A DNA stretch of 64,000 nucleotides from Chryseobacterium ginsenosidimutans. Its GTDB lineage: Bacteria > Bacteroidota > Bacteroidia > Flavobacteriales > Weeksellaceae. A model generated the notes under the pieces. The model did no database searches, had not been told where the DNA came from, and saw only the letters and a program-made list of their open reading frames with translations. The stretch's first letter is position 1, and each line of letters opens with the position of its first letter. The position numbers and the translations under genes are program-made. Where the stretch lies: contig NZ_JAUSXC010000001.1 in the NCBI RefSeq assembly GCF_030823405.1, forward strand, positions 3,455,001-3,519,000, given 5' to 3'. Of this stretch, positions 1 to 64,000 are shown one piece after another.

Positions 1-565
1 CTTCGTACAATTTTCTCAATCTATTTCTCAAATGCTTCACTGCATAATTTTTTCTGCTGATGATAGTTTTAATATTTTCACCTTGTTCATCGGCAATTTC
101 CTGGAGGGTTTTATCGTTGAGTTCGTTCTCTACGTAAACAAGCCTTTGTTTTTCAGGCAGTTCATCCAGTGCTTCAAAAAGCTTTTTCCAGATTTCATCC
201 TGAAACATTTTCACTTCCGGACCTGCACTTTCATCAAGCAAAAGAATATCTTTTATGGAGAAACTTCCATCTTCGTCCTCATAGACAAAGTCTTCAAGAT
301 TTTCGGTTTTCTTTTTACGGTATTTGTCTGTAATTTTATTTGCCGTCACTCTGTAAAGCCAGCCACCAACATTTACAATCTCAGAAAGATTGGTAAGACT
401 ACTGAACTGATACCACACTTCCTGCAGAATATCTTCCGCATCTTCTGTGTTTTTCACTTTCGGACGAATGTAAGACATCAGCTTTCCGCCGTACTTTGAA
501 ACGGTTTGTGAGATGATACTTTCTTTCTCCTTTTGCGGCATTGTTATTTTTTCGACAACCTCCAT
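1..565 (-). CDS. ECF-family RNA polymerase sigma factor (3' end outside window)
   Basis: This encodes an extracytoplasmic-function sigma-70 factor that would direct core RNA polymerase to a stress or surface-signal regulon. About 188 residues are visible. Region 2 is clear around residues 40-95 (DAEDILQEVW, then GWLYRVTANKITDKYRKK). Region 4 carries LPEKQRLVY and a helix-turn-helix with QEIADEQGENIKTIISRK. The frame stays open to the window edge, so the C-terminus is missing. I chose the ATG at 565; an in-frame ATG at 541 (MPQKEKE) is also possible. No anti-sigma gene is visible on this side, so the signal is unknown. The family is certain, the regulon is not. Confidence 0.9.
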   Translation of the reverse strand, partial: MEVVEKITMPQKEKESIISQTVSKYGGKLMSYIRPKVKNTEDAEDILQEVWYQFSSLTNLSEIVNVGGWLYRVTANKITDKYRKKKTENLEDFVYEDEDGSFSIKDILLLDESAGPEVKMFQDEIWKKLFEALDELPEKQRLVYVENELNDKTLQEIADEQGENIKTIISRKNYAVKHLRNRLRKLYE

Positions 566-744
566 ATTGCTATGACGATTGATATTTTTGTTTTACTTTA
601 ATAAATTTAAAATATTTTTCTGAAAATTCAGTTTTTCTTTTGTTTATGGCATTTTTTAGCTGCGTTTATTTGCGCGTAATTACTCCATAAATTTTGACTT
701 TTTGCATTAAAAGGAGCTGCTTTGTCACTTTGTTCTCGCAATCA

Positions 745-775
745 TAAAAAAAACGGAAAGCAAGTACTTCCGTTT
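745..775 (-). terminator. Rho-independent terminator after the DoxX gene
   Basis: On the minus strand an AAACGGAA/TTCCGTTT stem is followed by a run of eight T. It lies about 20 bp past the stop codon of the DoxX-like gene. Confidence 0.75.
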
Positions 776-794
776 ATATTTAAATAGTAAAAGT

Positions 795-1253
795 TTAATT
801 CAGATAGATGCCAAAATACCAAGTCCATGCAATCAAAATAAGCTGCATTGGCAGTCTTTCTTTATAAAGATAAGCCATTCCGGGGCCTGAATAATCTCCT
901 TTAAATAAATTGACCCTTTTCTTTGAAGAATTTACATTAGCCAAGAAGACTAAAATTAAAAAAATGATTAGTAAAATTGCAGTTATTTCACGAATTGAAG
1001 GGATCATCAATCCAATTCCGGCAGCAATCTCGATCAAGCCCGTAAAATATACCCAAAACATTTTGGCAGGTATAAAATCAGGAATCATCATCGACATTCC
1101 TTTCTGGAATTTGAAATGTGCCAAACCAGTAAAAATAATAAAAACTGCCATCCCTAAATTTCCTGAAAATAGAAAATTCCAACTTTCCTGAAAAATTTCA
1201 GTTCCTAATAAAGCTAAAATGAATGTGACAAAAAGGATTGTTAATAGTTTCAT
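795..1253 (-). CDS. DoxX-like integral membrane protein
   Basis: A four-helix membrane protein of the DoxX/DoxD-like superfamily, about 152 residues. Hydrophobic segments lie near residues 3-20, 30-50, 68-88 and 92-108, with GLAHF and a PAKMFWVYFTGLIEIAAG stretch typical of the family. The physiological role is unclear; DoxX proteins have been linked to redox and thiol stress at the membrane. A TTG two codons upstream is in frame, but the ATG at 1253 gives the normal N-terminus (MKLLTILF). It precedes no obvious operon partner and has its own terminator. A second DoxX-like gene lies at 19252. Confidence 0.8.
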   Translation of the reverse strand: MKLLTILFVTFILALLGTEIFQESWNFLFSGNLGMAVFIIFTGLAHFKFQKGMSMMIPDFIPAKMFWVYFTGLIEIAAGIGLMIPSIREITAILLIIFLILVFLANVNSSKKRVNLFKGDYSGPGMAYLYKERLPMQLILIAWTWYFGIYLN

Positions 1254-1321
1254 ATTCAATTTTAAGTGTAAAAATATCTAAACGAATTAACAATTTGCCA
1301 GAATAAGCTGTTTAATCACAA

Positions 1322-1765
1322 TTATTTTCTTTCAGCAAGATTTTTTACAACTTCCAGACCTTTTATAAAACCTGTATTTATATGATCATGCCATTCTTTT
1401 TCGGTCTGAACTTCTGCGTGAAGTTTTGTTTTGCCAGCAAAATCTATTAGAATATATTTTTCAAAACAACCGCTCCATTGCTTTATTTCCATGCTTTCAG
1501 TATCTTCCACCCCATTTTTATCCACCATCCCCAAATGCTTGAATATAATTTGATTAGGCTCATCCAAACTGTCGATCGTTGAAACCATTCCTTCACCTTC
1601 AGCATTCAGGAAATAGGTTTTCCCATCAACTTTCCAGTCAGATTTTATTCGTGAGCCCGGACTGAAAAATTTCGTCCATTCACCGTAAGTTTCAGCGCTC
1701 CAAAGAACGTCCCAGACTTTCTGTTTTGGGGCATCGATTATTTTTTCATAAGATAAAGTCTCCAT
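1322..1765 (-). CDS. SRPBCC (START-like/AHSA1) domain protein
   Basis: A single START-like helix-grip domain of 147 residues, with the N-terminal signature METLSYEKIIDAPKQKVWDVL followed by a W-T-F core. These proteins bind hydrophobic ligands in a deep cavity. The AHSA1/polyketide-cyclase subgroup found in Bacteroidota has mostly unknown ligands. The neighbouring gene at 1845 begins with the same METLSYE heptapeptide and shares VWDVLWSxxTYxxWT, so the two are tandem paralogues. No signal peptide or membrane segment is present, so it is cytoplasmic. Confidence 0.85.
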   Translation of the reverse strand: METLSYEKIIDAPKQKVWDVLWSAETYGEWTKFFSPGSRIKSDWKVDGKTYFLNAEGEGMVSTIDSLDEPNQIIFKHLGMVDKNGVEDTESMEIKQWSGCFEKYILIDFAGKTKLHAEVQTEKEWHDHINTGFIKGLEVVKNLAERK

Positions 1766-1844
1766 ATTTAAAATTCTAATGATTCTTTCTAAGCACCAAC
1801 ATCATTAATTTTAGATCCGATGCTTGCAAATATTTATATAAATA

Positions 1845-2273
1845 TTAAAGCTGATTTTGCGAAAGATTTTTCACAATTTCTAAAGCTTTTGGAAATTTAT
1901 CCTTAAAAAACTCTACAAAATCCGGTGGAGTTTGAATTTTACCTGTTAATTTTGTTCCTTCATCATTTTCTTCCAGAATATAGGTTTCAGTTGCCTCACC
2001 CCAATCCTGAGGAGTTTCTATTCCGTTATAAATTTCTCCAAGGTGCAAAAACTTCATTTCTTTCTGGGGAATATTTTTTTCAACACGGCTGTACATTCCG
2101 TTATTATTTGGATCAAAAAACTTAACGATAGTACCTTCCTCTAAAGTTCCCTGATAAAAAGAACCTTCCGTAAAAGCGGTCGTCCATTGCCTGTAAGTCA
2201 TTTCACTCCACAGTACATCCCATACTTTTTCAGGGCTTGCGTTGATCTGAATTTCATATGATAAAGTTTCCAT
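1845..2273 (-). CDS. SRPBCC (START-like/AHSA1) domain protein, tandem paralogue
   Basis: A 142-residue START-like protein. The N-terminus (METLSYEIQINASPEKVWDVLW) matches that of the next gene downstream, which points to a local duplication followed by divergence in the cavity-lining half. The C-terminal helix ends FPKALEIVKNLSQNQL, like the paralogue's GLEVVKNLAERK. It is cytoplasmic and its ligand is unknown. It sits 26 bp from the SDR gene on the same strand and may be co-transcribed with it. Confidence 0.85.
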   Translation of the reverse strand: METLSYEIQINASPEKVWDVLWSEMTYRQWTTAFTEGSFYQGTLEEGTIVKFFDPNNNGMYSRVEKNIPQKEMKFLHLGEIYNGIETPQDWGEATETYILEENDEGTKLTGKIQTPPDFVEFFKDKFPKALEIVKNLSQNQL

Positions 2274-2299
2274 ATTCTAAATTTAAATGATTAATTATT

Positions 2300-3133
2300 T
2301 TATCCGCCAACGAAATCTCCACCATTGATATGAATAATCTCGCCGGTAATGAAACTCGAATCTTCAGAGGCAAGAAAAACATAAGCAGGTGCAACTTCTG
2401 AAGGCTGTCCCGCTCTTTTCATTGGAGTATCTTTTCCGAAAGTTGATAGATCGTCGAAAGTTTCTTTAACCAGAGGTGTCCAGATCGGTCCCGGAGCAAC
2501 GCCATTAACATAGATTTTTTTCTCAGCCAGATTCGTAGCTAAAGATCTTACAAATGTTGCAATGGCACCTTTCGTAGCCGAATAATCAATCAGATGAGTA
2601 CTTCCACGATATGCTGTAACAGAAGTCGTACAGATAATTTTTCCACCTTCTTTCATTAATGGCAAAAAGTCTCTTGTAAAGGCAATCATAGATATGATAT
2701 TGACATTGAAAGTTTCCTGTATCTGCTCATCAGAAATATTTTCAATATCGTTTTCTGGAAATTGGATTCCTGCATTATTCACCAAAATATCGAGCGTTGC
2801 CCAATCTTTCTTAATCTTATCGATGCATTTTTTCCTGAAAGCTTTTTTAGAAACATCACCTTTCAGCAAGATACATTTCTGACCCTCCTTTTCAATTAAT
2901 TTCTGAGTTTCTTTAGCATCATTATCGCTTTCCTTATAAATGACAGCAACGTCTGCGCCTTCTCTTGCAAAATGCACTGCAACGGCCTGCCCTATTCCGC
3001 TATCTCCACCGGAAATAACGGCTTTTTTATTAAGAAGCTTTTTACTTCCTAAGTAATTTTCACGGATAATTTCAGGAAACAGTCCGTCTTGAGGGACTTT
3101 TGATTTAGATTCTGACTTGTTCTGTGTTTTCAT
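2300..3133 (-). CDS. SDR family NAD(P)-dependent oxidoreductase
   Basis: A classical short-chain dehydrogenase/reductase of 277 residues with an N-terminal extension of about 35 residues, as in the general-stress SDRs (YghA/YdaD type). The cofactor loop is GGDSGIGQAVA, NNAGIQ follows strand 4, and the active site is Ser-Tyr-x-x-x-Lys (CTTSVTAYRG, then YSATKGA). The end, GEIIHINGGDFVGG, is typical. The substrate cannot be read from sequence. The ATG at 3133 (MKTQNKSE) is preferred over a TTG two codons earlier. Context among VOC and SRPBCC genes suggests a stress-type role. Confidence 0.9.
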   Translation of the reverse strand: MKTQNKSESKSKVPQDGLFPEIIRENYLGSKKLLNKKAVISGGDSGIGQAVAVHFAREGADVAVIYKESDNDAKETQKLIEKEGQKCILLKGDVSKKAFRKKCIDKIKKDWATLDILVNNAGIQFPENDIENISDEQIQETFNVNIISMIAFTRDFLPLMKEGGKIICTTSVTAYRGSTHLIDYSATKGAIATFVRSLATNLAEKKIYVNGVAPGPIWTPLVKETFDDLSTFGKDTPMKRAGQPSEVAPAYVFLASEDSSFITGEIIHINGGDFVGG

Positions 3134-3181
3134 ATGCAAATCTTTTTTCTAAACAACATCAAACAATAAGCCGAAATAAGT

Positions 3182-4048
3182 TTAAGAACTATAAGCTTCT
3201 TCCAAATCTTTAATAATGATTTTCTGCATTCTCATCATTGCCTGAACTACTTTCTGTGCTTTTTCCTGATCCGAATCACTCATCAACTGGATTAGTTTTT
3301 TAGGAACAATCTGCCAGCTGAAACCGTATTTATCTTTTAGCCAGCCGCACATGCTTTCTCTTCCCCCATCAGAAGTCAGTGTGTTCCAAAGATGATCGGT
3401 CTGCTCCTGATCATCGGTCATAATTACCATTGAGATCCCTTCGTTGAAATCGAATTGATGATCATAAGAATTATCCATACAGAAAAAACTGTAACCATCA
3501 ATTTCAAAATGTGCATGCTGAATATTTTCTGCAGGTTCAGAAGCGGGATGTCCTTCGCTGCCGTCGCCATATCTCAAAATATTTCCGATTTTAGAATTTG
3601 GAAAAGTTTTGGTATATAATTCTATTGCTTCCATAGCTTTTCCATTGTTTTCATGGATAAACATCAATGTCGGAATAATTTTTTGTTCGGCTTTATTTTC
3701 ACCTAAAAATATTTGCCAGGTAACATCATATTTGTCTTTAAGCCAGCCGTACTTTTTACTCCAGGAATAAGAATCCAGAGGCATTAGAGCCGTTCCGCCA
3801 TCCATCAGTTGATCCCAGTATTTCTGAATCTCATCTTCTGTTTCACAAATTACCATAAAAGAAACTGAAGCATTTTTTTTGAACTGCGGACCGCCGTTTA
3901 GAAGCATCAGTTTCTGCCCAAAAAGGTCAATATTCATAACAACAGGAGTATCTGCTGTAATTTTACCGCCAAATATTCTGCAGTAAAATTCTGCAGATTC
4001 TTTTGCATCTCCATCGTACCAAAGACATGGAAAAATATCGTTGTTCAT
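3182..4048 (-). CDS. Two-module VOC (PhnB-like) family protein
   Basis: A 288-residue protein made of two consecutive vicinal-oxygen-chelate modules of the PhnB/3-demethylubiquinone type. Module 1 (about 1-125) begins DIFPCLWYDGDAKESAEFY and ends GWLKDKYDVTWQIF. Module 2 (about 130-285) begins IIPTLMFIHENNGKAMEAIELY and ends GWLKDKYGFSWQIVP. The repeated GWLKDKY is direct evidence of internal duplication. PhnB-like VOC proteins usually lack an assigned reaction. It is cytoplasmic and stands alone, about 45 bp from the SDR gene. Confidence 0.88.
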   Translation of the reverse strand: MNNDIFPCLWYDGDAKESAEFYCRIFGGKITADTPVVMNIDLFGQKLMLLNGGPQFKKNASVSFMVICETEDEIQKYWDQLMDGGTALMPLDSYSWSKKYGWLKDKYDVTWQIFLGENKAEQKIIPTLMFIHENNGKAMEAIELYTKTFPNSKIGNILRYGDGSEGHPASEPAENIQHAHFEIDGYSFFCMDNSYDHQFDFNEGISMVIMTDDQEQTDHLWNTLTSDGGRESMCGWLKDKYGFSWQIVPKKLIQLMSDSDQEKAQKVVQAMMRMQKIIIKDLEEAYSS

Positions 4049-4159
4049 ATAAAATTTTAATTAGTGTTGATTATTTTAAACACAAGTTCTTTAAAATATT
4101 CTCAATAAACTTTTTATTATGTTTATTTGCAATATATTCGTACACTGTTGTTTAGATAT

Positions 4160-4417
4160 TTAATTATTTTTAAAAGAAACATGATTTTCTTTCATATAGA
4201 TCTTTAACTTTTCTATTGTATTTTTTCCGAAACCATGAAGTTCCATAATTTCTTTTTCAGAATAATCTGATAACTTCTCCAGAGAATCTATTTTTTCTTT
4301 TTCCAAGGCTTTTCTTGCAGGCATTGCAATTATACCTCTCAAAAAATCTCCTTCCACAACATGACCAACGACATAAATAGAGCTTAAACATTTAGCCATT
4401 ATTATTAAGTTTATCAT
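4160..4417 (-). CDS. Small helix-hairpin-helix protein resembling the RNAP alpha C-terminal domain
   Basis: An 85-residue protein whose second half (PARKALEKEKIDSLEKLSDY, then LHGFGKNTIEKL) matches the helix-hairpin-helix fold of the RNA polymerase alpha C-terminal domain. It is not rpoA. Stand-alone versions are common in Bacteroidota and are annotated as DNA-binding or RpoA-CTD-like proteins of unknown function. ATG codons at 4417 and 4399 (MAKCLSS) are both possible starts. It lies between VOC and SRPBCC genes on the same strand. Confidence 0.7.
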   Translation of the reverse strand: MINLIIMAKCLSSIYVVGHVVEGDFLRGIIAMPARKALEKEKIDSLEKLSDYSEKEIMELHGFGKNTIEKLKIYMKENHVSFKNN

Positions 4418-4431
4418 GACGCAAAGGCATT

Positions 4432-4845
4432 TTAATTGTTTTCTACGTATTTATGAAAATTGTCCAGGATAGCATACCATCCATCTCTTTGCATTTCTGC
4501 AGAGTTTTGTTTTTCCGGATCGAATATTTCGGTAACTTTTGTTGTATTCTCATCAATTCTATCAAAAATAACCTCTACTTTTCTTCCATCTTCCAAATGG
4601 TATTTTATTATTTCATTGGGAATAACTTCATCATAAAATCCTTCAAAATCAAATCCAAAACTTCCGTCTTTCGCTTCCATTCTGGTTTTAAATTTTCCTC
4701 CAACCTTCAAGTCGTTTTCAGAACTTGGACATTGCCATGTCTCATGGGCAAAATTCCATTTTGTAATGTGTGCGGGAGTATTAAAATAATCCCAAACTTT
4801 TTCAACAGGGGCTAAAATCGTAATGTCAATTTTAATAGGTTCCAT
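4432..4845 (-). CDS. SRPBCC (AHSA1) domain protein
   Basis: A 137-residue START-like domain (MEPIKIDITILAPVEKVWDY, then HITKWNFAHETW). It has the AHSA1 C-terminal arrangement VTEIFDPE followed by QRDGWYAILDNFHKYVE. Members of this subgroup occur next to PhnB-like VOC genes in many Bacteroidota, as here with 4926. The ligand is unknown and the location cytoplasmic. It stops 14 bp upstream of the small HhH gene and could share its transcript. Confidence 0.88.
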   Translation of the reverse strand: MEPIKIDITILAPVEKVWDYFNTPAHITKWNFAHETWQCPSSENDLKVGGKFKTRMEAKDGSFGFDFEGFYDEVIPNEIIKYHLEDGRKVEVIFDRIDENTTKVTEIFDPEKQNSAEMQRDGWYAILDNFHKYVENN

Positions 4846-4873
4846 AAATTATATTTTTTTAATAGTGGAATAA

Positions 4874-4898
4874 AGGGCAACCAAAATTCAGTCGCCCT
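4874..4898 (-). terminator. Stem-loop after VOC gene 4926
   Basis: On the minus strand AGGGCGACT pairs with GGTTGCCCT (two G-U pairs) around an 8-nt loop, followed by TTATT. The stem is good but the T tract is weak. Confidence 0.45.
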
Positions 4899-4925
4899 CT
4901 TTTATAATTTAGTTTAAAGATAGGA

Positions 4926-5357
4926 TTATTTTGTATATTCTTCATTATAGTTCACCATCCAATGAACACCATATTTGTCTTGAAAGCTACCAAAATAGTC
5001 ACCCCAAAACTGGTCTTCAATTGGCATTTCTATATTTCCACCTTCAGAAAGTCCTTTAAAAAGCCTATCTGCTTCTTCTCTTGATTCCGGGAAAATTGAA
5101 ACGTAATTGTTATTTCCAACTGTTAAATTTTGCCCGAAGCTAGGAACAATATCCGAAGCCATCAGCAAATCACCGCCGATCGGAAGTGCAATATGCATCA
5201 CTCTGTTTTTTTCTTCATCCGAAAGGTTTTCAGTTCCGGGAGCATTTCCCATTTTATTAATTTCACCAAGAAATTCTCCTCCGAAAACAGATTTGTAAAA
5301 AGTAAAAGCTTCTTCTGCTTTTCCATCGAAGTTTAAGTATGGATTTAATTTTGCCAT
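4926..5357 (-). CDS. VOC (PhnB-like) family protein
   Basis: A single-module PhnB-like VOC protein of 143 residues. It begins MAKLNPYLNFDGKAEEAFTF and ends FGSFQDKYGVHWMVNYNEE. The gene at 43245 is a clear paralogue (YLTFDGNCKEAFDFYKSVFGGEY, FGMFTDKFEINWMVNY). No catalytic assignment is possible, and metal-binding positions are only partly recognisable. It is cytoplasmic. Confidence 0.88.
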   Translation of the reverse strand: MAKLNPYLNFDGKAEEAFTFYKSVFGGEFLGEINKMGNAPGTENLSDEEKNRVMHIALPIGGDLLMASDIVPSFGQNLTVGNNNYVSIFPESREEADRLFKGLSEGGNIEMPIEDQFWGDYFGSFQDKYGVHWMVNYNEEYTK

Positions 5358-5514
5358 GATATTTATTTTTTAAGTTGTTTTGTTTTTTAATGTAAAAGGC
5401 ACAAAGATTTCATTCAGCAAAGATTGAAAGTCCTTTTTTATTCATTTTGTTTGTCATTGTGATGAAGGAAGAGCCTCTCCTGCTCATATAAAACTTATAT
5501 TTTAGCCTAAAAGA
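5358..5514. other. Intergenic spacer with possible dispersed-repeat fragment
   Basis: Around 5446-5490 the spacer reads TTTGTCATTGTGATGAAGG, which resembles the start of a short intergenic repeat seen again near 13573 (TTTGTCATTCCGTAGGAA). No gene is visible. Confidence 0.25.
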
Positions 5515-6291
5515 TTAATTATTTAAAAATTTTTCGACTCCACTCGCTGTAAAATCAATTAAGTTCTTGTCGATATTTCCTCCGAAATCCGCCATCATAT
5601 AAGAGCCGTGAGTTGCAGGAAGAATCATCAATTGTGAACCATCCACCAAACGCCACATTTCAACAACATGTTCCGGTTTTATCACATCTTTATCTCCTGA
5701 AATGAATAAAGCGGGGGATTGTATTGATGTTAAAATATCTTCGTCCCAGTCATTGAAAGTCTGCATTCTTTTGCTGTCTTTATCGAACATATTTTCAAGC
5801 TTTGAAAAGTCAGGATTTAGGTTTAAAAAATTAATTTTAAGTGGTTCAGGCATTGACTCCATTGTTGCTTCCATCATGCCTTCAAAAAAGCCGTCCATCA
5901 TTCCGTTTCTTCTGTAAAATGCTGATGCAACGATCAATTTATCAACAATTCCGGGGTGACGATGAGCAATTTGCATCACTGTATTTCCTCCGTTGCTGAA
6001 ACCCCAGAAGGATGTTTTCTCGATGTTCAATTCTTTCAACAGTGCAACAACATCATCGGCATCCTGTTCAAAAGTTTCAGGAATATTGCGATGTTCGGTC
6101 ATTCCGTGGTTTTGAAGATCGATTCCGATTAATTGGAATTTGTTTTCAAGCCTTGATATAACTTCCTTATAATCAAATAAAATAGAACCACCACCACCAT
6201 GAATCAGCACCAAAGGCTTTCCGGAACCATAAATTTCGTAATACATGTTGATTCCGTTGACCGATTTATAACCTTTTTCCAAGGGATTCAT
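5515..6291 (-). CDS. Alpha/beta-fold hydrolase
   Basis: A 258-residue cytoplasmic alpha/beta hydrolase. The oxyanion motif LIHGGGGS is near residues 29-36, the nucleophile elbow GFSNGG places Ser at 99, an acid candidate lies in SGDKDVI near 195-201, and the catalytic His is in PATHGSYM near 230. The fold resembles 3-oxoadipate enol-lactonase and related esterases, but the substrate cannot be assigned. It is separated from the DinB-like gene upstream by only 2 bp, so the two are very likely one transcript. Confidence 0.88.
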   Translation of the reverse strand: MNPLEKGYKSVNGINMYYEIYGSGKPLVLIHGGGGSILFDYKEVISRLENKFQLIGIDLQNHGMTEHRNIPETFEQDADDVVALLKELNIEKTSFWGFSNGGNTVMQIAHRHPGIVDKLIVASAFYRRNGMMDGFFEGMMEATMESMPEPLKINFLNLNPDFSKLENMFDKDSKRMQTFNDWDEDILTSIQSPALFISGDKDVIKPEHVVEMWRLVDGSQLMILPATHGSYMMADFGGNIDKNLIDFTASGVEKFLNN

Positions 6292-6293
6292 AC

Positions 6294-6818
6294 TTAGTAT
6301 TTTAAATTTTTATCAAAATCGTATTTCATTCCTTCATAGCCAAGTATTCTGCGCATTAATCCTATTTGTCCGCTCAGATAATCTTCACGACCGATGCACA
6401 TTCCGACAAAATTGAGAACTGTTTCAGGGAAAAAATCAATGTTCATTCCCATCGGAAAAGCTTTGTCTAATTCTTCATCAGAAACTTCCAACAACCTATT
6501 ATAAACAAGAGGTGAAATTTTATGAAAACTCTCTTTTAATTGCTGTAAAGCCGGATAATTTAGACTTTCATCCAATGCTTTTCCCTGAAAGAAAAAATCT
6601 TTAAATTCAAACTCTTCCTTAAGTCCTAAAACAAATCCCAAAGCATAACGCATATCGAGAAAATTTCCGACCATCCAAACGATATGGTTGGTTCTGTTTT
6701 CAATTCTTTTTACTGCATCCTCTTCCGAAATTCCATCAAGAACCATCAGGAAATTCTGACTGTGACCGCGGAATGCAGGAATAATGATTTCTAATTTTTT
6801 TGATTTTGGAGTGTCCAT
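6294..6818 (-). CDS. DinB-family four-helix protein
   Basis: A 174-residue helical protein with DinB/YfiT-like features: an N-terminal RGHSQNFLMVLDGISEEDAV helix, NHIVWMVGNFLDMRYALG in place of the usual HxxxH helix, and GQIGLMRRILGYEG at the end. Bacillithiol- or mycothiol-transferase activity is known for some DinB relatives. Metal ligands are not fully conserved here, so the function is open. It is coupled to the hydrolase gene (2 bp gap). The gene at 6941 is a second member, ending FGYLRRILGNPG. Confidence 0.75.
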   Translation of the reverse strand: MDTPKSKKLEIIIPAFRGHSQNFLMVLDGISEEDAVKRIENRTNHIVWMVGNFLDMRYALGFVLGLKEEFEFKDFFFQGKALDESLNYPALQQLKESFHKISPLVYNRLLEVSDEELDKAFPMGMNIDFFPETVLNFVGMCIGREDYLSGQIGLMRRILGYEGMKYDFDKNLKY

Positions 6819-6940
6819 TTTTGTTGATTTAGTTTTAATATTCCACAGACTTTACATATCACACAGAATATTGGTGAAGATTTAGTTGTGATTTACATTT
6901 CACTTGTGGATAGTGCAGACTGAGCAGTTCTTTCGAATTT

Positions 6941-7402
6941 TTATTTTATTGCTCCGGGATTCCCTAGAATTCTTCTGAGATAACCAAATTGCCCGCTATG
7001 ATAAATTTCGTGTAGAGTAAGTCCCGAAATATCATTAATTATTACAGGATCAATACTTTCAAGACTATTTAATTTGGATTCAAGTTTGTTTTGAGTTTCT
7101 TGTAAATAGGCTTTTAATTCTTCAAAACTTATAAATTCATTTTTTCTGTTCAAAGGAATTTCACCTCTGTTATAGCAGGAAAATTTTTCGTTATTCCAAA
7201 CCGACTCTTCACCCAAAACATTGAGAAAAGCATTTCTTATATAAATTAAATGCCCTAAAATCCAATTCATACAATTGGCTTCATTATTAGGAAAAATCAT
7301 TGCTTCTTCGTTGGAAATTCCGTCGACATTCATTAAAATCACTTTATAATTACTGAATATCAGATATTTAATGATTTCTATATCGTTTGATATTGTTTCC
7401 AT
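6941..7402 (-). CDS. DinB-family protein
   Basis: A 153-residue DinB-like protein. It shows NCMNWILGHLIYIRNAFLN (the first metal-site helix with a single His) and LTLHEIYHSGQFGYLRRILG (the HExxH-like second site, H-E-x-x-H-S-G-Q). This is closer to the canonical DinB metal site than its neighbour at 6294. The function is unknown, possibly thiol-dependent transfer. Its ATG lies only 3 bp past the stop of the VOC gene at 7406, which suggests co-transcription. Confidence 0.8.
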   Translation of the reverse strand: METISNDIEIIKYLIFSNYKVILMNVDGISNEEAMIFPNNEANCMNWILGHLIYIRNAFLNVLGEESVWNNEKFSCYNRGEIPLNRKNEFISFEELKAYLQETQNKLESKLNSLESIDPVIINDISGLTLHEIYHSGQFGYLRRILGNPGAIK

Positions 7403-7405
7403 TAC

Positions 7406-7813
7406 CTATGCTTGAGGAAATTGGGAAGCATCTACAAATATTACATTCCAGCCGTGTCCGTCGATATCCCAAAAAGAATTTTGGTACATCCATCCGTGAT
7501 CCTGAGCTTCTTCATGTTGATAAGCACCGTTTTCAACAGCAGCATTTACCACCTGATCGACTTCTTCGCGGCTGTTTAAGCCGATAGCCACCAAAACCTG
7601 AGTAGTATCACCCTTTGGAACAGGTCTTTCCGAAAAAGTCTGGAAATATTCTTCCGTCAAAAACATGACATAAATATTATCGTTCATCACTACACAAACT
7701 GCTTTTTCATCCGAAATTTGTTCGTTAATAGAGAATCCGATTTTTGTCCAGAATTCTTTCGTTTTCTGAATATCTTTAACCGGAAGATTGACATAGATTT
7801 GATTGATTTTCAT
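7406..7813 (-). CDS. VOC family (glyoxalase/bleomycin resistance-like) protein
   Basis: A 135-residue single-module VOC protein. It begins MKINQIYVNLPVKDIQKTKEF and ends FWDIDGHGWNVIFVDASQF. The Asp-Gly-His-Gly-Trp motif near the C-terminus is common in glyoxalase-like VOC proteins. No substrate can be assigned. It precedes the DinB-like gene by 3 bp and follows the Crp/Fnr regulator on the same strand, so regulator, VOC and DinB may form one unit. Confidence 0.88.
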   Translation of the reverse strand: MKINQIYVNLPVKDIQKTKEFWTKIGFSINEQISDEKAVCVVMNDNIYVMFLTEEYFQTFSERPVPKGDTTQVLVAIGLNSREEVDQVVNAAVENGAYQHEEAQDHGWMYQNSFWDIDGHGWNVIFVDASQFPQA

Positions 7814-7892
7814 TTTGTAATTTTTTTTAATGTTAAACTTTTAACCAAAATTACCCCGTTAAAACAAAAATCAACTTGCCATAAGACAAGAT

Positions 7893-8483
7893 TTAAATTT
7901 TCTTTGGATGAGAAACCAATTCCTTACGAATTCTGCTTAAAGAAGTATCTGTAACTCCCAGATATGAGGCGATTTGCTTTAACGGAGCAAATTGTACGAC
8001 CTGACATTTTTGTTTTAATAAATTAAGATAACGTTTTGTTGCGGAAAGTGTAAACATTTCAACAGAGCGCTGTTTGTAAGCAAAAAGCTGCTGTGACATC
8101 CATGATCTTCCCCATTCTCTTAGGTTTGGGATTTTATGAAATAATTCCTGAAAAGTATCAAAATCAAATATCCAACATTCACAATCTGTAATGCAAACGA
8201 TATTTTCCTGAGATGCACTTCTTTGGAAAAGCGACAAGACATCAATAATAATTTCGTTTTCTGTAAAAAAGTGCGTGGTTACCTCGTTTCCATTAAAATC
8301 ATTGACATATGACCGAGCCAAACCCTTCTCCAAAATAAAGTATTCGTTTGCAGTTTTCCCTTCTTCAAGAATAAAATCGCCTTTATGGAAAAATATTTTT
8401 TTATGAGCCTGAAATATTTCTTCGAGCTCCTCATCCAGGAAAAATGGAAAATCATAACAGATTTCTAAGGCTTTATTCGTCAT
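7893..8483 (-). CDS. Crp/Fnr-family transcriptional regulator
   Basis: A 196-residue cyclic-nucleotide-binding-fold regulator. The cupin-like domain (about 10-120: FFHKGDFILEEGKTANEYFILEKG) is followed by a long dimer helix and a C-terminal winged helix (KQIASYLGVTDTSLSRIRKEL). It lacks the Arg-Ser cAMP signature and Fe-S cysteines of true Crp or Fnr, as is usual in Bacteroidota paralogues, so its effector is unknown. The ATG at 8483 (MTNKALE) is preferred over a TTG one codon earlier. It is likely to control itself and the VOC/DinB genes downstream. Confidence 0.88.
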   Translation of the reverse strand: MTNKALEICYDFPFFLDEELEEIFQAHKKIFFHKGDFILEEGKTANEYFILEKGLARSYVNDFNGNEVTTHFFTENEIIIDVLSLFQRSASQENIVCITDCECWIFDFDTFQELFHKIPNLREWGRSWMSQQLFAYKQRSVEMFTLSATKRYLNLLKQKCQVVQFAPLKQIASYLGVTDTSLSRIRKELVSHPKKI

Positions 8484-8751
8484 CAATCAAATGTTTTTAA
8501 GTTTTTAAAAATAGAATTTTTATTGGAATTGATGAAAGAATTATTAAACAAAATGATAAATTGTGGTAGACAACTTTATTGTAATCCTTTGCACACAGAC
8601 ATTACAATCAACTCATAATAAGTTTAAAGTTTAAATTTTAAACATTATCATTCAAATAACAAAAATCAAATGTGCTATTAACAACTCTAAGACTTTTACT
8701 ATTTGCTATGTTTGCTTAATGAATAAAGGATTTTACAGTTTAAATTAAGCT

Positions 8752-9963
8752 TTAAAACAAAGAAAGCTGAATAGGTTTTGGATTGGAAGGTTTCTGAGCA
8801 TCTCCAAAAACAGTTTTCCCACCAAAACGCCATGAGTTTTGCCGTTCTTCTTCAATAACTTCCTGAATATCAAAATTTGGGGTGAATTCTTTTTCCGTTG
8901 CTTCAACAATCTGATGAAGTTTGTTTAACGTTTTTAATTTATCTGAATTTCCAAGCTTGGATTTTTCAATTCCTGACTTAAGAATTTGAATGCTTTCATC
9001 ATAAACTTTAGTCGGAACAGGAAACGGATGCCCGTCTTTCCCGCCATGAGCAAAGGAAAACCTCGCCGGATCTTTGAATCTTGAAGGTGCACCGTGAATC
9101 ACCTCACTCACCAAAGCGAGTGACTGCATCGTTCGCGGACCGACACCTTTTAGCATTAATAAATCTTCGAAATTCTGAGGTTGCTGTTCTCTCGTCACAT
9201 ACAAAAGCGCACCTAAACGTTTTAAATCTACATCAGAAGCCTGAACATCATGATGATTGGGAAGAATTAATCTTGAAAAATCACTCATAATTTCCGCGGA
9301 ATCGGTGTGTGAAATATCCAAAATACCTTTTCGGTTTCCTGAAGCTTCTGAATCTGTTAAGTTCAAAATTTCACCTCTTGAAATGCCATTAATTCCCGTG
9401 TGAGGCTCTTCAATAAAGGATTTTATATTTTCCGAATGCCAGTGATAACGTCTTGCTGTACCATCGGATTCATGCATTCCCTGTTGAACGACGCTCCAGT
9501 TTCCGTTATCTGACAAAATAAAATTGTGCAAATACAATTGATAACCATCCTGAATCGCAGTATTATCAACCTTTGCGGAAAGTTTACTGGCTCTTACCAA
9601 TTCGGTTCCGTTTAAGCCTGTTTTATCTGCAATCTGAAGTAATTCCGAAGGCGTATCTCTTGAGAATTTACCTTTTCCGCCACAAATATAAAGTCCAAGC
9701 GATTGAGAATTGGGATTGATAGATCGTTTTAAAGCACCCATGACAGAAGTTGTAATGCCTGAAGAATGCCAGTCCATTCCCATTACTGCTCCAAAACTTT
9801 GAAACCAAAAAGGATCAGCAAGCCGACGAAGAACTTCATCTTTTCCGTAATCTACCAGGATTACTTCAATAATCGAAAGCCCAAGAATAGACATACGTTC
9901 ATACAGCCATGGCGGTACTTTGCCATAGTGTAAGGGTAAATCTGCTGTTCCGGAACGTTTCAT
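8752..9963 (-). CDS. DUF763 domain-containing protein
   Basis: A 403-residue member of the DUF763 family, full length. The N-terminus MKRSGTADLPLHYGKVPPWL is a hallmark of the family. A helix-hairpin-helix-like LLMLKGVGPRTMQSLALVSE lies near residues 265-290, and HGAPSRFKDPARFSFAHGGK follows. The family is found in archaea and bacteria and its function is not established; the HhH segment suggests nucleic-acid binding. It is monocistronic, with spacers of about 150 and 270 bp. Confidence 0.85.
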   Translation of the reverse strand: MKRSGTADLPLHYGKVPPWLYERMSILGLSIIEVILVDYGKDEVLRRLADPFWFQSFGAVMGMDWHSSGITTSVMGALKRSINPNSQSLGLYICGGKGKFSRDTPSELLQIADKTGLNGTELVRASKLSAKVDNTAIQDGYQLYLHNFILSDNGNWSVVQQGMHESDGTARRYHWHSENIKSFIEEPHTGINGISRGEILNLTDSEASGNRKGILDISHTDSAEIMSDFSRLILPNHHDVQASDVDLKRLGALLYVTREQQPQNFEDLLMLKGVGPRTMQSLALVSEVIHGAPSRFKDPARFSFAHGGKDGHPFPVPTKVYDESIQILKSGIEKSKLGNSDKLKTLNKLHQIVEATEKEFTPNFDIQEVIEEERQNSWRFGGKTVFGDAQKPSNPKPIQLSLF

Positions 9964-10114
9964 TTAATCTGTAAATTTAGTTTTATTATGATGATATTTT
10001 TATGTTTTGAATCAATTATTAAACAAAAAAGTGAATAAAGTTCATACTTTTTTAAAGTCTTTCTTAAAGCAAGCTACCTTATCAAATTCAATTGTTGTCC
10101 AAATTAATTAAAGC

Positions 10115-10462
10115 TTATTGATGTGATAAAATATTAACTAATTTCCCAAACGGATCCTTGACAAAGAACCTGCGAACTCCCCAATCTTCATTGGTAATCT
10201 CATAAATAATTTCAAATTCTGAATTCTTAATTTGTTCATACATTTCATCAACATTATCAACTCCAATAGAAAGATCAGGAACTTCCGTGTCATTTCCGCC
10301 CTGAATTGCAAAACTAATCTGAACTTTCGCTTCTTCGTCACTCCCGAAAGTTTTGATCCAGCCATGATTCATTACCGTTTCAAGACCTAAAATATCATGA
10401 TAAAAATGATCTGCTTTTGACAGATCTTCAGCTTTGATATTTGTAACGATTCTTTTTACCAT
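10115..10462 (-). CDS. VOC family protein (glyoxalase superfamily)
   Basis: A 115-residue VOC module. MVKRIVTNIKAEDLSKADHF opens strand 1, and the end FVKDPFGKLVNILSHQ is the family's Asp-Pro-x-Gly-x-Leu motif. The ATG at 10462 is used; an in-frame TTG two codons earlier is unlikely. The gene is a single cytoplasmic unit lying just past the tpx terminator. Confidence 0.87.
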   Translation of the reverse strand: MVKRIVTNIKAEDLSKADHFYHDILGLETVMNHGWIKTFGSDEEAKVQISFAIQGGNDTEVPDLSIGVDNVDEMYEQIKNSEFEIIYEITNEDWGVRRFFVKDPFGKLVNILSHQ

Positions 10463-10492
10463 TATCAACCTTATTTAGAAATTCTTACTGCC

Positions 10493-10530
10493 AAAAAAGC
10501 CTTGCAAATAAAACTTTCACAAGGCTTTTA
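10493..10530 (-). terminator. Rho-independent terminator of tpx
   Basis: On the minus strand AAAAGCCTTG pairs perfectly with CAAGGCTTTT across a 15-nt loop and runs into a T tract. It begins about 20 bp past the tpx stop codon. Confidence 0.85.
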
Positions 10531-10548
10531 TAAAAATTTATGGGTAAA

Positions 10549-11046
10549 TTATTTTAATGCTTCAATTGCTGCACTATAATTTGGTTCGTTGGCAATTTCT
10601 GAAACCTGTTCAGTATAAACCACTTTATTGTTCTCGTCAGTTACGATTACAGCACGGCTCAAAAGACCTTTCATCGGAGAATCTGTAATTGTCACCTCAT
10701 AATCATCACCAAAAGTGCCTCTGAAATCTGAAAGTGTTTCAATATTATTTAACCCTTCTGCAGCACAAAATCTTGTCAAAGCAAAAGGAAGGTCTTTTGA
10801 AACATTGATTACAACAGTATTCTCAAGGTTTGAAGCTTCTTCGTTGAATTTTCTTGCAGAAGATGCACAAGTCGGTGTATCAATACTTGGGAAAATATTG
10901 AAAACTTTTTTCTTTCCTTCAAAGTTCTCAAGAGTTTTTACACTTAAACCGGAATCTACCAAAGCAAAATCTTTTACAGTTGTTCCTACTGCCGGTAAAG
11001 TTCCTATTGTATGTACTTCGTTTCCTTTTAAAGTAATATTTGACAT
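10549..11046 (-). CDS. tpx: Thiol peroxidase (2-Cys peroxiredoxin, Tpx type)
   Basis: An atypical 2-Cys peroxiredoxin that reduces hydrogen and alkyl peroxides using thioredoxin. It has 165 residues from the ATG at 11046 (MSNITLKGNEVHTIG), the normal Tpx length. The peroxidatic Cys60 sits in SIDTPTCASSARKF and the resolving Cys94 in LTRFCAAEGL; both are present, as is the active-site Arg in LLSRAVIV. An in-frame upstream start would add eight residues and is unlikely. It is divergent from icd and has its own terminator. A TAAATTTG -7 element lies 22 bp upstream. Confidence 0.97.
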   Translation of the reverse strand: MSNITLKGNEVHTIGTLPAVGTTVKDFALVDSGLSVKTLENFEGKKKVFNIFPSIDTPTCASSARKFNEEASNLENTVVINVSKDLPFALTRFCAAEGLNNIETLSDFRGTFGDDYEVTITDSPMKGLLSRAVIVTDENNKVVYTEQVSEIANEPNYSAAIEALK

Positions 11047-11067
11047 AAATTTATTTTTTAAGTTTTT

Positions 11068-11075
11068 CAAATTTA
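11068..11075 (-). promoter_or_regulatory. Candidate -7 element for tpx
   Basis: TAAATTTG on the minus strand matches the Bacteroidota -7 consensus TAnnTTTG, 22 bp before the tpx ATG. No clear -33 TTG is seen at standard spacing. Confidence 0.45.
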
Positions 11076-11162
11076 ATCAAAATGAAAAGGACTTTCTTGA
11101 AATAAAGGTTAAATAATTCTTAAAGTGAAAATTCTTATTTGGGTTTAATCTAAAAAAATTAA

Positions 11163-13433
<2,271 letters not shown>

Positions 13434-13456
13434 TTTTCGGATTTAATATAAAAATG

Positions 13457-13484
13457 AAAAGCTCCTTTTTTAAGGGGCTTTTTT
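13457..13484 (+). terminator. Rho-independent terminator of icd
   Basis: AAAAGCTCC pairs with GGGGCTTTT (one G-U pair) and is followed by TTTTTT, about 23 bp past the icd stop. Confidence 0.8.
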
Positions 13485-13560
13485 GGTTTAATTGAAACAC
13501 AAATAATCACTAATATTTTTCACAAATAACACAATTAACAATAACAAATAGTAGCAGTTA

Positions 13561-13600
13561 GCCGCCCCGTTTGTCATTCCGTAGGAATCTAAACATCGTT
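13561..13600. repeat. Possible dispersed intergenic repeat fragment
   Basis: GTTTGTCATTCCGTAGGAAT followed by CTAAACA resembles a short repeat recurring in flavobacterial spacers. A related but diverged TTTGTCATT sequence lies near 5448. This is recognised from general knowledge only; no second full copy exists in the window. Confidence 0.3.
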
Positions 13601-13622
13601 TTTGATTTAGTTTCTTGAATTT

Positions 13623-13961
13623 TTAAATTTTATCCTCCACAATAACTTTCCGATGCTCCCTTCCCCAATTAATCATTTCTGCAATAATATTCCCAAAAGT
13701 TCGGCAATATTCTGTTGGAACATACTCAATTAAAACAGGTGTATCGGGGTAAACATTTCGTTTTACCAACTTATTCAACTCCATGTCTTTCAACTCCTTT
13801 GAAAGCATTCTTGTGGTAATTCCGGGGATGCTTCTTTCAATTTCACGGAAACGTTTGTTACCGTTACAAATGGCATTAATAACAGGAATTCTCCACTTTC
13901 CTCCAATGAAATAAAGAGTATCCTGTAATGCTCTCAACTCTTCGGTTTGATCTCTTTCCAT
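13623..13961 (-). CDS. HxlR-family winged-helix regulator
   Basis: A 112-residue HxlR-type (MarR-like) regulator. GGKWRIPVINAICNGNKRFRE and ITTRMLSKELKDMELNKLV form the recognition helix region, and VEYCRTFG-type sequence (EYVPTEYCRTFGNIIAEMI) forms the dimer helix. Several HxlR members sense electrophiles or oxidants through a cysteine. Here the Cys in the recognition wing (AICNG) and the one in YCRTFG are candidates. It is divergent from the SDR gene at 14064, with an inverted repeat between them, so local control of that gene is the natural model. Confidence 0.92.
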   Translation of the reverse strand: MERDQTEELRALQDTLYFIGGKWRIPVINAICNGNKRFREIERSIPGITTRMLSKELKDMELNKLVKRNVYPDTPVLIEYVPTEYCRTFGNIIAEMINWGREHRKVIVEDKI

Positions 13962-13966
13962 GTCTG

Positions 13967-13974
13967 CAAATTTA
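13967..13974 (-). promoter_or_regulatory. Candidate -7 element for the HxlR gene
   Basis: TAAATTTG on the minus strand ends only 5 bp before the HxlR ATG, so the mRNA would have almost no leader. No -33 element is evident. Confidence 0.35.
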
Positions 13975-13995
13975 CGTGATATAATTGACGATACT

Positions 13996-14030
13996 GATAT
14001 ACTCTGTGATACTGGTTACAAAAGTATATC
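13996..14030. promoter_or_regulatory. Candidate HxlR operator (inverted repeat)
   Basis: GATATACT at 13996-14003 is the exact reverse complement of AGTATATC at 14023-14030, centre-to-centre 27 bp. Two further GATACT copies lie at 13990 and 14008. The right arm ends 9 bp before the SDR -7 element (14040), consistent with repression. The assignment to the HxlR protein is inferred from position. Confidence 0.5.
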
Positions 14031-14039
14031 AATTTCCAA

Positions 14040-14047
14040 TAACTTTG
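14040..14047 (+). promoter_or_regulatory. Candidate -7 element for the SDR gene
   Basis: TAACTTTG matches TAnnTTTG, 16 bp before the SDR ATG at 14064. The operator arm AGTATATC lies just upstream. Confidence 0.45.
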
Positions 14048-14063
14048 TCAAAAATTTAAAGAA

Positions 14064-14810
14064 ATGAATACATTTAATAACAAACTAGCCATCGTAACCG
14101 GAGGAAACAGCGGAATCGGTTATGCAACTGCAAAAGAATTAATTGCAGAAGGTGCAAAAGTAATCATCACAGGAAGAAGAAAAGAAGCTGTGGAAAAAGC
14201 AGCTGAAGAATTGGGAGCTATCCCATTTGTGGCAGATCAGTCAAATCTTGATGATATCGACTTATTAAAAAAAGAAGTTGAAAATAAATATGGAAAAGTT
14301 GACATTTTATTTATCAATGCCGGAGTGACGGGAGGTTTAATTCCTATTGAAAATATGAGTGTTGAGAATTTTGACAATGTAATGAACATCAATTTCAGGG
14401 GAGCATATTTTACGTTGAATAAATTCATTCCGTTGTTGAATGAAGGAGCTTCTGTTGTCTTTTTGTCCTCAATTGTTGCAACAATGTATCACGCAAATAA
14501 TTCCGTTTATCAAGCGAGTAAGGCAGCATTAAATTCAATTGCAAAAACAGCCGCCGTAGAATTGGCGCCAAGAAAAATTAGAGTGAATATGGTAAGTCCG
14601 GGACCTACAAAAACAGAAATTATGTATAAAGCAGGATTAGATGAAACTACTTTATCCGGACTTGACGAATGGATGATCAGCCAAATTCCTTTGAGAAAAA
14701 TAGGAACGGCAGAAGATGTTGCCAAGGCAATTGTCTATCTATCTGACAATAATATTGCAAGTTTCATGACCGGAACTGAAATTGTAATTGATGGTGGAAT
14801 GGTTTTATAG
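14064..14810 (+). CDS. SDR family oxidoreductase under HxlR control
   Basis: A classical 248-residue SDR. The cofactor motif is TGGNSGIGYATAK at residues 13-25, with ITGRRKEA after strand 2 suggesting NADP(H) preference. NAGVTGG, the catalytic Ser in LSSIVA, YQASKAA (Tyr and Lys), and MVSPGPTKTEI follow. The end GTEIVIDGGMVL is normal. HxlR-linked SDR genes are widespread and are often induced by electrophiles, but the substrate is unknown. It is divergent from the regulator, with no co-directional partner. Confidence 0.92.
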   Translation: MNTFNNKLAIVTGGNSGIGYATAKELIAEGAKVIITGRRKEAVEKAAEELGAIPFVADQSNLDDIDLLKKEVENKYGKVDILFINAGVTGGLIPIENMSVENFDNVMNINFRGAYFTLNKFIPLLNEGASVVFLSSIVATMYHANNSVYQASKAALNSIAKTAAVELAPRKIRVNMVSPGPTKTEIMYKAGLDETTLSGLDEWMISQIPLRKIGTAEDVAKAIVYLSDNNIASFMTGTEIVIDGGMVL

Positions 14811-14896
14811 AGAACTTACATCAAATTTTAACAAATACCGGCAATTTCGATTATCGGTATTTTTAGTTTTAAACTTTTAACCTTCAAAAATTCCAT

Positions 14897-14923
14897 TTCA
14901 CCTTTCGATATGTCCGGTTCACC
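14897..14923 (+). promoter_or_regulatory. Candidate LytTR operator upstream of the haem-protein gene
   Basis: TTCACC occurs at 14897-14902 and again at 14918-14923, exactly 21 bp apart (two helical turns), with the conserved core CACCTTTC then TGTCCGGTT between them. The same block recurs at 18347 before the DUF1223 gene. LytTR proteins bind direct repeats with this period, and a LytTR regulator is encoded between the two sites. Confidence 0.65.
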
Positions 14924-14956
14924 CGATTTCTTATTTCAAAGCTTCGTTCAACATTC

Positions 14957-14964
14957 TACTTTTG
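14957..14964 (+). promoter_or_regulatory. -7 promoter element, LytTR-associated
   Basis: TACTTTTG fits TAnnTTTG and starts 39 bp after the second TTCACC repeat, 21 bp before the ATG at 14985. The DUF1223 promoter has the identical octamer at the identical 39-bp distance. No -33 TTG is present, as expected for an activator-dependent promoter. Confidence 0.65.
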
Positions 14965-14984
14965 AGCGATAAAAGAAAATCATT

Positions 14985-15968
14985 ATGGACTCAATAAAAG
15001 AAAAAAAGAAAATAAAACCAATTGCTGTTATATTTCTGGCAGTTTTAGGAATTTTTATCTCTTTACAGCTTTTCAACAAACCATTAGAAGGAAAACCTGT
15101 TGCAAAAAAGATCGAAGCACCCCGCGAAGTTCTGACAATTTTGGAAAACTCTTGTTTTAACTGTCATTCAAATCAACAGAATCTAAGTTGGTATGATAAA
15201 ATTGCACCAATTTCCTGGGCAGTGAATAAAGATGTAAAAAGAGCAAAGGAAGCTCTCAATTTTTCAGAATGGAATTATTCGGCAGGCGAACATGAGGGAA
15301 AAATGTACGCCATCTTAAATATGATGAAAAGTGGAAAAATGCCGCTCCACAATTATATATTACTCCATCCCTCTGCAAAAATTACAACAAAAGATGTTGA
15401 AACAATAAAAAAATATACACTTTCATTATCGAGTGTCGGTCCGGCAAAAAAAGAAGCAAAAAATATTCATCAAAATATTGAAATTAAAGGAAATAATACA
15501 CATTCAAAATTTCCCGTTTCTCCAAACGGCGTAAAATATACAGACGATTACAAAAATTGGAAAGTAATCAGTATGAGTACACTTTTCGATAAATCAATAC
15601 GTGTAATTTACGGAAATAACATTGCGGTAAAAGCCATTGAAAACGAAGATTTTCATCCTTGGCCAAATGGTAGCATTATTGTAAAATCTGTTTGGAAACA
15701 GGAAAAATTAGCAGACGGAGAAGTGAGAGCAGGAGAATTTGTCAATGCACAGTTTATGGTTAAAGATTCAAAAAAATACACCGATACTGAAGGTTGGGGA
15801 TTTGCAAAATTTTCAGGAAAAGATCTTCATCCGACAGGAAAAACAGCATCCTTTGCCAAAGAATCATGCATCGCCTGTCATAGACAATTAGCCGAAAAAA
15901 CAGGCTATTTATTTGATGTTCCAATGAAAGTAAATACAGAAAGATTAATTAAAAACCTTCAGAAATAA
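14985..15968 (+). CDS. Membrane-anchored di-domain haem protein (haem-binding domain plus cytochrome P460-like domain)
   Basis: A 327-residue extracytoplasmic protein with one N-terminal membrane anchor (about residues 11-30). The first domain has the c-type haem motif CFNCH at 57-61 in SCFNCHSNQQNLSWY, typical of the Bacteroidota haem-binding domain family, and runs to about 155. The second domain (about 165-327) resembles cytochrome P460, with FHPWPNGSIIVKSVWKQE and a second CxxCH, CIACH, at 295-299. P460-type domains are known to act on hydroxylamine or nitric oxide; whether this one does is untested. It overlaps the lipoprotein gene by 1 bp and has a LytTR-type promoter. Confidence 0.85.
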   Translation: MDSIKEKKKIKPIAVIFLAVLGIFISLQLFNKPLEGKPVAKKIEAPREVLTILENSCFNCHSNQQNLSWYDKIAPISWAVNKDVKRAKEALNFSEWNYSAGEHEGKMYAILNMMKSGKMPLHNYILLHPSAKITTKDVETIKKYTLSLSSVGPAKKEAKNIHQNIEIKGNNTHSKFPVSPNGVKYTDDYKNWKVISMSTLFDKSIRVIYGNNIAVKAIENEDFHPWPNGSIIVKSVWKQEKLADGEVRAGEFVNAQFMVKDSKKYTDTEGWGFAKFSGKDLHPTGKTASFAKESCIACHRQLAEKTGYLFDVPMKVNTERLIKNLQK

Positions 15969-16408
15969 TGAAAAAGATATTATTCATAATCATGTCAGTT
16001 TGTGCATTATTCACTGCCTGTAAAATTGATGAACCCGACAAAGATTTAAAACGTATTGTTTTTGATCCTGGAAATTTGAAATTCATTTCAACATCATTAA
16101 ATACAAAAAAAGAAACTTCATCCGCATTATACGGAAATCAAGAAGCTTTAGAATCATTATCGAGCGAAAATAATCAACTAAAAATCGGTTCAACACTAAA
16201 ATTAGTAACCTGGAAATATCATGAAAATCCACAATATATCGGAGGCACAATTACAGGAGAATTACTAAGTGTTGAAACTTTTAAAACCGATAAAAATGGA
16301 AAGATTTCTTATCAAATTCAAAATTCTACTGAAAAAGAAAATAATCCTTCAAATAAAGAAGAAAGAATAAAACACATCATGAGTTACGAACCCGTCGTAA
16401 GACCATAA
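15968..16408 (+). CDS. Small lipoprotein of unknown function, coupled to the haem protein
   Basis: A 146-residue protein with a lipoprotein signal peptide (MKKILFIIMSVCALFTACK; lipobox Cys at 18). The ATG overlaps the TAA of the haem-protein gene (ATG at 15968-15970), so translation is probably coupled. The mature part is hydrophilic with few conserved features (LKLVTWKYHENPQYIGGTIT), which suggests a small beta-rich periplasmic domain. I recognise no family. Tight coupling suggests a partner or accessory of the haem protein at the periplasm or outer membrane. Confidence 0.75.
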   Translation: MKKILFIIMSVCALFTACKIDEPDKDLKRIVFDPGNLKFISTSLNTKKETSSALYGNQEALESLSSENNQLKIGSTLKLVTWKYHENPQYIGGTITGELLSVETFKTDKNGKISYQIQNSTEKENNPSNKEERIKHIMSYEPVVRP

Positions 16409-16433
16409 TAATAGTAAAAGTGAAATGGTTTTC

Positions 16434-16470
16434 AATCTGGAGTCGAGAAATCGGCTTCGGATTGTTTGTT
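16434..16470 (+). terminator. Stem-loop after the haem protein/lipoprotein pair
   Basis: AATCTGGAGTCGA pairs over its full 13 bp with TCGGCTTCGGATT (three G-U pairs) around a GAAA tetraloop, followed by GTTTGTT. The stem is strong but the T tract is modest, so termination may be partial before the histidine kinase gene. Confidence 0.55.
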
Positions 16471-16548
16471 AAAATCAATTATGAATAGGCAATTTACCGT
16501 ATTATCACTTAAAAATATTAACTTAACATCTTTAAATCCGCAGTTCTC

Positions 16549-17565
16549 ATGCAGCAGCAAAAAATAAAAATTTCACAAGCCGTCATCTGGATAAGTTCTA
16601 TTTTTTTGGGAGTTTTATCTTCGGTTCCGCAACTCGCTTCTCATGCTTTCAACTGGAAAGAAGCAGTGGTAAATTCGGCTATCACAGCGGCTTTTTCCAT
16701 TATTATGTGGTATCTCAACATATATTTACTCAACCGAAATTCAGAAAAGAAAAGACAACAAATATCCTATTCAAGATTAATGATTGTTTTGGCTTTCGGG
16801 ATGGTCATTATGTTTGGTTTAGCCTGGATTCAACAGCTTATTTTATCACACATCAGTTTCGGTCCGACAATGTTGATGGTAGAAGTCAGAGGGATTTTAA
16901 TCAATCTTGTATGCTATATGTTTTTGACTTTACTTCAAAATAATTACACGGGTCAACAGGTTCAACTGGAATTGGAAAAAGTAAAAAGTGATAATTTGGG
17001 AGCTCAGTTTGAATTATTAAAACAGCAAATCAATCCACATTTTCTTTTTAACAGTTTAAACACTTTAAAATCAATGGCTGAAACGAATGATTCTGAAACT
17101 GTTGATTTTATCATGAAACTTTCTGACTTCTATCGCTTTACGTTGGAAAGTAGAAAATTAGATCTGATTACTGTTCAGGAGGAAATGAAAATTATCGATT
17201 CGTATATTTTTCTACAAAAAGCTCGTTTTGGCGAAGGAATTACACTTACAAATGAATTAAATAATGAAGTTTTAAAAACATTAATCCCGCCTTTTACCTT
17301 ACAGTTATTAGTTGAAAACTGTATTAAACATAATATTGTTTCACAAAGCAAACCTTTACACATAAGAATTTACAGTTCTGAAAATAGAATTGTTATTGAG
17401 AATCCTGTTCAAAAGAAAATGACGACAGAAGATTCATTAGGAATTGGATTAGACAATGTAAAATTGCGTTACAAACACCTATTGGAACAGGAAATTCAAA
17501 TTAATTCAGACGAAAAAATATTTCAAATAAAACTCCCTTTTATCCATGAATATCATCATCATTGA
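16549..17565 (+). CDS. LytS-type membrane sensor histidine kinase
   Basis: A 338-residue histidine kinase of the His_kinase (PF06580) class. Four membrane helices occupy about residues 8-130, followed by a short coiled linker. The phosphoacceptor His164 lies in KQQINPHFLFNSLNTLK, and the ATPase N box is LQLLVENCIKHN. The G box GIGLDNVKLRYKHL lies near residue 305. No extracellular sensor domain is visible, so the signal may be sensed in the membrane. It overlaps the response regulator gene by 20 bp, indicating an obligate pair. Confidence 0.93.
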   Translation: MQQQKIKISQAVIWISSIFLGVLSSVPQLASHAFNWKEAVVNSAITAAFSIIMWYLNIYLLNRNSEKKRQQISYSRLMIVLAFGMVIMFGLAWIQQLILSHISFGPTMLMVEVRGILINLVCYMFLTLLQNNYTGQQVQLELEKVKSDNLGAQFELLKQQINPHFLFNSLNTLKSMAETNDSETVDFIMKLSDFYRFTLESRKLDLITVQEEMKIIDSYIFLQKARFGEGITLTNELNNEVLKTLIPPFTLQLLVENCIKHNIVSQSKPLHIRIYSSENRIVIENPVQKKMTTEDSLGIGLDNVKLRYKHLLEQEIQINSDEKIFQIKLPFIHEYHHH

Positions 17566-18313
17566 AGACGAATTCAGAGCCGCGAAATCTCTTCAGAATT
17601 TAATATTAGAATTAAAACCGGATGCCAAAATTCTTGGCGTTTACGACAGTATTGAAATGACTGTTGAATCTTTATCAAAAGATGTAAAACCCGATCTTAT
17701 TTTCATGGATATCCATCTGTCTGACGGACTTTCATTTGAAATTTTCAAACAGGTAGAAATTACTTGCCCGGTGGTTTTCTGTACCGCTTTCGACCAATAT
17801 ATGCTGGATGCTTTTAAAAGTAAGGGCGTCGATTATGTCTTAAAACCATTTTCGCGAGAAGACATTGCCGAAGCTCTGAAGAAAGTTGATGAATTAAAGA
17901 AATTTTTTCAGAAATCAGAACTTCCCGATCTGGAAGCTCTTTTACAGAAAATCAGTCAGCCACAATCTGCGAGCAAGAGTAGTTTTCTGGTCTTTAAAAA
18001 TCAAAAATACACAACAATTCTCACGGAAAATATTGCTTATTTCTACATTCACAATGAGATTACACATCTTGTTACTTTTGATAAAGAACAGTTTCAGTTA
18101 ACCCAATCTTTGGGGCAGGTTGCTGAACAGGTTTCCGAGAAACAATTTTTCAGAATTAATAGGCAATACTTAGTCAATTTTAAAGCCATTAAAGAAATGG
18201 AGCATTATTTCCAGCGTAAAATTCTGGTTAAATTAACGATAGAAACTGCCGAAAAGCTACTTATTAATAAAGAAAAAACACACAGTTTTTTTACATGGCT
18301 GGAAGACCGTTAA
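17546..18313 (+). CDS. LytTR-family response regulator
   Basis: A 255-residue response regulator. The receiver domain (1-120) has acidic residues EDE at 7-9, phosphoacceptor Asp55 in LIFMDIHLSDG, and Lys in VLKPFSRED. The LytTR DNA-binding domain (about 150-250) contains NIAYFYIHNEITHL, FFRINRQYLVNFKAI and a C-terminal KTHSFFTWL. It partners with the kinase gene it overlaps. LytTR proteins bind paired repeats about 21 bp apart. Such repeats occur before the two transcription units flanking this pair (14897 and 18347), making those the likely targets. Confidence 0.95.
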   Translation: MNIIIIEDEFRAAKSLQNLILELKPDAKILGVYDSIEMTVESLSKDVKPDLIFMDIHLSDGLSFEIFKQVEITCPVVFCTAFDQYMLDAFKSKGVDYVLKPFSREDIAEALKKVDELKKFFQKSELPDLEALLQKISQPQSASKSSFLVFKNQKYTTILTENIAYFYIHNEITHLVTFDKEQFQLTQSLGQVAEQVSEKQFFRINRQYLVNFKAIKEMEHYFQRKILVKLTIETAEKLLINKEKTHSFFTWLEDR

Positions 18314-18346
18314 ACTTCTAAAATTTTCAACTTTATATTATACAGG

Positions 18347-18374
18347 TTCACCTTTCATTTTGTCCGGTTGAACC
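18347..18374 (+). promoter_or_regulatory. Candidate LytTR operator upstream of the DUF1223 gene
   Basis: GGTTCACC at 18345-18352 and GGTTGAACC at 18366-18374 repeat with 21-bp spacing. The spacer shares CACCTTTC and TGTCCGGTT with the 14897 site. The site lies about 30 bp after the response-regulator stop codon. Confidence 0.65.
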
Positions 18375-18406
18375 TTTTTTGTATTCTTTTGCGCCGGAAA
18401 GGTATC

Positions 18407-18414
18407 TACTTTTG
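18407..18414 (+). promoter_or_regulatory. -7 promoter element of the DUF1223 gene
   Basis: TACTTTTG, the same octamer as at 14957, starts 39 bp after the second repeat and ends 16 bp before the ATG at 18431. The flanking TCTACTTTTGA is shared between the two promoters. Confidence 0.65.
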
Positions 18415-18430
18415 AATCAAATTAAAAGAA

Positions 18431-19204
18431 ATGATACTAAAAAACTTAATAGGAACAGCCGCTTTTGTAGCATTAATGTTCATCGTCTCCGCTTTTGTTT
18501 ATAAAAATAAAGCCAAAGAAAACCATCAAAATTCATCTTTCAAAAACAATGGTTTTGCCGTTTTGGAGCTGTTCACTTCTGAAGGTTGTTCGAGTTGTCC
18601 GCCTGCCGATCAGTTGATGGGTGAAATTGAAAAACAATACAAAGATCAACCTGTTTACGTTCTCGCCTATCACGTCGATTATTGGAATAGTTTAGGCTGG
18701 AAAGATAAGTTCAGTAGTGTGGAAAATTCTAAACGCCAACAACAATACAGTCAAATTTTGCGCTCACAGGTTTACACTCCTCAACTGATTGTGAATGGTA
18801 AAAAAGAGTTTGTAGGCTCTGACCGAGATGCAGTGGAAAGTGCGATTCAGACGGCTTTATTTAATTCCAGCAATGCTAAAGTTGATTTATCTGCAAAAGT
18901 TTCGGAGAAAGAAATTAATGTAAACTTCAAAACTGTAGAAAATAATTCACAAAACAAGCTTCTTGTAACTCTTGTCGAAAAAAAGGCATCCACAAATGTT
19001 CAAAAAGGGGAAAACGAAGGTCGCCATTTGATCCATTGGCAGATTGTTCATCAACAAAATCAAATTTCTTTGAAAAATTCTACAGAAGGAACGACGAGTT
19101 TTAAGCTTCCTGAAAATTTCAATATTAATGATTGGGAAATTATTGGAATGATCCAAAATGTAAAAACAGGAGAAATTCTAGGTTCTGCAAAGGCTTCTTT
19201 TTAA
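18431..19204 (+). CDS. DUF1223 thioredoxin-like protein, membrane-anchored or secreted
   Basis: A 257-residue DUF1223 protein. An N-terminal hydrophobic segment (about 5-24) serves as signal or anchor. The thioredoxin-like core has LFTSEGCSSCPPADQL with a CxxC pair at Cys53/Cys56, then AYHVDYWNSLGWKDKF, YTPQLIVNG with the cis-Pro of the fold, and a beta-rich C-terminal domain. The reaction is unknown, though the CxxC makes thiol-disulfide chemistry plausible outside the cytoplasm. Its promoter matches that of the haem-protein gene. Confidence 0.88.
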   Translation: MILKNLIGTAAFVALMFIVSAFVYKNKAKENHQNSSFKNNGFAVLELFTSEGCSSCPPADQLMGEIEKQYKDQPVYVLAYHVDYWNSLGWKDKFSSVENSKRQQQYSQILRSQVYTPQLIVNGKKEFVGSDRDAVESAIQTALFNSSNAKVDLSAKVSEKEINVNFKTVENNSQNKLLVTLVEKKASTNVQKGENEGRHLIHWQIVHQQNQISLKNSTEGTTSFKLPENFNINDWEIIGMIQNVKTGEILGSAKASF

Positions 19205-19251
19205 AATTAATATTCAAAATAAAAAATAGTAACAACTTAAAACAATAAAAA

Positions 19252-19644
19252 ATGAAAACAAAAACAACAAAAATCATCTATTGGTCAGGTGCAATTTTTA
19301 TGTCATTATGGTTTGGAGCAAGCGGCTTCTTTGAACTGACAAAAAATCCTGTAGTTTGGGACATCACCTTGCAATTAGGCTATCCATCGCATTTCATCTA
19401 CATTTTAGGAGTATTTAAACTAGCCGGAATTCTGGTTTTATTACTTCCAAACAGATTATTAAGATTGAAAGAATGGGTTTTCGCAGGAATGTTTTTTGAC
19501 ATCACTTTTGCATTCTTTTCAAAAATTGCTGTGCTTGGTTTTCCATCAACGATCGATGCCATTGTAGCATTTACGGTACTTTCAGTAACTTATTTTATGT
19601 TCAGAAAATTATACACGCCAAAACCGATTTTTGGAGAAGCTTAA
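19252..19644 (+). CDS. DoxX-like membrane protein
   Basis: A 130-residue four-helix membrane protein of the DoxX-like superfamily (WSGAIFMSLWFGASGFFELT, GYPSHFIYILGVFKLAGILVLL, PSTIDAIVAF). It starts 47 bp after the DUF1223 stop with no intervening terminator, so it probably belongs to the LytTR-controlled transcript. DoxX relatives have been linked to membrane redox processes; the role here is inferred from context only. Confidence 0.82.
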   Translation: MKTKTTKIIYWSGAIFMSLWFGASGFFELTKNPVVWDITLQLGYPSHFIYILGVFKLAGILVLLLPNRLLRLKEWVFAGMFFDITFAFFSKIAVLGFPSTIDAIVAFTVLSVTYFMFRKLYTPKPIFGEA

Positions 19645-19711
19645 TTTAAAGTAAAAATTGAATAGATCCGTCTTTAATATAACAACAATCAACTTTTCAG
19701 ACTTATGTTAA

Positions 19712-19743
19712 AATAAATCCTCCCAGAAATGAGAGGATTTATT
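19712..19743. terminator. Stem-loop after the DoxX gene
   Basis: AATAAATCCTC pairs perfectly with GAGGATTTATT around a 10-nt loop. It lies between convergent genes and may serve both strands; T tracts are weak. Confidence 0.55.
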
Positions 19744-19788
19744 GTTGAAAATTATGATTAGAAAATATAAATAAAATTTTAAAACGAT

Positions 19789-20979
19789 TTAAGCATGAGC
19801 TTTTCTCAATTTAATCATACTTAAAACCAATAATCCCAAAATCCCCAGTACAAAATATCCTTCTGCAACCTGCAATTGAATCTGAGGCCGTATGATTGCT
19901 ACAATCCCATAACTGATTGCTGATGTAATAATGAAAGCAATTCCACCCGTCAAACCGCCTGCAATCCCCGCAGAATTGGGAAATCTTCCGATACAGTAAG
20001 AGAAATAATTATTAAAAATAAATCCTGCTGTAACATGTATTGCAAATGCAAAAGCAACCAAACTGTAAATGTTATTTGAAAAATAGGAAGCAAAAAACAT
20101 TAAAATGATTAAAAGTATTTGGACAAAGTTAGCGTAACGAATTTTCGGCAAAAAGGCTTTATTGATTAAAGCTTTTCCTAAAAATCCACCCGTCATCCAT
20201 GCAAAACCGAGAATTAATGAAACATAACCTGCAACCACTTCAGAATAGCCCATTTTATGTTCAATAATGAAAGAACCGCACAAATTGAAAAACATAATCA
20301 TTGAATAACTCAATCCGCACATTACCATTCCATAGAAGAAATCTTTCGCCTTAAACATAGAATTATACTCTTTCAACAAAAATTCCAGATGAAAAGGATT
20401 CCGTTTTTTCAGTGTTTCTCCTGAAAATATAAACTCTAATATCAAAAGTAATAAGCTATATCCTGCCAAGACATAAAAATTCGACTGCCATCCAAAACTT
20501 TTCTGCAAATATCCCCCAATAAAAGGTGCAATGATAGGGCCAACAGACCAAACGATCGTCATAATACTGAGATAATGTTTCCGCGCTTCACCTTCATAAA
20601 CATCTACAAAAAATGCCCGTTTCGAAACGACTGCAAATCCGGATAAAATACCTTGTAATACCCTCATAGCATAGATTACAAAAATATTCTGAGTAGTTGC
20701 TGTAATCAAAAATGAAACAATAAATAAAGCTAACGAAATCATTGAAACTTTATACCTTCCAAATGAATCAACAATACTTCCTGCAAAAAACTGAGTGAGC
20801 CCATAACTGATTAAAAATATCGATAAAGTAAGCTGAATATTGCTTTCCGGCTGATGAAGTTCTGTTGCCATACTCGGCATTGAAGGCAGATAAATATCCG
20901 TTGCTAAGCCCGACATCGGAATTACAGCAAATGCTAAAATTGTAGCAATAGCTTTATTTTTTTCTTTGAGTGTTATCAT
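19789..20979 (-). CDS. Bcr/CflA-family MFS drug efflux transporter
   Basis: A 396-residue major-facilitator antiporter with 12 predicted helices. The family signature near the start (GLATDIYLPSMPSMATELH) matches Bcr/CflA drug:proton antiporters, followed by loop 2-3 DSFGRYKVSM and AMRVLQGILSGFAVV. Substrates of this family include bicyclomycin, chloramphenicol and sulfonamides, but specificity cannot be read here. It lies downstream of the aldo-keto reductase on the same strand with a hairpin between them. Confidence 0.93.
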   Translation of the reverse strand: MITLKEKNKAIATILAFAVIPMSGLATDIYLPSMPSMATELHQPESNIQLTLSIFLISYGLTQFFAGSIVDSFGRYKVSMISLALFIVSFLITATTQNIFVIYAMRVLQGILSGFAVVSKRAFFVDVYEGEARKHYLSIMTIVWSVGPIIAPFIGGYLQKSFGWQSNFYVLAGYSLLLLILEFIFSGETLKKRNPFHLEFLLKEYNSMFKAKDFFYGMVMCGLSYSMIMFFNLCGSFIIEHKMGYSEVVAGYVSLILGFAWMTGGFLGKALINKAFLPKIRYANFVQILLIILMFFASYFSNNIYSLVAFAFAIHVTAGFIFNNYFSYCIGRFPNSAGIAGGLTGGIAFIITSAISYGIVAIIRPQIQLQVAEGYFVLGILGLLVLSMIKLRKAHA

Positions 20980-21000
20980 CCATTAAAATCTTTTCATTAA

Positions 21001-21035
21001 AATTCAGATTTTTAAAAAAATTAGAAATCTGAATT
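21001..21035 (-). terminator. Terminator after the aldo-keto reductase gene
   Basis: AATTCAGATTT pairs perfectly with AAATCTGAATT across a 13-nt loop. On the minus strand it is followed by TTAATG-type A/T sequence and lies 12 bp past the reductase stop. Confidence 0.6.
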
Positions 21036-21046
21036 CTTATAATCGT

Positions 21047-22048
21047 TTAGTTATTTACTAATTTCATAGAGCCTTCACTGTATCTTTCTCCAATATTTGG
21101 ATATTTTTTCAAGATAGCATCGATGGTTTCCAAATCAGATTGTGAAAGTTCAATATTGGTTGCAGCAATATTTTCTTCTAGATATTTAATACGTTTTGTT
21201 CCCGGAATCGGGATAATGTCTTCTCCCTGATTCAATACCCAGGCAAGAGCCAACTGAGTTCCTTTTACTCCTTTAGATTGAGCAAATTCATTGATTTCTT
21301 TTGCTAAATTCCTGTTATTTTCAAGATATTCTTCCTGATAACGAGGCAGAGATTTTCTGAAATCTTCATCTGTAAAATTCTGTACCTCATTAATATTGGA
21401 GAAAAGCCCTCTTGCTAAAGGAGAATACGGAACTAAACTAATTCCCAACTCTCTGATTGTAGGTAAAATTTCTTTTTCCACATCTTTTGTCAGCAATGAA
21501 TATTCTGACTGTAAAGCTGCAATCGGGTGAATTTTATTTGCTTTTCTGATAGATTCTGCAGACGCTTCTGATAAGCCTAAATATCTCACTTTTCCGGCTT
21601 TTACTAAATCCGCCATCGCTCCAACCGTTTCCTCAACAGGAATATTAGGGTCGATTCTGTGAGCATAATAAAGATCTATTTCATCAATTTTTAATCTTTG
21701 AAGACTTAAATCTACAGCCTGTTTTATCCATTCCGGTGAACCGTCAAAATAAGTTCCGGGAGCTCCACTATGGCTTGCTTTTCCGTCTTTAAACCTGAAT
21801 CCGAATTTTGTAGCTATAAAAATTTTGTCACGGTTCGGAACCAAAACTTTTGAAATCAGCTTTTCATTTTCTCCGTTTGCATACATATCTGCCGTATCCC
21901 AAAGGTTCACTCCTAAATCCAAAGCTTTATGCAAAGTATTGATACTTTCTTGTTCGTCGGTCGGGCCATACGCAAAACTCATTCCCATACACCCCAAACC
22001 GATAGCAGATAACTGCTCATTTGTATTTCCTAATTTTCTAAATTTCAT
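21047..22048 (-). CDS. Aldo/keto reductase
   Basis: A 333-residue NADPH-dependent (beta/alpha)8 reductase of the AKR13/YajO-like group. The catalytic tetrad is visible: Asp in LWDTADMYANG, Tyr in the same loop, Lys in IATKFGFR and His in IDLYYAHRID. IPIPGTKR, near the C-terminus, contacts the cofactor phosphate. The ATG at 22048 (MKFRKLGNT) gives the family start; a TTG ten codons upstream is unlikely. It sits directly downstream of the AraC gene, with an AraC-type operator between them. Confidence 0.94.
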   Translation of the reverse strand: MKFRKLGNTNEQLSAIGLGCMGMSFAYGPTDEQESINTLHKALDLGVNLWDTADMYANGENEKLISKVLVPNRDKIFIATKFGFRFKDGKASHSGAPGTYFDGSPEWIKQAVDLSLQRLKIDEIDLYYAHRIDPNIPVEETVGAMADLVKAGKVRYLGLSEASAESIRKANKIHPIAALQSEYSLLTKDVEKEILPTIRELGISLVPYSPLARGLFSNINEVQNFTDEDFRKSLPRYQEEYLENNRNLAKEINEFAQSKGVKGTQLALAWVLNQGEDIIPIPGTKRIKYLEENIAATNIELSQSDLETIDAILKKYPNIGERYSEGSMKLVNN

Positions 22049-22075
22049 GATAACTGTGATTTTAAATTTATAAGA

Positions 22076-22083
22076 CAAAATTA
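22076..22083 (-). promoter_or_regulatory. Candidate -7 element for the aldo-keto reductase gene
   Basis: TAATTTTG on the minus strand fits TAnnTTTG, 27 bp before the ATG at 22048. The two GTTTGAATT repeats lie 30-60 bp upstream, in an activator position. Confidence 0.45.
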
Positions 22084-22111
22084 TAACAGAAACTCGTCGA
22101 TCGTAATATAG

Positions 22112-22141
22112 AATTCAAACGAAGAATTATAAAATTCAAAC
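22112..22141 (-). promoter_or_regulatory. Candidate AraC operator upstream of the aldo-keto reductase
   Basis: Two GTTTGAATT copies on the minus strand are spaced exactly 21 bp. The distal one extends to GTTTGAATTTTATAATT (22125-22141), identical over 17 bp to the sequence at 23049-23065 before the AraC gene. Confidence 0.55.
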
Positions 22142-23041
22142 AACAGTACTTCTTACTGTATTGGGCGTTATTCCTGTTTGTTTTTTAAAATAATTGGTAA
22201 AATAAGCAGGCTCTTCAAAGCCTAATCCGTAGGCAATTTCTGAGATATTCCAATCAGTATGTTTCAATAACGCATTTGCTTCCTGAATGATTCTCGACGT
22301 AATCTGCTGACTTGTTGTTCTTCCCGTGATCTCTTTCACAGAACGGTTCAGCGAGTTTACATGAATGGATAAACTTTCTGCATAATCAACCGGGCTTTTC
22401 AATCTTAAGAAGCTTTCCGGGCTGTCGATCGGGAATTGTCTTTCCAATAATTCCATGAATAAAGAGGCTACCCTTTGTGAAGCGTTCTGATACGGTTCAA
22501 AATTTTCTGCGGGATGCATTTTCATCGTTTCATGGATCAGAAGGTGAAGATAAGCTCTAAGCATATCGTATTTATGCAGATAATCCGATTGAATTTCGGT
22601 CATCATTTTATTAAAAATATCCGCTACAGTTTTCTGTTGCTGCTCATCAATAAAGAAAATCGGAGTTCCGCCAACCTTAAAAAGCTGTGAATCCTGCAGT
22701 GTTCCCAATCGGTTTCCATCATACAAAAAATGATCTGTAAAAAGGCAGAAAAAACCCTTCTGATGGCCGTCTTCAGCTTCCCAGGAATATGGAATTACGG
22801 GGTTTGAAAACAATAAAGCCGGTTTATCTACATAAATCCATTTATCAGCATAATGAAGTTTACCTTTTCCTATAATTAATGAAATTTTATAGTAATCCCT
22901 TCTGCTGTACGGTGTAATAGATGAACAATTTTCGCGCGAAAATACATTAAAATGCCCAACTCCGGGAGTTTTAATACATTGTAGCCCTTTATTTTCTGCA
23001 TTACGCTCATAAAAGCCTTTTACTGTTTCTCTAGATTCCAT
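22136..23041 (-). CDS. AraC-family transcriptional regulator
   Basis: A 301-residue AraC/XylS regulator with an N-terminal cupin-like effector domain (about 30-180) and two C-terminal helix-turn-helix motifs (about 205-300). The second HTH region reads AYGLGFEEPAYFTNYFKKQTG followed by ITPNTVR. The effector is unknown. Its position upstream of the aldo-keto reductase and MFS pump, plus the duplicated operator, make those genes the likely targets. The stop codon lies inside the target operator region. Confidence 0.93.
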   Translation of the reverse strand: MESRETVKGFYERNAENKGLQCIKTPGVGHFNVFSRENCSSITPYSRRDYYKISLIIGKGKLHYADKWIYVDKPALLFSNPVIPYSWEAEDGHQKGFFCLFTDHFLYDGNRLGTLQDSQLFKVGGTPIFFIDEQQQKTVADIFNKMMTEIQSDYLHKYDMLRAYLHLLIHETMKMHPAENFEPYQNASQRVASLFMELLERQFPIDSPESFLRLKSPVDYAESLSIHVNSLNRSVKEITGRTTSQQITSRIIQEANALLKHTDWNISEIAYGLGFEEPAYFTNYFKKQTGITPNTVRSTVV

Positions 23042-23045
23042 TGTT

Positions 23046-23065
23046 CAAAATTATAAAATTCAAAC
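23046..23065 (-). promoter_or_regulatory. Candidate AraC autoregulatory site overlapping its own promoter
   Basis: The 17-mer GTTTGAATTTTATAATT recurs at 23049-23065. It overlaps a TAATTTTG -7 element (23046-23053) that ends 4 bp before the ATG at 23041. Binding here would block transcription, suggesting autorepression and a near-leaderless mRNA. Confidence 0.5.
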
Positions 23066-23153
23066 AGAATTTGAATTATAAAATAATTACAATTGATAAA
23101 ATGATTTGAGAGCTGTGGCTAATTTTTCACTTCGTTTCTATTCTGTTTCTAAA

Positions 23154-23263
23154 TTAGCCCCGATAGAAACGGTTACCCCGCAACTGGCATTGGAGAGTTG
23201 AAGGGTTTAAGGTTGGAGAGCGTTGGCGTGAGGAGTATGAGTGGATAGCGGGAAATAGCTCCT
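23154..23263. repeat. Dispersed intergenic repeat, copy 1
   Basis: About 110 bp bounded by TTAGCCCCGAT at the left and AGCGGGAAATAGCTCCT at the right. A second copy with the same ends lies at 27225-27338 (right end AGCGGGATTAAGCTCCT) but with an unrelated interior. No gene is visible in the 23042-23398 spacer, and its remaining sequence is A/T-rich. Confidence 0.6.
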
Positions 23264-23398
23264 GAAATTATTAATGATGAATAATTGTGAATTTCTCCTT
23301 CGTCGAAATGATAGCTGGAGTATTTTTTTTCAGGAAATTAATTTATAAAACGACAAAACCACTCTTACGAATGGCTTTGTTTATTTTGGAACCGAGTT

Positions 23399-23800
23399 TT
23401 ATTGGTAGATAACTACATCATCTTTTTTAATCTGATAGCGCGTTTTTTTGTAAGGAACTAAGACATAGTTTTCTTTAATATGGCTTCCGCTTTTCCAAAG
23501 TTTACTTTTGCCCTGTTTTGTAAGAATGATGCTTTTTGCAGCTCCATCCGGAATAAAAATTTCAGCTTTTTTCATGTCTTTGCTAAAAATAACTACCGTC
23601 ATTGTAGTATAGCTTTTATCCGAGCTTACTTCGTTCAATTTGATTTTTTGTTCGAAAACTCTTACACAATCATTCTTAATTTGTGAGTAAGTATACCCTG
23701 CAGAACCAATGCAGCCGTGAACATCTCTATCGCCACCCACTTTTTGTGCAAAAGCTAAGGAACCAAACAGCATTGCAGTGAATAAAATTGCTTTTTTCAT
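23399..23800 (-). CDS. Secreted hypothetical protein with conserved two-Cys domain
   Basis: A 133-residue protein with a clear signal peptide (MKKAILFTAMLFGSLAFAQ). The mature N-terminus DVHGCIGSAGYTYSQIKNDC followed by VRVFE is a recurring Bacteroidota motif in which the two cysteines are spaced for a disulfide. The remainder is beta-rich and Lys-rich (KSKLWKSGSHIKENYVLVPY). It is probably periplasmic or exported; I assign no function. It is a single gene, flanked by repeat copy 1 and the bglX terminator. Confidence 0.75.
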   Translation of the reverse strand: MKKAILFTAMLFGSLAFAQKVGGDRDVHGCIGSAGYTYSQIKNDCVRVFEQKIKLNEVSSDKSYTTMTVVIFSKDMKKAEIFIPDGAAKSIILTKQGKSKLWKSGSHIKENYVLVPYKKTRYQIKKDDVVIYQ

Positions 23801-23873
23801 ATTTTAATTTTTAATGTTTTCAATTTGGTAAAGTATGCCAAATATGGTATCAGTTAATTTGATTCTAAGATAC

Positions 23874-23900
23874 AAAAAAGCCACTCATTTTAAGTGGCTT
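23874..23900 (-). terminator. Rho-independent terminator of the GH3 gene
   Basis: On the minus strand AAGCCACT pairs with AGTGGCTT around a 7-nt loop and is followed by TTTTT, a few bp past the GH3 stop. Confidence 0.85.
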
Positions 23901-23906
23901 ATAAAT

Positions 23907-26234
23907 TTATTTTGTCCAGTTGATTTTTGAATGTTTTACGTCTTCAGAGTTTGTACCGATCATGATATCAAATTCTCCGGACTCCCAATCATACTTCAAA
24001 TCTCCGTTGTAGAATTTCAGATTTTCCGGAGTAATATCGAAAGTAACCTTTTTAGATTCTCCTTTTTTCAACATCACTTTTTGGAATCCTTTCAACTCTT
24101 TTACAGGTCTTGTGATGCTTCCAACCATGTCTCTAATATATAACTGAACTACCTCAGCGCCATCATAATTACCAGAGTTGGTTACTGTTACAGAAGCCTG
24201 AATGGACTGATTTCCTTTTGGACTTGCATTAGAAACCGTCACATCAGAATAGTTAAATTTCGTATAACTCAACCCATAACCGAACGGATAAAGAGGCGTA
24301 TTACACTCATCCATATAATTGGAACGAAATCTCTGGTATTCACATTTATCAACCAATTTCTGGTCTAAAGGACGACCTGTATTTTTAGCATTATAATAAA
24401 TCGGAACTTGCCCTAAACTTCTCGGGAACGTCATTGGTAATTTGCCTGAAGGATTTACTTTTCCGAAAAGTACGTCAGAAATAGCATTTCCGGCTTCTGA
24501 ACCAGCGAACCAAACATTAAGAATTGCATCAGGCGTATCTTTTACATTCGTTAAAGCTAAAGGACGACCCGTGAAAAGTACCATTGCGATTGGTTTTCCT
24601 GTCTTTTTTAATTCGTTTAATAAATCAACCTGCGATTGCGGAATCGTAATCTCCGTTCTTGAAGAAGATTCGCCACTCATTTCCGCAGATTCGCCGATCG
24701 CTAAGACAATAACGTCTGCTTTGTTGGCAATGTCAACCGCTTCTTTCAATAAGGCTTCTTTTGAACGGTTGTCTCTGTCAGTTTTTTTACCGTGAGCTGC
24801 GTAAATATCTTCTAATTTCGCATCATAATCGATGTTGGCACCTTTAGCAGAAAGAAATTTCACTTCTTTTCCAAAATTTTCCTGCAAACCCTGCATTAAA
24901 TTAACCGCTTTGTCATGTTGGGCGGCAACACTCCAGGTTCCTGCCATGTTTAATGAATTGTTCACCAATGGACCGATTACCGCAACCGTTCCTGATTTTT
25001 TCAAAGGAAGAATCTGGTTGTCATTTTTCATTAAAACCATTGACTGAGCTGCAGCATTTCTTGCAATATTTCTATTTTCCATGCTGTAAACTTCTTTTGA
25101 CGCCAATTTTGCATCTCCATATTTGTAAGGATCTGTAAATAATCCTAAATCATATTTTGCTTCCAAAATTCTTTTTGCTGCCAAGTCGATCTCAGCCTGA
25201 GTGACTTTGCCTTCTGATAAAGATTTTTTTAAAGTAGTTAAAAAACCTTCACCCACCATATCCATATCGATACCTGCTTTTAAAGCTAAAGCCGAAACCT
25301 GCTGAAGATCTCCCATTCCGTGGTCAACCATTTCGTTGATTCCCGTGTAATCTGTTACTACAAAACCTTTGAAGTTCCATTTGTTCCTTAAAACTTCGGT
25401 TTGCAACCATCTGTTTCCTGTTGCAGGAACTCCGTCAACTTCATTGAAAGAAGCCATCACAGAAGCTACGCCCGCATCAACAGCCGCTTTGTAAGGTGGA
25501 AAATATTCATTGAACATTCTCACGTGACTCATGTCAACGGTATTGTAATCTCTTCCTGCTTCACCTGCTCCGTACAATGCAAAATGTTTAACACAAGCTA
25601 AAATTGTATTGCTCAAAGACAAATCTTTTCCCTGATAACCATACACCATGTTTTTAGCAATTTCACTTCCTAAATAAGGATCTTCACCGGAACCTTCGGA
25701 AACCCTTCCCCATCTTGGCTCACGGGAAATATCAACCATTGGCGAGTACGTCCAGTTGATCCCGTCAGAAGAAGCTTCTTTAGCAGCAACTCTTGCAGAC
25801 TGCTGAACCAAATTCATATCCCAAGAAGCCGCTAAACCTAGTGGAATCGGAAAAGTTGTTTCATAACCGTGGATCACGTCCATCCCGAAAATCAAAGGAA
25901 TTTTCAGACGGCTGTTTTCAACAGCAACTTTTTGAACGGCTCTGATTTTATCTGCACCTTTTATATTGAATAGTCCGCCAACTAACCCTTGTTCGACTTT
26001 TTTTCCGATGTCTGAACTTTTAGCCAAACCTGTAGTAAAATCTCCTGAACTTGGTAAATTCAGCTGCCCGATTTTTTCATCTAAAGTCATTTTCGACAAA
26101 AGATTATCTACAAAAGCTTTCTTTTTAGCCTGATATTGAGCCGTCTGATAAGACTGAACGGGTTTCGTTACCATTTCCTGCGCCGAAAACATCGGAGCCA
26201 GGGCTAAAGTTGCGATTACAATTAACTTTTTCAT
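23907..26234 (-). CDS. bglX: Periplasmic beta-glucosidase, glycoside hydrolase family 3
   Basis: A 775-residue GH3 enzyme that removes terminal beta-glucose. A signal peptide (MKKLIVIATLALAPMFSAQ) directs it to the periplasm. The GH3 N-terminal barrel contains GMDVIHGYETTFPIPLGLAA, REPRWGRVSEGSGEDPYLG and the nucleophile Asp295 in KGFVVTDYTGINE. The GH3 C domain (about 400-640) has ESAEMSGESSSRTEITIP, whose Glu residues are acid/base candidates, and a fibronectin-III-like domain closes the protein. It is the last gene of the polysaccharide locus. GH3 enzymes beside GH144 proteins act on sophorose-type beta-1,2-glucooligosaccharides in other Bacteroidota, a plausible role here. Confidence 0.94.
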   Translation of the reverse strand: MKKLIVIATLALAPMFSAQEMVTKPVQSYQTAQYQAKKKAFVDNLLSKMTLDEKIGQLNLPSSGDFTTGLAKSSDIGKKVEQGLVGGLFNIKGADKIRAVQKVAVENSRLKIPLIFGMDVIHGYETTFPIPLGLAASWDMNLVQQSARVAAKEASSDGINWTYSPMVDISREPRWGRVSEGSGEDPYLGSEIAKNMVYGYQGKDLSLSNTILACVKHFALYGAGEAGRDYNTVDMSHVRMFNEYFPPYKAAVDAGVASVMASFNEVDGVPATGNRWLQTEVLRNKWNFKGFVVTDYTGINEMVDHGMGDLQQVSALALKAGIDMDMVGEGFLTTLKKSLSEGKVTQAEIDLAAKRILEAKYDLGLFTDPYKYGDAKLASKEVYSMENRNIARNAAAQSMVLMKNDNQILPLKKSGTVAVIGPLVNNSLNMAGTWSVAAQHDKAVNLMQGLQENFGKEVKFLSAKGANIDYDAKLEDIYAAHGKKTDRDNRSKEALLKEAVDIANKADVIVLAIGESAEMSGESSSRTEITIPQSQVDLLNELKKTGKPIAMVLFTGRPLALTNVKDTPDAILNVWFAGSEAGNAISDVLFGKVNPSGKLPMTFPRSLGQVPIYYNAKNTGRPLDQKLVDKCEYQRFRSNYMDECNTPLYPFGYGLSYTKFNYSDVTVSNASPKGNQSIQASVTVTNSGNYDGAEVVQLYIRDMVGSITRPVKELKGFQKVMLKKGESKKVTFDITPENLKFYNGDLKYDWESGEFDIMIGTNSEDVKHSKINWTK

Positions 26235-26393
26235 AAATCTATCTTCTTTAATTATAGTTTCTTTTTGTTTAATTTTTTAATAATAATTGTGTCTTAAACG
26301 CAAAATTAGCTAAGTTTTCTTTAAAAATATTGTGAATATTTTTCGTTCACAAAGGCATTTCACTTAGCCAAGATCACAGATTTTTCATCATTA

Positions 26394-27104
26394 TTATTTA
26401 ACTATTTTTCTTTTTGACAACATCCATTCATATAATTTAGGATTTGAATAGGTAGAATCCCAAGAATTATGGTTGTCATTCGGGAAAATTGTCAGTTCTG
26501 CAGTTGGATTGATCGGGTGTAGTTTTTGGTAAAAATTAAAAGCATTTTCGGGTAAAACAACGTCGTCCATTCCGCCTTGAAAAATCTTTATATTTAAATC
26601 TTTATACTGATCGATATTATCTTCCATTACCCTATCTGTTGGTGCACAAACTGACACTACGGCTGCAAACATTTCAGGATGTTCCATTGCGAGTTTTAAC
26701 GTTCCCCAACCGCCCATTGAAAGCCCGGTAAGGTAAATTCTGGAAACATCAATTTTATATTTTGACTGAATTTCTTTAATCAAATTGTAAACTGTTTCCG
26801 TATCCCACCACATATTTTCAGGACATTGAGGTGCCAGAATCGCAATAGGTTCTTTAATTAGATTTTTGTAAGTAAAAGGACTGTGAGCCTTCACTATTTC
26901 CAAATTAGTGCCTCTTTCACCTGAACCGTGGAGAAATATAATCAGAGGAACATTTCCTTTGGCATTTTGAGGATAATCTAAGATGTAGGAGATTTTTTCC
27001 TGTCTTTTAACTTCTTTGTTTAGTTCTCCTTTGATTTCCTGTGCATTTAGGCTTAAAGAAAATGGAAGAGCTAGAAATGGTATATATTTGAATTTAAATT
27101 TCAT
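26394..27104 (-). CDS. Secreted alpha/beta hydrolase, prolyl-oligopeptidase/esterase type
   Basis: A 236-residue exported hydrolase. The ATG at 27104 gives a signal peptide (MKFKFKYIPFLALPFSLSLNAQ); an in-frame TTG ten codons earlier does not. LIIFLHGSGERG forms the oxyanion hole, GLSMGGWGTLKLA carries the nucleophile Ser, and NDNHNSWDSTY the catalytic His. This family includes carbohydrate esterases and PHB-depolymerase-like enzymes. Its place between the GH144-like and GH3 genes suggests it removes acyl substituents from the glycan. Confidence 0.87.
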   Translation of the reverse strand: MKFKFKYIPFLALPFSLSLNAQEIKGELNKEVKRQEKISYILDYPQNAKGNVPLIIFLHGSGERGTNLEIVKAHSPFTYKNLIKEPIAILAPQCPENMWWDTETVYNLIKEIQSKYKIDVSRIYLTGLSMGGWGTLKLAMEHPEMFAAVVSVCAPTDRVMEDNIDQYKDLNIKIFQGGMDDVVLPENAFNFYQKLHPINPTAELTIFPNDNHNSWDSTYSNPKLYEWMLSKRKIVK

Positions 27105-27224
27105 TATGGAATTTTTAAGTTTGGTTAAAGCCAATTTAATTAATTCTTTTTATTTAAACGGGTAAAAACCGTTCTATTGATTATTTTTGACTCCTTGACA
27201 AGGCTTTATTTTGTTAAGCATTAT

Positions 27225-27338
27225 TTAGCCCCGATTGCAGCATTTATTTGAGCTCATTTTTTGTGTTTCGGTGCGGCGGCAAAGCCGCCGCACCGAAACA
27301 CAAAAAATAGCGAGTGCGGAAAGCGGGATTAAGCTCCT
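27225..27338. repeat. Dispersed intergenic repeat, copy 2, with perfect hairpin core
   Basis: The ends are TTAGCCCCGAT and AGCGGGATTAAGCTCCT, matching copy 1 at 23154. The interior carries a perfect inverted repeat with 24-bp arms at 27257-27280 and 27284-27307 (TTTTTTGTGTTTCGGTGCGG... and its complement) and a 3-nt AAA loop. With A/T runs on both flanks, it can act as a bidirectional terminator inside the polysaccharide locus. Confidence 0.65.
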
Positions 27339-27346
27339 AAAAAATA

Positions 27347-28735
27347 CTATTTAATATTATACTTTTCAGATTTGAAGCTCAATCTCTTTAATCCTTGCTG
27401 AATTTCGGGAGCATTCATAAATAATTTCCATAAAAATCCTGTTCTGTAGTTTTCGATCATCGGAGCAATTGTTCCTTGGTCGATGGCTAAATATCTTGGG
27501 GTCCTCCAATTGTTATAATTGATTGAAGTTGCATCGTAAGGTCCTGCAGAACCTATGAATTCGGGCTTTTGAGTGTATAAAAACCGTAAAAAGTCCATTG
27601 ATTCTTTTGGTGAATACGGGAAACTGCTCAATGCCGCCGTCGGAGTGATGACACCGCGGTCGTTTTGAGGAAAATGGGCATCGTAGCCAACACTTCCATC
27701 TTCATTTCTTGAATATCCTGCCGTTAACCCCCAATAATTTGGTCCGTATCCTTTCCATTGTTTTGGGTTTTCAACACAATATTTGTAATCAATAAGTACT
27801 TGATTTTTATTTAAATCGAAGTAATTTTTGATTAATTTATCTGATAAATTCGTAGGATCTAAACCGATGTAAGAATATTGTGTCCAGAATAATGGTCCTC
27901 CGTATTCTTCGGCTCCATTGTGTTTTACGTACATTGGAAGCCCGTATTTTTCTTTGTCTGAAAGGTAGGTTCCATTTCTTGTCCAACCTTTGTAGTATGT
28001 TTCGGCATCGATTGAATAGGTTGGTGATGAAGCCGCTAAAATATAAGTAATTAAGCATTCATTATAACCTTGTAATGGAAAATTCATTTCCCATTGATAT
28101 TCGGGCGACCAATGCCAGTAAAGAACTTTTTCGCCTCCTTTGGTGTACCAGTTCCATTGAATTCCTTTCCAAAGTTCGTTACATTTTTGAGCCAACGCTT
28201 TTTCTTCAGCATTTCCGTTTTTAAAATATTCACGAACCATTAAAATTCCTGAAGTTAAGAATGCTGTTTCAACCAGATCTCCGCCATTATCTTTTTTACC
28301 AAAAGGAACAGTTTTTCCTGTTTCTCCATTAATCCAGTGTGACCAGGCGCCTTTATGACGGTCTGCTTTTGCAAGGAAATCCATCATGCTAGTCAGTCTT
28401 TTTACCGCTTCTTTTCTTGGAACAAAACCTCTTTCAACTCCAACCAAAATAGTTGCTAATCCAAATCCTGATCCACCTGTTGTAACAACATGTTTATCAT
28501 TATCCGGATAGATATTGTCTTCGTGATATCGCTCTCTTCCCAACATGGAATGCGGTTCTGCATAATCCCAGAAATATTTTAAAGCATCTTTCTGAACTTT
28601 GTCCATTAATTGCTCATCGGTAATATTGCTCTTTACGACTGATTTTTGAGTAGATCCTTGTTTTACATTTTGGGAGTTTTTGCATGAAACTGCAAATAAT
28701 GATACTACAGCAATTGATAGTGTTATCCTTTTCAT
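27347..28735 (-). CDS. Glycoamylase-like lipoprotein (PF10091; probable GH144 beta-1,2-glucanase)
   Basis: A 462-residue lipoprotein (MKRITLSIAVVSLFAVSCK; lipobox Cys18) with an (alpha/alpha)6-barrel PF10091 domain over about residues 40-450. Blocks include LKYFWDYAEPHSMLGRERYH, VVTTGGSGFGLATILVGVERG, GGPLFWTQYSYIGLDP and RTGFLWKLFM. PF10091 proteins of this length in Bacteroidota include GH144 endo-beta-1,2-glucanases, and the context of SusC/D plus GH3 fits. The GH144 assignment is inferred from length and motifs and has not been verified. It sits downstream of susD across a strong hairpin. Confidence 0.82.
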   Translation of the reverse strand: MKRITLSIAVVSLFAVSCKNSQNVKQGSTQKSVVKSNITDEQLMDKVQKDALKYFWDYAEPHSMLGRERYHEDNIYPDNDKHVVTTGGSGFGLATILVGVERGFVPRKEAVKRLTSMMDFLAKADRHKGAWSHWINGETGKTVPFGKKDNGGDLVETAFLTSGILMVREYFKNGNAEEKALAQKCNELWKGIQWNWYTKGGEKVLYWHWSPEYQWEMNFPLQGYNECLITYILAASSPTYSIDAETYYKGWTRNGTYLSDKEKYGLPMYVKHNGAEEYGGPLFWTQYSYIGLDPTNLSDKLIKNYFDLNKNQVLIDYKYCVENPKQWKGYGPNYWGLTAGYSRNEDGSVGYDAHFPQNDRGVITPTAALSSFPYSPKESMDFLRFLYTQKPEFIGSAGPYDATSINYNNWRTPRYLAIDQGTIAPMIENYRTGFLWKLFMNAPEIQQGLKRLSFKSEKYNIK

Positions 28736-28768
28736 AATTCATTTATTTTTAAAATCATCCCTAAAAGA

Positions 28769-28792
28769 AGAGGAGAACTTTCATTCTCCTCT
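28769..28792 (-). terminator. Hairpin between susD and the glycoamylase gene
   Basis: AGAGGAGAA pairs perfectly with TTCTCCTCT around a 6-nt loop. On the minus strand it is followed by CTTTT. It could end or attenuate the susCD transcript before the enzyme genes. Confidence 0.65.
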
Positions 28793-28807
28793 CAGTTTTA
28801 TTTATTT

Positions 28808-30229
28808 TTAGTAACCAGGGTTCTGGGTTAAAATACCTTTACTATCTGTAATTGCTCTTAAAGGTATAGGAAATAACTCATTTTTACCGGTCTGAAATCC
28901 TAATGGACCGAGGAAAGTAGCAGCTTGACCTGTTCTTACTAAATCTGGAAATCTATCATTTTCCATTGCCAATTCAACCCTTCTCTCTTGCCAGATTGCA
29001 GTTTTAAGAGCAGCCTGACCAGTTGCTGTTGTATTCGCTAGCTGAGCTCTGTTTCTTACTAAGTTGATATCTGTAATCGCAACCGCAGTATTTCCTAATT
29101 CGTTTGCTGCCTCGGCATTGATTAATAGAATGTCTGCAAATCTCAAGATCCTTATGTTTTGGATTGATCCATATCCGCATGCATTATTGTTAAGTGATGA
29201 AGGAACGTAAGTTTTATAATTCCAAGTATTGCCTGCTTGTGGATCTCCTTTTTTGATAAGATCACCTTCGGGTGTAGTTTGGCCTTCTCTAAGAATGGTA
29301 AATTGTTTTCTGATATCACCAGGTTCAAATGCATTCTCCAATGCTTGAGTTGGCGTAAAGAAACCCCATCCGTACTGATTTCTTACCCCTTGAACTTCTG
29401 CATACTGACTCCCACCAAATTCCGGAGAACAACCACAATTAACTTCGAAAACTGACTCAGTTCCAAATTCACCTGCCGGTCTAAATAAATGATTAAAACT
29501 AGGGTCTAAAGAATATCCCATTCCTTTTACTTGAGTTGAAACGTCATAAGCTTTTTGGTAGTCTTTCATATAAAGATAAACTTTTGAAAGTAATCCCAGA
29601 GCACCACCTTTTGTTACTCTTCCTTCCTGACCTGCAGGATATGTTTGCGGTAAAATTGCAGATGCTTCAGTTAAATCCTTTACAATAAATGCATATACCT
29701 CTGCAGCAGTATTTCTTGGTTTATTAATATAATCAGCTTGTAGTCCATCAAAAATAGGAACGCCTCCATATATCCTTACCAAATTAAAATAGAAATAAGC
29801 TCTCAACATTTTAGCTTCTGCAACCAATCTAGTTCTAAGAGTTGTATCCATATCAATATTCGGAACATTGGTAATAACCTGGTTTGCTCTTTGAACAGCT
29901 TGCCATTGACCAGTCCAGTATCCATTAACTCCGTCATCACTCGTTGTAAAAGAAAAATTATCATACGCATTGATAAAAGATGCATCACCAGGATTTGATC
30001 CTTTTTCAACGTCATCTCCAGTTACTCCAAACACAAATTGTGCAGGAAAACCAGAATTTTCCCAACTTCTTAGAAAGCTGTATATAGCATTCGTCGCTTT
30101 CATAGCATCAGCTTCTGTTTTAAAGAAATCTTCTGCTACTACTACCCCTTCAGGTTTAATATCAACAAAATCATTGTTACAGCTAGCAAATATTGAAAAT
30201 ATTGAGATTGTTAAAAATATTTTTTTCAT
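28808..30229 (-). CDS. RagB/SusD-family surface glycan-binding lipoprotein
   Basis: A 473-residue SusD-like outer-membrane lipoprotein that caps the SusC channel and binds glycan. The signal ends FASC with lipobox Cys17. TPR helices (about 40-260) include VAEAKMLRAYFYFNLVRIYG, the hallmark of the family. The C-terminal region has LRFADILLINAEAANELGN and WQERRVELAMENDRFPDLVR, both standard. It starts 10 bp after the susC stop, so the pair is co-transcribed. Confidence 0.96.
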   Translation of the reverse strand: MKKIFLTISIFSIFASCNNDFVDIKPEGVVVAEDFFKTEADAMKATNAIYSFLRSWENSGFPAQFVFGVTGDDVEKGSNPGDASFINAYDNFSFTTSDDGVNGYWTGQWQAVQRANQVITNVPNIDMDTTLRTRLVAEAKMLRAYFYFNLVRIYGGVPIFDGLQADYINKPRNTAAEVYAFIVKDLTEASAILPQTYPAGQEGRVTKGGALGLLSKVYLYMKDYQKAYDVSTQVKGMGYSLDPSFNHLFRPAGEFGTESVFEVNCGCSPEFGGSQYAEVQGVRNQYGWGFFTPTQALENAFEPGDIRKQFTILREGQTTPEGDLIKKGDPQAGNTWNYKTYVPSSLNNNACGYGSIQNIRILRFADILLINAEAANELGNTAVAITDINLVRNRAQLANTTATGQAALKTAIWQERRVELAMENDRFPDLVRTGQAATFLGPLGFQTGKNELFPIPLRAITDSKGILTQNPGY

Positions 30230-30239
30230 GACTTTTTAA

Positions 30240-33071
30240 TTAAAATGTTAAATTCATACCCATTGTATAAATAGCAGAAATTGGATAAATATTATTATCT
30301 ATACCCATTTGCACTCTATCAGTATTCATAATTTCAGGAGAGAATCCGTTATATTTGAAACTTGTAAACGGGTTTTGTGCACTTAGATATATTCTCAGTT
30401 TTTTAACGGATAAAGATTGAGCAATTGATGATGGCAAATTATACCCTATCTGAATATTTCTAATTCTAAAATAGCTACCATCTTCTACATAAAAGCTACT
30501 TGGTAAAATAATAGATTGGTTTGAAGTAATCATAGAATTGGTGTTGGAAGTGCCCGCACCCGTCCATCTATTATTGTACATATCAAGATCCCAACTTTCA
30601 TTACCATAACGTTGCTCACGGTTATAATTATAAATTTTATTACCAAATACACCTTGGAAATCTATTCCAAAATCAATTGAATGAACCGCCAAGTTTATTC
30701 CAAATCCATAAGTTCCTTTGGGGATGGGGCTACCTAAGAATGTTTTATCTCTGGTATCAATTACTCCATTTCCATCAAGATCCGCAAACTTGAACCATCC
30801 TGCCTTTGCTCCGTTCTGCCCGGATGCAGCCGCTTCAGCATCAGTTTGAAACACGCCTGCAACTTCGTATCCATAGTAAGAACCAACAGCTTGCCCTGCT
30901 TGTAATCTTACAATTGAATTACCAAATAAACTAGCTCCGGTTTCTAAGAATGAATCTTGATAAACGTTTGTGATCTCATTTTTAAGAGATGTGAAGTTAC
31001 CATAAACTCCAAGCTTAACACTTTCACTAAGATTTGCATTATAATTTACAGATACTTCAAAACCTTTATTTTTAAAAGAGTAAGCATTAGTGGTGAAATC
31101 ATACGGATTACTAGCTCCGGAAATCGTGGCTTGATTGATAGCATAAACTATATCTTTTGATTCTTTGTTATAATAAGTTCCCTCAACTTTTAATTTATTA
31201 TTTAAAAATGCCATCTCAACACCAAAATCTGAACCCGTTGTTGTTTCCCAACCAATTGACGGATCAATCACTCTGTCAACCGTTCCCGCTGGATATCCAT
31301 TGTTACCATAATATACACCTCCACCAATATTAGTTACAATCGGAGAAAAATCTCTTTTAACTTTCGGGTTACCTAATTTACCCCAGCTTGCTCTCAATTT
31401 CAACAAATCAAAAACATTCTGTTCACTCATAAAAGCTTCTTTTGAAACTACCCAGCCAACACTTACAGCAGGAAAAGTTTTATATCTGTCTGTTGATATT
31501 TGTGAACTTGCATCTCTACGTACAGAGGCATTTAAAAGATACTTACCGGCATAGTCATAATTTATTCTTCCAAAAAAAGACTCTATTCTTTGCTGATCTT
31601 GTGTTGCTTCTGGTCTACCATCAGTAACTGCAGCAGCGGTATCATGATAATTAAAAATATCTGTACCATTACCAATATTTAGAGAACCATTGGTACCGTT
31701 ATAATTTACATTTTTAGCAGTCCATACATCTTCTGATCTGGAATCTCTAATTCTGGAAAAACCAGCTAGCAATTCCAAATTATGATTCCCGAAATCTTTT
31801 TTCCAATTAATAGTGTTATCCCAAACATAATTTCTATATCTGTTATTTCTAGTTATTAGTGTTGATTGTTTTTGGTTACTAGCAGGAACATAAAGTAATG
31901 TTGGTGTATATTCATACTGGCTCGGGCTATAATTATCGCTGGTATAACTACTTCTAAAAGTAAAGTCTTTCAAAAATTTAATTTCTGCCCAAACATTATT
32001 AAGCAATCTTTCCTGTCTTACTTGAGAACGATAAAGATCAAGCTTTGCCCTTGGATTAGGTACGTTTAATAATGTAATATACTGATAATCTCCAGTCGCA
32101 GGATTAATAATATCAAATGCCGGAGGTGCATTACGTGCATCTAATAGAGGATTTTGTGCTACATCAGTACGTGTTTTGGAAAAAGAAAAATTATCTCCAA
32201 TCGTAATATTATCTGTAATCTTATAACTAAGGTTTAATTTGGTATTAAATCGGTTAAAACCACTTCCAGAATTAATTCCTGTACCGGCTGCTAAATTCCC
32301 TTCATCCTGCAGATAACCCACACTACCATAATAATTAAGTTTACCCAGGCTTCCTGAAGCAGAAAAATCATTTGAGTTAATAATACTTGTACGTAAAATC
32401 TCTTTTAACCAATTTGTATTACCAGGATATTGTGCTTTCGTTATAAAATCAGAAGGTTGGGGATTAGGTACATCATTGCGCACTTTTTCATTATACAATT
32501 CAATATATTGATCTCCATTTACCATTTTAGGAACATTGGTAACAGTTTTAATTCCTAAATAAGAATTAACATTGAAAACCGGTTTCCCTTTCCCTGTTTT
32601 AGTTTTAATAATTACAGCTCCATTCGCTGCCTTGGCACCGAAAATTGCTAGACTTGAAGGATCTTTCAAAACACTCATCGATTCTATATCCTGAGGATTA
32701 AGGAAAGAAATGTCTTCTGTTAACATTCCATCAACAATGAAAACTGTATTACCAGACAAAGATCCAACCCCTCTAATATCCACCCGAGGAGATCCACCTG
32801 GTGTACCTGATGTCACAATATTTACCCCAGCCAATTTTCCTTGCACAGAGTTTAGTGGATTTGCATTGGGTTTATCTGCTAAATCTTTTGCTGAAACCAT
32901 TCCAATACTTCCTGTAACGTTCTCTTTTTTCTGAGATCCATATCCAATCATCACCACTTCCTCAATTTTCTGTTCTTTCAGAGTATCTCTTGGAGTAGTC
33001 TGTGCATTGACATTCATACCGAAGTATAGAACAGCAATGAGACATGAATACTTTAAATCACTTTGTTTCAT
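30240..33071 (-). CDS. SusC/RagA-family TonB-linked outer-membrane transporter
   Basis: A 943-residue TonB-dependent channel that imports oligosaccharides with SusD. From the ATG at 33071, a signal peptide ends at about residue 23 (GMNVNA). The plug begins almost at once with EEVVMIGYGSQKKENVTGSI and contains NSVQGKVAGVNIVTSGTPGG. The 22-strand barrel ends with YTMGMNLTF and a terminal Phe. The carboxypeptidase-regulatory-like domain that usually precedes the plug in SusC proteins is absent. An in-frame start at 33158 would add a basic, non-signal leader and is rejected. Confidence 0.95.
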   Translation of the reverse strand: MKQSDLKYSCLIAVLYFGMNVNAQTTPRDTLKEQKIEEVVMIGYGSQKKENVTGSIGMVSAKDLADKPNANPLNSVQGKLAGVNIVTSGTPGGSPRVDIRGVGSLSGNTVFIVDGMLTEDISFLNPQDIESMSVLKDPSSLAIFGAKAANGAVIIKTKTGKGKPVFNVNSYLGIKTVTNVPKMVNGDQYIELYNEKVRNDVPNPQPSDFITKAQYPGNTNWLKEILRTSIINSNDFSASGSLGKLNYYGSVGYLQDEGNLAAGTGINSGSGFNRFNTKLNLSYKITDNITIGDNFSFSKTRTDVAQNPLLDARNAPPAFDIINPATGDYQYITLLNVPNPRAKLDLYRSQVRQERLLNNVWAEIKFLKDFTFRSSYTSDNYSPSQYEYTPTLLYVPASNQKQSTLITRNNRYRNYVWDNTINWKKDFGNHNLELLAGFSRIRDSRSEDVWTAKNVNYNGTNGSLNIGNGTDIFNYHDTAAAVTDGRPEATQDQQRIESFFGRINYDYAGKYLLNASVRRDASSQISTDRYKTFPAVSVGWVVSKEAFMSEQNVFDLLKLRASWGKLGNPKVKRDFSPIVTNIGGGVYYGNNGYPAGTVDRVIDPSIGWETTTGSDFGVEMAFLNNKLKVEGTYYNKESKDIVYAINQATISGASNPYDFTTNAYSFKNKGFEVSVNYNANLSESVKLGVYGNFTSLKNEITNVYQDSFLETGASLFGNSIVRLQAGQAVGSYYGYEVAGVFQTDAEAAASGQNGAKAGWFKFADLDGNGVIDTRDKTFLGSPIPKGTYGFGINLAVHSIDFGIDFQGVFGNKIYNYNREQRYGNESWDLDMYNNRWTGAGTSNTNSMITSNQSIILPSSFYVEDGSYFRIRNIQIGYNLPSSIAQSLSVKKLRIYLSAQNPFTSFKYNGFSPEIMNTDRVQMGIDNNIYPISAIYTMGMNLTF

Positions 33072-33530
33072 ATAGTTTAATTTTATTCGTACAATCACAA
33101 TTTTAACAAAAGACAATCGTCTTTTAATCCTTTTCATTGAAAAACACGTTATTCTCAAAAAAAGACATTATTCAAAATTATAAAAATATATTCAACAATG
33201 TTAATTTTACTTAATATTTTTATCATTCTGCTAATACCTTAAATTTACATAAAAACAATTAATTTTCGTTTATATTCATTAAATCATTTATCATAATCAA
33301 AATGATTAGATATTTTCTAATTGCATAATAATTCTATTAATTAAAAAAAATATTTAAAATTTCTTCTTATGTCTTTATATGAAAGGTTTTGAGATCTATA
33401 TATCACAAAAGGTACTCATTTAATTATATAACGTCAAACAATTAATATTCTTTGTAAAAATTTGTTAAAATAATTTTTGTGTTTAAATTTGGTTCATTAT
33501 TTGAAAATATATAAAGCTTAATTAATCTCA
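33072..33530. other. A/T-rich intergenic region between divergent susC and DUF4197 genes
   Basis: There is no coding sequence. A minus-strand TAATTTTG at 33173-33180 is a possible susC -7 element about 100 bp upstream of the ATG. The right side carries the well-formed promoter at 33461-33491. No regulator gene lies beside the locus. Confidence 0.5.
33461..33491 (+). promoter_or_regulatory. Well-formed Bacteroidota promoter of the DUF4197 gene
   Basis: TTTG at 33461-33464 and TAAATTTG at 33484-33491 are separated by 19 bp, matching the -33/-7 consensus with optimal spacing. The -7 element ends 39 bp before the ATG. Confidence 0.65.
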
Positions 33531-34208
33531 ATGAAAAAATACATTATCGTTGCGTCCTTAATACTGGGAACAGGAGTTATCATAAATACTGCAATGCAAT
33601 CTTGCACTACTTTGGCAACCACAGATATAGGATTATCAATTATTAAAAGGTTTCTTTTGAACGGAATTGATAAAGGAGTGAATGTCTACAGTAATAAAGA
33701 TGCTTTTCTGCAAAACAACATGGTTGACAAAGCATTACCAAAACAGCTGAGGGATATCAACTCAATGTTAGAGAAAGTTGCACCGTCTTTAGTTGCAAAA
33801 GAAAGGGCATATATTGCTGATGCTGCAGTTTACACTGTAAATATCTCAAAACCGATTTTGGTAAGTGCCGTGAATAGCCTGAATGCACAAGATGTTACAA
33901 GAATTATACAGGGAGAAAAAGGAACTGCTACCTTGATTTTGAAGGAAAAAACAGCTCAACAGCTGGTTGCTGCAATTACTCCGAAAGTTGATGAACAGCT
34001 TAACCAATACGGAATTGCAAAAAGTATTAATACGGCTCTATCAGGAAGCAACTTGTTGAACAGTCTTCTTGGCGGAAACAAAAACACCGTAAATGCAGGT
34101 GGTTTAAGTCAATTGGCTTCAGAGCAGCTTGTGAACGGGCTATTTAATATTATTGAAGATTACGAAATCCAAAACTCCAAGTCGCTTTTGGGCCCTCTTG
34201 GAAAATAG
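33531..34208 (+). CDS. DUF4197 domain lipoprotein
   Basis: A 225-residue exported protein of the DUF4197 family. The signal peptide ends TAMQSC with a probable lipobox Cys25. The mature helical domain has the family core DAFLQNNMVDKALPKQLRDI, RAYIADAAVYTVNISKPILV, KGTATLILKEKT and a C-terminal NGLFNIIEDYE. The function of the family is unknown. It is probably periplasmic and membrane-anchored. It has its own promoter; the DUF493 gene follows after about 38 bp. Confidence 0.87.
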   Translation: MKKYIIVASLILGTGVIINTAMQSCTTLATTDIGLSIIKRFLLNGIDKGVNVYSNKDAFLQNNMVDKALPKQLRDINSMLEKVAPSLVAKERAYIADAAVYTVNISKPILVSAVNSLNAQDVTRIIQGEKGTATLILKEKTAQQLVAAITPKVDEQLNQYGIAKSINTALSGSNLLNSLLGGNKNTVNAGGLSQLASEQLVNGLFNIIEDYEIQNSKSLLGPLGK

Positions 34209-34246
34209 AAAAATTTTCGCTATATTTATATAATTTAAAATTGGAG

Positions 34247-34552
34247 ATGGATATATTACAAGGGAATCAACACGCAAATCCTGAGGAATTTTACAATTCT
34301 TTGAAGGAAAAACTGGAAGATCATCACGATTTTCCTGAAGATTATTTATTTAAATTTATAATTCCTACGGATGAGGCAAAACTTACGGAAATTTACAAGG
34401 TTTTTGATGGAATAAAATTTACATTGGGAAACCGCGAAAGTAAAAACGGAAAATATACAGCCTGCAACATCAACGCATTTGTTTTGGATGCAGATCAGGT
34501 AGTAACTATTTATAAAGAAGTAGCAAAAATAGAAGGCGTAATTCTATTATAA
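34247..34552 (+). CDS. DUF493 (YbeD-like) family protein
   Basis: A 101-residue cytoplasmic protein of the DUF493/YbeD family with a ferredoxin-like ACT-type fold. Key segments are NPEEFYNSLKEKLEDHHDFP, YLFKFIIPTDEAKLTEIYKV, SKNGKYTACNINAFVLDADQ and VITIYKEVAKIEGVILL-like closure. The ATG at 34247 (MDILQGN) is preferred over a TTG two codons upstream. The function of YbeD is not established. It ends at a strong bidirectional terminator. Confidence 0.88.
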   Translation: MDILQGNQHANPEEFYNSLKEKLEDHHDFPEDYLFKFIIPTDEAKLTEIYKVFDGIKFTLGNRESKNGKYTACNINAFVLDADQVVTIYKEVAKIEGVILL

Positions 34553-34556
34553 AAAC

Positions 34557-34586
34557 AAAAAGTCAGCTTTACCGCTGACTTTTTTA
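34557..34586. terminator. Bidirectional rho-independent terminator
   Basis: AAAGTCAGC pairs perfectly with GCTGACTTT around a 6-nt loop, with A and T runs on both sides. It serves the convergent DUF493 and ArsC-like genes. Confidence 0.87.
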
Positions 34587-34596
34587 TATCTTTATT

Positions 34597-34947
34597 TTAT
34601 TTTTCTATAAAATATTTCACATTTTCAATTGGTCTTCCCAGCATTGCAACAGAACCTTTAATTAAAATCGGCCGTTGGATAAGTGACGGATTTTCGGATA
34701 AAACCTTGATCCATTCCTCTTCAGATAAATTTTTATTGGCAAAATTATCCAGATATAATTTTTCATTTTTTCTGATGATATGAAAAACACTCTGATTCAA
34801 TTTCTTTAAAACTGACTTAATCTCAAGAACACTTAATGGATCTTCAACAATATTGATGATCTCAAACGGCACTCCATTTTCATCAAGATATTCTAAAACT
34901 GCATTCGATTTTGAGCAGCTTCCATGATGTAAAACCTTAACTAACAT
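34597..34947 (-). CDS. ArsC/Spx-like thioredoxin-fold protein
   Basis: A 116-residue protein of the ArsC (glutaredoxin-coupled arsenate reductase/Spx) family. The active-site segment is LHHGSCSKSNAVLEYLDENG with Cys11, and IQRPILIKGSVAMLGRP holds the Arg-Pro pair typical of the family. Only one cysteine is present, as in glutaredoxin-coupled ArsC. The family also includes YffB-like proteins not involved in arsenic, and no ars genes are nearby, so arsenate reduction is uncertain. Confidence 0.82.
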   Translation of the reverse strand: MLVKVLHHGSCSKSNAVLEYLDENGVPFEIINIVEDPLSVLEIKSVLKKLNQSVFHIIRKNEKLYLDNFANKNLSEEEWIKVLSENPSLIQRPILIKGSVAMLGRPIENVKYFIEK

Positions 34948-35033
34948 CTTTAATTATATTTAAAATTAAACTTGTTTAACACAAAGTTAAAAAGAATCAA
35001 ACTATCTGGATCTTAATTTGTAATAAAAATTTG

Positions 35034-35648
35034 TTAAAACAAGCCGTTCAATTCTGTCTCAATTTTTTCTAAAATAAGTCCGAAATCCTCCGGTTTTTCT
35101 ACAAAATCCAAATCATCAACTTCAATAATCAATAATTTTCCTTCTGTGTAATTGGAAATCCATTTTTCGTATTTCTGATTCAGTTTCGAGAGATATTCAA
35201 TACTGATTGATGCTTCATACTCTCTTCCTCTTTTATAGATTTTTTTAACCAGATTCGGAACATCAGATTTAAGATAAATCAATAAATCAGGTGCAGAAAC
35301 AAAAGATTTCATTAAAGTAAAAACATCATTATAATTCTTAAAATCCCGATCAGAAAGAAGATTCATATCATTCAGGTTTTCGGCGAAAATATGTGCATCT
35401 TCATAAATCGTACGATCCTGAATAATGTTTTTTCCACTTTCTCTGATCTCTTTCACCTGACGGAATCTGCTTCCCAAAAAATAAATCTGCAAGGCAAAGC
35501 TCCACTTGCTCATGTCTGCATAAAAATCCTCCAGATAAGGGTTATGATCTACATCCTCAAACTGAGCATCCCAATTGTAATGCTTAGAAAGCATTGTCGT
35601 CAACGTAGTTTTCCCTGCTCCAATATTTCCAGTAACTGCAATATGCAT
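35034..35648 (-). CDS. Deoxynucleoside kinase
   Basis: A 204-residue dNK-type kinase (deoxyadenosine/deoxyguanosine kinase family) that phosphorylates salvaged deoxynucleosides with ATP. The P-loop GNIGAGKTT lies at residues 7-15, the catalytic/substrate motif is IIQDRTIYEDAHIFA near 75-90, and the LID arginines are in KRGREYEASI. PDLLIYLKSDVPNLVKKI is conserved. It is cytoplasmic and follows the exported protein gene upstream by 29 bp on the same strand. Confidence 0.94.
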   Translation of the reverse strand: MHIAVTGNIGAGKTTLTTMLSKHYNWDAQFEDVDHNPYLEDFYADMSKWSFALQIYFLGSRFRQVKEIRESGKNIIQDRTIYEDAHIFAENLNDMNLLSDRDFKNYNDVFTLMKSFVSAPDLLIYLKSDVPNLVKKIYKRGREYEASISIEYLSKLNQKYEKWISNYTEGKLLIIEVDDLDFVEKPEDFGLILEKIETELNGLF

Positions 35649-35677
35649 ATTTTTCCTAAGGTATTTTTTGATTTTGA

Positions 35678-36700
35678 CTAAACTCCGACAGACTGAATCT
35701 CCGAACTATCCTCAATCAGCTTCTGCAAAGAACTTTCTGCGGAATTCTCATCTTCTATTTCCTGTGTTTTTTTCTCCAGCTTTCCTTCAGGGCTGTCTGG
35801 CTGTGCTGGCTTTTCAGCCGATTGTTCTACGTCCTGTTCCGTAACTTTCTGTTTAAGATCCGGCTGATCCGGTTCTGTTTGCAGTTTAGCTTCTTCATTT
35901 TTTTCAAGGTCGTAAAGATAAAGCTTGTTGGCTTTGATTTCAAAATAAGAAAGGGTATTTTTATCCACAATCTGTGCCTCGGGATCACCGAAGATTTTTA
36001 CCATTTCTTTTTCCGGAACATATTTTAAAACAGAATTATTTGTTATCACTAAAATCGTTTCATTTTCCCTTCTGAAACGCTTTCCATTTTCAATAGCCGC
36101 TTCAAAGATTTTTTCAAACTTAAAAGTATATACCCTGATCTGTTTTCTTGTTAAAATGTATATTTTATTCTCATAAACCAAAAGATCTGTAAGATCATCA
36201 AAACTTGCATCAAAAGGATAAGAATTAATTGTTGTCTCATTCCTGAAATTATATTGTATGAGACGTTTTGTGCTTTCATCCAACAGCCACAACTGCTGCA
36301 AATCTTCAGCATAAGCCATTTTAATAAACCCAAACTTCTGCTTAAAATCCACACGCTGGATTTCGTTCATATTCTGGTCAACATACTTCAATTCCTGAGC
36401 GTTTTCCGAAAACAAAGGCACACTCAGCGGATTCTGAACTCCCTGAACTTTAAAAGGAACCGTAAACATCATTTTCCCGATCTGTTTTCCCAAAGAATCA
36501 TACTTCGTAAAACTAAAATCTTTGTTTTTATAGATGTATAAACTTCCGTAATCATCGGCAAGCATATCTTTGGCTTCCTTCAGCTTCAAAGTATCTAAAG
36601 GAATAGCTTTCTGTGCAGATAACGAACAGAAAACCAATAGCAATATCAAATGTAATATCCTCAAATTCTTATAGATAACATTCCGGTAGAATTCCGGCAA
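35678..36700 (-). CDS. Exported hypothetical protein with beta-propeller-like N-domain and acidic/Gln-rich tail
   Basis: An exported protein of up to 340 residues. There is no ATG near the start: the frame opens after a stop with a TTG at 36700, and a second TTG at 36664 would give MRILHLILLLVFCSLSAQ, a better-sized signal peptide. The body has repeated beta-strand segments (MMFTVPFKVQGVQNPLSVPL, LWLLDESTKRLIQYNF, LTDLLVYENKIYILTRKQ) suggesting a propeller. The last 80 residues are rich in Glu, Gln, Lys and Pro and look disordered. I recognise no family. Co-directional with the kinase gene, it is probably periplasmic. Confidence 0.75.
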   Translation of the reverse strand: MPEFYRNVIYKNLRILHLILLLVFCSLSAQKAIPLDTLKLKEAKDMLADDYGSLYIYKNKDFSFTKYDSLGKQIGKMMFTVPFKVQGVQNPLSVPLFSENAQELKYVDQNMNEIQRVDFKQKFGFIKMAYAEDLQQLWLLDESTKRLIQYNFRNETTINSYPFDASFDDLTDLLVYENKIYILTRKQIRVYTFKFEKIFEAAIENGKRFRRENETILVITNNSVLKYVPEKEMVKIFGDPEAQIVDKNTLSYFEIKANKLYLYDLEKNEEAKLQTEPDQPDLKQKVTEQDVEQSAEKPAQPDSPEGKLEKKTQEIEDENSAESSLQKLIEDSSEIQSVGV

Positions 36701-36737
36701 TTTACATGTTTTATTTTATTAAGACAGAGATTTTTAA

Positions 36738-37763
36738 TTATTTAATAGAAATCTCATAAATTTTTGACCAGTTTTTACCTGTTATTAACATATTATCACC
36801 TTTAAAAGCAATTCCGTTTAAAACATGGTCTTTATTATTTTTAATATTTTCGTCGGTAATTTTTGTAAAATCAAACTTTCCTACGACCTCTCCTGTTTTA
36901 GGATCAATTTTTAGAATAATTGGTTTGAACCAAATATTGGAATAGATAAATCCGTCATGATATTCCAATTCATTCAATTGATCGTAAGCTTCTTTATTTC
37001 CTGCAACAGCAACTGTTCTTACAACTTTTAAAGGATCATTAACATCAAGAAAAAACAGGTTCTTCGATCCATCCGTTGCCACAAGATTTTTACCGTCGTA
37101 AGTCAATCCCCATCCTTCACGAAGTTCATTTGACAAAGGAAATTCTGAAATCTTTTTAAATGTATTCTTATCATAAATAAAACCTACTCTATTTTGATAG
37201 GTGAGCTGATAAATTTTGTCACCGACAATTGCACAGCCTTCAGAAAATATATCTGCAGCCTGCTTTTCTTCAATAATTGGAGTTTTTCCGCCCAATGTAT
37301 ATTTTATTAACTTAGAAGAATCTTTCAGCCCATCACTTTCATAGACGGTATTTCCTTCCAAAAGAAAACCTTCAAGAAAATTATTCGGATCATGAGGATA
37401 TTCTGCTACAATTTCGTAAGAAATATTTTTCTCCGGATTTTTGGCAAAAACATTAATAGTTGCATCCTGATTTAAAGTTTCACCACTTTTCGTTTTGACA
37501 TTGAAGGTAATTTCGTTGTCACCCAAAGTGAAAAGCTTAGGATCAATGACTAAATTTGAAGTTTCACTGTCTCCAAAACTGATAGATATATTTTCTGCAA
37601 TTTCTGTTACCTCCTTTGGAAGAGTCAGTTTATCTCCGAAATGATATCCTTTCTGCATCATCGAGTTATTGTAATCTGCCAGAGAATTAAGCACATCCTT
37701 ATTGTCTTTACAGGAAATCATCAATAAAAACGCAGTAAGACCAATCAATATATTTTTCTTCAT
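36738..37763 (-). CDS. Glutaminyl-peptide cyclotransferase-like lipoprotein, copy 2
   Basis: A 341-residue lipoprotein (signal MKKNILIGLTAFLLMISCK). Residues about 25-115 form a beta-sandwich-like domain (ISISFGDSETSNLVIDPKLF, GDNEITFNVKTKSGETL). Residues about 118-341 match the PF05096 beta-propeller glutamine cyclotransferase, beginning VAEYPHDPNNFLEGFLLEGN, with GWGLTYDGKNLVATDGS and ELEYHDGFIYSNIWFKPIIL. The enzyme would cyclise N-terminal Gln to pyroglutamate. This copy has LEGF where the family usually has a Gln (xQGF), unlike its neighbour. It is a tandem duplicate of 37873. Confidence 0.85.
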   Translation of the reverse strand: MKKNILIGLTAFLLMISCKDNKDVLNSLADYNNSMMQKGYHFGDKLTLPKEVTEIAENISISFGDSETSNLVIDPKLFTLGDNEITFNVKTKSGETLNQDATINVFAKNPEKNISYEIVAEYPHDPNNFLEGFLLEGNTVYESDGLKDSSKLIKYTLGGKTPIIEEKQAADIFSEGCAIVGDKIYQLTYQNRVGFIYDKNTFKKISEFPLSNELREGWGLTYDGKNLVATDGSKNLFFLDVNDPLKVVRTVAVAGNKEAYDQLNELEYHDGFIYSNIWFKPIILKIDPKTGEVVGKFDFTKITDENIKNNKDHVLNGIAFKGDNMLITGKNWSKIYEISIK

Positions 37764-37810
37764 TAAATCGTAATAATTTTCAAAAATAGTAATTTTTTAT
37801 ACCATTTACC

Positions 37811-37838
37811 GAAAAATAGCGTCCCGAAGAACGCTATT
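37811..37838 (-). terminator. Terminator between the two cyclotransferase genes
   Basis: AATAGCG pairs perfectly with CGCTATT around a 10-nt loop and is followed by TTTTTC on the minus strand, so each copy is probably transcribed separately. Confidence 0.7.
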
Positions 37839-37872
37839 CATTATTTGTAATAAATGTACTGAAATTTTTAAC

Positions 37873-38895
37873 TTATTTGATTGCAACTTCATAAATTTTT
37901 GACCAGTTTTTCCCTGTCACCAACATATTTTCACCTTTGAAAGCAATTCCGTTCAGGACATCGTCGCTTCCTTTTGTGTTTTGTTTTGCAATTTCCGTAA
38001 AATCAAATGTTCCCACAACTTCTCCGTTTGCAGGATTTATTTTTAAGATGATCGGCTTTTGCCACACGTTTGCATAGATGAATCCGTTGTGGAATTCAAG
38101 CTCGTTCAATTGATCGTAGGCCTGTGAACTTCCTGCAACTGCAATATATTTCACCATTTTTGAAGGGTTATTAGCATCAAGAAAATACAATAATTTACTT
38201 CCGTCTGATGCGATAAGATTCTTTCCGTCATAAGTCAATCCCCAACCTTCTCCCAACACATTCGGATAAGCAAATTCTGATAATAATTTTAAAGAATTTT
38301 TATCATAAATATATCCTTTTTTGCTTTGCCAAGTCAGTTGATATACCTTATCACCTGCAATTGTACTTCCTTCAGAAAAATCTTCCTGTCCCTGTTTCGT
38401 AGAGGCTAAAGGAGTTGTTGTACCCAATGTATATTTTAAAATCTGTGAAGAACCGTTCTGCCCGTCACTTTCATAGATTGTATTGCCTTCGATCTGGAAA
38501 CCCTGCACGAAATTTTTAGGATCGTGAGGATATTCTGCGACTATCTCGTAAGACAATTTTTGTTCAGGGTTTTTTGCAAAAACATTAATCGTTGCATCCT
38601 GAGTTAAAGTTTCTCCGCCTTTTGTTTTAATATTAAAAGTAACGGCATTATCACCTAATGTAAAGAATTTCGGATCAATTGTTAAATCTGAAGTTTCTTT
38701 ATCTCCAAAACTGATCGAAATAGTTTCGGCATCATCGGTAACTTCTTTTGGTAACTCCAGTTTATCTCCAAAATGATAGCCTTTCTCCGTCATAGAATTG
38801 TTGTAATCTGCCAATGAATCAAGAACTTTTTTATCATTTTTACAAGATGCCAACAACAAAATTGCTGCAAAACCTATTATTATATTTTTTTTCAT
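37873..38895 (-). CDS. Glutaminyl-peptide cyclotransferase-like lipoprotein, copy 1
   Basis: A 340-residue lipoprotein with the same architecture as copy 2: signal MKKNIIIGFAAILLLASCK, an N-terminal beta domain, then a PF05096 propeller starting VAEYPHDPKNFVQGFQIEGN, which keeps the canonical Gln-Gly-Phe. Much of the sequence is identical to copy 2 (GWGLTYDGKNLIASDGS; KPIILKINPANGEVVGTFDF; VLNGIAFKGENMLVTGKNWS). The role would be N-terminal pyroglutamate formation on exported peptides. Homologous starts and spacers indicate a recent tandem duplication. Confidence 0.87.
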   Translation of the reverse strand: MKKNIIIGFAAILLLASCKNDKKVLDSLADYNNSMTEKGYHFGDKLELPKEVTDDAETISISFGDKETSDLTIDPKFFTLGDNAVTFNIKTKGGETLTQDATINVFAKNPEQKLSYEIVAEYPHDPKNFVQGFQIEGNTIYESDGQNGSSQILKYTLGTTTPLASTKQGQEDFSEGSTIAGDKVYQLTWQSKKGYIYDKNSLKLLSEFAYPNVLGEGWGLTYDGKNLIASDGSKLLYFLDANNPSKMVKYIAVAGSSQAYDQLNELEFHNGFIYANVWQKPIILKINPANGEVVGTFDFTEIAKQNTKGSDDVLNGIAFKGENMLVTGKNWSKIYEVAIK

Positions 38896-39106
38896 TTAAT
38901 TTCTAAAATTTCCCCAAAATTAGCAAAATTTATTCCTCTTTGCTAATTTCATCGATATGTTGACCAAATTGTAATATGTAGCCATTGTTTATCATACATT
39001 ACAAACTCCCTCATGTTCTCAATTGAAGTTTCTATTTCACAGCAGATTTCTGCTTTGAATTACTCATATCTAATATTTTTATTAACAGAAAGGTCACAAA
39101 GATCTA

Positions 39107-40717
39107 TCAATGCGCAAATCCTGTAATCTTCGCTTCATCAAAATCAAGTTGCATTTCGATTGTTCTCATCACATGATCGTCGAAGATCTTTTCACGTTTC
39201 ATTCGGTAAAGCTCATTTCTCTGCGCCTGAATAATCTGTCTCATAACATCTTTATTTTCATTCATTGCAGATACATAATCACTTGCTGAAGCCATACATT
39301 GTGCCTTATCTGCCATCATCATCATTTCGTTTTCCAACTTGTGTTTCTGATGCTGAACAAGACTGTTTTTTTCTGCTAAATCGGAGAAATCATTCTGCAG
39401 TTTATGCAAAGCGGTTTCTTTCAATTTTCTCATTAAAATTACTTCCTGCTTTTCTTCCGGAAGCTCGCTTCCTGCATCATTTATTTTTAAAATTCTTAAA
39501 ATTGGCGTTAATAATAAACCTTGTCCTACCAAAGTTATCAGTATAATAACGAATGTTACAAATAAAATAATATTACGGTGCGGAAACGCTTCTCCATTTG
39601 GTAAAAATGCCGGGATGGACAATGCCGCAGCCAGCGAAACAACACCTCTCATTGCCGCAAAACTAATAATAAACGGCTCTCGCCAATCGGGTTTCGGAAC
39701 TTTTAATCTCAATTCTTTTGAGCAAATTCTCGGGAAATACATTAAGGCATAACTGTACAAAATTCTCGTCCCAATAATTGCTCCACCGATCACAACACTA
39801 TAGAAAATTCCTTCTGAAATGGTATATTCTTTCATGGCTGCAACAACAATCGGTAGCTCTAAACCAATTAAAATAAAGATAATGGTATTCATCAAAAATA
39901 TCAGAACGCTCCACACATTCCCCGACTGAATTCTTGAAGTATGACTCAGGTAGCAATGTGAATTGTAAGACATCAGTAATCCACCTGAAACAACTGCCAA
40001 TACTCCAGAAAAATGAAAATGTTCCGCTCCGATATACATAATGTAAGGAACGATAATGGTGATAATGGTGTCAATATTAGAATTGGAAGGAATCATTCTT
40101 AATAAAGCTCCGAATAAAAATCCGGAACCAATACCAACCGCAAGTCCGCCGATTGCCATTGTAAAAAAGTCTTTCACCGCTTCTCCAAAAATAAACTGTC
40201 CTGAAATTACTGCCGCCAAAGCAAATTTAAATACAATTAAACTCGAAGCATCATTGATCAAACTTTCTCCCTCTAAAATTGTAGTGATTTTTTTCGGAAT
40301 TTTCAGGTGTTTTAAAACAGAAGTTGCTGCCACTGCATCCGGTGGAGAATTTACGCCTCCCAACAGGAATCCCATCGCGACCGTTAATCCCGGAATGATG
40401 GATGAAGAAAGGTAAGCAACCACAATTGAGGTTAAAAATACCAATCCGAAAGCCATCGAGAAAATCTGCTTTCTCCATTTGTGAAAATCCTGCCATGAGG
40501 TAAACCAGGCCGCTTCAAATAAAATCGGAGGAAGGAAAATTAAAAATACCAAATCGGGCTCTATTTCAATATGCGGCATTCCCGGAACAAGACTTATCAA
40601 AAGACCTGCAATAACCAAAAATATAGGATATGCAACCTTCAGCTTTTGCCCGATCATGACCAGAATCATTACAGATAACAGTACTGCAATGGATATTATA
40701 ACGTAACTGTGAATCAT
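39107..40717 (-). CDS. Na+/H+ antiporter, CPA1 (NhaP-like) family
   Basis: A 536-residue cation/proton antiporter. Twelve or so membrane helices occupy residues 5-410. Family motifs are LIFLPPILFEAAWFTSW, LLGGVNSPPDAVAATSVLKH and the ion-binding Asn-Asp in EGESLINDASSLIVFKFAL. A cytosolic C-terminal tail (about 420-536) is helical and charged (KLKETALHKLQNDFSDLAEK), in place of the longer regulatory domain of some NhaP proteins. The role is Na+ or K+ export and pH homeostasis at the inner membrane. It is a single gene. Confidence 0.94.
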   Translation of the reverse strand: MIHSYVIISIAVLLSVMILVMIGQKLKVAYPIFLVIAGLLISLVPGMPHIEIEPDLVFLIFLPPILFEAAWFTSWQDFHKWRKQIFSMAFGLVFLTSIVVAYLSSSIIPGLTVAMGFLLGGVNSPPDAVAATSVLKHLKIPKKITTILEGESLINDASSLIVFKFALAAVISGQFIFGEAVKDFFTMAIGGLAVGIGSGFLFGALLRMIPSNSNIDTIITIIVPYIMYIGAEHFHFSGVLAVVSGGLLMSYNSHCYLSHTSRIQSGNVWSVLIFLMNTIIFILIGLELPIVVAAMKEYTISEGIFYSVVIGGAIIGTRILYSYALMYFPRICSKELRLKVPKPDWREPFIISFAAMRGVVSLAAALSIPAFLPNGEAFPHRNIILFVTFVIILITLVGQGLLLTPILRILKINDAGSELPEEKQEVILMRKLKETALHKLQNDFSDLAEKNSLVQHQKHKLENEMMMMADKAQCMASASDYVSAMNENKDVMRQIIQAQRNELYRMKREKIFDDHVMRTIEMQLDFDEAKITGFAH

Positions 40718-40827
40718 TTATCGTGAGTTTTTAGTATTAATTAAATTTATATTCTTTAAAATAATTTAATTTCAACAAAAAATGCTGTGTTTTTATTCTC
40801 TAAGCTATTAAGATGCTTTCAGAGTAA

Positions 40828-41832
40828 TTATAGTACAATATTATTTTTTGGAGTAATGGCCGGAGGAAGGTCAGTTTCATCAAGCATATCTCTCATATCG
40901 ATCTCGATAGTTCGGCTTATCTGTGTAATCGGGACATCATTCGGACTTCCTTCAAAAGGATTTACAGAAGCCTCTCCTACACTATCCAACGTATGAAAAC
41001 ACCACGTCACCAAAATAGAAAACGGAATATTAAACCATAAAGTCCAGTTTTGAAGGAAAGTTCCTTCACCCAATTTATCAAATTCTTTCAGTAACCCAAA
41101 AGGTACAAAAAAGATAAACAACAATAAAAGATAAGTGGTAATTGAAGAAAAATTTCTGGGATAGGGGAAATTTTTAATTCTTTCCGCTTTCCCCTGATTC
41201 TCTGTAAGTTTCACCAATTGCTGATTGATCTGAGTCCATTGAAAATCATTAATTTCTCCTTTTGCATAAGATTCTGACAATTCTTTGCTCTGAAAAGCCA
41301 TCAATTGTGTTGCCCTGTTTTTTTTGCTTAAAATATATGTCAGTTCATCATCGGAAAGATATTTTTTTAACTCCTCATCCAATTTGAGAAGCTTTTCGCA
41401 AATATCATATTTTCTTGCATATTCTTCATACTGAGCCGTATTCATATTTTCCCATGCTCTCGCCTCACGAAGCTGAAAACGAAGCGCAGTAAGCCATGCA
41501 TAATGGCGTTTGAACATTGATTTTACTTTATCCTGATCCTTTTCAGAAAGAGAATCTCTTAAAATATAACCAAAACTTCGGCTTTCATTAATAATTGCAC
41601 CGTAGATCTGCCTTGCTTCCCAAAGTCTGCTGTAACTCGCATTATTTTTAAATCCTACAATGAATGCTACAGCCGTTCCCATGATTGCAATGGGCTGCCA
41701 CGGAAAGGAAATAAATTTCCAACCGAAATAGTAAAGAACTGTCGGAATTGCAGATAATATTGTAAGGCAAAGAATACTTCTTTTTGTCCAGACAATAAAT
41801 TCTATGGCTCCAAATTTTTTTCCTGAATGCAT
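40828..41832 (-). CDS. Bestrophin-family chloride/anion channel
   Basis: A 334-residue bestrophin-like (RFP-TM, UPF0187) protein. Bacterial members form pentameric channels in the inner membrane. Conserved features are KRSILCLTILSAIPTVLYYF, GTAVAFIVGFKNNASYSRLWEAR near the pore neck, SLSEKDQDKVKSMFKRHYAWL, and NPFEGSPNDVPITQISRTIE at the C-terminus, the most diagnostic block. Ion selectivity in bacteria varies (some are Na+-selective) and cannot be called here. It is a single gene about 110 bp from the antiporter. Confidence 0.93.
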   Translation of the reverse strand: MHSGKKFGAIEFIVWTKRSILCLTILSAIPTVLYYFGWKFISFPWQPIAIMGTAVAFIVGFKNNASYSRLWEARQIYGAIINESRSFGYILRDSLSEKDQDKVKSMFKRHYAWLTALRFQLREARAWENMNTAQYEEYARKYDICEKLLKLDEELKKYLSDDELTYILSKKNRATQLMAFQSKELSESYAKGEINDFQWTQINQQLVKLTENQGKAERIKNFPYPRNFSSITTYLLLLFIFFVPFGLLKEFDKLGEGTFLQNWTLWFNIPFSILVTWCFHTLDSVGEASVNPFEGSPNDVPITQISRTIEIDMRDMLDETDLPPAITPKNNIVL

Positions 41833-41903
41833 CTATATGATTTTAGTTTTTACTATCTAATTATTATTTCATTGATCTGTTTAATCTCTCTTTTGATATT
41901 TTC

Positions 41904-42578
41904 CTAATTCTTTGTAAACGGAATATTGTTATAAAAACCGATTTGAATCTGCCCACGGTTTTTATTTTCCTGGATTTGATTCATATAACCTGCTTCAATT
42001 CTCATATTTTTATTAATTACATATCCTAAAGCTCCGTAAACTCTGTTTCTGTCGAAAACAGGACTGTCAAAATGCAGGAATATTTCATTATACGCCGAAA
42101 CGTAAAGTGTTTTTGGCAACATTTCTTTATTCGTTATCGGAATATTAAGCCCTAAAAAATAACGGAACCTCATCCTGAAATCTTCTTCTAAAAATCTTTC
42201 TTCCAATCGATAACGATGCTGAATATTAAAGCGCCCGAACTTTTGTTTTGTAATATATTGCTGGAAGATTCTGTGTTCTATATTTTCAGTTTTTTCGCTG
42301 TTGATATAAGGTCTACTTAAAATGAAACCATATCCTAATAAAATATTATTGTTGTTTTCGGTAAGATCATAGCCAATCCCGGCACGAACTAAAAGCTGCT
42401 CAAGATCCCCGATTCCATCAAAATTTCTATACTGAATTTCGTTGTGTAAGTTTAATTTTTTGCTTATTTTATTATTTCCAAAATACATATACCAAGCTCC
42501 CAGATCACTTTTCTGTGCAAACGAAAATGTTGCTGTTAAAGAAAAAATAACCAAAGCCAATGATTTTAAAATCTTCAT
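41904..42578 (-). CDS. DUF2490 outer-membrane-type protein
   Basis: A 224-residue exported protein with signal peptide MKILKSLALVIFSLTATFSFAQ from the ATG at 42578; an upstream ATG at 42605 adds nine residues that do not improve the signal. DUF2490 features are LGAWYMYFGNNKISKKLNLH, VRAGIGYDLTENNNNILLGYG, IFQQYITKQKFGRFNIQHRYRLEERF (in parts) and a C-terminal IQIGFYNN. Alternating amphipathic strands suggest an outer-membrane beta-barrel. The function is unknown. Confidence 0.85.
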   Translation of the reverse strand: MKILKSLALVIFSLTATFSFAQKSDLGAWYMYFGNNKISKKLNLHNEIQYRNFDGIGDLEQLLVRAGIGYDLTENNNNILLGYGFILSRPYINSEKTENIEHRIFQQYITKQKFGRFNIQHRYRLEERFLEEDFRMRFRYFLGLNIPITNKEMLPKTLYVSAYNEIFLHFDSPVFDRNRVYGALGYVINKNMRIEAGYMNQIQENKNRGQIQIGFYNNIPFTKN

Positions 42579-42705
42579 AATTTGATTTTTGCTCTTATTT
42601 ATCATTTCTATCTATTAAATTAATTAAACTTAATTCGAATTATCAATAATAAGAAAAAAATATTTTTTATGAAAGTTTTTATTCTTCGTTCAATTTATTT
42701 GAATT

Positions 42706-43101
42706 TTATATTGACAGAATCTGTTCAGTTAAAATATCATTTCCTATTTTATCAAAATAAATACAGGTCATTTTGTTTAGATCCATCTTCCAACCCTGCA
42801 CACCGTTTTCTGCACAGTCTCTACAAAATGTAAGATAATCTGTGTCACCTTGCTGATGCAGCTTTAATCTTATTTTAAAATTTTCCAGGTTTAAATTTTC
42901 CGAAATGAATAAAGAATCATACTTGTCTCCTGTATGAACCGAACGGCTTTCAGAATCAAAATATTCTGTATTTCCGTCTTTTATATAGGTGGTGTAATGG
43001 GAAACTCCTTTATTTTTAATTGCCTGAATGTACATTGGAAAATCAGCACCGCTTTTTACCTTCTGATGTTCTGATTTAATTTCTTCAATTGTGAATTTCA
43101 T
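42706..43101 (-). CDS. DUF1398 domain-containing protein
   Basis: A 131-residue protein of the DUF1398 family. Landmarks are FTIEEIKSEHQKVKSGADFP, YIQAIKNKGVSHYTTYIKDG, HQQGDTDYLTFCRDCAENGV and GWKMDLNKMTCIYFDKIGND. The ATG at 43101 gives the usual N-terminus; a longer in-frame opening to 43236 lacks any family similarity. The function is unknown and the location cytoplasmic. It lies just downstream of the VOC gene with a hairpin in between. Confidence 0.87.
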   Translation of the reverse strand: MKFTIEEIKSEHQKVKSGADFPMYIQAIKNKGVSHYTTYIKDGNTEYFDSESRSVHTGDKYDSLFISENLNLENFKIRLKLHQQGDTDYLTFCRDCAENGVQGWKMDLNKMTCIYFDKIGNDILTEQILSI

Positions 43102-43190
43102 TTTTGCTTTATTATTTGTGTTTGTATTTAATAATTTCTTGCTTAATTCCAAATTTATAAATTTTTGAAATGTAAATGTATTATAAATAG

Positions 43191-43216
43191 AAACCGACAG
43201 TAAAATCTGCCGGTTT
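43191..43216 (-). terminator. Stem-loop after VOC gene 43245
   Basis: On the minus strand AAACCGGCAG pairs with CTGTCGGTTT (one G-U) around a 6-nt loop. The following sequence CTATTT is only weakly T-rich. Confidence 0.5.
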
Positions 43217-43244
43217 GTAACTATATTCGAATTCAAATACTATA

Positions 43245-43694
43245 TTATGGATGCTGTTGCATTTTCGCTGGATCATCATAATTTACCATCCAGTTGATCT
43301 CGAATTTGTCTGTAAACATGCCGAAATAGGCACCCCAGAAAGTATCTGCCATCGGCATTGTAACTTTTCCGCCTGCAGAAAGTCCGTTGAATAATTTATC
43401 AGCTTCTTCCTTTGAATCTGCATTGATGGAAATCGAGAAGTTATTCCCTACTTTATAGTGTGAAGTCCATTCTCCGCCTGTATCGCTGCCCATCAAAATT
43501 GTCTCCTTAGAAATCGGAAGAGAAACGTGCATGATTTTGTCTTTATCTTCCTCTTTCGTTTCCTGACCTTCCGCCGGAGGCATTTCTCCGAAAGTTCCGA
43601 TGTAAGGATATTCTCCGCCGAAAACCGATTTATAAAAATCAAATGCTTCTTTGCAATTTCCGTCAAATGTTAAATAAACGTTTACTGATGCCAT
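43245..43694 (-). CDS. VOC (PhnB-like) family protein
   Basis: A 149-residue PhnB-like VOC protein and paralogue of the gene at 4926: MASVNVYLTFDGNCKEAFDF, KIMHVSLPISKETILMGSDT, DTFWGAYFGMFTDKFEINWM. Both share MADTFWG/EDQFWGDYFG-type blocks and an internal loop rich in acidic residues. The substrate is unknown and the location cytoplasmic. It heads the second VOC/SRPBCC cluster. Confidence 0.88.
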   Translation of the reverse strand: MASVNVYLTFDGNCKEAFDFYKSVFGGEYPYIGTFGEMPPAEGQETKEEDKDKIMHVSLPISKETILMGSDTGGEWTSHYKVGNNFSISINADSKEEADKLFNGLSAGGKVTMPMADTFWGAYFGMFTDKFEINWMVNYDDPAKMQQHP

Positions 43695-43741
43695 AATGTG
43701 TTCTTTTTAGTTAGTATAATTTAGTTTGTTTAAGAGTTAAG

Positions 43742-44281
43742 CTATTGATTTTCAGACATATTTTTCAACCTTGAAAGACCTTCCTGATAATCCTTTCCGA
43801 TAGAGCCTTCCAAGTTCATAAATAATTTCATTATAGTGAAAGGATAAGGAATTGTTGACGTAAAACCCCACGTTACCCTGCTCCCGTTTCCTTCAGGAAT
43901 CACCGTCACATAGGCTTTTGATTCACTTTTATAAGGTTTCAGAAAAGTAGTTTCAGTATCAATTCTTCTATTAACAGCATCTACTTTTTTTAATTCCTGA
44001 CAACCTTCTCCAGCTTTTTTTGTACTTGTCCAGCAAACCTTCTCTCCCCGCTTACCCGCTGTTCCTGTCCATTCTTTTTTCATTGTAGGATCAAGATCAT
44101 TCCAAGGATTCCATTGATCCATTGCTTTTAATGTGTTGGTATTTTGCCAGACTTTTTCTACAGGAGCATTAATTGTAATTGATTTTTCATATTTACAATC
44201 TCCCGAAACAAAGAAAGCAACAACAAGCCAAAGAATTAAAATTGAGGCTAAAACAATGATTGTCCACTTTAATATTTTCAT
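43742..44281 (-). CDS. Membrane-anchored SRPBCC domain protein
   Basis: A 179-residue protein with one N-terminal membrane helix (KWTIIVLASILILWLVVAFFV) followed by a START-like domain (YEKSITINAPVEKVWQNTNT, MDQWNPWNDLDPTMKKEWTG, RVTWGFTSTIPYPFTIMKLF). This polyketide-cyclase/dehydrase-like group differs from the soluble AHSA1 proteins at 1322, 1845 and 4432. The domain should face the periplasm, or the cytoplasm if the helix is an N-out anchor. The ligand is unknown. Confidence 0.87.
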   Translation of the reverse strand: MKILKWTIIVLASILILWLVVAFFVSGDCKYEKSITINAPVEKVWQNTNTLKAMDQWNPWNDLDPTMKKEWTGTAGKRGEKVCWTSTKKAGEGCQELKKVDAVNRRIDTETTFLKPYKSESKAYVTVIPEGNGSRVTWGFTSTIPYPFTIMKLFMNLEGSIGKDYQEGLSRLKNMSENQ

Positions 44282-44303
44282 GTTTATCTTTTTGTTATCA
44301 AAA

Positions 44304-44675
44304 TTACCTGTGTTGATCTATTAAAATCATATTTCCATCAGGATCTTTTAGATAAATATGTTCCGGTCCAGTAGTCGTTTCGTCTGCTTCTTTCTCAATT
44401 TCAATACCTTGGTCTTTCAGCTTTTTCTGAATATCGCGAACATCATCAAAAGTTTCAAGATTCTGGGCATTCTGATCCCATCCAGGATTGAAAGTAAGCA
44501 TATTCCTATCAAACATTGCCTGAAAAAGACCGATAATATGATCTCCATTTTTCATAATTAAATAATTATGCCCACTATCTCCAGCCATCTGGCTGAAACC
44601 TAATTTTTCATAAAAGTCTTTGGATTTCTCAAGATCCTTTACACTTAAACTGATTGAAAATGCACCTAATTTCAT
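44304..44675 (-). CDS. VOC family glyoxalase-like protein
   Basis: A 123-residue VOC protein starting MKLGAFSISLSVKDLEKSKD, the usual start for this subgroup; an in-frame ATG at 44696 adds seven residues. QMAGDSGHNYLIMKNGDHII, TFNPGWDQ and YLKDPDGNMILIDQH are family landmarks. The substrate is not assignable. It lies 22 bp upstream of the membrane-anchored SRPBCC gene on the same strand, so co-transcription is likely. Confidence 0.88.
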   Translation of the reverse strand: MKLGAFSISLSVKDLEKSKDFYEKLGFSQMAGDSGHNYLIMKNGDHIIGLFQAMFDRNMLTFNPGWDQNAQNLETFDDVRDIQKKLKDQGIEIEKEADETTTGPEHIYLKDPDGNMILIDQHR

Positions 44676-44855
44676 ACTTATTCTATTAATGCTCATTTAA
44701 TTGATAAATCGGTTTATCATTCTTTACGGCTTTTGCAGCTATAAACTATGAAAGCAAATTAAGCAATTGCTTAAACCTTTCGAATTATCTGGTTTAAAAT
44801 TGTCGAAAAGAGAGATAGAATATCCCAATTTTTCCATCAGCCAAACTCCGGTTGA

Positions 44856-45326
44856 TTATTGATTGTTTATTCTGGTTTTAAAATCCAAAGTTCCGTCATA
44901 GCTTTTCCAGTCACCTATTAATTCGATATATTGAGACTCTACTTTTTCAGAATTTTTATTCCATTTAAAAGTATAGATAAACCTGCCTTTGAAGATTCCG
45001 GAATGCTTTCCTTTATTCTCTTCCGCCAATTCATATTCTCCAAAAACAGTCCCTTTCTTTTTGGAATCTTTATATTTTGTAATGGTAAAATTACCCTCGA
45101 ACTTTGTATAATTTTTGTCAACTAATGTATAGCCTGAAACGAAATATTCCTGATCATTTTTTTTATTTTGTTCAGAAATATTAATCTTCAGCCTGATTTC
45201 CTGATTCTTGCTACCGATCGTTCCGGTGTACGCTTTACTGTTATTCAGCCAAACGTTGGAAATATTTGGCATCTGTGCAAAAACGAAATTTGAAATGAGA
45301 ATAAAGAGTAATAAAGTTTTTTTCAT
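44856..45326 (-). CDS. Secreted protein of unknown function, tandem paralogue A
   Basis: A 156-residue exported protein with signal peptide MKKTLLLFILISNFVFAQ from the ATG at 45326. It shares QEYFVSGY, HSGIFKGRF (HSGIFTGKL in the partner) and GDWKSYDGTLDF with the adjacent gene at 45343, so the two are tandem paralogues. All-beta composition with alternating hydrophobic residues suggests a small lipocalin-like or sandwich domain. I recognise no named family. It follows the partner by 16 bp. Confidence 0.75.
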   Translation of the reverse strand: MKKTLLLFILISNFVFAQMPNISNVWLNNSKAYTGTIGSKNQEIRLKINISEQNKKNDQEYFVSGYTLVDKNYTKFEGNFTITKYKDSKKKGTVFGEYELAEENKGKHSGIFKGRFIYTFKWNKNSEKVESQYIELIGDWKSYDGTLDFKTRINNQ

Positions 45327-45342
45327 TTTGGTTTTTATGTTT

Positions 45343-45870
45343 TTATTTAAATATGACTTTGGAAATGTCAGTAGGGACAAAATTTGCCCACCAAACATCA
45401 AAATCGAGATTTCCCGAATAGTTTTTCCATTTTCCTTTAAAAGTTAATGTAGCATTAGTATCTTTTGTCAACAATTTTAATGTTTGAATTCTCAGTTTTC
45501 CAGTAAAAATCCCCGAATGTTCTCCAGAATCCAATTCTTTTAAAGTAAAATCGCCAAAAAGAAGCATTTCATCCGGCAGATCTTTCACATTATATTTTTG
45601 GGTAAAAATTATCTCTCCCGAAAAGCTTGATTTATTTCCTTCAACATCAGAATATCCTGAAACAAAATACTGCTCTTGTTTTTTAGGATTTTTAGATGCT
45701 TTTTCGATCCTTAATTGGATAACTGTTCCTTTTGTAGAAATTGTTCCGTAAAAAGGAGTTTCTTCATTCATCAACAAATGGCTGAAATCTTCATTTTTTA
45801 ATGGAAATTCTTTCACCTGTCCGAAAGAAATTGAATACGCAAAAACTAAAAATAATAGAATTTTTCTCAT
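45343..45870 (-). CDS. Secreted protein of unknown function, tandem paralogue B
   Basis: A 175-residue exported protein (signal MRKILLFLVFAYSISFGQ) from the ATG at 45870; an in-frame opening from 45933 overlaps the DUF1569 gene and lacks a signal. Shared blocks with paralogue A are QEQYFVSGYSDVEGN, SGEHSGIFTGKLRI and KGKWKNYSGNLDF. Its N-terminal half (TPFYGTISTKGTVIQLRIEK) matches A's YTGTIGSKNQEIRLKINI. Its start abuts the DUF1569 gene stop (45876), suggesting co-transcription. Confidence 0.75.
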   Translation of the reverse strand: MRKILLFLVFAYSISFGQVKEFPLKNEDFSHLLMNEETPFYGTISTKGTVIQLRIEKASKNPKKQEQYFVSGYSDVEGNKSSFSGEIIFTQKYNVKDLPDEMLLFGDFTLKELDSGEHSGIFTGKLRIQTLKLLTKDTNATLTFKGKWKNYSGNLDFDVWWANFVPTDISKVIFK

Positions 45871-45875
45871 ATGAA

Positions 45876-46331
45876 TTAAACTCCGAATTGTGCCAAATGA
45901 TGATTCAGATGTTTTGCAAACATATTGTTCCATTCCTGAGATTTCAGCTTTCCGAAAGAAAAAGATTCTTTACCATCAAAAGCAGAAGCTCCCAATTGCT
46001 GTGTTTTTTGAATAAACCCGACCAGTCTCTTTTTTTCTTCCTCAAAATTCTTTCTGTCTGAAACAATAAACTGAGGTGCAGTCGGTCCGTTTTGAGAGTA
46101 TGCCTTTTCACCAACAACTTTAGGCTTTACGAACGATTTTAAAATGAACTTTGCAATTGATCCCGGCTTTTTATGTTTTTCCGGCTCGTACACCATTTCG
46201 TAAGAAACGTTACAGTGCGCCAACATTTGGTCAACGGCCATTTTACCCCATAAGCCTTGTGTTTCAGGTGTAAGATTATTTATCCTATCAATGTAATTCT
46301 GAGCATCTTTTGCATCAAAAACGTTTTCCAT
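45876..46331 (-). CDS. DUF1569 (DinB-like) protein
   Basis: A 151-residue DUF1569 member, a DinB-superfamily four-helix protein. LWGKMAVDQMLAHCNVSYEM carries the first His, and NNMFAKHLNHHLAQFGV the C-terminal HxxxH-type site. Family function is unknown. It is the first gene of a likely three-gene transcript with the paired secreted proteins downstream (gaps of 5 and 16 bp). Confidence 0.85.
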   Translation of the reverse strand: MENVFDAKDAQNYIDRINNLTPETQGLWGKMAVDQMLAHCNVSYEMVYEPEKHKKPGSIAKFILKSFVKPKVVGEKAYSQNGPTAPQFIVSDRKNFEEEKKRLVGFIQKTQQLGASAFDGKESFSFGKLKSQEWNNMFAKHLNHHLAQFGV

Positions 46332-46541
46332 AGTTTATTTACTTGTTAAAAAACAAATATATCAGTTTTTTTATTATTTTTAATCATTTACTAAAAAGAA
46401 TTTAATCCACTGAATTTCACACAATTACAAATATTCAATTTAATAATAACTGTATAATTAATATTTACAATCCTATAAATGGAAAACCTTAAATTAATTG
46501 ATTGCATCTATTGCTATTGAATAACATAACTCAACATTAAC

Positions 46542-46572
46542 AAAAAACTTCTCACAAAATGCGAGGAGCTTT
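46542..46572 (-). terminator. Terminator after the alpha-2-macroglobulin gene
   Basis: On the minus strand AAGCTCCTCGCA pairs along 12 bp with TGTGAGAAGTTT (G-U pairs included) around a short loop and is followed by TTTTT. Confidence 0.7.
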
Positions 46573-46591
46573 CTATTTAAAAATAATACAA

Positions 46592-49500
46592 TTATTCCGA
46601 AATCTGAACATTCGTGCCTTTTGTATGGGCATTCATTTGTGGTGCATAATAATTCTGTATTGTTGTAATTCCATTAGAGAATTTTCCGGATGCATTTGCA
46701 ACATAATCGTATTCAAACACATATTTTCCTTTTGGCATATTTTCGATGTAAAAGTTGGTTGAAGCATCTTTTGTAGACTGATAATAGCCTAAATTATTTT
46801 TCCACTGATAGCCAGAAAGCACATCAACAGGCTCAAATCCTGCAGCTCTCATATCTTTAATATGGATAAATTCCATCGGACGATCCGTATTTAAAATCAT
46901 TCTTACAGTGATTTTATCACCAACTTTCAATGGAGTTTCAGAAGATATTTTTTGCAGTTCTTCTCCATTTACCGTTTTAATCTTTTTGTACAATTCTTTC
47001 GTTATTGATATATAATTCTCAGAAGATTTTATCTTATCCAGGTCTTCATAATACTGCCAGAATAATCCTCCCTGAACAATTCCTGCACCTGGTTTTGTTA
47101 CAGTAACCGTTGCTAAATTTTTATCTAGAACATCAGTTTTCACAGTTGATTTCACATAACCTGTTGCCTGAGTCTGCTGTTGCAATTCTTTTCCGCCCCA
47201 AATGATGGTTGCTTTGTCACTTTCAGCACCCGTCCAAGATTTTCCTGAATTCAAGATGGTAAAAATCACTTCCGAAGTTCCTCTTGAACTTCCCCAGGAA
47301 TTCACTTCTTTTTGGGTAATCAACCAGATTTTCATGTCTTCGATGAATTTCTGGTCGTTTGGTTTTAATGTATTGAAAGCCTCTAAAGCCCCTGCATGAT
47401 TCACAACTTTTGAACTGAACCAACCCCAATCATCAAGGTTCTGTTTCCAGTAAACGCCCTGAGTTTTTGAATCTACGGAAGTTTCTTTTAAGTAATTCAT
47501 CAATTTATCTGAAACATCTTTCAAACCATAATCGCTCGTTAATAAAGCCGCGCGATGCAATCCGAAGAACGTAAAATCTGTAATTTTTACTGCTTTTGCT
47601 TTTTGTTTTACTAAAGATTTCAATGTTGCACCTTTTCCTTTTAACGGATATTGTTTTTCCCAATAATTTCGGGTGTCAAGATAATCCAGCGTCCAGTTAT
47701 TCCAGACATTTTCTTTCTTAATATCCGAATATTTATTGATCTCGTTATCTACATATTGAACCAGTGTTTTAACCAATTCATTTTGTTCTGAACTTTGATA
47801 ATCCTTCACATTATCTTTTAGCCAAGAATTGATTTTCCCTAAGTTTTTCAGGATATAAAGCGAAGTCGAATACGAACTAGGATAACCTTGATACCAAGAG
47901 AAACCACCATCCGGATTTTGCAGTTTTTTGAAATCGTCCCAATCTTGATTGATCGCATTTTTCATTGAATTAACATCAAACAACAATGCTAATTTCGCCA
48001 TTTGCTCTGTTTCATTTTTACTTTCTAAAACCCAAGGAGTTTCTTCCAGTAAAAGCTGTTTCAATTCCTGGTTTTTTTCAAGATTTGAGTTTAATAATCC
48101 TTTATTTTGATATTCTTCGAAAATTGTTTTCATCTTCGGATTTGCTTTAAAAACTTCTGAAGCGACAACATCGGCAAACCATTTATTGAAGATCACATCT
48201 GCAGAATTATTCTGATCATTTTTAAGACTTGGAAGTGCAAACATGATTTCCCAAATTGGATTGGTTGTCAATTCCAGCGTATTTGAAACGTTAGAAATCG
48301 TTGTAGAATTGGCATTTTTAAGATTTTCTAGTTCAAAAGTTTTTGTCTCACCCTCTTTTACGAAAACCGGAACGGCATCCGTAACCAGCATTCTGTTAGG
48401 TAAAATTGCCACCGCTTTTTGTTCTCCATCAGAATATTGACCAGCTTTTGCCACAACTTTTAAAATAATTGAAGAAACGTTGTTCGGAACTTTTATTTTC
48501 CAAGTCAACGCTGAGTTTCCGTTTTCATTTAAATCAAAATTCTGAACGCCTGAATTTAATCCAAATTGAGACGAAATATCTTCATTGGTGAAAGCATCTA
48601 ATATTTGTAAGCTTGCTGATCCGTTTAATTTTTTGCTCGTTAAGTTTGATAGTTTTGATTGAAGGTTCAGCTCATCGCCTTCTCTTAAAAATCTTGGATA
48701 ATTCGGAGTTACTGAGAATTCTTTTTGTGTCACCACTTCTTTTTCCAATGTTGTAGCTCTTGCATCTTTTGTGTGAGCAAAGAACATTAATTTCCATTTT
48801 GTTAAGGCTTCCGGAGAAGTGAATTCGAAGCTTACATTTCCTTCGAAATCGGTTTTTAAGTCTGGATAAAAGAAGGCGGTTTCGTTTAGATTCTGACGGA
48901 CTGGAATATTTTCCAAACGCTTATCATCTTTATCCAATACACCATCTCCATCAGTTAATTCTTTTTTCTCTTGTTCAGTTAATTGTCTTCCCGAGTTTAT
49001 AATATTAATTGCTTCATCGTCTACTCTCATAGATTGCATCTTCATTTTTGATGATGTCTCCATTTTTGCTGCTGCCATCGGAGCTGGAAGAGAATCACTA
49101 TAAACCTTTACTCCCGCCACTTTTCCTTGCAAAGCATAAAATATAGTATTTATATCAAACCAATTAAAATCAGGAGCTTCTACATAATCTCCAGGTAAAT
49201 AATCCAATCTTTTCTGATAATATTTCTGAAGAAGATATTGTCTGATGTCATAAGAGGTTACAATCGAAGTCGGAACATATAAACTGTACCAGTTAAACTT
49301 ATTGACAACAAATTTATCCAGAGACATATCATACATATTGGCTAAAACCTCTGCATTGATTTTCTCTTTCTCGTTTCCTAAGACTTTTACAGACCATTTT
49401 TCTTTCGAATTCGGCTGAATTTTATCTCTAAAAGTAATGGTTTCAATTTTTAAAGGCTGTTCGGAGTTTTTTATCGTAAGGTTTACAGATTGTGTCTGAA

Positions 49501-52486
49501 CATCATTAAAAGCCACCACCTGAAACTGTACATTCAAAGCCTGTACATTTTTATCTTTAGGAATGTCTATCGTGTATTCTACAATTCCGTTTTTAAATTG
49601 ACGAGCTTCAGAAACCGTTTTTCCCGATCCGTCCTGAACAAAAACATTCAGTAAAGCGTCCGGAATTGCTGAGTAAATATAAATTACAGCTTTCTCTCCT
49701 CTCGTAAATTCTTTTTTAGGATCTAAAACCGTAAGGAAAGTTTTTTGATTTGCTTTTAAAGAATTCTTATTCCAAACACTGAAGTTTTGAGATGTTTTTA
49801 TTGTGTCTTTGCCTTCAATATTATACAATTCGAGCTGATAATCTCCTACCTCTAATTTTCCTAAATCTAAGTTTTCAGATTGCTCGGTTTTTGTTGAAAT
49901 TATCTGAGGTTTCCAATTTTTAGTTTCATCATTTTTATCATAAAAGTCGTGTGGAAATTTACTGATGAACTCCTCTTTTGAAAATTTCGGTAAATCCTGT
50001 TGTACTTCTGTTTTAAAATTATCTCTAAAAATTCTATCGGGTGATTCAAGTTTTAAAAGTTTTACCTGATACGATTTCTTAAGAATTTGTTCGTTATAAT
50101 TTTTTGTTTCAACCTTTACTTTTACATTTTCATCAGAGAATGTATTTTTAATTACATCGGCTTGTATATAATGAGAAACTGAAGCCACTTTTAACTCTGT
50201 ATCCGCAGTCTGCGTTTCTCCGTTGATATCTGTAACAGAAGCATTGATTTCATAATTATCAATCTGAATACCCTCTAACTTTTCATCTTTTTTAAGATCA
50301 AGTTTAATCGTAAATTCTCCTTTCTCATTCGTTTTTGCTTCGCCAAGAATAGAGTTTTCATTGTCGTCGTTTTCCGGATACCAACTAAAATATCTCCAGC
50401 GGATATTATGCTTTTTTATTTCATAATTTACCGTCGTATTACTTAAGGCAACCCCTGAAAACATCATTGCTTTTCCTTTCAGTTCGATCGTTTGTCCGTA
50501 TTTGTATTCATCTTTTACAGAATCAAAAGTCACTTCAAACTTTGGTCTTTTATATTCTTCAACTTGGATATTTTTATTGCCTTGATTTTCATCAGTTCTT
50601 AAATAAAAAGTTCCATTCAACTTACCTTTTGGCAGAATAAAACTCCCATGATAAGAACCAAACTCGTTGGTTGTAAATGTTTGCGAAGAAACTTCCTGAC
50701 CGTTTGTATCCGTTAAAGTTATCTTTTGCTTTAATCCTGTAATAACAGATTCAATTTCTTTATCACGCTGCGTGTTAATTACTTTAAAATAAACAGTTTG
50801 TCCCGGTCTGTATATTGCTCTGTCCGTAAAAATCTGAGCTTTACTACGAGTTTCTTTGTTGGGGCTGTAATTGTTAACACTTCGATCTCCATACACCTGC
50901 ATGATCTGGAAATCATTCGTTTTTGGCTGTCGGATCAGGAAAGTTCTGTAATATTCTTTATTTTCAGTTACCGGAAATTTAAACATACCATTATCATTGG
51001 TCTTTCCTTCAACTTTGCTTAAAGTTTTATTGGCAACAAATTCATAAAAAGTAAGATTTTCATTAATAACAGGTTTTCCGTTTTCGCTATTAACCAACTT
51101 TAATTCATTTGACAATTGATTTCTATCTGTTTTGGTCTGAAAAATAATTCTGTTATCTGAAACCAAAAAATAAAAATCCTTTTCAGCTTCAGCGTCTTTA
51201 TCATTTATTCCAACTACAGAATATTCGGCAAGATAAGTTCCTGGCGGAAGAGATTTTATTTCCAAAGATGTTTTGTGCGTTTTATAATCTTTAGGATCAT
51301 CCAGTTTATACGCTTCTTTTCTTACCAGATTCTTTTTAACCTTATTAAAAGTATCTCCATAAGAATTTTGGGCATATTGTATAAATGATGCCATATCATC
51401 TTTTACTTCATAAATATTAATCGAAAAAGCGGAAATGTTTTTATATTCTGCTATAAAATGGATTGGCCGATTACTTTGCGTCTGCTGTTCATATTTGATA
51501 TTTAAAGAAGGATTAAGAATCTGGTCTTCTTTATTTTTAATATTTTCAATAAAAGGAGATTTCGGATATTGAGTTTTTGCCAGATTTATAAATTCAAGAG
51601 CTTCTTTTTCTTTATTTTTAGAAATCAAATCTTCTGCAATCTCATCCACGATCATCACTTTATAATCTCCTTGTATTTCAGATTTCAGGAGGTTTTGAAG
51701 TTGCTGCAGTTTATCTTTGCATTGATTAAAATTACAGTTATCCTGCAATTTTTTATCCATGAAATACAATTTTGCATTACCCGTATTCTGAGCAGTTAAT
51801 TCATCATAAATCGCATTAATTTTAATATGATTTTCATCAAGTTCATTTTTAGTAAAAATATTATTACTGGTAAGGAAAACAATTTTCTTTGTAAAATACC
51901 AATCCAGCAAAGTCGGGAAATAAGAAATATATTCGTTATTTGAAAAAACATTTTCATACTTTTTCAAAGAAATCTTTCTCATCTCACCTTTTTGCTGATC
52001 GAGTTCCTGATAGTTTTTAATTAAATAATTTTTAAAATCAAGTTTGCTCCAGGTTTCAATTTGAGAAACATCTTGTGAACTAATATTTGTCCGCCCATTG
52101 ATTTCCCATGAATGTTCTCTATAATAATCCAGAAAAAAGCCATTCAACAGAACATCATACAGAATTTTATCCTCTCCCTTCAATTGTTTTTCAGCATCCT
52201 GCAATTTCTTAAAAAACTGACTTACAGAATTGTTTTTATCATCGTCTGAAGTTTGATTCACGATACTGAATTCCGCCTTTAGAGAATGAATAAGCTGCAA
52301 AATATTATTTTCTTTCATCGCTTGTTTTTGTATGTCTAAAATTATCGGAAGATTAGATTTATAAGCACCTTTTTGAGAATTTGCTGCTACTTTCTTCCAT
52401 TGCTCATCATAATATTTTTGAGCAACAACCACTGAAAAGCTCAGCAGGAGAAGCAAAAGCACAAAAATCTTGGAAAATCTTTTCAT
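46592..52486 (-). CDS. Alpha-2-macroglobulin family protein
   Basis: A 1964-residue exported A2M-like protein that would trap or block proteases at the cell envelope. Signal peptide: MKRFSKIFVLLLLLLSFSVVVAQ. Residues about 20-330 form a helical N-terminal region, followed by MG domains (FTDRAIYRPGQTVYFKVINT is the MG2 signature) and the A2M domain ETAFFYPDLKTDFEGNVSFE near 1200. A helical thioester-domain-like region follows, with NPDGGFSWYQGYPSSYSTSL, but the CGEQ thioester is absent. A TonB-plug-like motif (ALQGKVAGVKVYS, about 1112-1124) and a DGDGVLDKDDK calcium-type loop (about 1180) interrupt the middle. No pbpC gene is adjacent. Confidence 0.92.
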   Translation of the reverse strand: MKRFSKIFVLLLLLLSFSVVVAQKYYDEQWKKVAANSQKGAYKSNLPIILDIQKQAMKENNILQLIHSLKAEFSIVNQTSDDDKNNSVSQFFKKLQDAEKQLKGEDKILYDVLLNGFFLDYYREHSWEINGRTNISSQDVSQIETWSKLDFKNYLIKNYQELDQQKGEMRKISLKKYENVFSNNEYISYFPTLLDWYFTKKIVFLTSNNIFTKNELDENHIKINAIYDELTAQNTGNAKLYFMDKKLQDNCNFNQCKDKLQQLQNLLKSEIQGDYKVMIVDEIAEDLISKNKEKEALEFINLAKTQYPKSPFIENIKNKEDQILNPSLNIKYEQQTQSNRPIHFIAEYKNISAFSINIYEVKDDMASFIQYAQNSYGDTFNKVKKNLVRKEAYKLDDPKDYKTHKTSLEIKSLPPGTYLAEYSVVGINDKDAEAEKDFYFLVSDNRIIFQTKTDRNQLSNELKLVNSENGKPVINENLTFYEFVANKTLSKVEGKTNDNGMFKFPVTENKEYYRTFLIRQPKTNDFQIMQVYGDRSVNNYSPNKETRSKAQIFTDRAIYRPGQTVYFKVINTQRDKEIESVITGLKQKITLTDTNGQEVSSQTFTTNEFGSYHGSFILPKGKLNGTFYLRTDENQGNKNIQVEEYKRPKFEVTFDSVKDEYKYGQTIELKGKAMMFSGVALSNTTVNYEIKKHNIRWRYFSWYPENDDNENSILGEAKTNEKGEFTIKLDLKKDEKLEGIQIDNYEINASVTDINGETQTADTELKVASVSHYIQADVIKNTFSDENVKVKVETKNYNEQILKKSYQVKLLKLESPDRIFRDNFKTEVQQDLPKFSKEEFISKFPHDFYDKNDETKNWKPQIISTKTEQSENLDLGKLEVGDYQLELYNIEGKDTIKTSQNFSVWNKNSLKANQKTFLTVLDPKKEFTRGEKAVIYIYSAIPDALLNVFVQDGSGKTVSEARQFKNGIVEYTIDIPKDKNVQALNVQFQVVAFNDVQTQSVNLTIKNSEQPLKIETITFRDKIQPNSKEKWSVKVLGNEKEKINAEVLANMYDMSLDKFVVNKFNWYSLYVPTSIVTSYDIRQYLLQKYYQKRLDYLPGDYVEAPDFNWFDINTIFYALQGKVAGVKVYSDSLPAPMAAAKMETSSKMKMQSMRVDDEAINIINSGRQLTEQEKKELTDGDGVLDKDDKRLENIPVRQNLNETAFFYPDLKTDFEGNVSFEFTSPEALTKWKLMFFAHTKDARATTLEKEVVTQKEFSVTPNYPRFLREGDELNLQSKLSNLTSKKLNGSASLQILDAFTNEDISSQFGLNSGVQNFDLNENGNSALTWKIKVPNNVSSIILKVVAKAGQYSDGEQKAVAILPNRMLVTDAVPVFVKEGETKTFELENLKNANSTTISNVSNTLELTTNPIWEIMFALPSLKNDQNNSADVIFNKWFADVVASEVFKANPKMKTIFEEYQNKGLLNSNLEKNQELKQLLLEETPWVLESKNETEQMAKLALLFDVNSMKNAINQDWDDFKKLQNPDGGFSWYQGYPSSYSTSLYILKNLGKINSWLKDNVKDYQSSEQNELVKTLVQYVDNEINKYSDIKKENVWNNWTLDYLDTRNYWEKQYPLKGKGATLKSLVKQKAKAVKITDFTFFGLHRAALLTSDYGLKDVSDKLMNYLKETSVDSKTQGVYWKQNLDDWGWFSSKVVNHAGALEAFNTLKPNDQKFIEDMKIWLITQKEVNSWGSSRGTSEVIFTILNSGKSWTGAESDKATIIWGGKELQQQTQATGYVKSTVKTDVLDKNLATVTVTKPGAGIVQGGLFWQYYEDLDKIKSSENYISITKELYKKIKTVNGEELQKISSETPLKVGDKITVRMILNTDRPMEFIHIKDMRAAGFEPVDVLSGYQWKNNLGYYQSTKDASTNFYIENMPKGKYVFEYDYVANASGKFSNGITTIQNYYAPQMNAHTKGTNVQISE

Positions 52487-52504
52487 ATATGTTATTTTTG
52501 ATAA

Positions 52505-53260
52505 ATGAATTTCTTAAAAATACTGAAAAAATCTGTTATCGACAGTCAACTTTATGTATCCTTAATGGGAACACTTTTTGCAGTATTTTTCATGGAGGAG
52601 CAAAATACATTCCGTTATCCAACCGTGTTCTTAATTTTCATTACCTATTTCAGTGGATATATCTACACAAAATACCAGAAGACTAAACATTTTAATAAAA
52701 TACTTATTCTAAATGTCATTGCCGGAATCATTTGTGCACTTTTAATTATTCACAACCATAATGAAATAAGATTGATAAAATGGTTTATTATTGTCATTTT
52801 AGGATTATTATACAACAGTTTTTTTCTGGATATGTATATTCGTAAAATCCCTTTATTAAAGGTTTTTTATGTTGGCATGGTTTGGGCTTTGATGAATTGC
52901 TGGCTGACATTACCCGAATTTGATATTCCTATATTTTTTATCAGTTTCTTTTTTATTACGGCATTAGTTTTACCTTTTGACATTCGCGATATGAAAGTTG
53001 ATACCGTAAAGACGTTTCCAACGATCATCGGTGTTCAAAACACAAAATATATTGCTTATTTATTGCTATTTGTAAGTAACATTGTTTCAATCTTTTATTT
53101 GGATTTTAATTATTTAATTGCTTTTTTTCTCTCTAGTATTATTACTTATATTTTTGTTTATTTCTCTGAAAATGAGAGAAGTGACGCCTATTTTTCATTT
53201 GGAGTCGAAACCTGTTCTGCACTTCCTTTTTTATTTTCACTAATAATGAAGTATTTTTGA
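52505..53260 (+). CDS. UbiA-like polytopic membrane protein
   Basis: A 251-residue membrane protein with seven to nine predicted helices, related to UbiA prenyltransferases. The second Asp-rich motif survives as PFDIRDMKVDTVKTFPTIIG, but the first NDxxD motif is not present (that loop reads GYIYTKYQKTK). Prenyl-diphosphate transfer is therefore doubtful. It starts 18 bp from the divergent A2M gene and ends 3 bp before recF, with which it is probably co-transcribed. The role is unknown. Confidence 0.75.
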   Translation: MNFLKILKKSVIDSQLYVSLMGTLFAVFFMEEQNTFRYPTVFLIFITYFSGYIYTKYQKTKHFNKILILNVIAGIICALLIIHNHNEIRLIKWFIIVILGLLYNSFFLDMYIRKIPLLKVFYVGMVWALMNCWLTLPEFDIPIFFISFFFITALVLPFDIRDMKVDTVKTFPTIIGVQNTKYIAYLLLFVSNIVSIFYLDFNYLIAFFLSSIITYIFVYFSENERSDAYFSFGVETCSALPFLFSLIMKYF

Positions 53261-53263
53261 TGA

Positions 53264-54343
53264 ATGATTATTAAGAAACTTTCCCTGTACAATTTCAAGA
53301 ACCATTCTGAAAAAAAGTTTGAATTCTCCCCCCAAATCAATTGTTTTGTAGGAAATAACGGTGTGGGAAAAACCAATATTCTCGATGCACTTCATTATCT
53401 GTCTGTTGGGAAAAGTTTTTTGGGAAATACCGACTTTAATAATATCAAAACAGACGAAGACTTTTTCACCATTGATGCTGAAATTCAAAATGATGAAAGT
53501 GAAGATACTATCAGAATTTCTCAGCCGAAAGAAGCAAAAAAAATCATCAAGAAAAACGATAAAAGCTACGACAGAATGGCAGATCATATCGGATATCTGC
53601 CCAGTGTGATGATTTCTCCGTATGATTCTAACTTAATTTCAGATTCCGGAGAAAGCAGGCGAAAGTTTTTGGATTCGATGATTTCTCAAACCGATTCCGA
53701 ATATCTTTTTGATTTAATTCAATACCAGAAAACGATTCAGCAAAGAAACGCTTTGTTAAAATATTTTGCCAAAAACAGAGTCTGGGATAAAGATTCATTA
53801 GAAATATATGATGATCCTATCACCAGATTCGGCACGAAAATTTACATTAAAAGGAAAAGTTTTGTTGAAAAACTAAATCCGATTGTTAAGAATTTTTATC
53901 ATATAATTTCCGGTGGGAAAGAAACCGTTTCCGTGCTTTACGAATCACATTTATTTGAGGATACATTTAAAAATTTACTTAAAGAAAGCTTGGAAAGAGA
54001 CAGAATGCTGACATATACCTCAAAAGGAATTCATAAAGATGATCTTCTTTTTGAAATGGATTCTGTTTTAATAAAAAAAATAGGTTCCCAAGGTCAGCAG
54101 AAATCGTTCTTAATTTCTTTGAAACTCGCACAAATGAGCCTTATAAAAGAGTTAACCAATAAAACACCCGTCCTTTTACTGGATGATATTTTTGATAAGC
54201 TAGATGACAGCCGGGTTTCTCAACTTATTGAATTGGTGAATCAGGAAAACTTCGGGCAGATTTTTATTACCGATACACACAGAGAGCGTACGGAAAGCGT
54301 TGTTAAAAAAATTAATGAGGAAAGTATAATTTTTGAAATTTAA
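53264..54343 (+). CDS. recF: DNA replication/repair protein RecF
   Basis: A 359-residue RecF, an SMC-like ATPase that helps load RecA at single-strand gaps. Walker A is GNNGVGKTN (30-38), the ABC signature region reads SQGQQKSFLISLKLAQ, and Walker B is LLLDDIFDKLDD near 305. MIIKKLSLYNFKNHSEKKFE is the typical N-terminus. No dnaN or gyrB is adjacent; in Bacteroidota recF is commonly separate from them. The DUF721 gene starts 1 bp after its stop. Confidence 0.96.
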   Translation: MIIKKLSLYNFKNHSEKKFEFSPQINCFVGNNGVGKTNILDALHYLSVGKSFLGNTDFNNIKTDEDFFTIDAEIQNDESEDTIRISQPKEAKKIIKKNDKSYDRMADHIGYLPSVMISPYDSNLISDSGESRRKFLDSMISQTDSEYLFDLIQYQKTIQQRNALLKYFAKNRVWDKDSLEIYDDPITRFGTKIYIKRKSFVEKLNPIVKNFYHIISGGKETVSVLYESHLFEDTFKNLLKESLERDRMLTYTSKGIHKDDLLFEMDSVLIKKIGSQGQQKSFLISLKLAQMSLIKELTNKTPVLLLDDIFDKLDDSRVSQLIELVNQENFGQIFITDTHRERTESVVKKINEESIIFEI

Positions 54344-54344
54344 A

Positions 54345-54641
54345 ATGAAGAAGAATAAAAAACGTGAATTTCAATCCTCTGAACTTGTAAAATCCTTTGC
54401 AAGAATTCATGGTTTTGAACATAAGCTGGTTGCCTTTGAGATCAAAGATTTTCTTGAAGAATATCTTGATGAAAGTTTGTTTCAGGAAATAAAAAGCGTA
54501 AATATTGAGGCTAAATGTGTTATCATAAAAATCAATTCACCTTTATTGAAAAATGATTTCCAGATGCGTAGAAGCTTTTATCTGAGAAAATTTCAAGACA
54601 AATTTGGGGAGGAAAAATTTAATGATCTTCAGATTTTGTAG
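54345..54641 (+). CDS. DUF721 (DciA-related) domain protein
   Basis: A 98-residue DUF721 protein. ELVKSFARIHGFEHKLVAFE and AKCVIIKINSPLLKNDFQMR with RRSFYLRKFQDKFG are family landmarks. DUF721 includes DciA, the ancestral replicative helicase loader in bacteria without DnaC; short Bacteroidota versions may be RecF partners. The ATG at 54345 immediately follows the recF stop, so translation is probably coupled; a TTG four codons earlier is less likely. The 3' end overlaps the convergent gene by 23 bp. Confidence 0.87.
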   Translation: MKKNKKREFQSSELVKSFARIHGFEHKLVAFEIKDFLEEYLDESLFQEIKSVNIEAKCVIIKINSPLLKNDFQMRRSFYLRKFQDKFGEEKFNDLQIL

Positions 54642-56649
54642 TCATCGTACTGTTCATCAGTTTATCTGCTTTTTCATCTAACCCTGATCTTAACGGAAAG
54701 AAAAACTTGAACGGATGCTTTAAAAAATATTTAAAAATTCCTTTATAAATTTCACTTACCTGTCCAAAATTCAGTTTTCTGGATCTGAAAGCCAAGAACA
54801 TAGATAAACTGAAACTTACCAAAAAGTTAAAGAACCCAATAACAAAAACGGTGATAAAAGAAATCCAGAAAGTATAAGAATCAACAGAAAAATCTTTCCC
54901 GTACAATCCTATCGCAAAGTTTCCGGCAGCAAACGTGATGTGACGGATATCCAGATCCAACCCTAAAAATAATCCGACAGGAGCTGTTGCCCCAAGAAAG
55001 ACTCCGAACCAGAAATTGGACACAATTCCGGGCCAGTTTTTGGCATAATATTTAGATAGTCCTTTGGCAAATTTTTTACCGAAAAATCTTCGGATAGAAA
55101 GGTTTTTAGCAATTCTTTCCGGTATTTGATAAAAGACAGAATTGTTTCCGATGTTCCCCGAAATAATCCCGGAAATAAAGAGATAAAACCCGGCAATACT
55201 GGCATGAAGAATAGCTTTTGATTTAAAAGGATCTAGATCTTTCAATAATTTATCTGATCTTTCAACGGCTAAATTTTGCGAGAAAAGAACATCAAAACCG
55301 TAAATAATCATCAAGGCAATAGGAAAAGACAGCAACACATTTCCTACAAATGCTATAAACTGACTCCTGAATAATTTTGAGACCAGATGCGCAAATTCTG
55401 TATTATTGCTTTTTATATTTCCTTCTTCCGCCAATACTTTAGTCATTGTTGCAGCCGTCATTGCGGGCTGTTTTGTAGCCAAAGTGAACCCCATAAGATA
55501 AATCATCACAAATCCCATTGCATAATTCATCGAGTACAAGAATGCATGCGAAAAATCACTTCCCGGAACATATCCGTACAGCATTTTCAAAACGCATAAG
55601 CAACCTACAATAATCCCTCCACCACTGGCTTTGTAGAACATCGTCATATATTCTTTACGGGTCGAAGTGATGTAATGCGCTCCCGTTTCTGCTGTATGAT
55701 TGGTAATTAAATGTGAAATAAGCCTCGTGCTGTCATTAATAAGATCTGAGATATTATTTTTATGAGATTTATATCTTAAAATATTAAAAACCAAATATTT
55801 AGAATTAATCAAAACACTTTTCTCATCATCAATTACCAATAGCTGAACGATCTCGTAAATTCGCTGAACCTGCTGACGGATTTTTAGAAGAGACTGATTA
55901 ATCTTCCCTGAAATACCATATTTGGATGAATTTTTAAAGGAAATATTTACAAACTCCAAGCATTGTTCGATATAAATTTTAATCTGCTTATATCTACTGT
56001 CCTTTGAATGTAGCTGCAATTCGGGATTTTTATCAAATTCAGCAGCCAATTCTTCAAGTTCATTCTGTAATGCAAGAAAAGGATTGTCGAAGTTTCGGTA
56101 TTCCGGAGCCATTCTTACGACTTCTACTTCCATAGCCGATCCCGTTACCCGCCATGAGAGGATATTCATTGAAAAAAGCAATTCTTTTTTTACTTCCGGC
56201 AGGATGATAAAATCTGAAACTCCAAGAATACTGAAGAGTTCATCGATTTCATTTTCAGGTAGATTATGAAAATATTTTAAATCATTTTTTGGTCTTAAAC
56301 TGACATTATCAATCATATACCAAACCGTTCTTTCATTAACAACCGGTGGGAGAACTTTATTAAGAATCCGTTTTTTAAATTCAGGAACAAAAGCATTTTC
56401 CGAAAGAATATTTGCCTCCGTTAAAGACAAATTAAAGGTTCTGCCAGTAAAGATATTATGAATGTAATATTTAAAATTTTCAGTAAACTGAGGATTATTC
56501 CTAAAAAAATCAAGCACATCAATAAAATCCGCCCTTTTTACGCTTTCCAAAAGTTCGGCAAACGGTTCCAAAGAAAGGGTTTCATTCTTAAAAGAAAAAT
56601 ATTTTTTAAGAACTGACTTAAAATTTGTACTGGAATTAAAGAATTTCAT
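54619..56649 (-). CDS. Gcr-like (PF10136) membrane protein, often annotated site-specific recombinase
   Basis: A 676-residue protein of the SpecificRecomb (PF10136, gonococcal Gcr) family. The N-terminal half (1-320) is soluble and helical. The second half has several membrane segments (GGGIIVGCLCVLKMLYGYV, GFVMIYLMGFTLATKQPAMT, FWFGVFLGATAPVGLFLGLD, FITVFVIGFFNFLVSFSLSM). No Ser- or Tyr-recombinase active site is visible, so the recombinase name should not be taken literally; the real role is unknown. The stop overlaps the 3' end of the DUF721 gene on the other strand. Confidence 0.8.
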   Translation of the reverse strand: MKFFNSSTNFKSVLKKYFSFKNETLSLEPFAELLESVKRADFIDVLDFFRNNPQFTENFKYYIHNIFTGRTFNLSLTEANILSENAFVPEFKKRILNKVLPPVVNERTVWYMIDNVSLRPKNDLKYFHNLPENEIDELFSILGVSDFIILPEVKKELLFSMNILSWRVTGSAMEVEVVRMAPEYRNFDNPFLALQNELEELAAEFDKNPELQLHSKDSRYKQIKIYIEQCLEFVNISFKNSSKYGISGKINQSLLKIRQQVQRIYEIVQLLVIDDEKSVLINSKYLVFNILRYKSHKNNISDLINDSTRLISHLITNHTAETGAHYITSTRKEYMTMFYKASGGGIIVGCLCVLKMLYGYVPGSDFSHAFLYSMNYAMGFVMIYLMGFTLATKQPAMTAATMTKVLAEEGNIKSNNTEFAHLVSKLFRSQFIAFVGNVLLSFPIALMIIYGFDVLFSQNLAVERSDKLLKDLDPFKSKAILHASIAGFYLFISGIISGNIGNNSVFYQIPERIAKNLSIRRFFGKKFAKGLSKYYAKNWPGIVSNFWFGVFLGATAPVGLFLGLDLDIRHITFAAGNFAIGLYGKDFSVDSYTFWISFITVFVIGFFNFLVSFSLSMFLAFRSRKLNFGQVSEIYKGIFKYFLKHPFKFFFPLRSGLDEKADKLMNSTMTTKSEDH

Positions 56650-56662
56650 TAGTACAAAGATA

Positions 56663-57307
56663 CTATTTCAAACTCACATTCCTCATTTGTCTCATAATCC
56701 AGTTGTGTTTCTTTCTTAAATATGCTGATGGATTTTTTGGATCATACTTTTTGGGATTAGGTAAAACCGTTGCAATCCAAGCTGCTTCGGAGCTTGTAAG
56801 ATCTTTAGAAGACTTCCCGAAATAATACTGTGAAGCCGCTTCAATACCAAAAACACCTTGCCCCATTTCGATAGAATTCAGATATCTTTCAAGAATAATA
56901 TCTTTGTTCCATACTTTTTCAATGATAAAAGTGTAAACAGCTTCCAACCCTTTCCTCAACCAACTTCTACCCTGCCAAAGAAAAATATTTTTTGCCGTCT
57001 GCTGAGAAATTGTACTTCCCCCTCTCAGTTTTTTTCCTTTTTCATTGTTTTTCATAGCCTTTTCGATAGCTGTATAATCGAAACCGTCATGAATAAAAAA
57101 CTTTTGATCTTCAGAAGCAATAACCGCTTTTTTTACGTTATTTCCCATTTCGTCATAGGAAACATAATCCCTCTGTAATCTTCCGTATTCGAAAAGCCCT
57201 CCTATTTGTGTAATCGTGATCGGCGGATTGAAAAATCTTCCCCAAACGATAAACACTACGTTCACAATCAGAACAATGAATATAAATTGTTTAATTCTTT
57301 TCCACAT
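56663..57307 (-). CDS. mtgA: Monofunctional biosynthetic peptidoglycan transglycosylase
   Basis: A 214-residue GT51 glycosyltransferase that polymerises lipid II into glycan strands, without a transpeptidase domain. An N-terminal membrane helix (QFIFIVLIVNVVFIVWG) is followed by IASEDQKFFIHDGFDYTAIE (catalytic Glu), RGGSTISQQTAKNIFLW and KDIILERYLNSIEMGQGVFG. The ATG at 57307 (MWKRIKQ) is the normal start. It acts on the periplasmic face of the inner membrane. It ends 13 bp before the stop of the next gene on that strand and starts 44 bp after the binding-protein gene. Confidence 0.95.
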   Translation of the reverse strand: MWKRIKQFIFIVLIVNVVFIVWGRFFNPPITITQIGGLFEYGRLQRDYVSYDEMGNNVKKAVIASEDQKFFIHDGFDYTAIEKAMKNNEKGKKLRGGSTISQQTAKNIFLWQGRSWLRKGLEAVYTFIIEKVWNKDIILERYLNSIEMGQGVFGIEAASQYYFGKSSKDLTSSEAAWIATVLPNPKKYDPKNPSAYLRKKHNWIMRQMRNVSLK

Positions 57308-57350
57308 AATCTTATTAAAAGGAATGTCAAAAATAAGCAAATACTCCGAG

Positions 57351-58397
57351 TTATTGCAATTCTTTCATATAAGTCAACTGATAATCCGGTAAAAGCTCGG
57401 GATGGAAAATTTTAATATAATCCTTTAAAACAAGATCTGCTCTTACAACGCCGCTTTCAAAAAAATCATTTGCCAATGCTCTTTCTTTTCCGGTTATTAC
57501 GTAGGTTTTCCCTTTATTGAAAACATTTAATTTTCCATAAAAAGGGTTCATACTCAACATTTCTTTTTTCGAAGTATGATTTCCTGCATTTACCCAGTAA
57601 CGAACATCATTTGATTTAGCAAAAACTTCCTCAAAGCTCATGGTTACAGCCTTTTCTTCTGAATTATTTTTCAAAATATAATTGGCATTGGCATCAGAAA
57701 TAAAATTGGCGGCAGACGTTTTTCCACCCGGAAGATACCAAACATCGCCGTACATTTCGTTTGCCAACACTGTCGGTTTTTCTTTTGCTTTTAAGGCCAA
57801 TTTCTTTAACTCATTATAATTTTTTTCAATTTCCTGATATTTAGTCTCCGCTTCCTTATCTTTTCCGAAAAGTTTCCCAAAAAGTTTGATATAAGCTGTT
57901 TTCTCCAAAGGTTTCTGTTCCATGTATTCATCAAGGAAAATCACCTGAATACCATTGTTTTTTAATAATTGATAGGTATTATCAAAACTTGCAATATGAT
58001 TAGTGAAAATTGCATCAGGCTTTAAAGAAAGAATTTTTTCGACATCATATTTTTGTTCGTTTCCGACATTTTGAATTTTTCCTTCTTTTAATAAATTCTG
58101 AATTTTTCCTGAAAAAATGTATTCCGGACTGGAAACCCCGATCACAAGATTTTCCTCCCCCAACTCTGAAATATATCCTGCCATACTTGCATTAAGAAGA
58201 ATAATTTTCTTAAAAGGAATTTGATTTTGTTTAAAATCATAGGTAAAATTTCCCGATTTTAGATGTAAAACTCCATTTTGCTCTTTGTATTGAACAAGAT
58301 TTGAGATCGAAGTAGATTCTGAAGATGAAATTTTTTGTTCTCTTTTACAAGCGGTTAGAGTCAAAAACGCGATTAACAGTAAAATTCTTGGTTTCAT
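57351..58397 (-). CDS. BtuF/FhuD-like ABC transporter substrate-binding lipoprotein
   Basis: A 348-residue lipoprotein (signal MKPRILLLIAFLTLTACK; Cys17) with a PF01497-type periplasmic binding fold. Landmarks are KIILLNASMAGYISELGEEN, GVSSPEYIFSG, KILSLKPDAIFTNH and LLKNNGIQVIFLDEY. A long central helix and MYGDVWYLPGGKTSAANFIS follow. The cargo is probably a cobamide, haem or siderophore; no permease gene lies in the window next to it. Its start is about 50 bp from the tRNA on the other strand. Confidence 0.92.
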   Translation of the reverse strand: MKPRILLLIAFLTLTACKREQKISSSESTSISNLVQYKEQNGVLHLKSGNFTYDFKQNQIPFKKIILLNASMAGYISELGEENLVIGVSSPEYIFSGKIQNLLKEGKIQNVGNEQKYDVEKILSLKPDAIFTNHIASFDNTYQLLKNNGIQVIFLDEYMEQKPLEKTAYIKLFGKLFGKDKEAETKYQEIEKNYNELKKLALKAKEKPTVLANEMYGDVWYLPGGKTSAANFISDANANYILKNNSEEKAVTMSFEEVFAKSNDVRYWVNAGNHTSKKEMLSMNPFYGKLNVFNKGKTYVITGKERALANDFFESGVVRADLVLKDYIKIFHPELLPDYQLTYMKELQ

Positions 58398-58421
58398 CTT
58401 TCAAAGAAAAGAAAAAAGTGC

Positions 58422-58429
58422 TATATTTG
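58422..58429 (+). promoter_or_regulatory. -7 promoter element of tRNA-Arg
   Basis: TATATTTG fits TAnnTTTG exactly and ends 15 bp before the mature tRNA 5' end, the right distance for a short 5' leader. Confidence 0.65.
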
Positions 58430-58444
58430 CAAACCTTTAATAAC

Positions 58445-58518
58445 GGCCTCGTGGCGCAACTGAATAGCGCATCTGATTACGGCTCAGAAGGTTACAGGTT
58501 TGAATCCTGTCGAGGTCA
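58445..58518 (+). tRNA. tRNA-Arg (anticodon ACG), insertion site of the integrative element
   Basis: A complete cloverleaf. Acceptor GGCCTCG pairs with CGAGGTC (one G-U), the D arm is GCGC...GCGC, the anticodon arm is TCTGA-TTACGGC-TCAGA with anticodon ACG, and the T arm is ACAGG-TTTGAAT-CCTGT. The discriminator is A and CCA is not encoded. The T-arm half also encodes the last residues of the recombinase on the opposite strand, which marks the element boundary (attachment core). Confidence 0.95.
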
Positions 58519-60045
58519 CAAGACCGACATTTGAAGATTTTACTCTCTTATGTCGGTTTTTTTTATTTCCTAAACCACTGTTATACTGATAGATACATTG
58601 GGCAACAATATTCATTTTAGGTGTTTGAAAACTTTTTCCGTCAAATTCAACTTTTTTGGGAAATATCAAACACCCTATCGTCCTTTTTGTCATCAGATCG
58701 CCCTGCTGGTAAAGGTTTGCGAGATTTTCCATTGAATCGAGTGCGTTTTCTATTTTTGTCCTGATGTCAAGTTCCTTGCTTTCTGAGACGATGTGTTGAA
58801 TCTCCTGCTCCAGTTGTTCAATTTGTGATCTTGTAATACTTTTGATCTCTTTATAATCTTCTTCATCTAATTTATCCGCAAGATATTTGTCTCTCGCACT
58901 CGCAACTTTTTCATTAAGTAAATTGATCTCTTTGGAGATCGACTTTCTTTTCGCTTCGATATCGTAAGTGAACTGTTTATAATTATCCAAAAGGATCTCT
59001 TTCATAAGATCTTTGATGATCGGATTATATTCCAATTTTGAAATTTCCAGCTCAAACAGTTCATTCAACTTCTCAGAATCAAATCTGAACCCGCACTTGT
59101 AATGGCAATGATAATAGTAGTACGTTTTAGCTTTACCCTTAGCACCGCTTGCTGTGAGATTTTTGCCACACTTTGGACAGGTTAAAAGACCACGTAGCGG
59201 AAAACGTTCATTACCAGCATCCTCCCTCCGGGACCCTCAACTTTCCTTCTTTTGTCCATGACCTTTTGGACCTGATAAAACAACCTTTCACTGACCAATG
59301 CCTCGTGTTTCCCTTCAATATAGTAAGCCTCTTCCTGTTTATAGTCTTCAATATAGATTTTACCGCAGTAAACAGGATTTCTCATGGCTTTGGCAAATGC
59401 ACTTCTCCCCATCAATATTCCATCTCTCTTGTTCATCTGAAGTCTTACATGGTCAGCAGGAATATGGCCTTTAGCCAACTCATTAAAAGCCCATCTAATG
59501 TTTGAAGCCTCAGGTTCTTTGATCGCGATATACTTTTTACCATCTTCGTGGGCTCTGTTGATATAGCCATAAGGGGCAATACCCATTAGCCTACCTTCTT
59601 TTTTTGCTCTCCGCATACCGTGAAACGTATTCAGTGCTCTTCTGTCATTTTCAACTTCCGGAGTAGAAAGATAAATGGCCAACATCAGCTTATTTTCAGG
59701 AACAGACATATCCAAAGGCTGTTCAATGGCTTGAGGGATAATATGATTTTTGTGGAGAAGGCTGATCATCTGATAGGCGTCGCCCGTATTACGGCTGAAC
59801 CGATCCCATTTTGTAAATAGGACAAGACTGCTTTTGTGATTTCTTTTTCTTATTTCAATCAGGTACTTCTTCCATTCCGGACGTTCAAAGCTTTTGGCTG
59901 AGTGGTCTTCGTAAATGACCTTATTGATTGAAATATTATTATTTGCGCAATATCTGCGCAATCTCTCATCCTGATCTCTTTGGGAATAGCCTTTTTCGGC
60001 CTGTTCATCGGTGGAAACTCTTATGTATAGATCTGCTATAATCAT
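58484..60045 (-). pseudogene. Large serine recombinase (integrase), frameshifted
   Basis: A large serine recombinase split by one frameshift. The N-terminal part (60045-59182) has the catalytic signature LYIRVSTDEQ with Ser11, LVLFTKWDRFSRNT, and the recombinase domain ending near KRRKVEGPGG. The reading frame then fails in the G-rich stretch at about 59221-59236. The C-terminal part continues in the other frame (59236-58484) with the zinc ribbon LLTCPKCGKNL and HCHYKCG, then a coiled coil and a tail ending VTSTGFKPVTF. One missing base would explain it. The last codons lie inside tRNA-Arg, so the gene's end comes from the attachment site. No slippery heptamer is obvious. Confidence 0.87.
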
Positions 60046-60146
60046 TGTAATGATGATTTCGTTAAAATTTGTTTTAATGCTTGCAACTGAAAGAAATTGT
60101 TACGGTAGAAATTCATCATTCTAATATGGTACTAAAATACAAATAA

Positions 60147-60362
60147 TCAGTCAGATGTAAAATATTCTTTAAGCGTTAATTTCACAATGATATATAAAAA
60201 GTCCATAATCTCTTCTGACTGCTCGTGGTCAATATCATAACCAGCCTTTTTCAATACAGCCAAAGCCTTTTCAGGTGGAATCTTCTTTAATTCGATTGAT
60301 GGGATATATTGATCGATTTTTGATCGTGATGTTGATTCTTTCGTTATTTTAACCTTCTTCAT
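60147..60362 (-). CDS. Small hypothetical protein beside the recombinase
   Basis: A 71-residue basic N-terminus (MKKVKITKESTSRSKIDQYI) is followed by a helical, acidic second half (EKALAVLKKAGYDIDHEQSE, then EIMDFLYIIVKLTLKEYFTS). There is no signal peptide. Similar short proteins accompany recombinases in Bacteroidota elements, but I assign no function. It lies about 100 bp upstream of the recombinase start on the same strand, so an accessory or regulatory role is possible. Confidence 0.65.
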   Translation of the reverse strand: MKKVKITKESTSRSKIDQYIPSIELKKIPPEKALAVLKKAGYDIDHEQSEEIMDFLYIIVKLTLKEYFTSD

Positions 60363-60513
60363 AACAATTTATTGAGGACTTGCTCTCAATAATTGTAATT
60401 TAAAAAGCAGAATACTGTATGTTTAGTACATTGCTGCAAAAGTCTGTTTTTGGCAATTGATTACAAACATTAGCAATCCTTAATTCATTGTAATAAAGAT
60501 TTATCCAATTAAT

Positions 60514-60642
60514 ATGGCATAAAAAAAATACAATGAATGGGATTCTGTAGATGACTTTTCTACAGAATTAAGAGATTTGGTAAAAAGACGTAATTATTGA
60601 ACTGAAGAACATCAATCATTTATTAAAAGAGTTTTGGGATAA
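60514..60642 (+). pseudogene. Possible degraded small gene
   Basis: The frame ATG-GCA-TAA at 60514 continues after the stop as KKYNEWDSVDDFSTELRDLV, KRRNY, a TGA at 60598, then TEEHQSFIKRVLG and a TAA. Two in-frame stops break an otherwise protein-like frame. The rest of the 60363-60715 spacer holds nothing recognisable. Confidence 0.25.
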
Positions 60643-60715
60643 GTACTGGATTAAATAAAACTTAAATACTTCCATCTTTCGAACGGCACAGATATTTTTA
60701 TTTCAGCTGAATTTC

Positions 60716-61780
60716 TTACCCAATCTGTTTTTTCAGTTCTTCCTTACTTGGAAGAATGGCCTTATATTCTTTGGCAAAGATGGTATTGTTGTTTTCCGGA
60801 AGTGTAAATTCTATTACCGTTTTGTTTTCTTCCTTACAGAGAATGATACCGATTGTCGGGTTTTCTTCTGTCAGCTTCACTTTTCTGTCATAGTAGTTGA
60901 CATACATTTGCATTTGCCCAATATCCTGATGGGTCAATTTACCGATCTTCAGATCGAACAGTACAAAGCATTTAAGCAGGCGGTTATAAAAAACAAGGTC
61001 GACAAAAAAACTGTCACCTTCGAAAGTGAACCTGCGTTGCCTCCCCTCAAACAGGAAACCCTTGCCTAATTCCAACATAAAATGCTCCAGCTTGTTGATA
61101 ATCTCTGTTTCCAGATCACTCTCCGAGTAGCGGTGATCTTGTTTTAGATCAAGGAATTCCAAAACATAATGACTTTTGAGCAGGTCTGTGGGCTTCTCGA
61201 CAATTTGACCTTTTTGTGCCAATTGTTTTATATCGTCTTTATCCTTGCTCAGAGCCAATCTTTCGTATAATGCAGAATTAAATTGCCGGGTAAGTTCTCT
61301 GACACTCCAATTGTTTTCAGTCGCCTCTATTTCGTAAAAATTTCTCTCATTCTCATCGTCAATTTTCATCAGCTGAATGTAATGAGACCAGGACAATGTA
61401 AATACAGAATTACGAGACAGTGTTTCATAATTTGGATCTTCCACAGAAATACGAGACAGTGTTTCGTATTTTCCGGAAGTACCGTTCATTTCCTGAGAAA
61501 TTCTCTTTTGGAACATCAGATAAAATTTCCTCATCCACTGAAGATTGTCAACCGAGTATCCTCTTCCGAATTCTTCTATCAGCTGTTTACTAAGATTTTT
61601 AAGCGTCTCCTTTGAATATTCAGCTCTATCTCTCCCACTTTGTTCATCCTCAACAATCATTTCACCTATTTGAAAATAGGTCATTATCATCGTCATATTA
61701 ATATTTCGGACGATTTTACTTTTTGCATTTTCAATTAAATGCTTAACAGAGCTGTAAAGATTGGACGACAATGGATGCAT
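60716..61780 (-). CDS. DUF1016/YhcG-like PD-(D/E)XK nuclease family protein
   Basis: A 354-residue protein with an N-terminal DUF1016 domain (about 1-165: YFQIGEMIVEDEQSGRDRAE, FGRGYSVDNLQWMRKFYLMF) and a C-terminal PD-(D/E)XK nuclease-like domain (about 190-345). The nuclease core is FFVDLVFYNRLLKCFVLFDL with Asp and the ELK-type lysine as DLKIGK. The family occurs in mobile elements and beside restriction systems; defence or element maintenance is plausible, though no partner gene is here. YETLSR occurs twice (YETLSRISVEDPN, YETLSRNS), a short coding repeat in the linker. Confidence 0.9.
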   Translation of the reverse strand: MHPLSSNLYSSVKHLIENAKSKIVRNINMTMIMTYFQIGEMIVEDEQSGRDRAEYSKETLKNLSKQLIEEFGRGYSVDNLQWMRKFYLMFQKRISQEMNGTSGKYETLSRISVEDPNYETLSRNSVFTLSWSHYIQLMKIDDENERNFYEIEATENNWSVRELTRQFNSALYERLALSKDKDDIKQLAQKGQIVEKPTDLLKSHYVLEFLDLKQDHRYSESDLETEIINKLEHFMLELGKGFLFEGRQRRFTFEGDSFFVDLVFYNRLLKCFVLFDLKIGKLTHQDIGQMQMYVNYYDRKVKLTEENPTIGIILCKEENKTVIEFTLPENNNTIFAKEYKAILPSKEELKKQIG

Positions 61781-62251
61781 AATTACAAATTTAGCATTAT
61801 TTCTTTTTGCAAACCATCAAGATATCCTGTCAATTATCATTTTTGACACATACCCAAGTGACTGACTTCATTTGACAGCCATTGGCTTTCGGAGGAGCAC
61901 AAAAATATAGCTTAAGAAATATCCTGACTTTTAAAAATGGATCAGGTGTAATTTGGATTTATTGAATGATTATTTTTTCATAATCAACCGGTAAAAAGGC
62001 AGCTAAGGTAGAGCGTCCAGCCACGTCGTTCCGAGCCAAAAGACTACGGCATAAACGGTTTCCTCCCTGAAGGTACCCTCCAATTATTCCGTTTCCTTTT
62101 GGCTTTCAGCATTGACCGCTTTGATTATCTGCTTTCTTTTTTCCGGTTTTTCTTTTGAAAATATTCAGCGAAGCCTGAAAGGCTTTTAGGGGATGGGTCG
62201 GAGAAGAGATTGAGAACAAATCAAAATGTACAATCTTTAAAACCTACGATT
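61781..62251. other. Non-coding, less A/T-rich leader of the element's ssb gene
   Basis: About 470 bp without a convincing gene. From about 62000 the base composition is visibly richer in G and C than the chromosome (AGAGCGTCCAGCCACGTCGT and following), with GAAAGGCTTTTAGGGGATGG just before ssb. TGTCA at 61828 and TGACA at 61844 form a small inverted repeat. An origin of transfer or a control region is possible but not shown. Confidence 0.4.
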
Positions 62252-62662
62252 ATGAACATTATCGGAAGACTGACAAGGGATGCGGAAGTCCGCAAACTGT
62301 CAAATGAAAAACAGGTAGTCAATTTCTCAATTGCTACGAATGACAATTATCGCAACAAGCAAAGCGAACGAATCGAACAGACCACCTATTTTGAATGCGC
62401 CTATTGGATCTCTCCAAAAGTGGCGGACTTTTTAACAAAAGGCACTTTGGTGGAATTAAGCGGTAGAGCTTACACGTCCGCATGGTTGGGGAAAGACGGC
62501 GAACCTCACGCAGGTTTGAATTTCCACACCTCACAGATCAAAGTTCACAGCAGTAATAAAAGAACTGAAAATAAATCTGCTGAGTCCAACAAAACAAATA
62601 AGAAAGAAACTTCTATATCCGAATCCAACGACAGCGATAAGGATGATGACCTCCCATTTTAA
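62252..62662 (+). CDS. ssb: Single-stranded DNA-binding protein of the integrative element
   Basis: A 136-residue SSB with an OB fold (MNIIGRLTRDAEVRKLSNEK, VNFSIATNDNYR, TYFECAYWISPKVADFLTKG, VELSGRAYTSAWLGKDGEPH) and an acidic tail ending DSDKDDDLPF, the conserved partner-binding tip. The ATG at 62252 is used; an earlier start would add a non-family leader. Element-borne SSBs coat transferred single strands. The DUF932 gene follows by 42 bp. Confidence 0.93.
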   Translation: MNIIGRLTRDAEVRKLSNEKQVVNFSIATNDNYRNKQSERIEQTTYFECAYWISPKVADFLTKGTLVELSGRAYTSAWLGKDGEPHAGLNFHTSQIKVHSSNKRTENKSAESNKTNKKETSISESNDSDKDDDLPF

Positions 62663-62704
62663 AATCATCAAATACAATTTTCTAACAATCAAAATATCAA
62701 CATC

Positions 62705-63343
62705 ATGGCACATAATTTAAATTTCAACAACAGAACAGGGAAATATTCATTTTTCAGCGTACAGGAAAAGGCATGGCACAACTTAGGGCAGGTCGTAGAG
62801 GAACACCCGACAAGTGCGGAAGCCATCAAATTTGCAGGGCTTGACTACGAGGTCGAAAAGTCTCCCTTATTTACAAAAGGTGCAGGAATTATCGAAAATA
62901 GCAACGGAATAGAAATGATCGATTCTGAATTGGAAGTCCCCAACTATTTTGCCAATATCCGCACTGATAACAATACCGTTTTAGGCGTAGTAGGAAAAGA
63001 CTACCATATCGTACAAAACAGTGAAGCCTTTTCATTTTTTGATTCTATTGTAGGCGTTAATAGTGGAATCTTATACGAAACTGCAGGAGCCTTGGGAAAT
63101 GGGGAACGCATTTTTATCAAGGCTAAATTACCCGATAATATCCGTGTTGGCAACGGTGACGACATTACAGAGAAATATATTTTTTTGACCACCTCCCACG
63201 ATGGAAGCGGAAGCATCACCGCCGCATTTACCCCTGTGCGCATCGTTTGTCAAAACACCCTAAATGCTTCTCTAAAAAACATGAGCAATGTGGTGCGAAT
63301 CAGACACACCGCAGGAGCAAAACAACGCTTGGTCATGGAATGA
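62705..63343 (+). pseudogene. DUF932 domain protein, 3' truncated
   Basis: A 212-residue fragment of the DUF932 (phage/plasmid-like TIGR03299) family found next to ssb on Bacteroidota conjugative elements. The N-terminal part is intact (MAHNLNFNNRTGKYSFFSVQ, EKAWHNLGQVVEEHPTSAEA, VRIVCQNTLNASLKNMSNVV). Family members run to about 320-360 residues. Here similarity stops after RIRHTAGAKQRL, and three foreign residues (VME) precede a stop. The break lies at about 63330, where sequence of a traB-like gene on the other strand begins. Confidence 0.8.
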
Positions 63344-63537
63344 TGGCTCAGAAACTGATCAACATAGCTTACTTCACTGCTTTTTTTATTTTTCATTTTT
63401 TGCCTTATCATTGGCTTTTCACCTGCGGGCTCCAATTTCTGGTTCTGCGATTCCCTCTTGGTGCTACCAGCCATGATGGACATCAGGTATTGTTCATCGA
63501 TACCATTGTCTTCGTTGTTCTTTTTATCATTTTCCAT
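63250..63537 (-). pseudogene. DUF3408/TraB-like conjugal transfer protein, 3' truncated
   Basis: A 96-residue frame of which the first 71 residues look genuine (MENDKKNNEDNGIDEQYLMS, IMAGSTKRESQNQKL, YVDQFLSHHSMTKR), as in DUF3408 proteins that follow TraA in Bacteroidota conjugative elements. After MTKR (about 63325) the frame runs antisense into the DUF932 gene. The DNA-binding C-terminal part is lost. The gene starts 4 bp after the traA-like stop at 63542. Confidence 0.65.
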
Positions 63538-63541
63538 ACTT

Positions 63542-64000
63542 CTACAGATTGACAATTTTTAAAAACTCTTCCACAAAACTGTCCAGCCTGCATAACGTCA
63601 TCAATTTAGGATCTGCAGGTAATAAACTTGAACGGAAGACCGTCTTTGCAACCGTTTCTCCTTCCTTTCGGAATCTTTTGCTGTCGCTTATGGAAGTCTC
63701 CATAAGCTGAAGCCCGAGATCTTTGATGACCTTGCTGTAATTTTCATACAGCAGCGTCTTTTCCCTTCCGTCCACCTGATTCCAGAAGAGCTGTATGCTT
63801 TTAATTGCAGTCTGTTTTTCTTTCATCAGGACATTCGTAAGCACATCCGTAAAACTTAATGTGCTTTCCAGCACAACTCGGTCTGCCGTTATCGGAGAAA
63901 AGATATAATGCACGCTGGCGAGCGTTCGCAAAATACCAGCGGTATTGACGGTTCCGGGAAGATCCAGAAAAATAACATCAGGTGCCGTCTCTGAATTATT
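63542..64000 (-). CDS. ParA-family ATPase, TraA-like (5' end outside window)
   Basis: The C-terminal 153 residues of a ParA-like ATPase of the conjugal-transfer TraA type. The start visible here is NNSETAPDVIFLDLPGTVNT, with the Walker B-like DLPG motif. FSPITADRVVLESTLSFTDV and a helical C-terminus follow. The N-terminus with the P-loop lies beyond the window. TraA sits at the head of the tra operon in CTnDOT-like elements; here its downstream partner is truncated. The frame stays open to the window edge. Confidence 0.85.
   Translation of the reverse strand, partial: NNSETAPDVIFLDLPGTVNTAGILRTLASVHYIFSPITADRVVLESTLSFTDVLTNVLMKEKQTAIKSIQLFWNQVDGREKTLLYENYSKVIKDLGLQLMETSISDSKRFRKEGETVAKTVFRSSLLPADPKLMTLCRLDSFVEEFLKIVNL

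What the first reader, a model, noticed from the sequence alone, without database searches (positions are those of the whole stretch)
14897..18414. Two promoters flanking a LytS/LytTR pair share an identical operator-promoter layout
Seen directly: at 14897/14918 and at 18347/18368 the repeats are exactly 21 bp apart, the spacer shares CACCTTTC and TGTCCGGTT, and in both cases the -7 element TACTTTTG begins exactly 39 bp after the second repeat, inside a shared TCTACTTTTGA. LytTR proteins are known to bind direct repeats with about a two-turn period. The pair encoded at 16549-18313 lies between the two sites. The half-site consensus differs from the classical LytTR motif, so this may be a distinct binding code. 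No copy was seen before the kinase gene itself.
Basis: partly seen in the sequence, partly recalled or inferred. Interest (0 to 1): 0.75.

Follow-up and report, generated by a model that had tools for sequence, protein, structure and literature searches.

The report
LytTR regulator's operators and stress regulon
A membrane sensor and its DNA-binding partner in a Chryseobacterium sit between two promoters that carry the same control site, and that site recurs in related bacteria in front of a small set of genes that look like defences against organic peroxides and other reactive chemicals.

Summary
It is not chance. The block precedes the Haem_bd/cytochrome-P460 gene in 44 of 44 Chryseobacterium loci and the DUF1223 gene in 43 of 44; outside the genus it precedes DUF1223 in 18 of 21 loci. 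In 36 non-Chryseobacterium loci, 40 matches fall at this one half-site/-7 offset, against 0-3 at each of 17 other offsets. Sites track the regulator: 7 of 7 genomes with an ortholog, 6 of 289 without.

The own genome has two more likely targets, unlinked: a secreted alpha/beta hydrolase and an epoxide hydrolase. Both families lie beside the pair, with such sites, in other genomes.

Best explanation: the LytTR protein activates a small regulon, probably against organic-peroxide or electrophile stress at the envelope. Binding, activation and signal are inferred. The geometry is canonical for LytTR activators and the core resembles published half-sites, so a "distinct binding code" is overstated. 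I found neither the extended TTTGTCC half-site nor the regulon in the papers searched.

The parts
14888..14902 (+). Site A, distal half-site AAATTCCATTTCACC
14909..14923 (+). Site A, proximal half-site TATGTCCGGTTCACC, 21 bp from the distal one
   Evidence: conserved in 44 of 44 Chryseobacterium loci by the GTCY-45-TAnnTTTG rule
14957..14964 (+). Site A promoter, -7 element TACTTTTG, 48 bp from the start of the proximal half-site
14985..15968 (+). Target gene: Haem_bd (PF14376) + Cytochrome_P460 (PF16694) protein, two CxxCH motifs
   Evidence: CxxCH read from the translation
15968..16408 (+). Probable co-transcribed small lipoprotein-like protein, weak P460 match below the Pfam cut-off
16433..16464 (+). 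Terminator-like hairpin (14 pairs) between the P460 unit and the kinase gene
   Evidence: 6 such sites in the region, 2.3 expected from shuffles
16549..17565 (+). LytS-type membrane histidine kinase (PF06580)
17546..18313 (+). LytTR response regulator (PF00072 + PF04397)
18338..18352 (+). Site B, distal half-site TTATACAGGTTCACC
18359..18373 (+). Site B, proximal half-site TTTGTCCGGTTGAAC
   Evidence: conserved in 43 of 44 Chryseobacterium and 18 of 21 other loci
18407..18414 (+). Site B promoter, -7 element TACTTTTG
18431..19204 (+). Target gene: DUF1223 protein (PF06764)
   Evidence: the family is classed as thioredoxin-like in PMC3091736 (passages)
19252..19644 (+). DoxX-like membrane protein (PF13564), probably co-transcribed with DUF1223
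   Evidence: no site of its own in 0 of 44 Chryseobacterium loci

Best explanation
Sites A and B are operators of the LytTR response regulator encoded between them. Each is a direct repeat of about TTTGTCC(G/A)NTTCANC with a 21-bp period (two helical turns, one face), about 10 bp upstream of a weak -33 element and at a fixed 48 bp (half-site start) from the -7. The phosphorylated regulator probably binds both halves in tandem and recruits RNA polymerase to a Bacteroidota-type promoter; the membrane kinase LytS controls phosphorylation. In this genome three promoters are well supported (P460 unit, DUF1223-DoxX, an unlinked alpha/beta hydrolase) and a fourth is probable (an unlinked epoxide hydrolase). 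In other Bacteroidota the same sites and cluster add Ohr peroxiredoxin, a cupin protein and a DsbD-N protein. The gene content suggests organic hydroperoxide, epoxide or other electrophile stress at the envelope. Shown by sequence: layout, conservation, target set, co-occurrence with the regulator. Inferred: binding by this regulator, activation rather than repression, and the signal (about 0.5 for the stress class).
For: Exact layout. Conservation at P460 44 of 44 and DUF1223 43 of 44 in the genus, DUF1223 18 of 21 outside it. One fixed offset in 36 distant loci: 40 matches against 0-3 at 17 other offsets, and a second half-site at exactly 21 bp. Co-occurrence with the regulator: 7 of 7 against 6 of 289 genomes in the phylum sample, 22 of 22 against 8 of 37 in the genus sample. 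Unlinked targets: the alpha/beta hydrolase is found in 14 and the epoxide hydrolase in 10 of 59 genus genomes, all among the 22 with the regulator, and both co-cluster with the pair in G042 or in same-order genomes L191-L194. Ohr is TIGR03561 over its cut-off. The geometry agrees with published LytTR sites (PMC4847170 and PMC6193735, passages).
Against: No binding or expression data. 13 of 36 distant loci have no site before a gene by the strict rule, and Haem_bd/P460 outside the genus fails the exact rule in 6 of 6 (four of them have both halves with a -7 of 5 of 6 at the right place, the other two score no better than background). The epoxide-hydrolase site of the own genome has 3 mismatches and a weak distal half. 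The pair has no site of its own in Chryseobacterium, so the autoregulation usual in some LytTR systems is not seen. Four genomes in the phylum sample with a regulator at 36-41% and one in the genus sample at 42% have no site. Co-occurrence tests ignore relatedness.
Confidence: 0.82

Rival explanations
1. The block is the operator of another regulator that travels with these genes, such as the neighbouring HxlR protein or an unlinked one.
For: An HxlR gene lies beside the locus in the window and in 41 of 44 Chryseobacterium loci whose upstream could be read.
Against: The HxlR gene has no such site (0 of 41, 0 of 15); among distant loci with sites several show no HxlR match in the stretch (for example L078, L082, L092, L096-L099, L104). 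Repeat length and 21-bp period are those described for LytTR proteins. A 36.5% identical LytTR pair in G003 is flanked by similar blocks.
Confidence: 0.1
2. The sites belong to LytTR proteins in general, and another of the 13 LytTR proteins of the cell binds them.
For: 13 LytTR genes in the genome; the G003 pair uses a similar site.
Against: The other 12 LytTR stretches of the own genome (about 1.5 kb each side) score 16.5-22.3 against 27.0 for this locus; sites track orthologs of this regulator.
Confidence: 0.06
3. Chance resemblance, or a recent duplication of one promoter.
For: The two blocks share more than the half-sites (CACCTTTC, TGTCCGGTT, TCTACTTTTGA).
Against: Each block is conserved separately in the genus, while the bases between operator and -7 drift (28-46: 0.53 and 1.0 bits per base, halves 1.3-1.6; the GTC and -7 columns were anchored); the geometry recurs in other families.
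Confidence: 0.01
4. The LytTR operator reading is right but the regulon serves another purpose, for example xenobiotic or aromatic-compound breakdown or nitrogen-oxide handling, not peroxide or electrophile stress.
For: Epoxide and alpha/beta hydrolases and P460-type cytochromes fit such roles as well (general knowledge of the families); the nearest named NCBIfam models for the hydrolase are haloalkane dehalogenases far below their cut-offs.
Against: Ohr peroxiredoxin, thioredoxin-like DUF1223 and a DsbD-N protein in the same clusters.
Confidence: 0.4

Closest known systems
S. mutans LytTR Regulatory Systems (HdrRM, BrsRM) operators
   Same: Direct repeats with a 21-bp period close upstream of the -35; core ACC(A/G)CTTA resembles TCC(A/G)CTTCA (PMC6193735, passages)
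   Different: Other phylum and promoter type; partner is a membrane inhibitor, not a kinase; no TGTC extension
Predicted LytTR operators of Bacteroides thetaiotaomicron and B. ovatus
   Same: TCCGGTATTCA-11 bp-ACCGGAAATCA, 11 bp upstream of TGTA-19 bp-TATCTTTG: same phylum, same promoter type, repeat start to -7 of 45 bp by my arithmetic against 44-48 here (PMC6193735, passages)
   Different: 22-bp period, two more bases between CCGG and TTCA; membrane-bound LytTR proteins with DUF2154/NfeD-like partners; prediction only in that paper
E. coli BtsS/BtsR (YehU/YehT) and YpdA/YpdB
   Same: LytS kinase plus LytTR regulator; direct repeats (YpdB GGCATTTCAT, 21-bp period as read from the printed probe) (PMC4847170 and PMC5552118, passages)
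   Different: Pyruvate sensing and transporter targets; kinase with 5TM-5TMR_Lyt and GAF domains, neither found by Pfam in this kinase
Ohr regulated by OhrR (recalled, not looked up)
   Same: Control of an Ohr peroxiredoxin gene
   Different: OhrR is a MarR-family thiol sensor; here a two-component LytTR system would do it

Membership tests
LytS/LytTR two-component systems | Membrane kinase with PF06580 next to a receiver-LytTR regulator | tested here: met
   regulator keeps D8, D55, K100 in at least 97% of 81 sequences and the kinase the NPHFLFNSL motif in 80
LytS/LytTR two-component systems | 5TM-5TMR_Lyt and GAF sensor domains as in BtsS/YpdA | tested here: not met
   Pfam finds only PF06580; this feature is that of the E. 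coli pair, not of all LytS-type kinases
LytTR operator | Two repeats of 9-11 nt with 11-13 nt spacers, close upstream of the -35/-33 | tested here: met
   21-bp period and about 10 bp to the -33-like TT against PMC4847170 and PMC6193735 (passages)
LytTR operator | Bound by the LytTR protein | not testable with these tools
   needs gel shift or footprint
Bacteroidota-type promoter | -7 TAnnTTTG with a weak -33 element | tested here: met
   TACTTTTG at both sites; a TT 23 bp upstream of the -7 carries 1.66 and 0.74 bits in 40 distant sites although not selected for
Autoregulated LytTR systems (LRS type) | Operator upstream of the regulator's own operon | tested here: not met
   0 of 44 and 0 of 35 LytS upstreams by the exact rule; 2 loci by a looser rule
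Oxidative or electrophile stress regulon | Induction of the genes by such stress | not testable with these tools
   gene content only

The most novel reading that the evidence does not exclude
An unrecognised Bacteroidota envelope-defence regulon against organic peroxides and reactive electrophiles, run by a LytS kinase that senses an oxidised or hydrophobic molecule within the membrane through its conserved polar residues there (Q95/Q96, E112, R114, N119). The regulon has its own operator code, TTTGTCC-extended 21-bp repeats locked to the -33/-7 promoter, which other Bacteroidota LytS/LytTR pairs reuse, for instance before an efflux operon.
Probability: 0.4. Interest if true: 0.75.

Novelty: new member of a known kind. 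Interest (0 to 1): 0.56.

Why it matters
I found no experimentally mapped LytTR operator or regulon of Bacteroidota in the papers searched, although this genome alone has 13 LytTR genes. Here one operator, its spacing to the phylum's own promoter and a coherent target set can be read from sequence and tested together. If the regulon answers organic peroxides or epoxides, it would be a two-component route to Ohr control, and it gives a working context for DUF1223, Haem_bd/P460 and DoxX proteins.

Tried and rejected
Site as a general rule for all LytTR genes of the genome: not supported, best scores 16.5-22.3 in 12 other stretches against 27.0; the 22.3 of L110 was not followed up. Inverted-repeat reading: the repeat finder gives a 16-nt, 75% complementary pair at site B, but distant sites are plain direct repeats at 21 bp. 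Third half-site 42 bp upstream: seen in some promoters (7 of 40), weak at sites A and B, so not claimed there. L126 (3 mismatches): its match lies inside an unrelated coding frame; taken as chance. Own promoter of the pair: none recognised; a terminator-like hairpin lies upstream. sigma-70-type promoter scan: 23 found, 19.5 expected, no use. RNA-based control: set aside without a test, because the repeats lie upstream of the -7. Sequence search of solved structures matched receiver domains only within the 30 hits listed and was not used. Papers: searches showed no such operator or regulon; most subscription papers are not held. PMC10197871 reports a LytTR mutation in evolved Flavobacterium johnsoniae isolates (passages), not linked to these genes; PMC10057207 and PMC5395568 mention LytTR in passing (passages). 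No structure prediction, fold search or protein-database search was run.
Full report
What was claimed and what is there. Every coordinate and distance is right. The regulator carries a receiver and a LytTR domain, the kinase PF06580. The window is Chryseobacterium-like: the nearest listed regulator relative is C. arachidis at 94%.

Is it more than chance? In the own genome (4.3 Mb) the operator core with up to 2 mismatches occurs 22 times (reversed pattern 9), and only the two promoters of the finding have TAnnTTTG at 39 bp. Proximal half-site and -7 together, up to 3 mismatches, give 5 matches against 1 for the reversed pattern. From 308 relatives of the regulator the best 80 loci were kept: 44 Chryseobacterium and 36 other Bacteroidota. 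GTC(C/T/G) at exactly 45 bp before TAnnTTTG lies upstream of Haem_bd/P460 in 44 of 44 and of DUF1223 in 43 of 44 Chryseobacterium loci, and of DUF1223 in 18 of 21 others. Controls: LytS 0 of 44 and 0 of 35, SDR 0 of 40 and 0 of 13, HxlR 0 of 41 and 0 of 15, DoxX 0 of 44 and 2 of 21. Haem_bd/P460 outside the genus gives 0 of 6 by this rule; four of the six (L079, L081, L083, L088) have both halves (9 and 8-9 of 13) with a -7 of 5 of 6 at the right distance, and two (L103, L106) have nothing of the kind; in these two an alpha/beta-hydrolase-like frame appears to end directly upstream (read), and L106 has a site before such a gene.

The half-site and its geometry. In the 36 distant loci (450,762 bases), scoring TTTGTCCNNTTCANC plus TANNTTTG gives 40 matches at one offset (48 bp, half start to -7) and 0-3 at each of the 17 other offsets from 40 to 57; reversed sequences give 1 at 48. 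At these 40 sites the second half-site peaks at exactly 21 bp upstream (mean 6.88 of 13; 23 of 40 score 7 or more), with a weaker third copy at 42 bp (7 of 40). A TT 23 bp upstream of the -7 stands out though it was not selected for, leaving about 10 bp between operator and -33. In print, LytTR sites are two repeats of 9-11 nt with 11-13 nt spacers (PMC4847170, passages), and LRS repeats lie mostly 10 bp upstream of the -35 (PMC6193735, passages). The geometry is therefore canonical.

Does it depend on this regulator? In 296 genomes spread over the phylum (pattern up to 1 mismatch), sites occur in 7 of 7 genomes whose regulator is 55% identical or more (observed 59-100%) and in 6 of 289 others. 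One of the six, G055, has the pair cut by a contig end; the other five have a single match each; the reversed pattern hits 2 genomes. The protein search scored only the best 9 candidates per genome, so an ortholog could have been missed. In 59 genus genomes (pattern up to 2 mismatches) the figures are 22 of 22 and 8 of 37 (recounted). The eight are G055; G003, with another LytTR pair; and six whose match fails the rule (exact spacing with an open frame behind it). Reversed-pattern matches occur in 8 of the 59 genomes. These tests ignore relatedness.

More targets. Two further matches in the own genome stand before secreted-looking enzymes: an alpha/beta hydrolase (796 kb, 1 mismatch) and an EHN epoxide hydrolase (3,070 kb, 3 mismatches). 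Homologs of the first occur in 14 and of the second in 10 of 59 genus genomes, all among the 22 with the regulator. The three hydrolase orthologs at 80-81% (L128-L130) carry repeat and -7 at the expected spacing, one with GCCC for GTCC. Of the ten at about 65%, seven show three half-sites in 21-bp steps with TAATTTTA at 39 (some halves degenerate), L138 shows two halves with TATGTTTG, L136 lies inside an operon, and for L134 the called frame starts too early, across the presumed site (L170 for L136). For the epoxide hydrolase, the best-scoring place upstream of each of 10 first copies has TAnnTTTG at the expected distance, with proximal halves of 7-11 of 13; the eleventh sequence is a second copy in an operon without a site.

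Clusters. In G042 one cluster holds: site, two epoxide hydrolases, DsbD-N protein, DUF1223, site, Haem_bd/P460, small lipoprotein-like protein, alpha/beta hydrolase, DoxX, LytS, LytTR, and after a gap Ohr. Four of the five regulator-positive same-order genomes were read (L191-L194; G278 was not): each has the pair with DUF1223, Ohr, alpha/beta hydrolase and DoxX, and either an epoxide hydrolase (L193) or a cupin protein (L191, L192, L194), with three sites before such genes. In all four the DoxX site has CAnnTTTG; one further match in L192 lies within another gene. In the wider scan of 41 loci (36 distant plus five stretches), 44 sites stand before: alpha/beta hydrolase 22, DUF1223 10, unassigned 6 (three of them the cupin), LytS 2, epoxide hydrolase 2, Ohr 1, Haem_bd/P460 1; names are by best match to a small reference set. 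23 of the 36 distant loci have at least one such site, 13 have none.

How it probably works. The kinase has hydrophobic, probably membrane-spanning segments in its first 130 residues and no recognised sensor domain; that part is conserved in polar residues across 80 sequences, which would suit sensing within the membrane (inference). The regulator keeps D8, D55 and K100. Tandem binding just upstream of a weak -33 implies activation (inference from the described LytTR systems). Ohr (TIGR03561, over its cut-off), epoxide hydrolases, thioredoxin-like DUF1223 (PMC3091736, passages) and a DsbD-N protein suggest organic-peroxide or electrophile stress at the envelope (inference, about 0.5). The pair has no site in Chryseobacterium, and a terminator-like hairpin separates it from the P460 unit, so it may be expressed separately; read-through is not excluded.

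Generality. In G003 a regulator 36.5% identical to this one, with its own PF06580 kinase, is flanked by two blocks with TTTGTCCACTTCA(A/G)C at the same spacing to the -7, the second before genes for an outer-membrane efflux protein, an HlyD-type adaptor and an AcrB-type pump whose frame is short in that stretch. So the code may not be private to one ortholog group; this rests on one genome. The other 12 LytTR genes of the own genome show nothing comparable within about 1.5 kb.

Verdict. Observation confirmed. The core interpretation, an operator of the LytTR protein, is strongly supported by comparison and untested biochemically; 'distinct code' is overstated. New member of a known kind, with a regulon not found in print by the searches.

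Noticed in passing
L171 (G003:C2) 7937-14500: A different LytS/LytTR pair (regulator 36.5% identical) flanked by two blocks of the same layout, before a DUF6268 protein and before an efflux operon; the AcrB-type frame there is short.
   Followed up: partly
13623-13961 and 14064-14810: A divergent HxlR-type regulator and SDR pair travels with this locus also in distant genera (for example L077, L089, L093, L094, L108) without carrying the operator.
   Followed up: partly
16433-16464: Terminator-like 14-pair hairpin between the P460 unit and the kinase gene; no promoter of the pair recognised behind it.
   Followed up: no
L209-L216, about 100-145 bp upstream of the epoxide hydrolase frames: Three TTNANC-like half-sites in 21-bp steps instead of two.
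   Followed up: partly
L110 position 293: Best score among the other LytTR stretches of the own genome (22.3 against 27.0); may be a degenerate site of another pair.
   Followed up: no
L077 and L089, sites at 2748 and 2779: Sites of this type before 156-158 aa secreted-looking proteins of unknown kind in Flavobacterium.
   Followed up: no
window 16549-17565: Polar residues in the membrane part of the kinase (Q95, Q96, E112, R114, N119) are conserved in at least 97% of 80 sequences.
   Followed up: no
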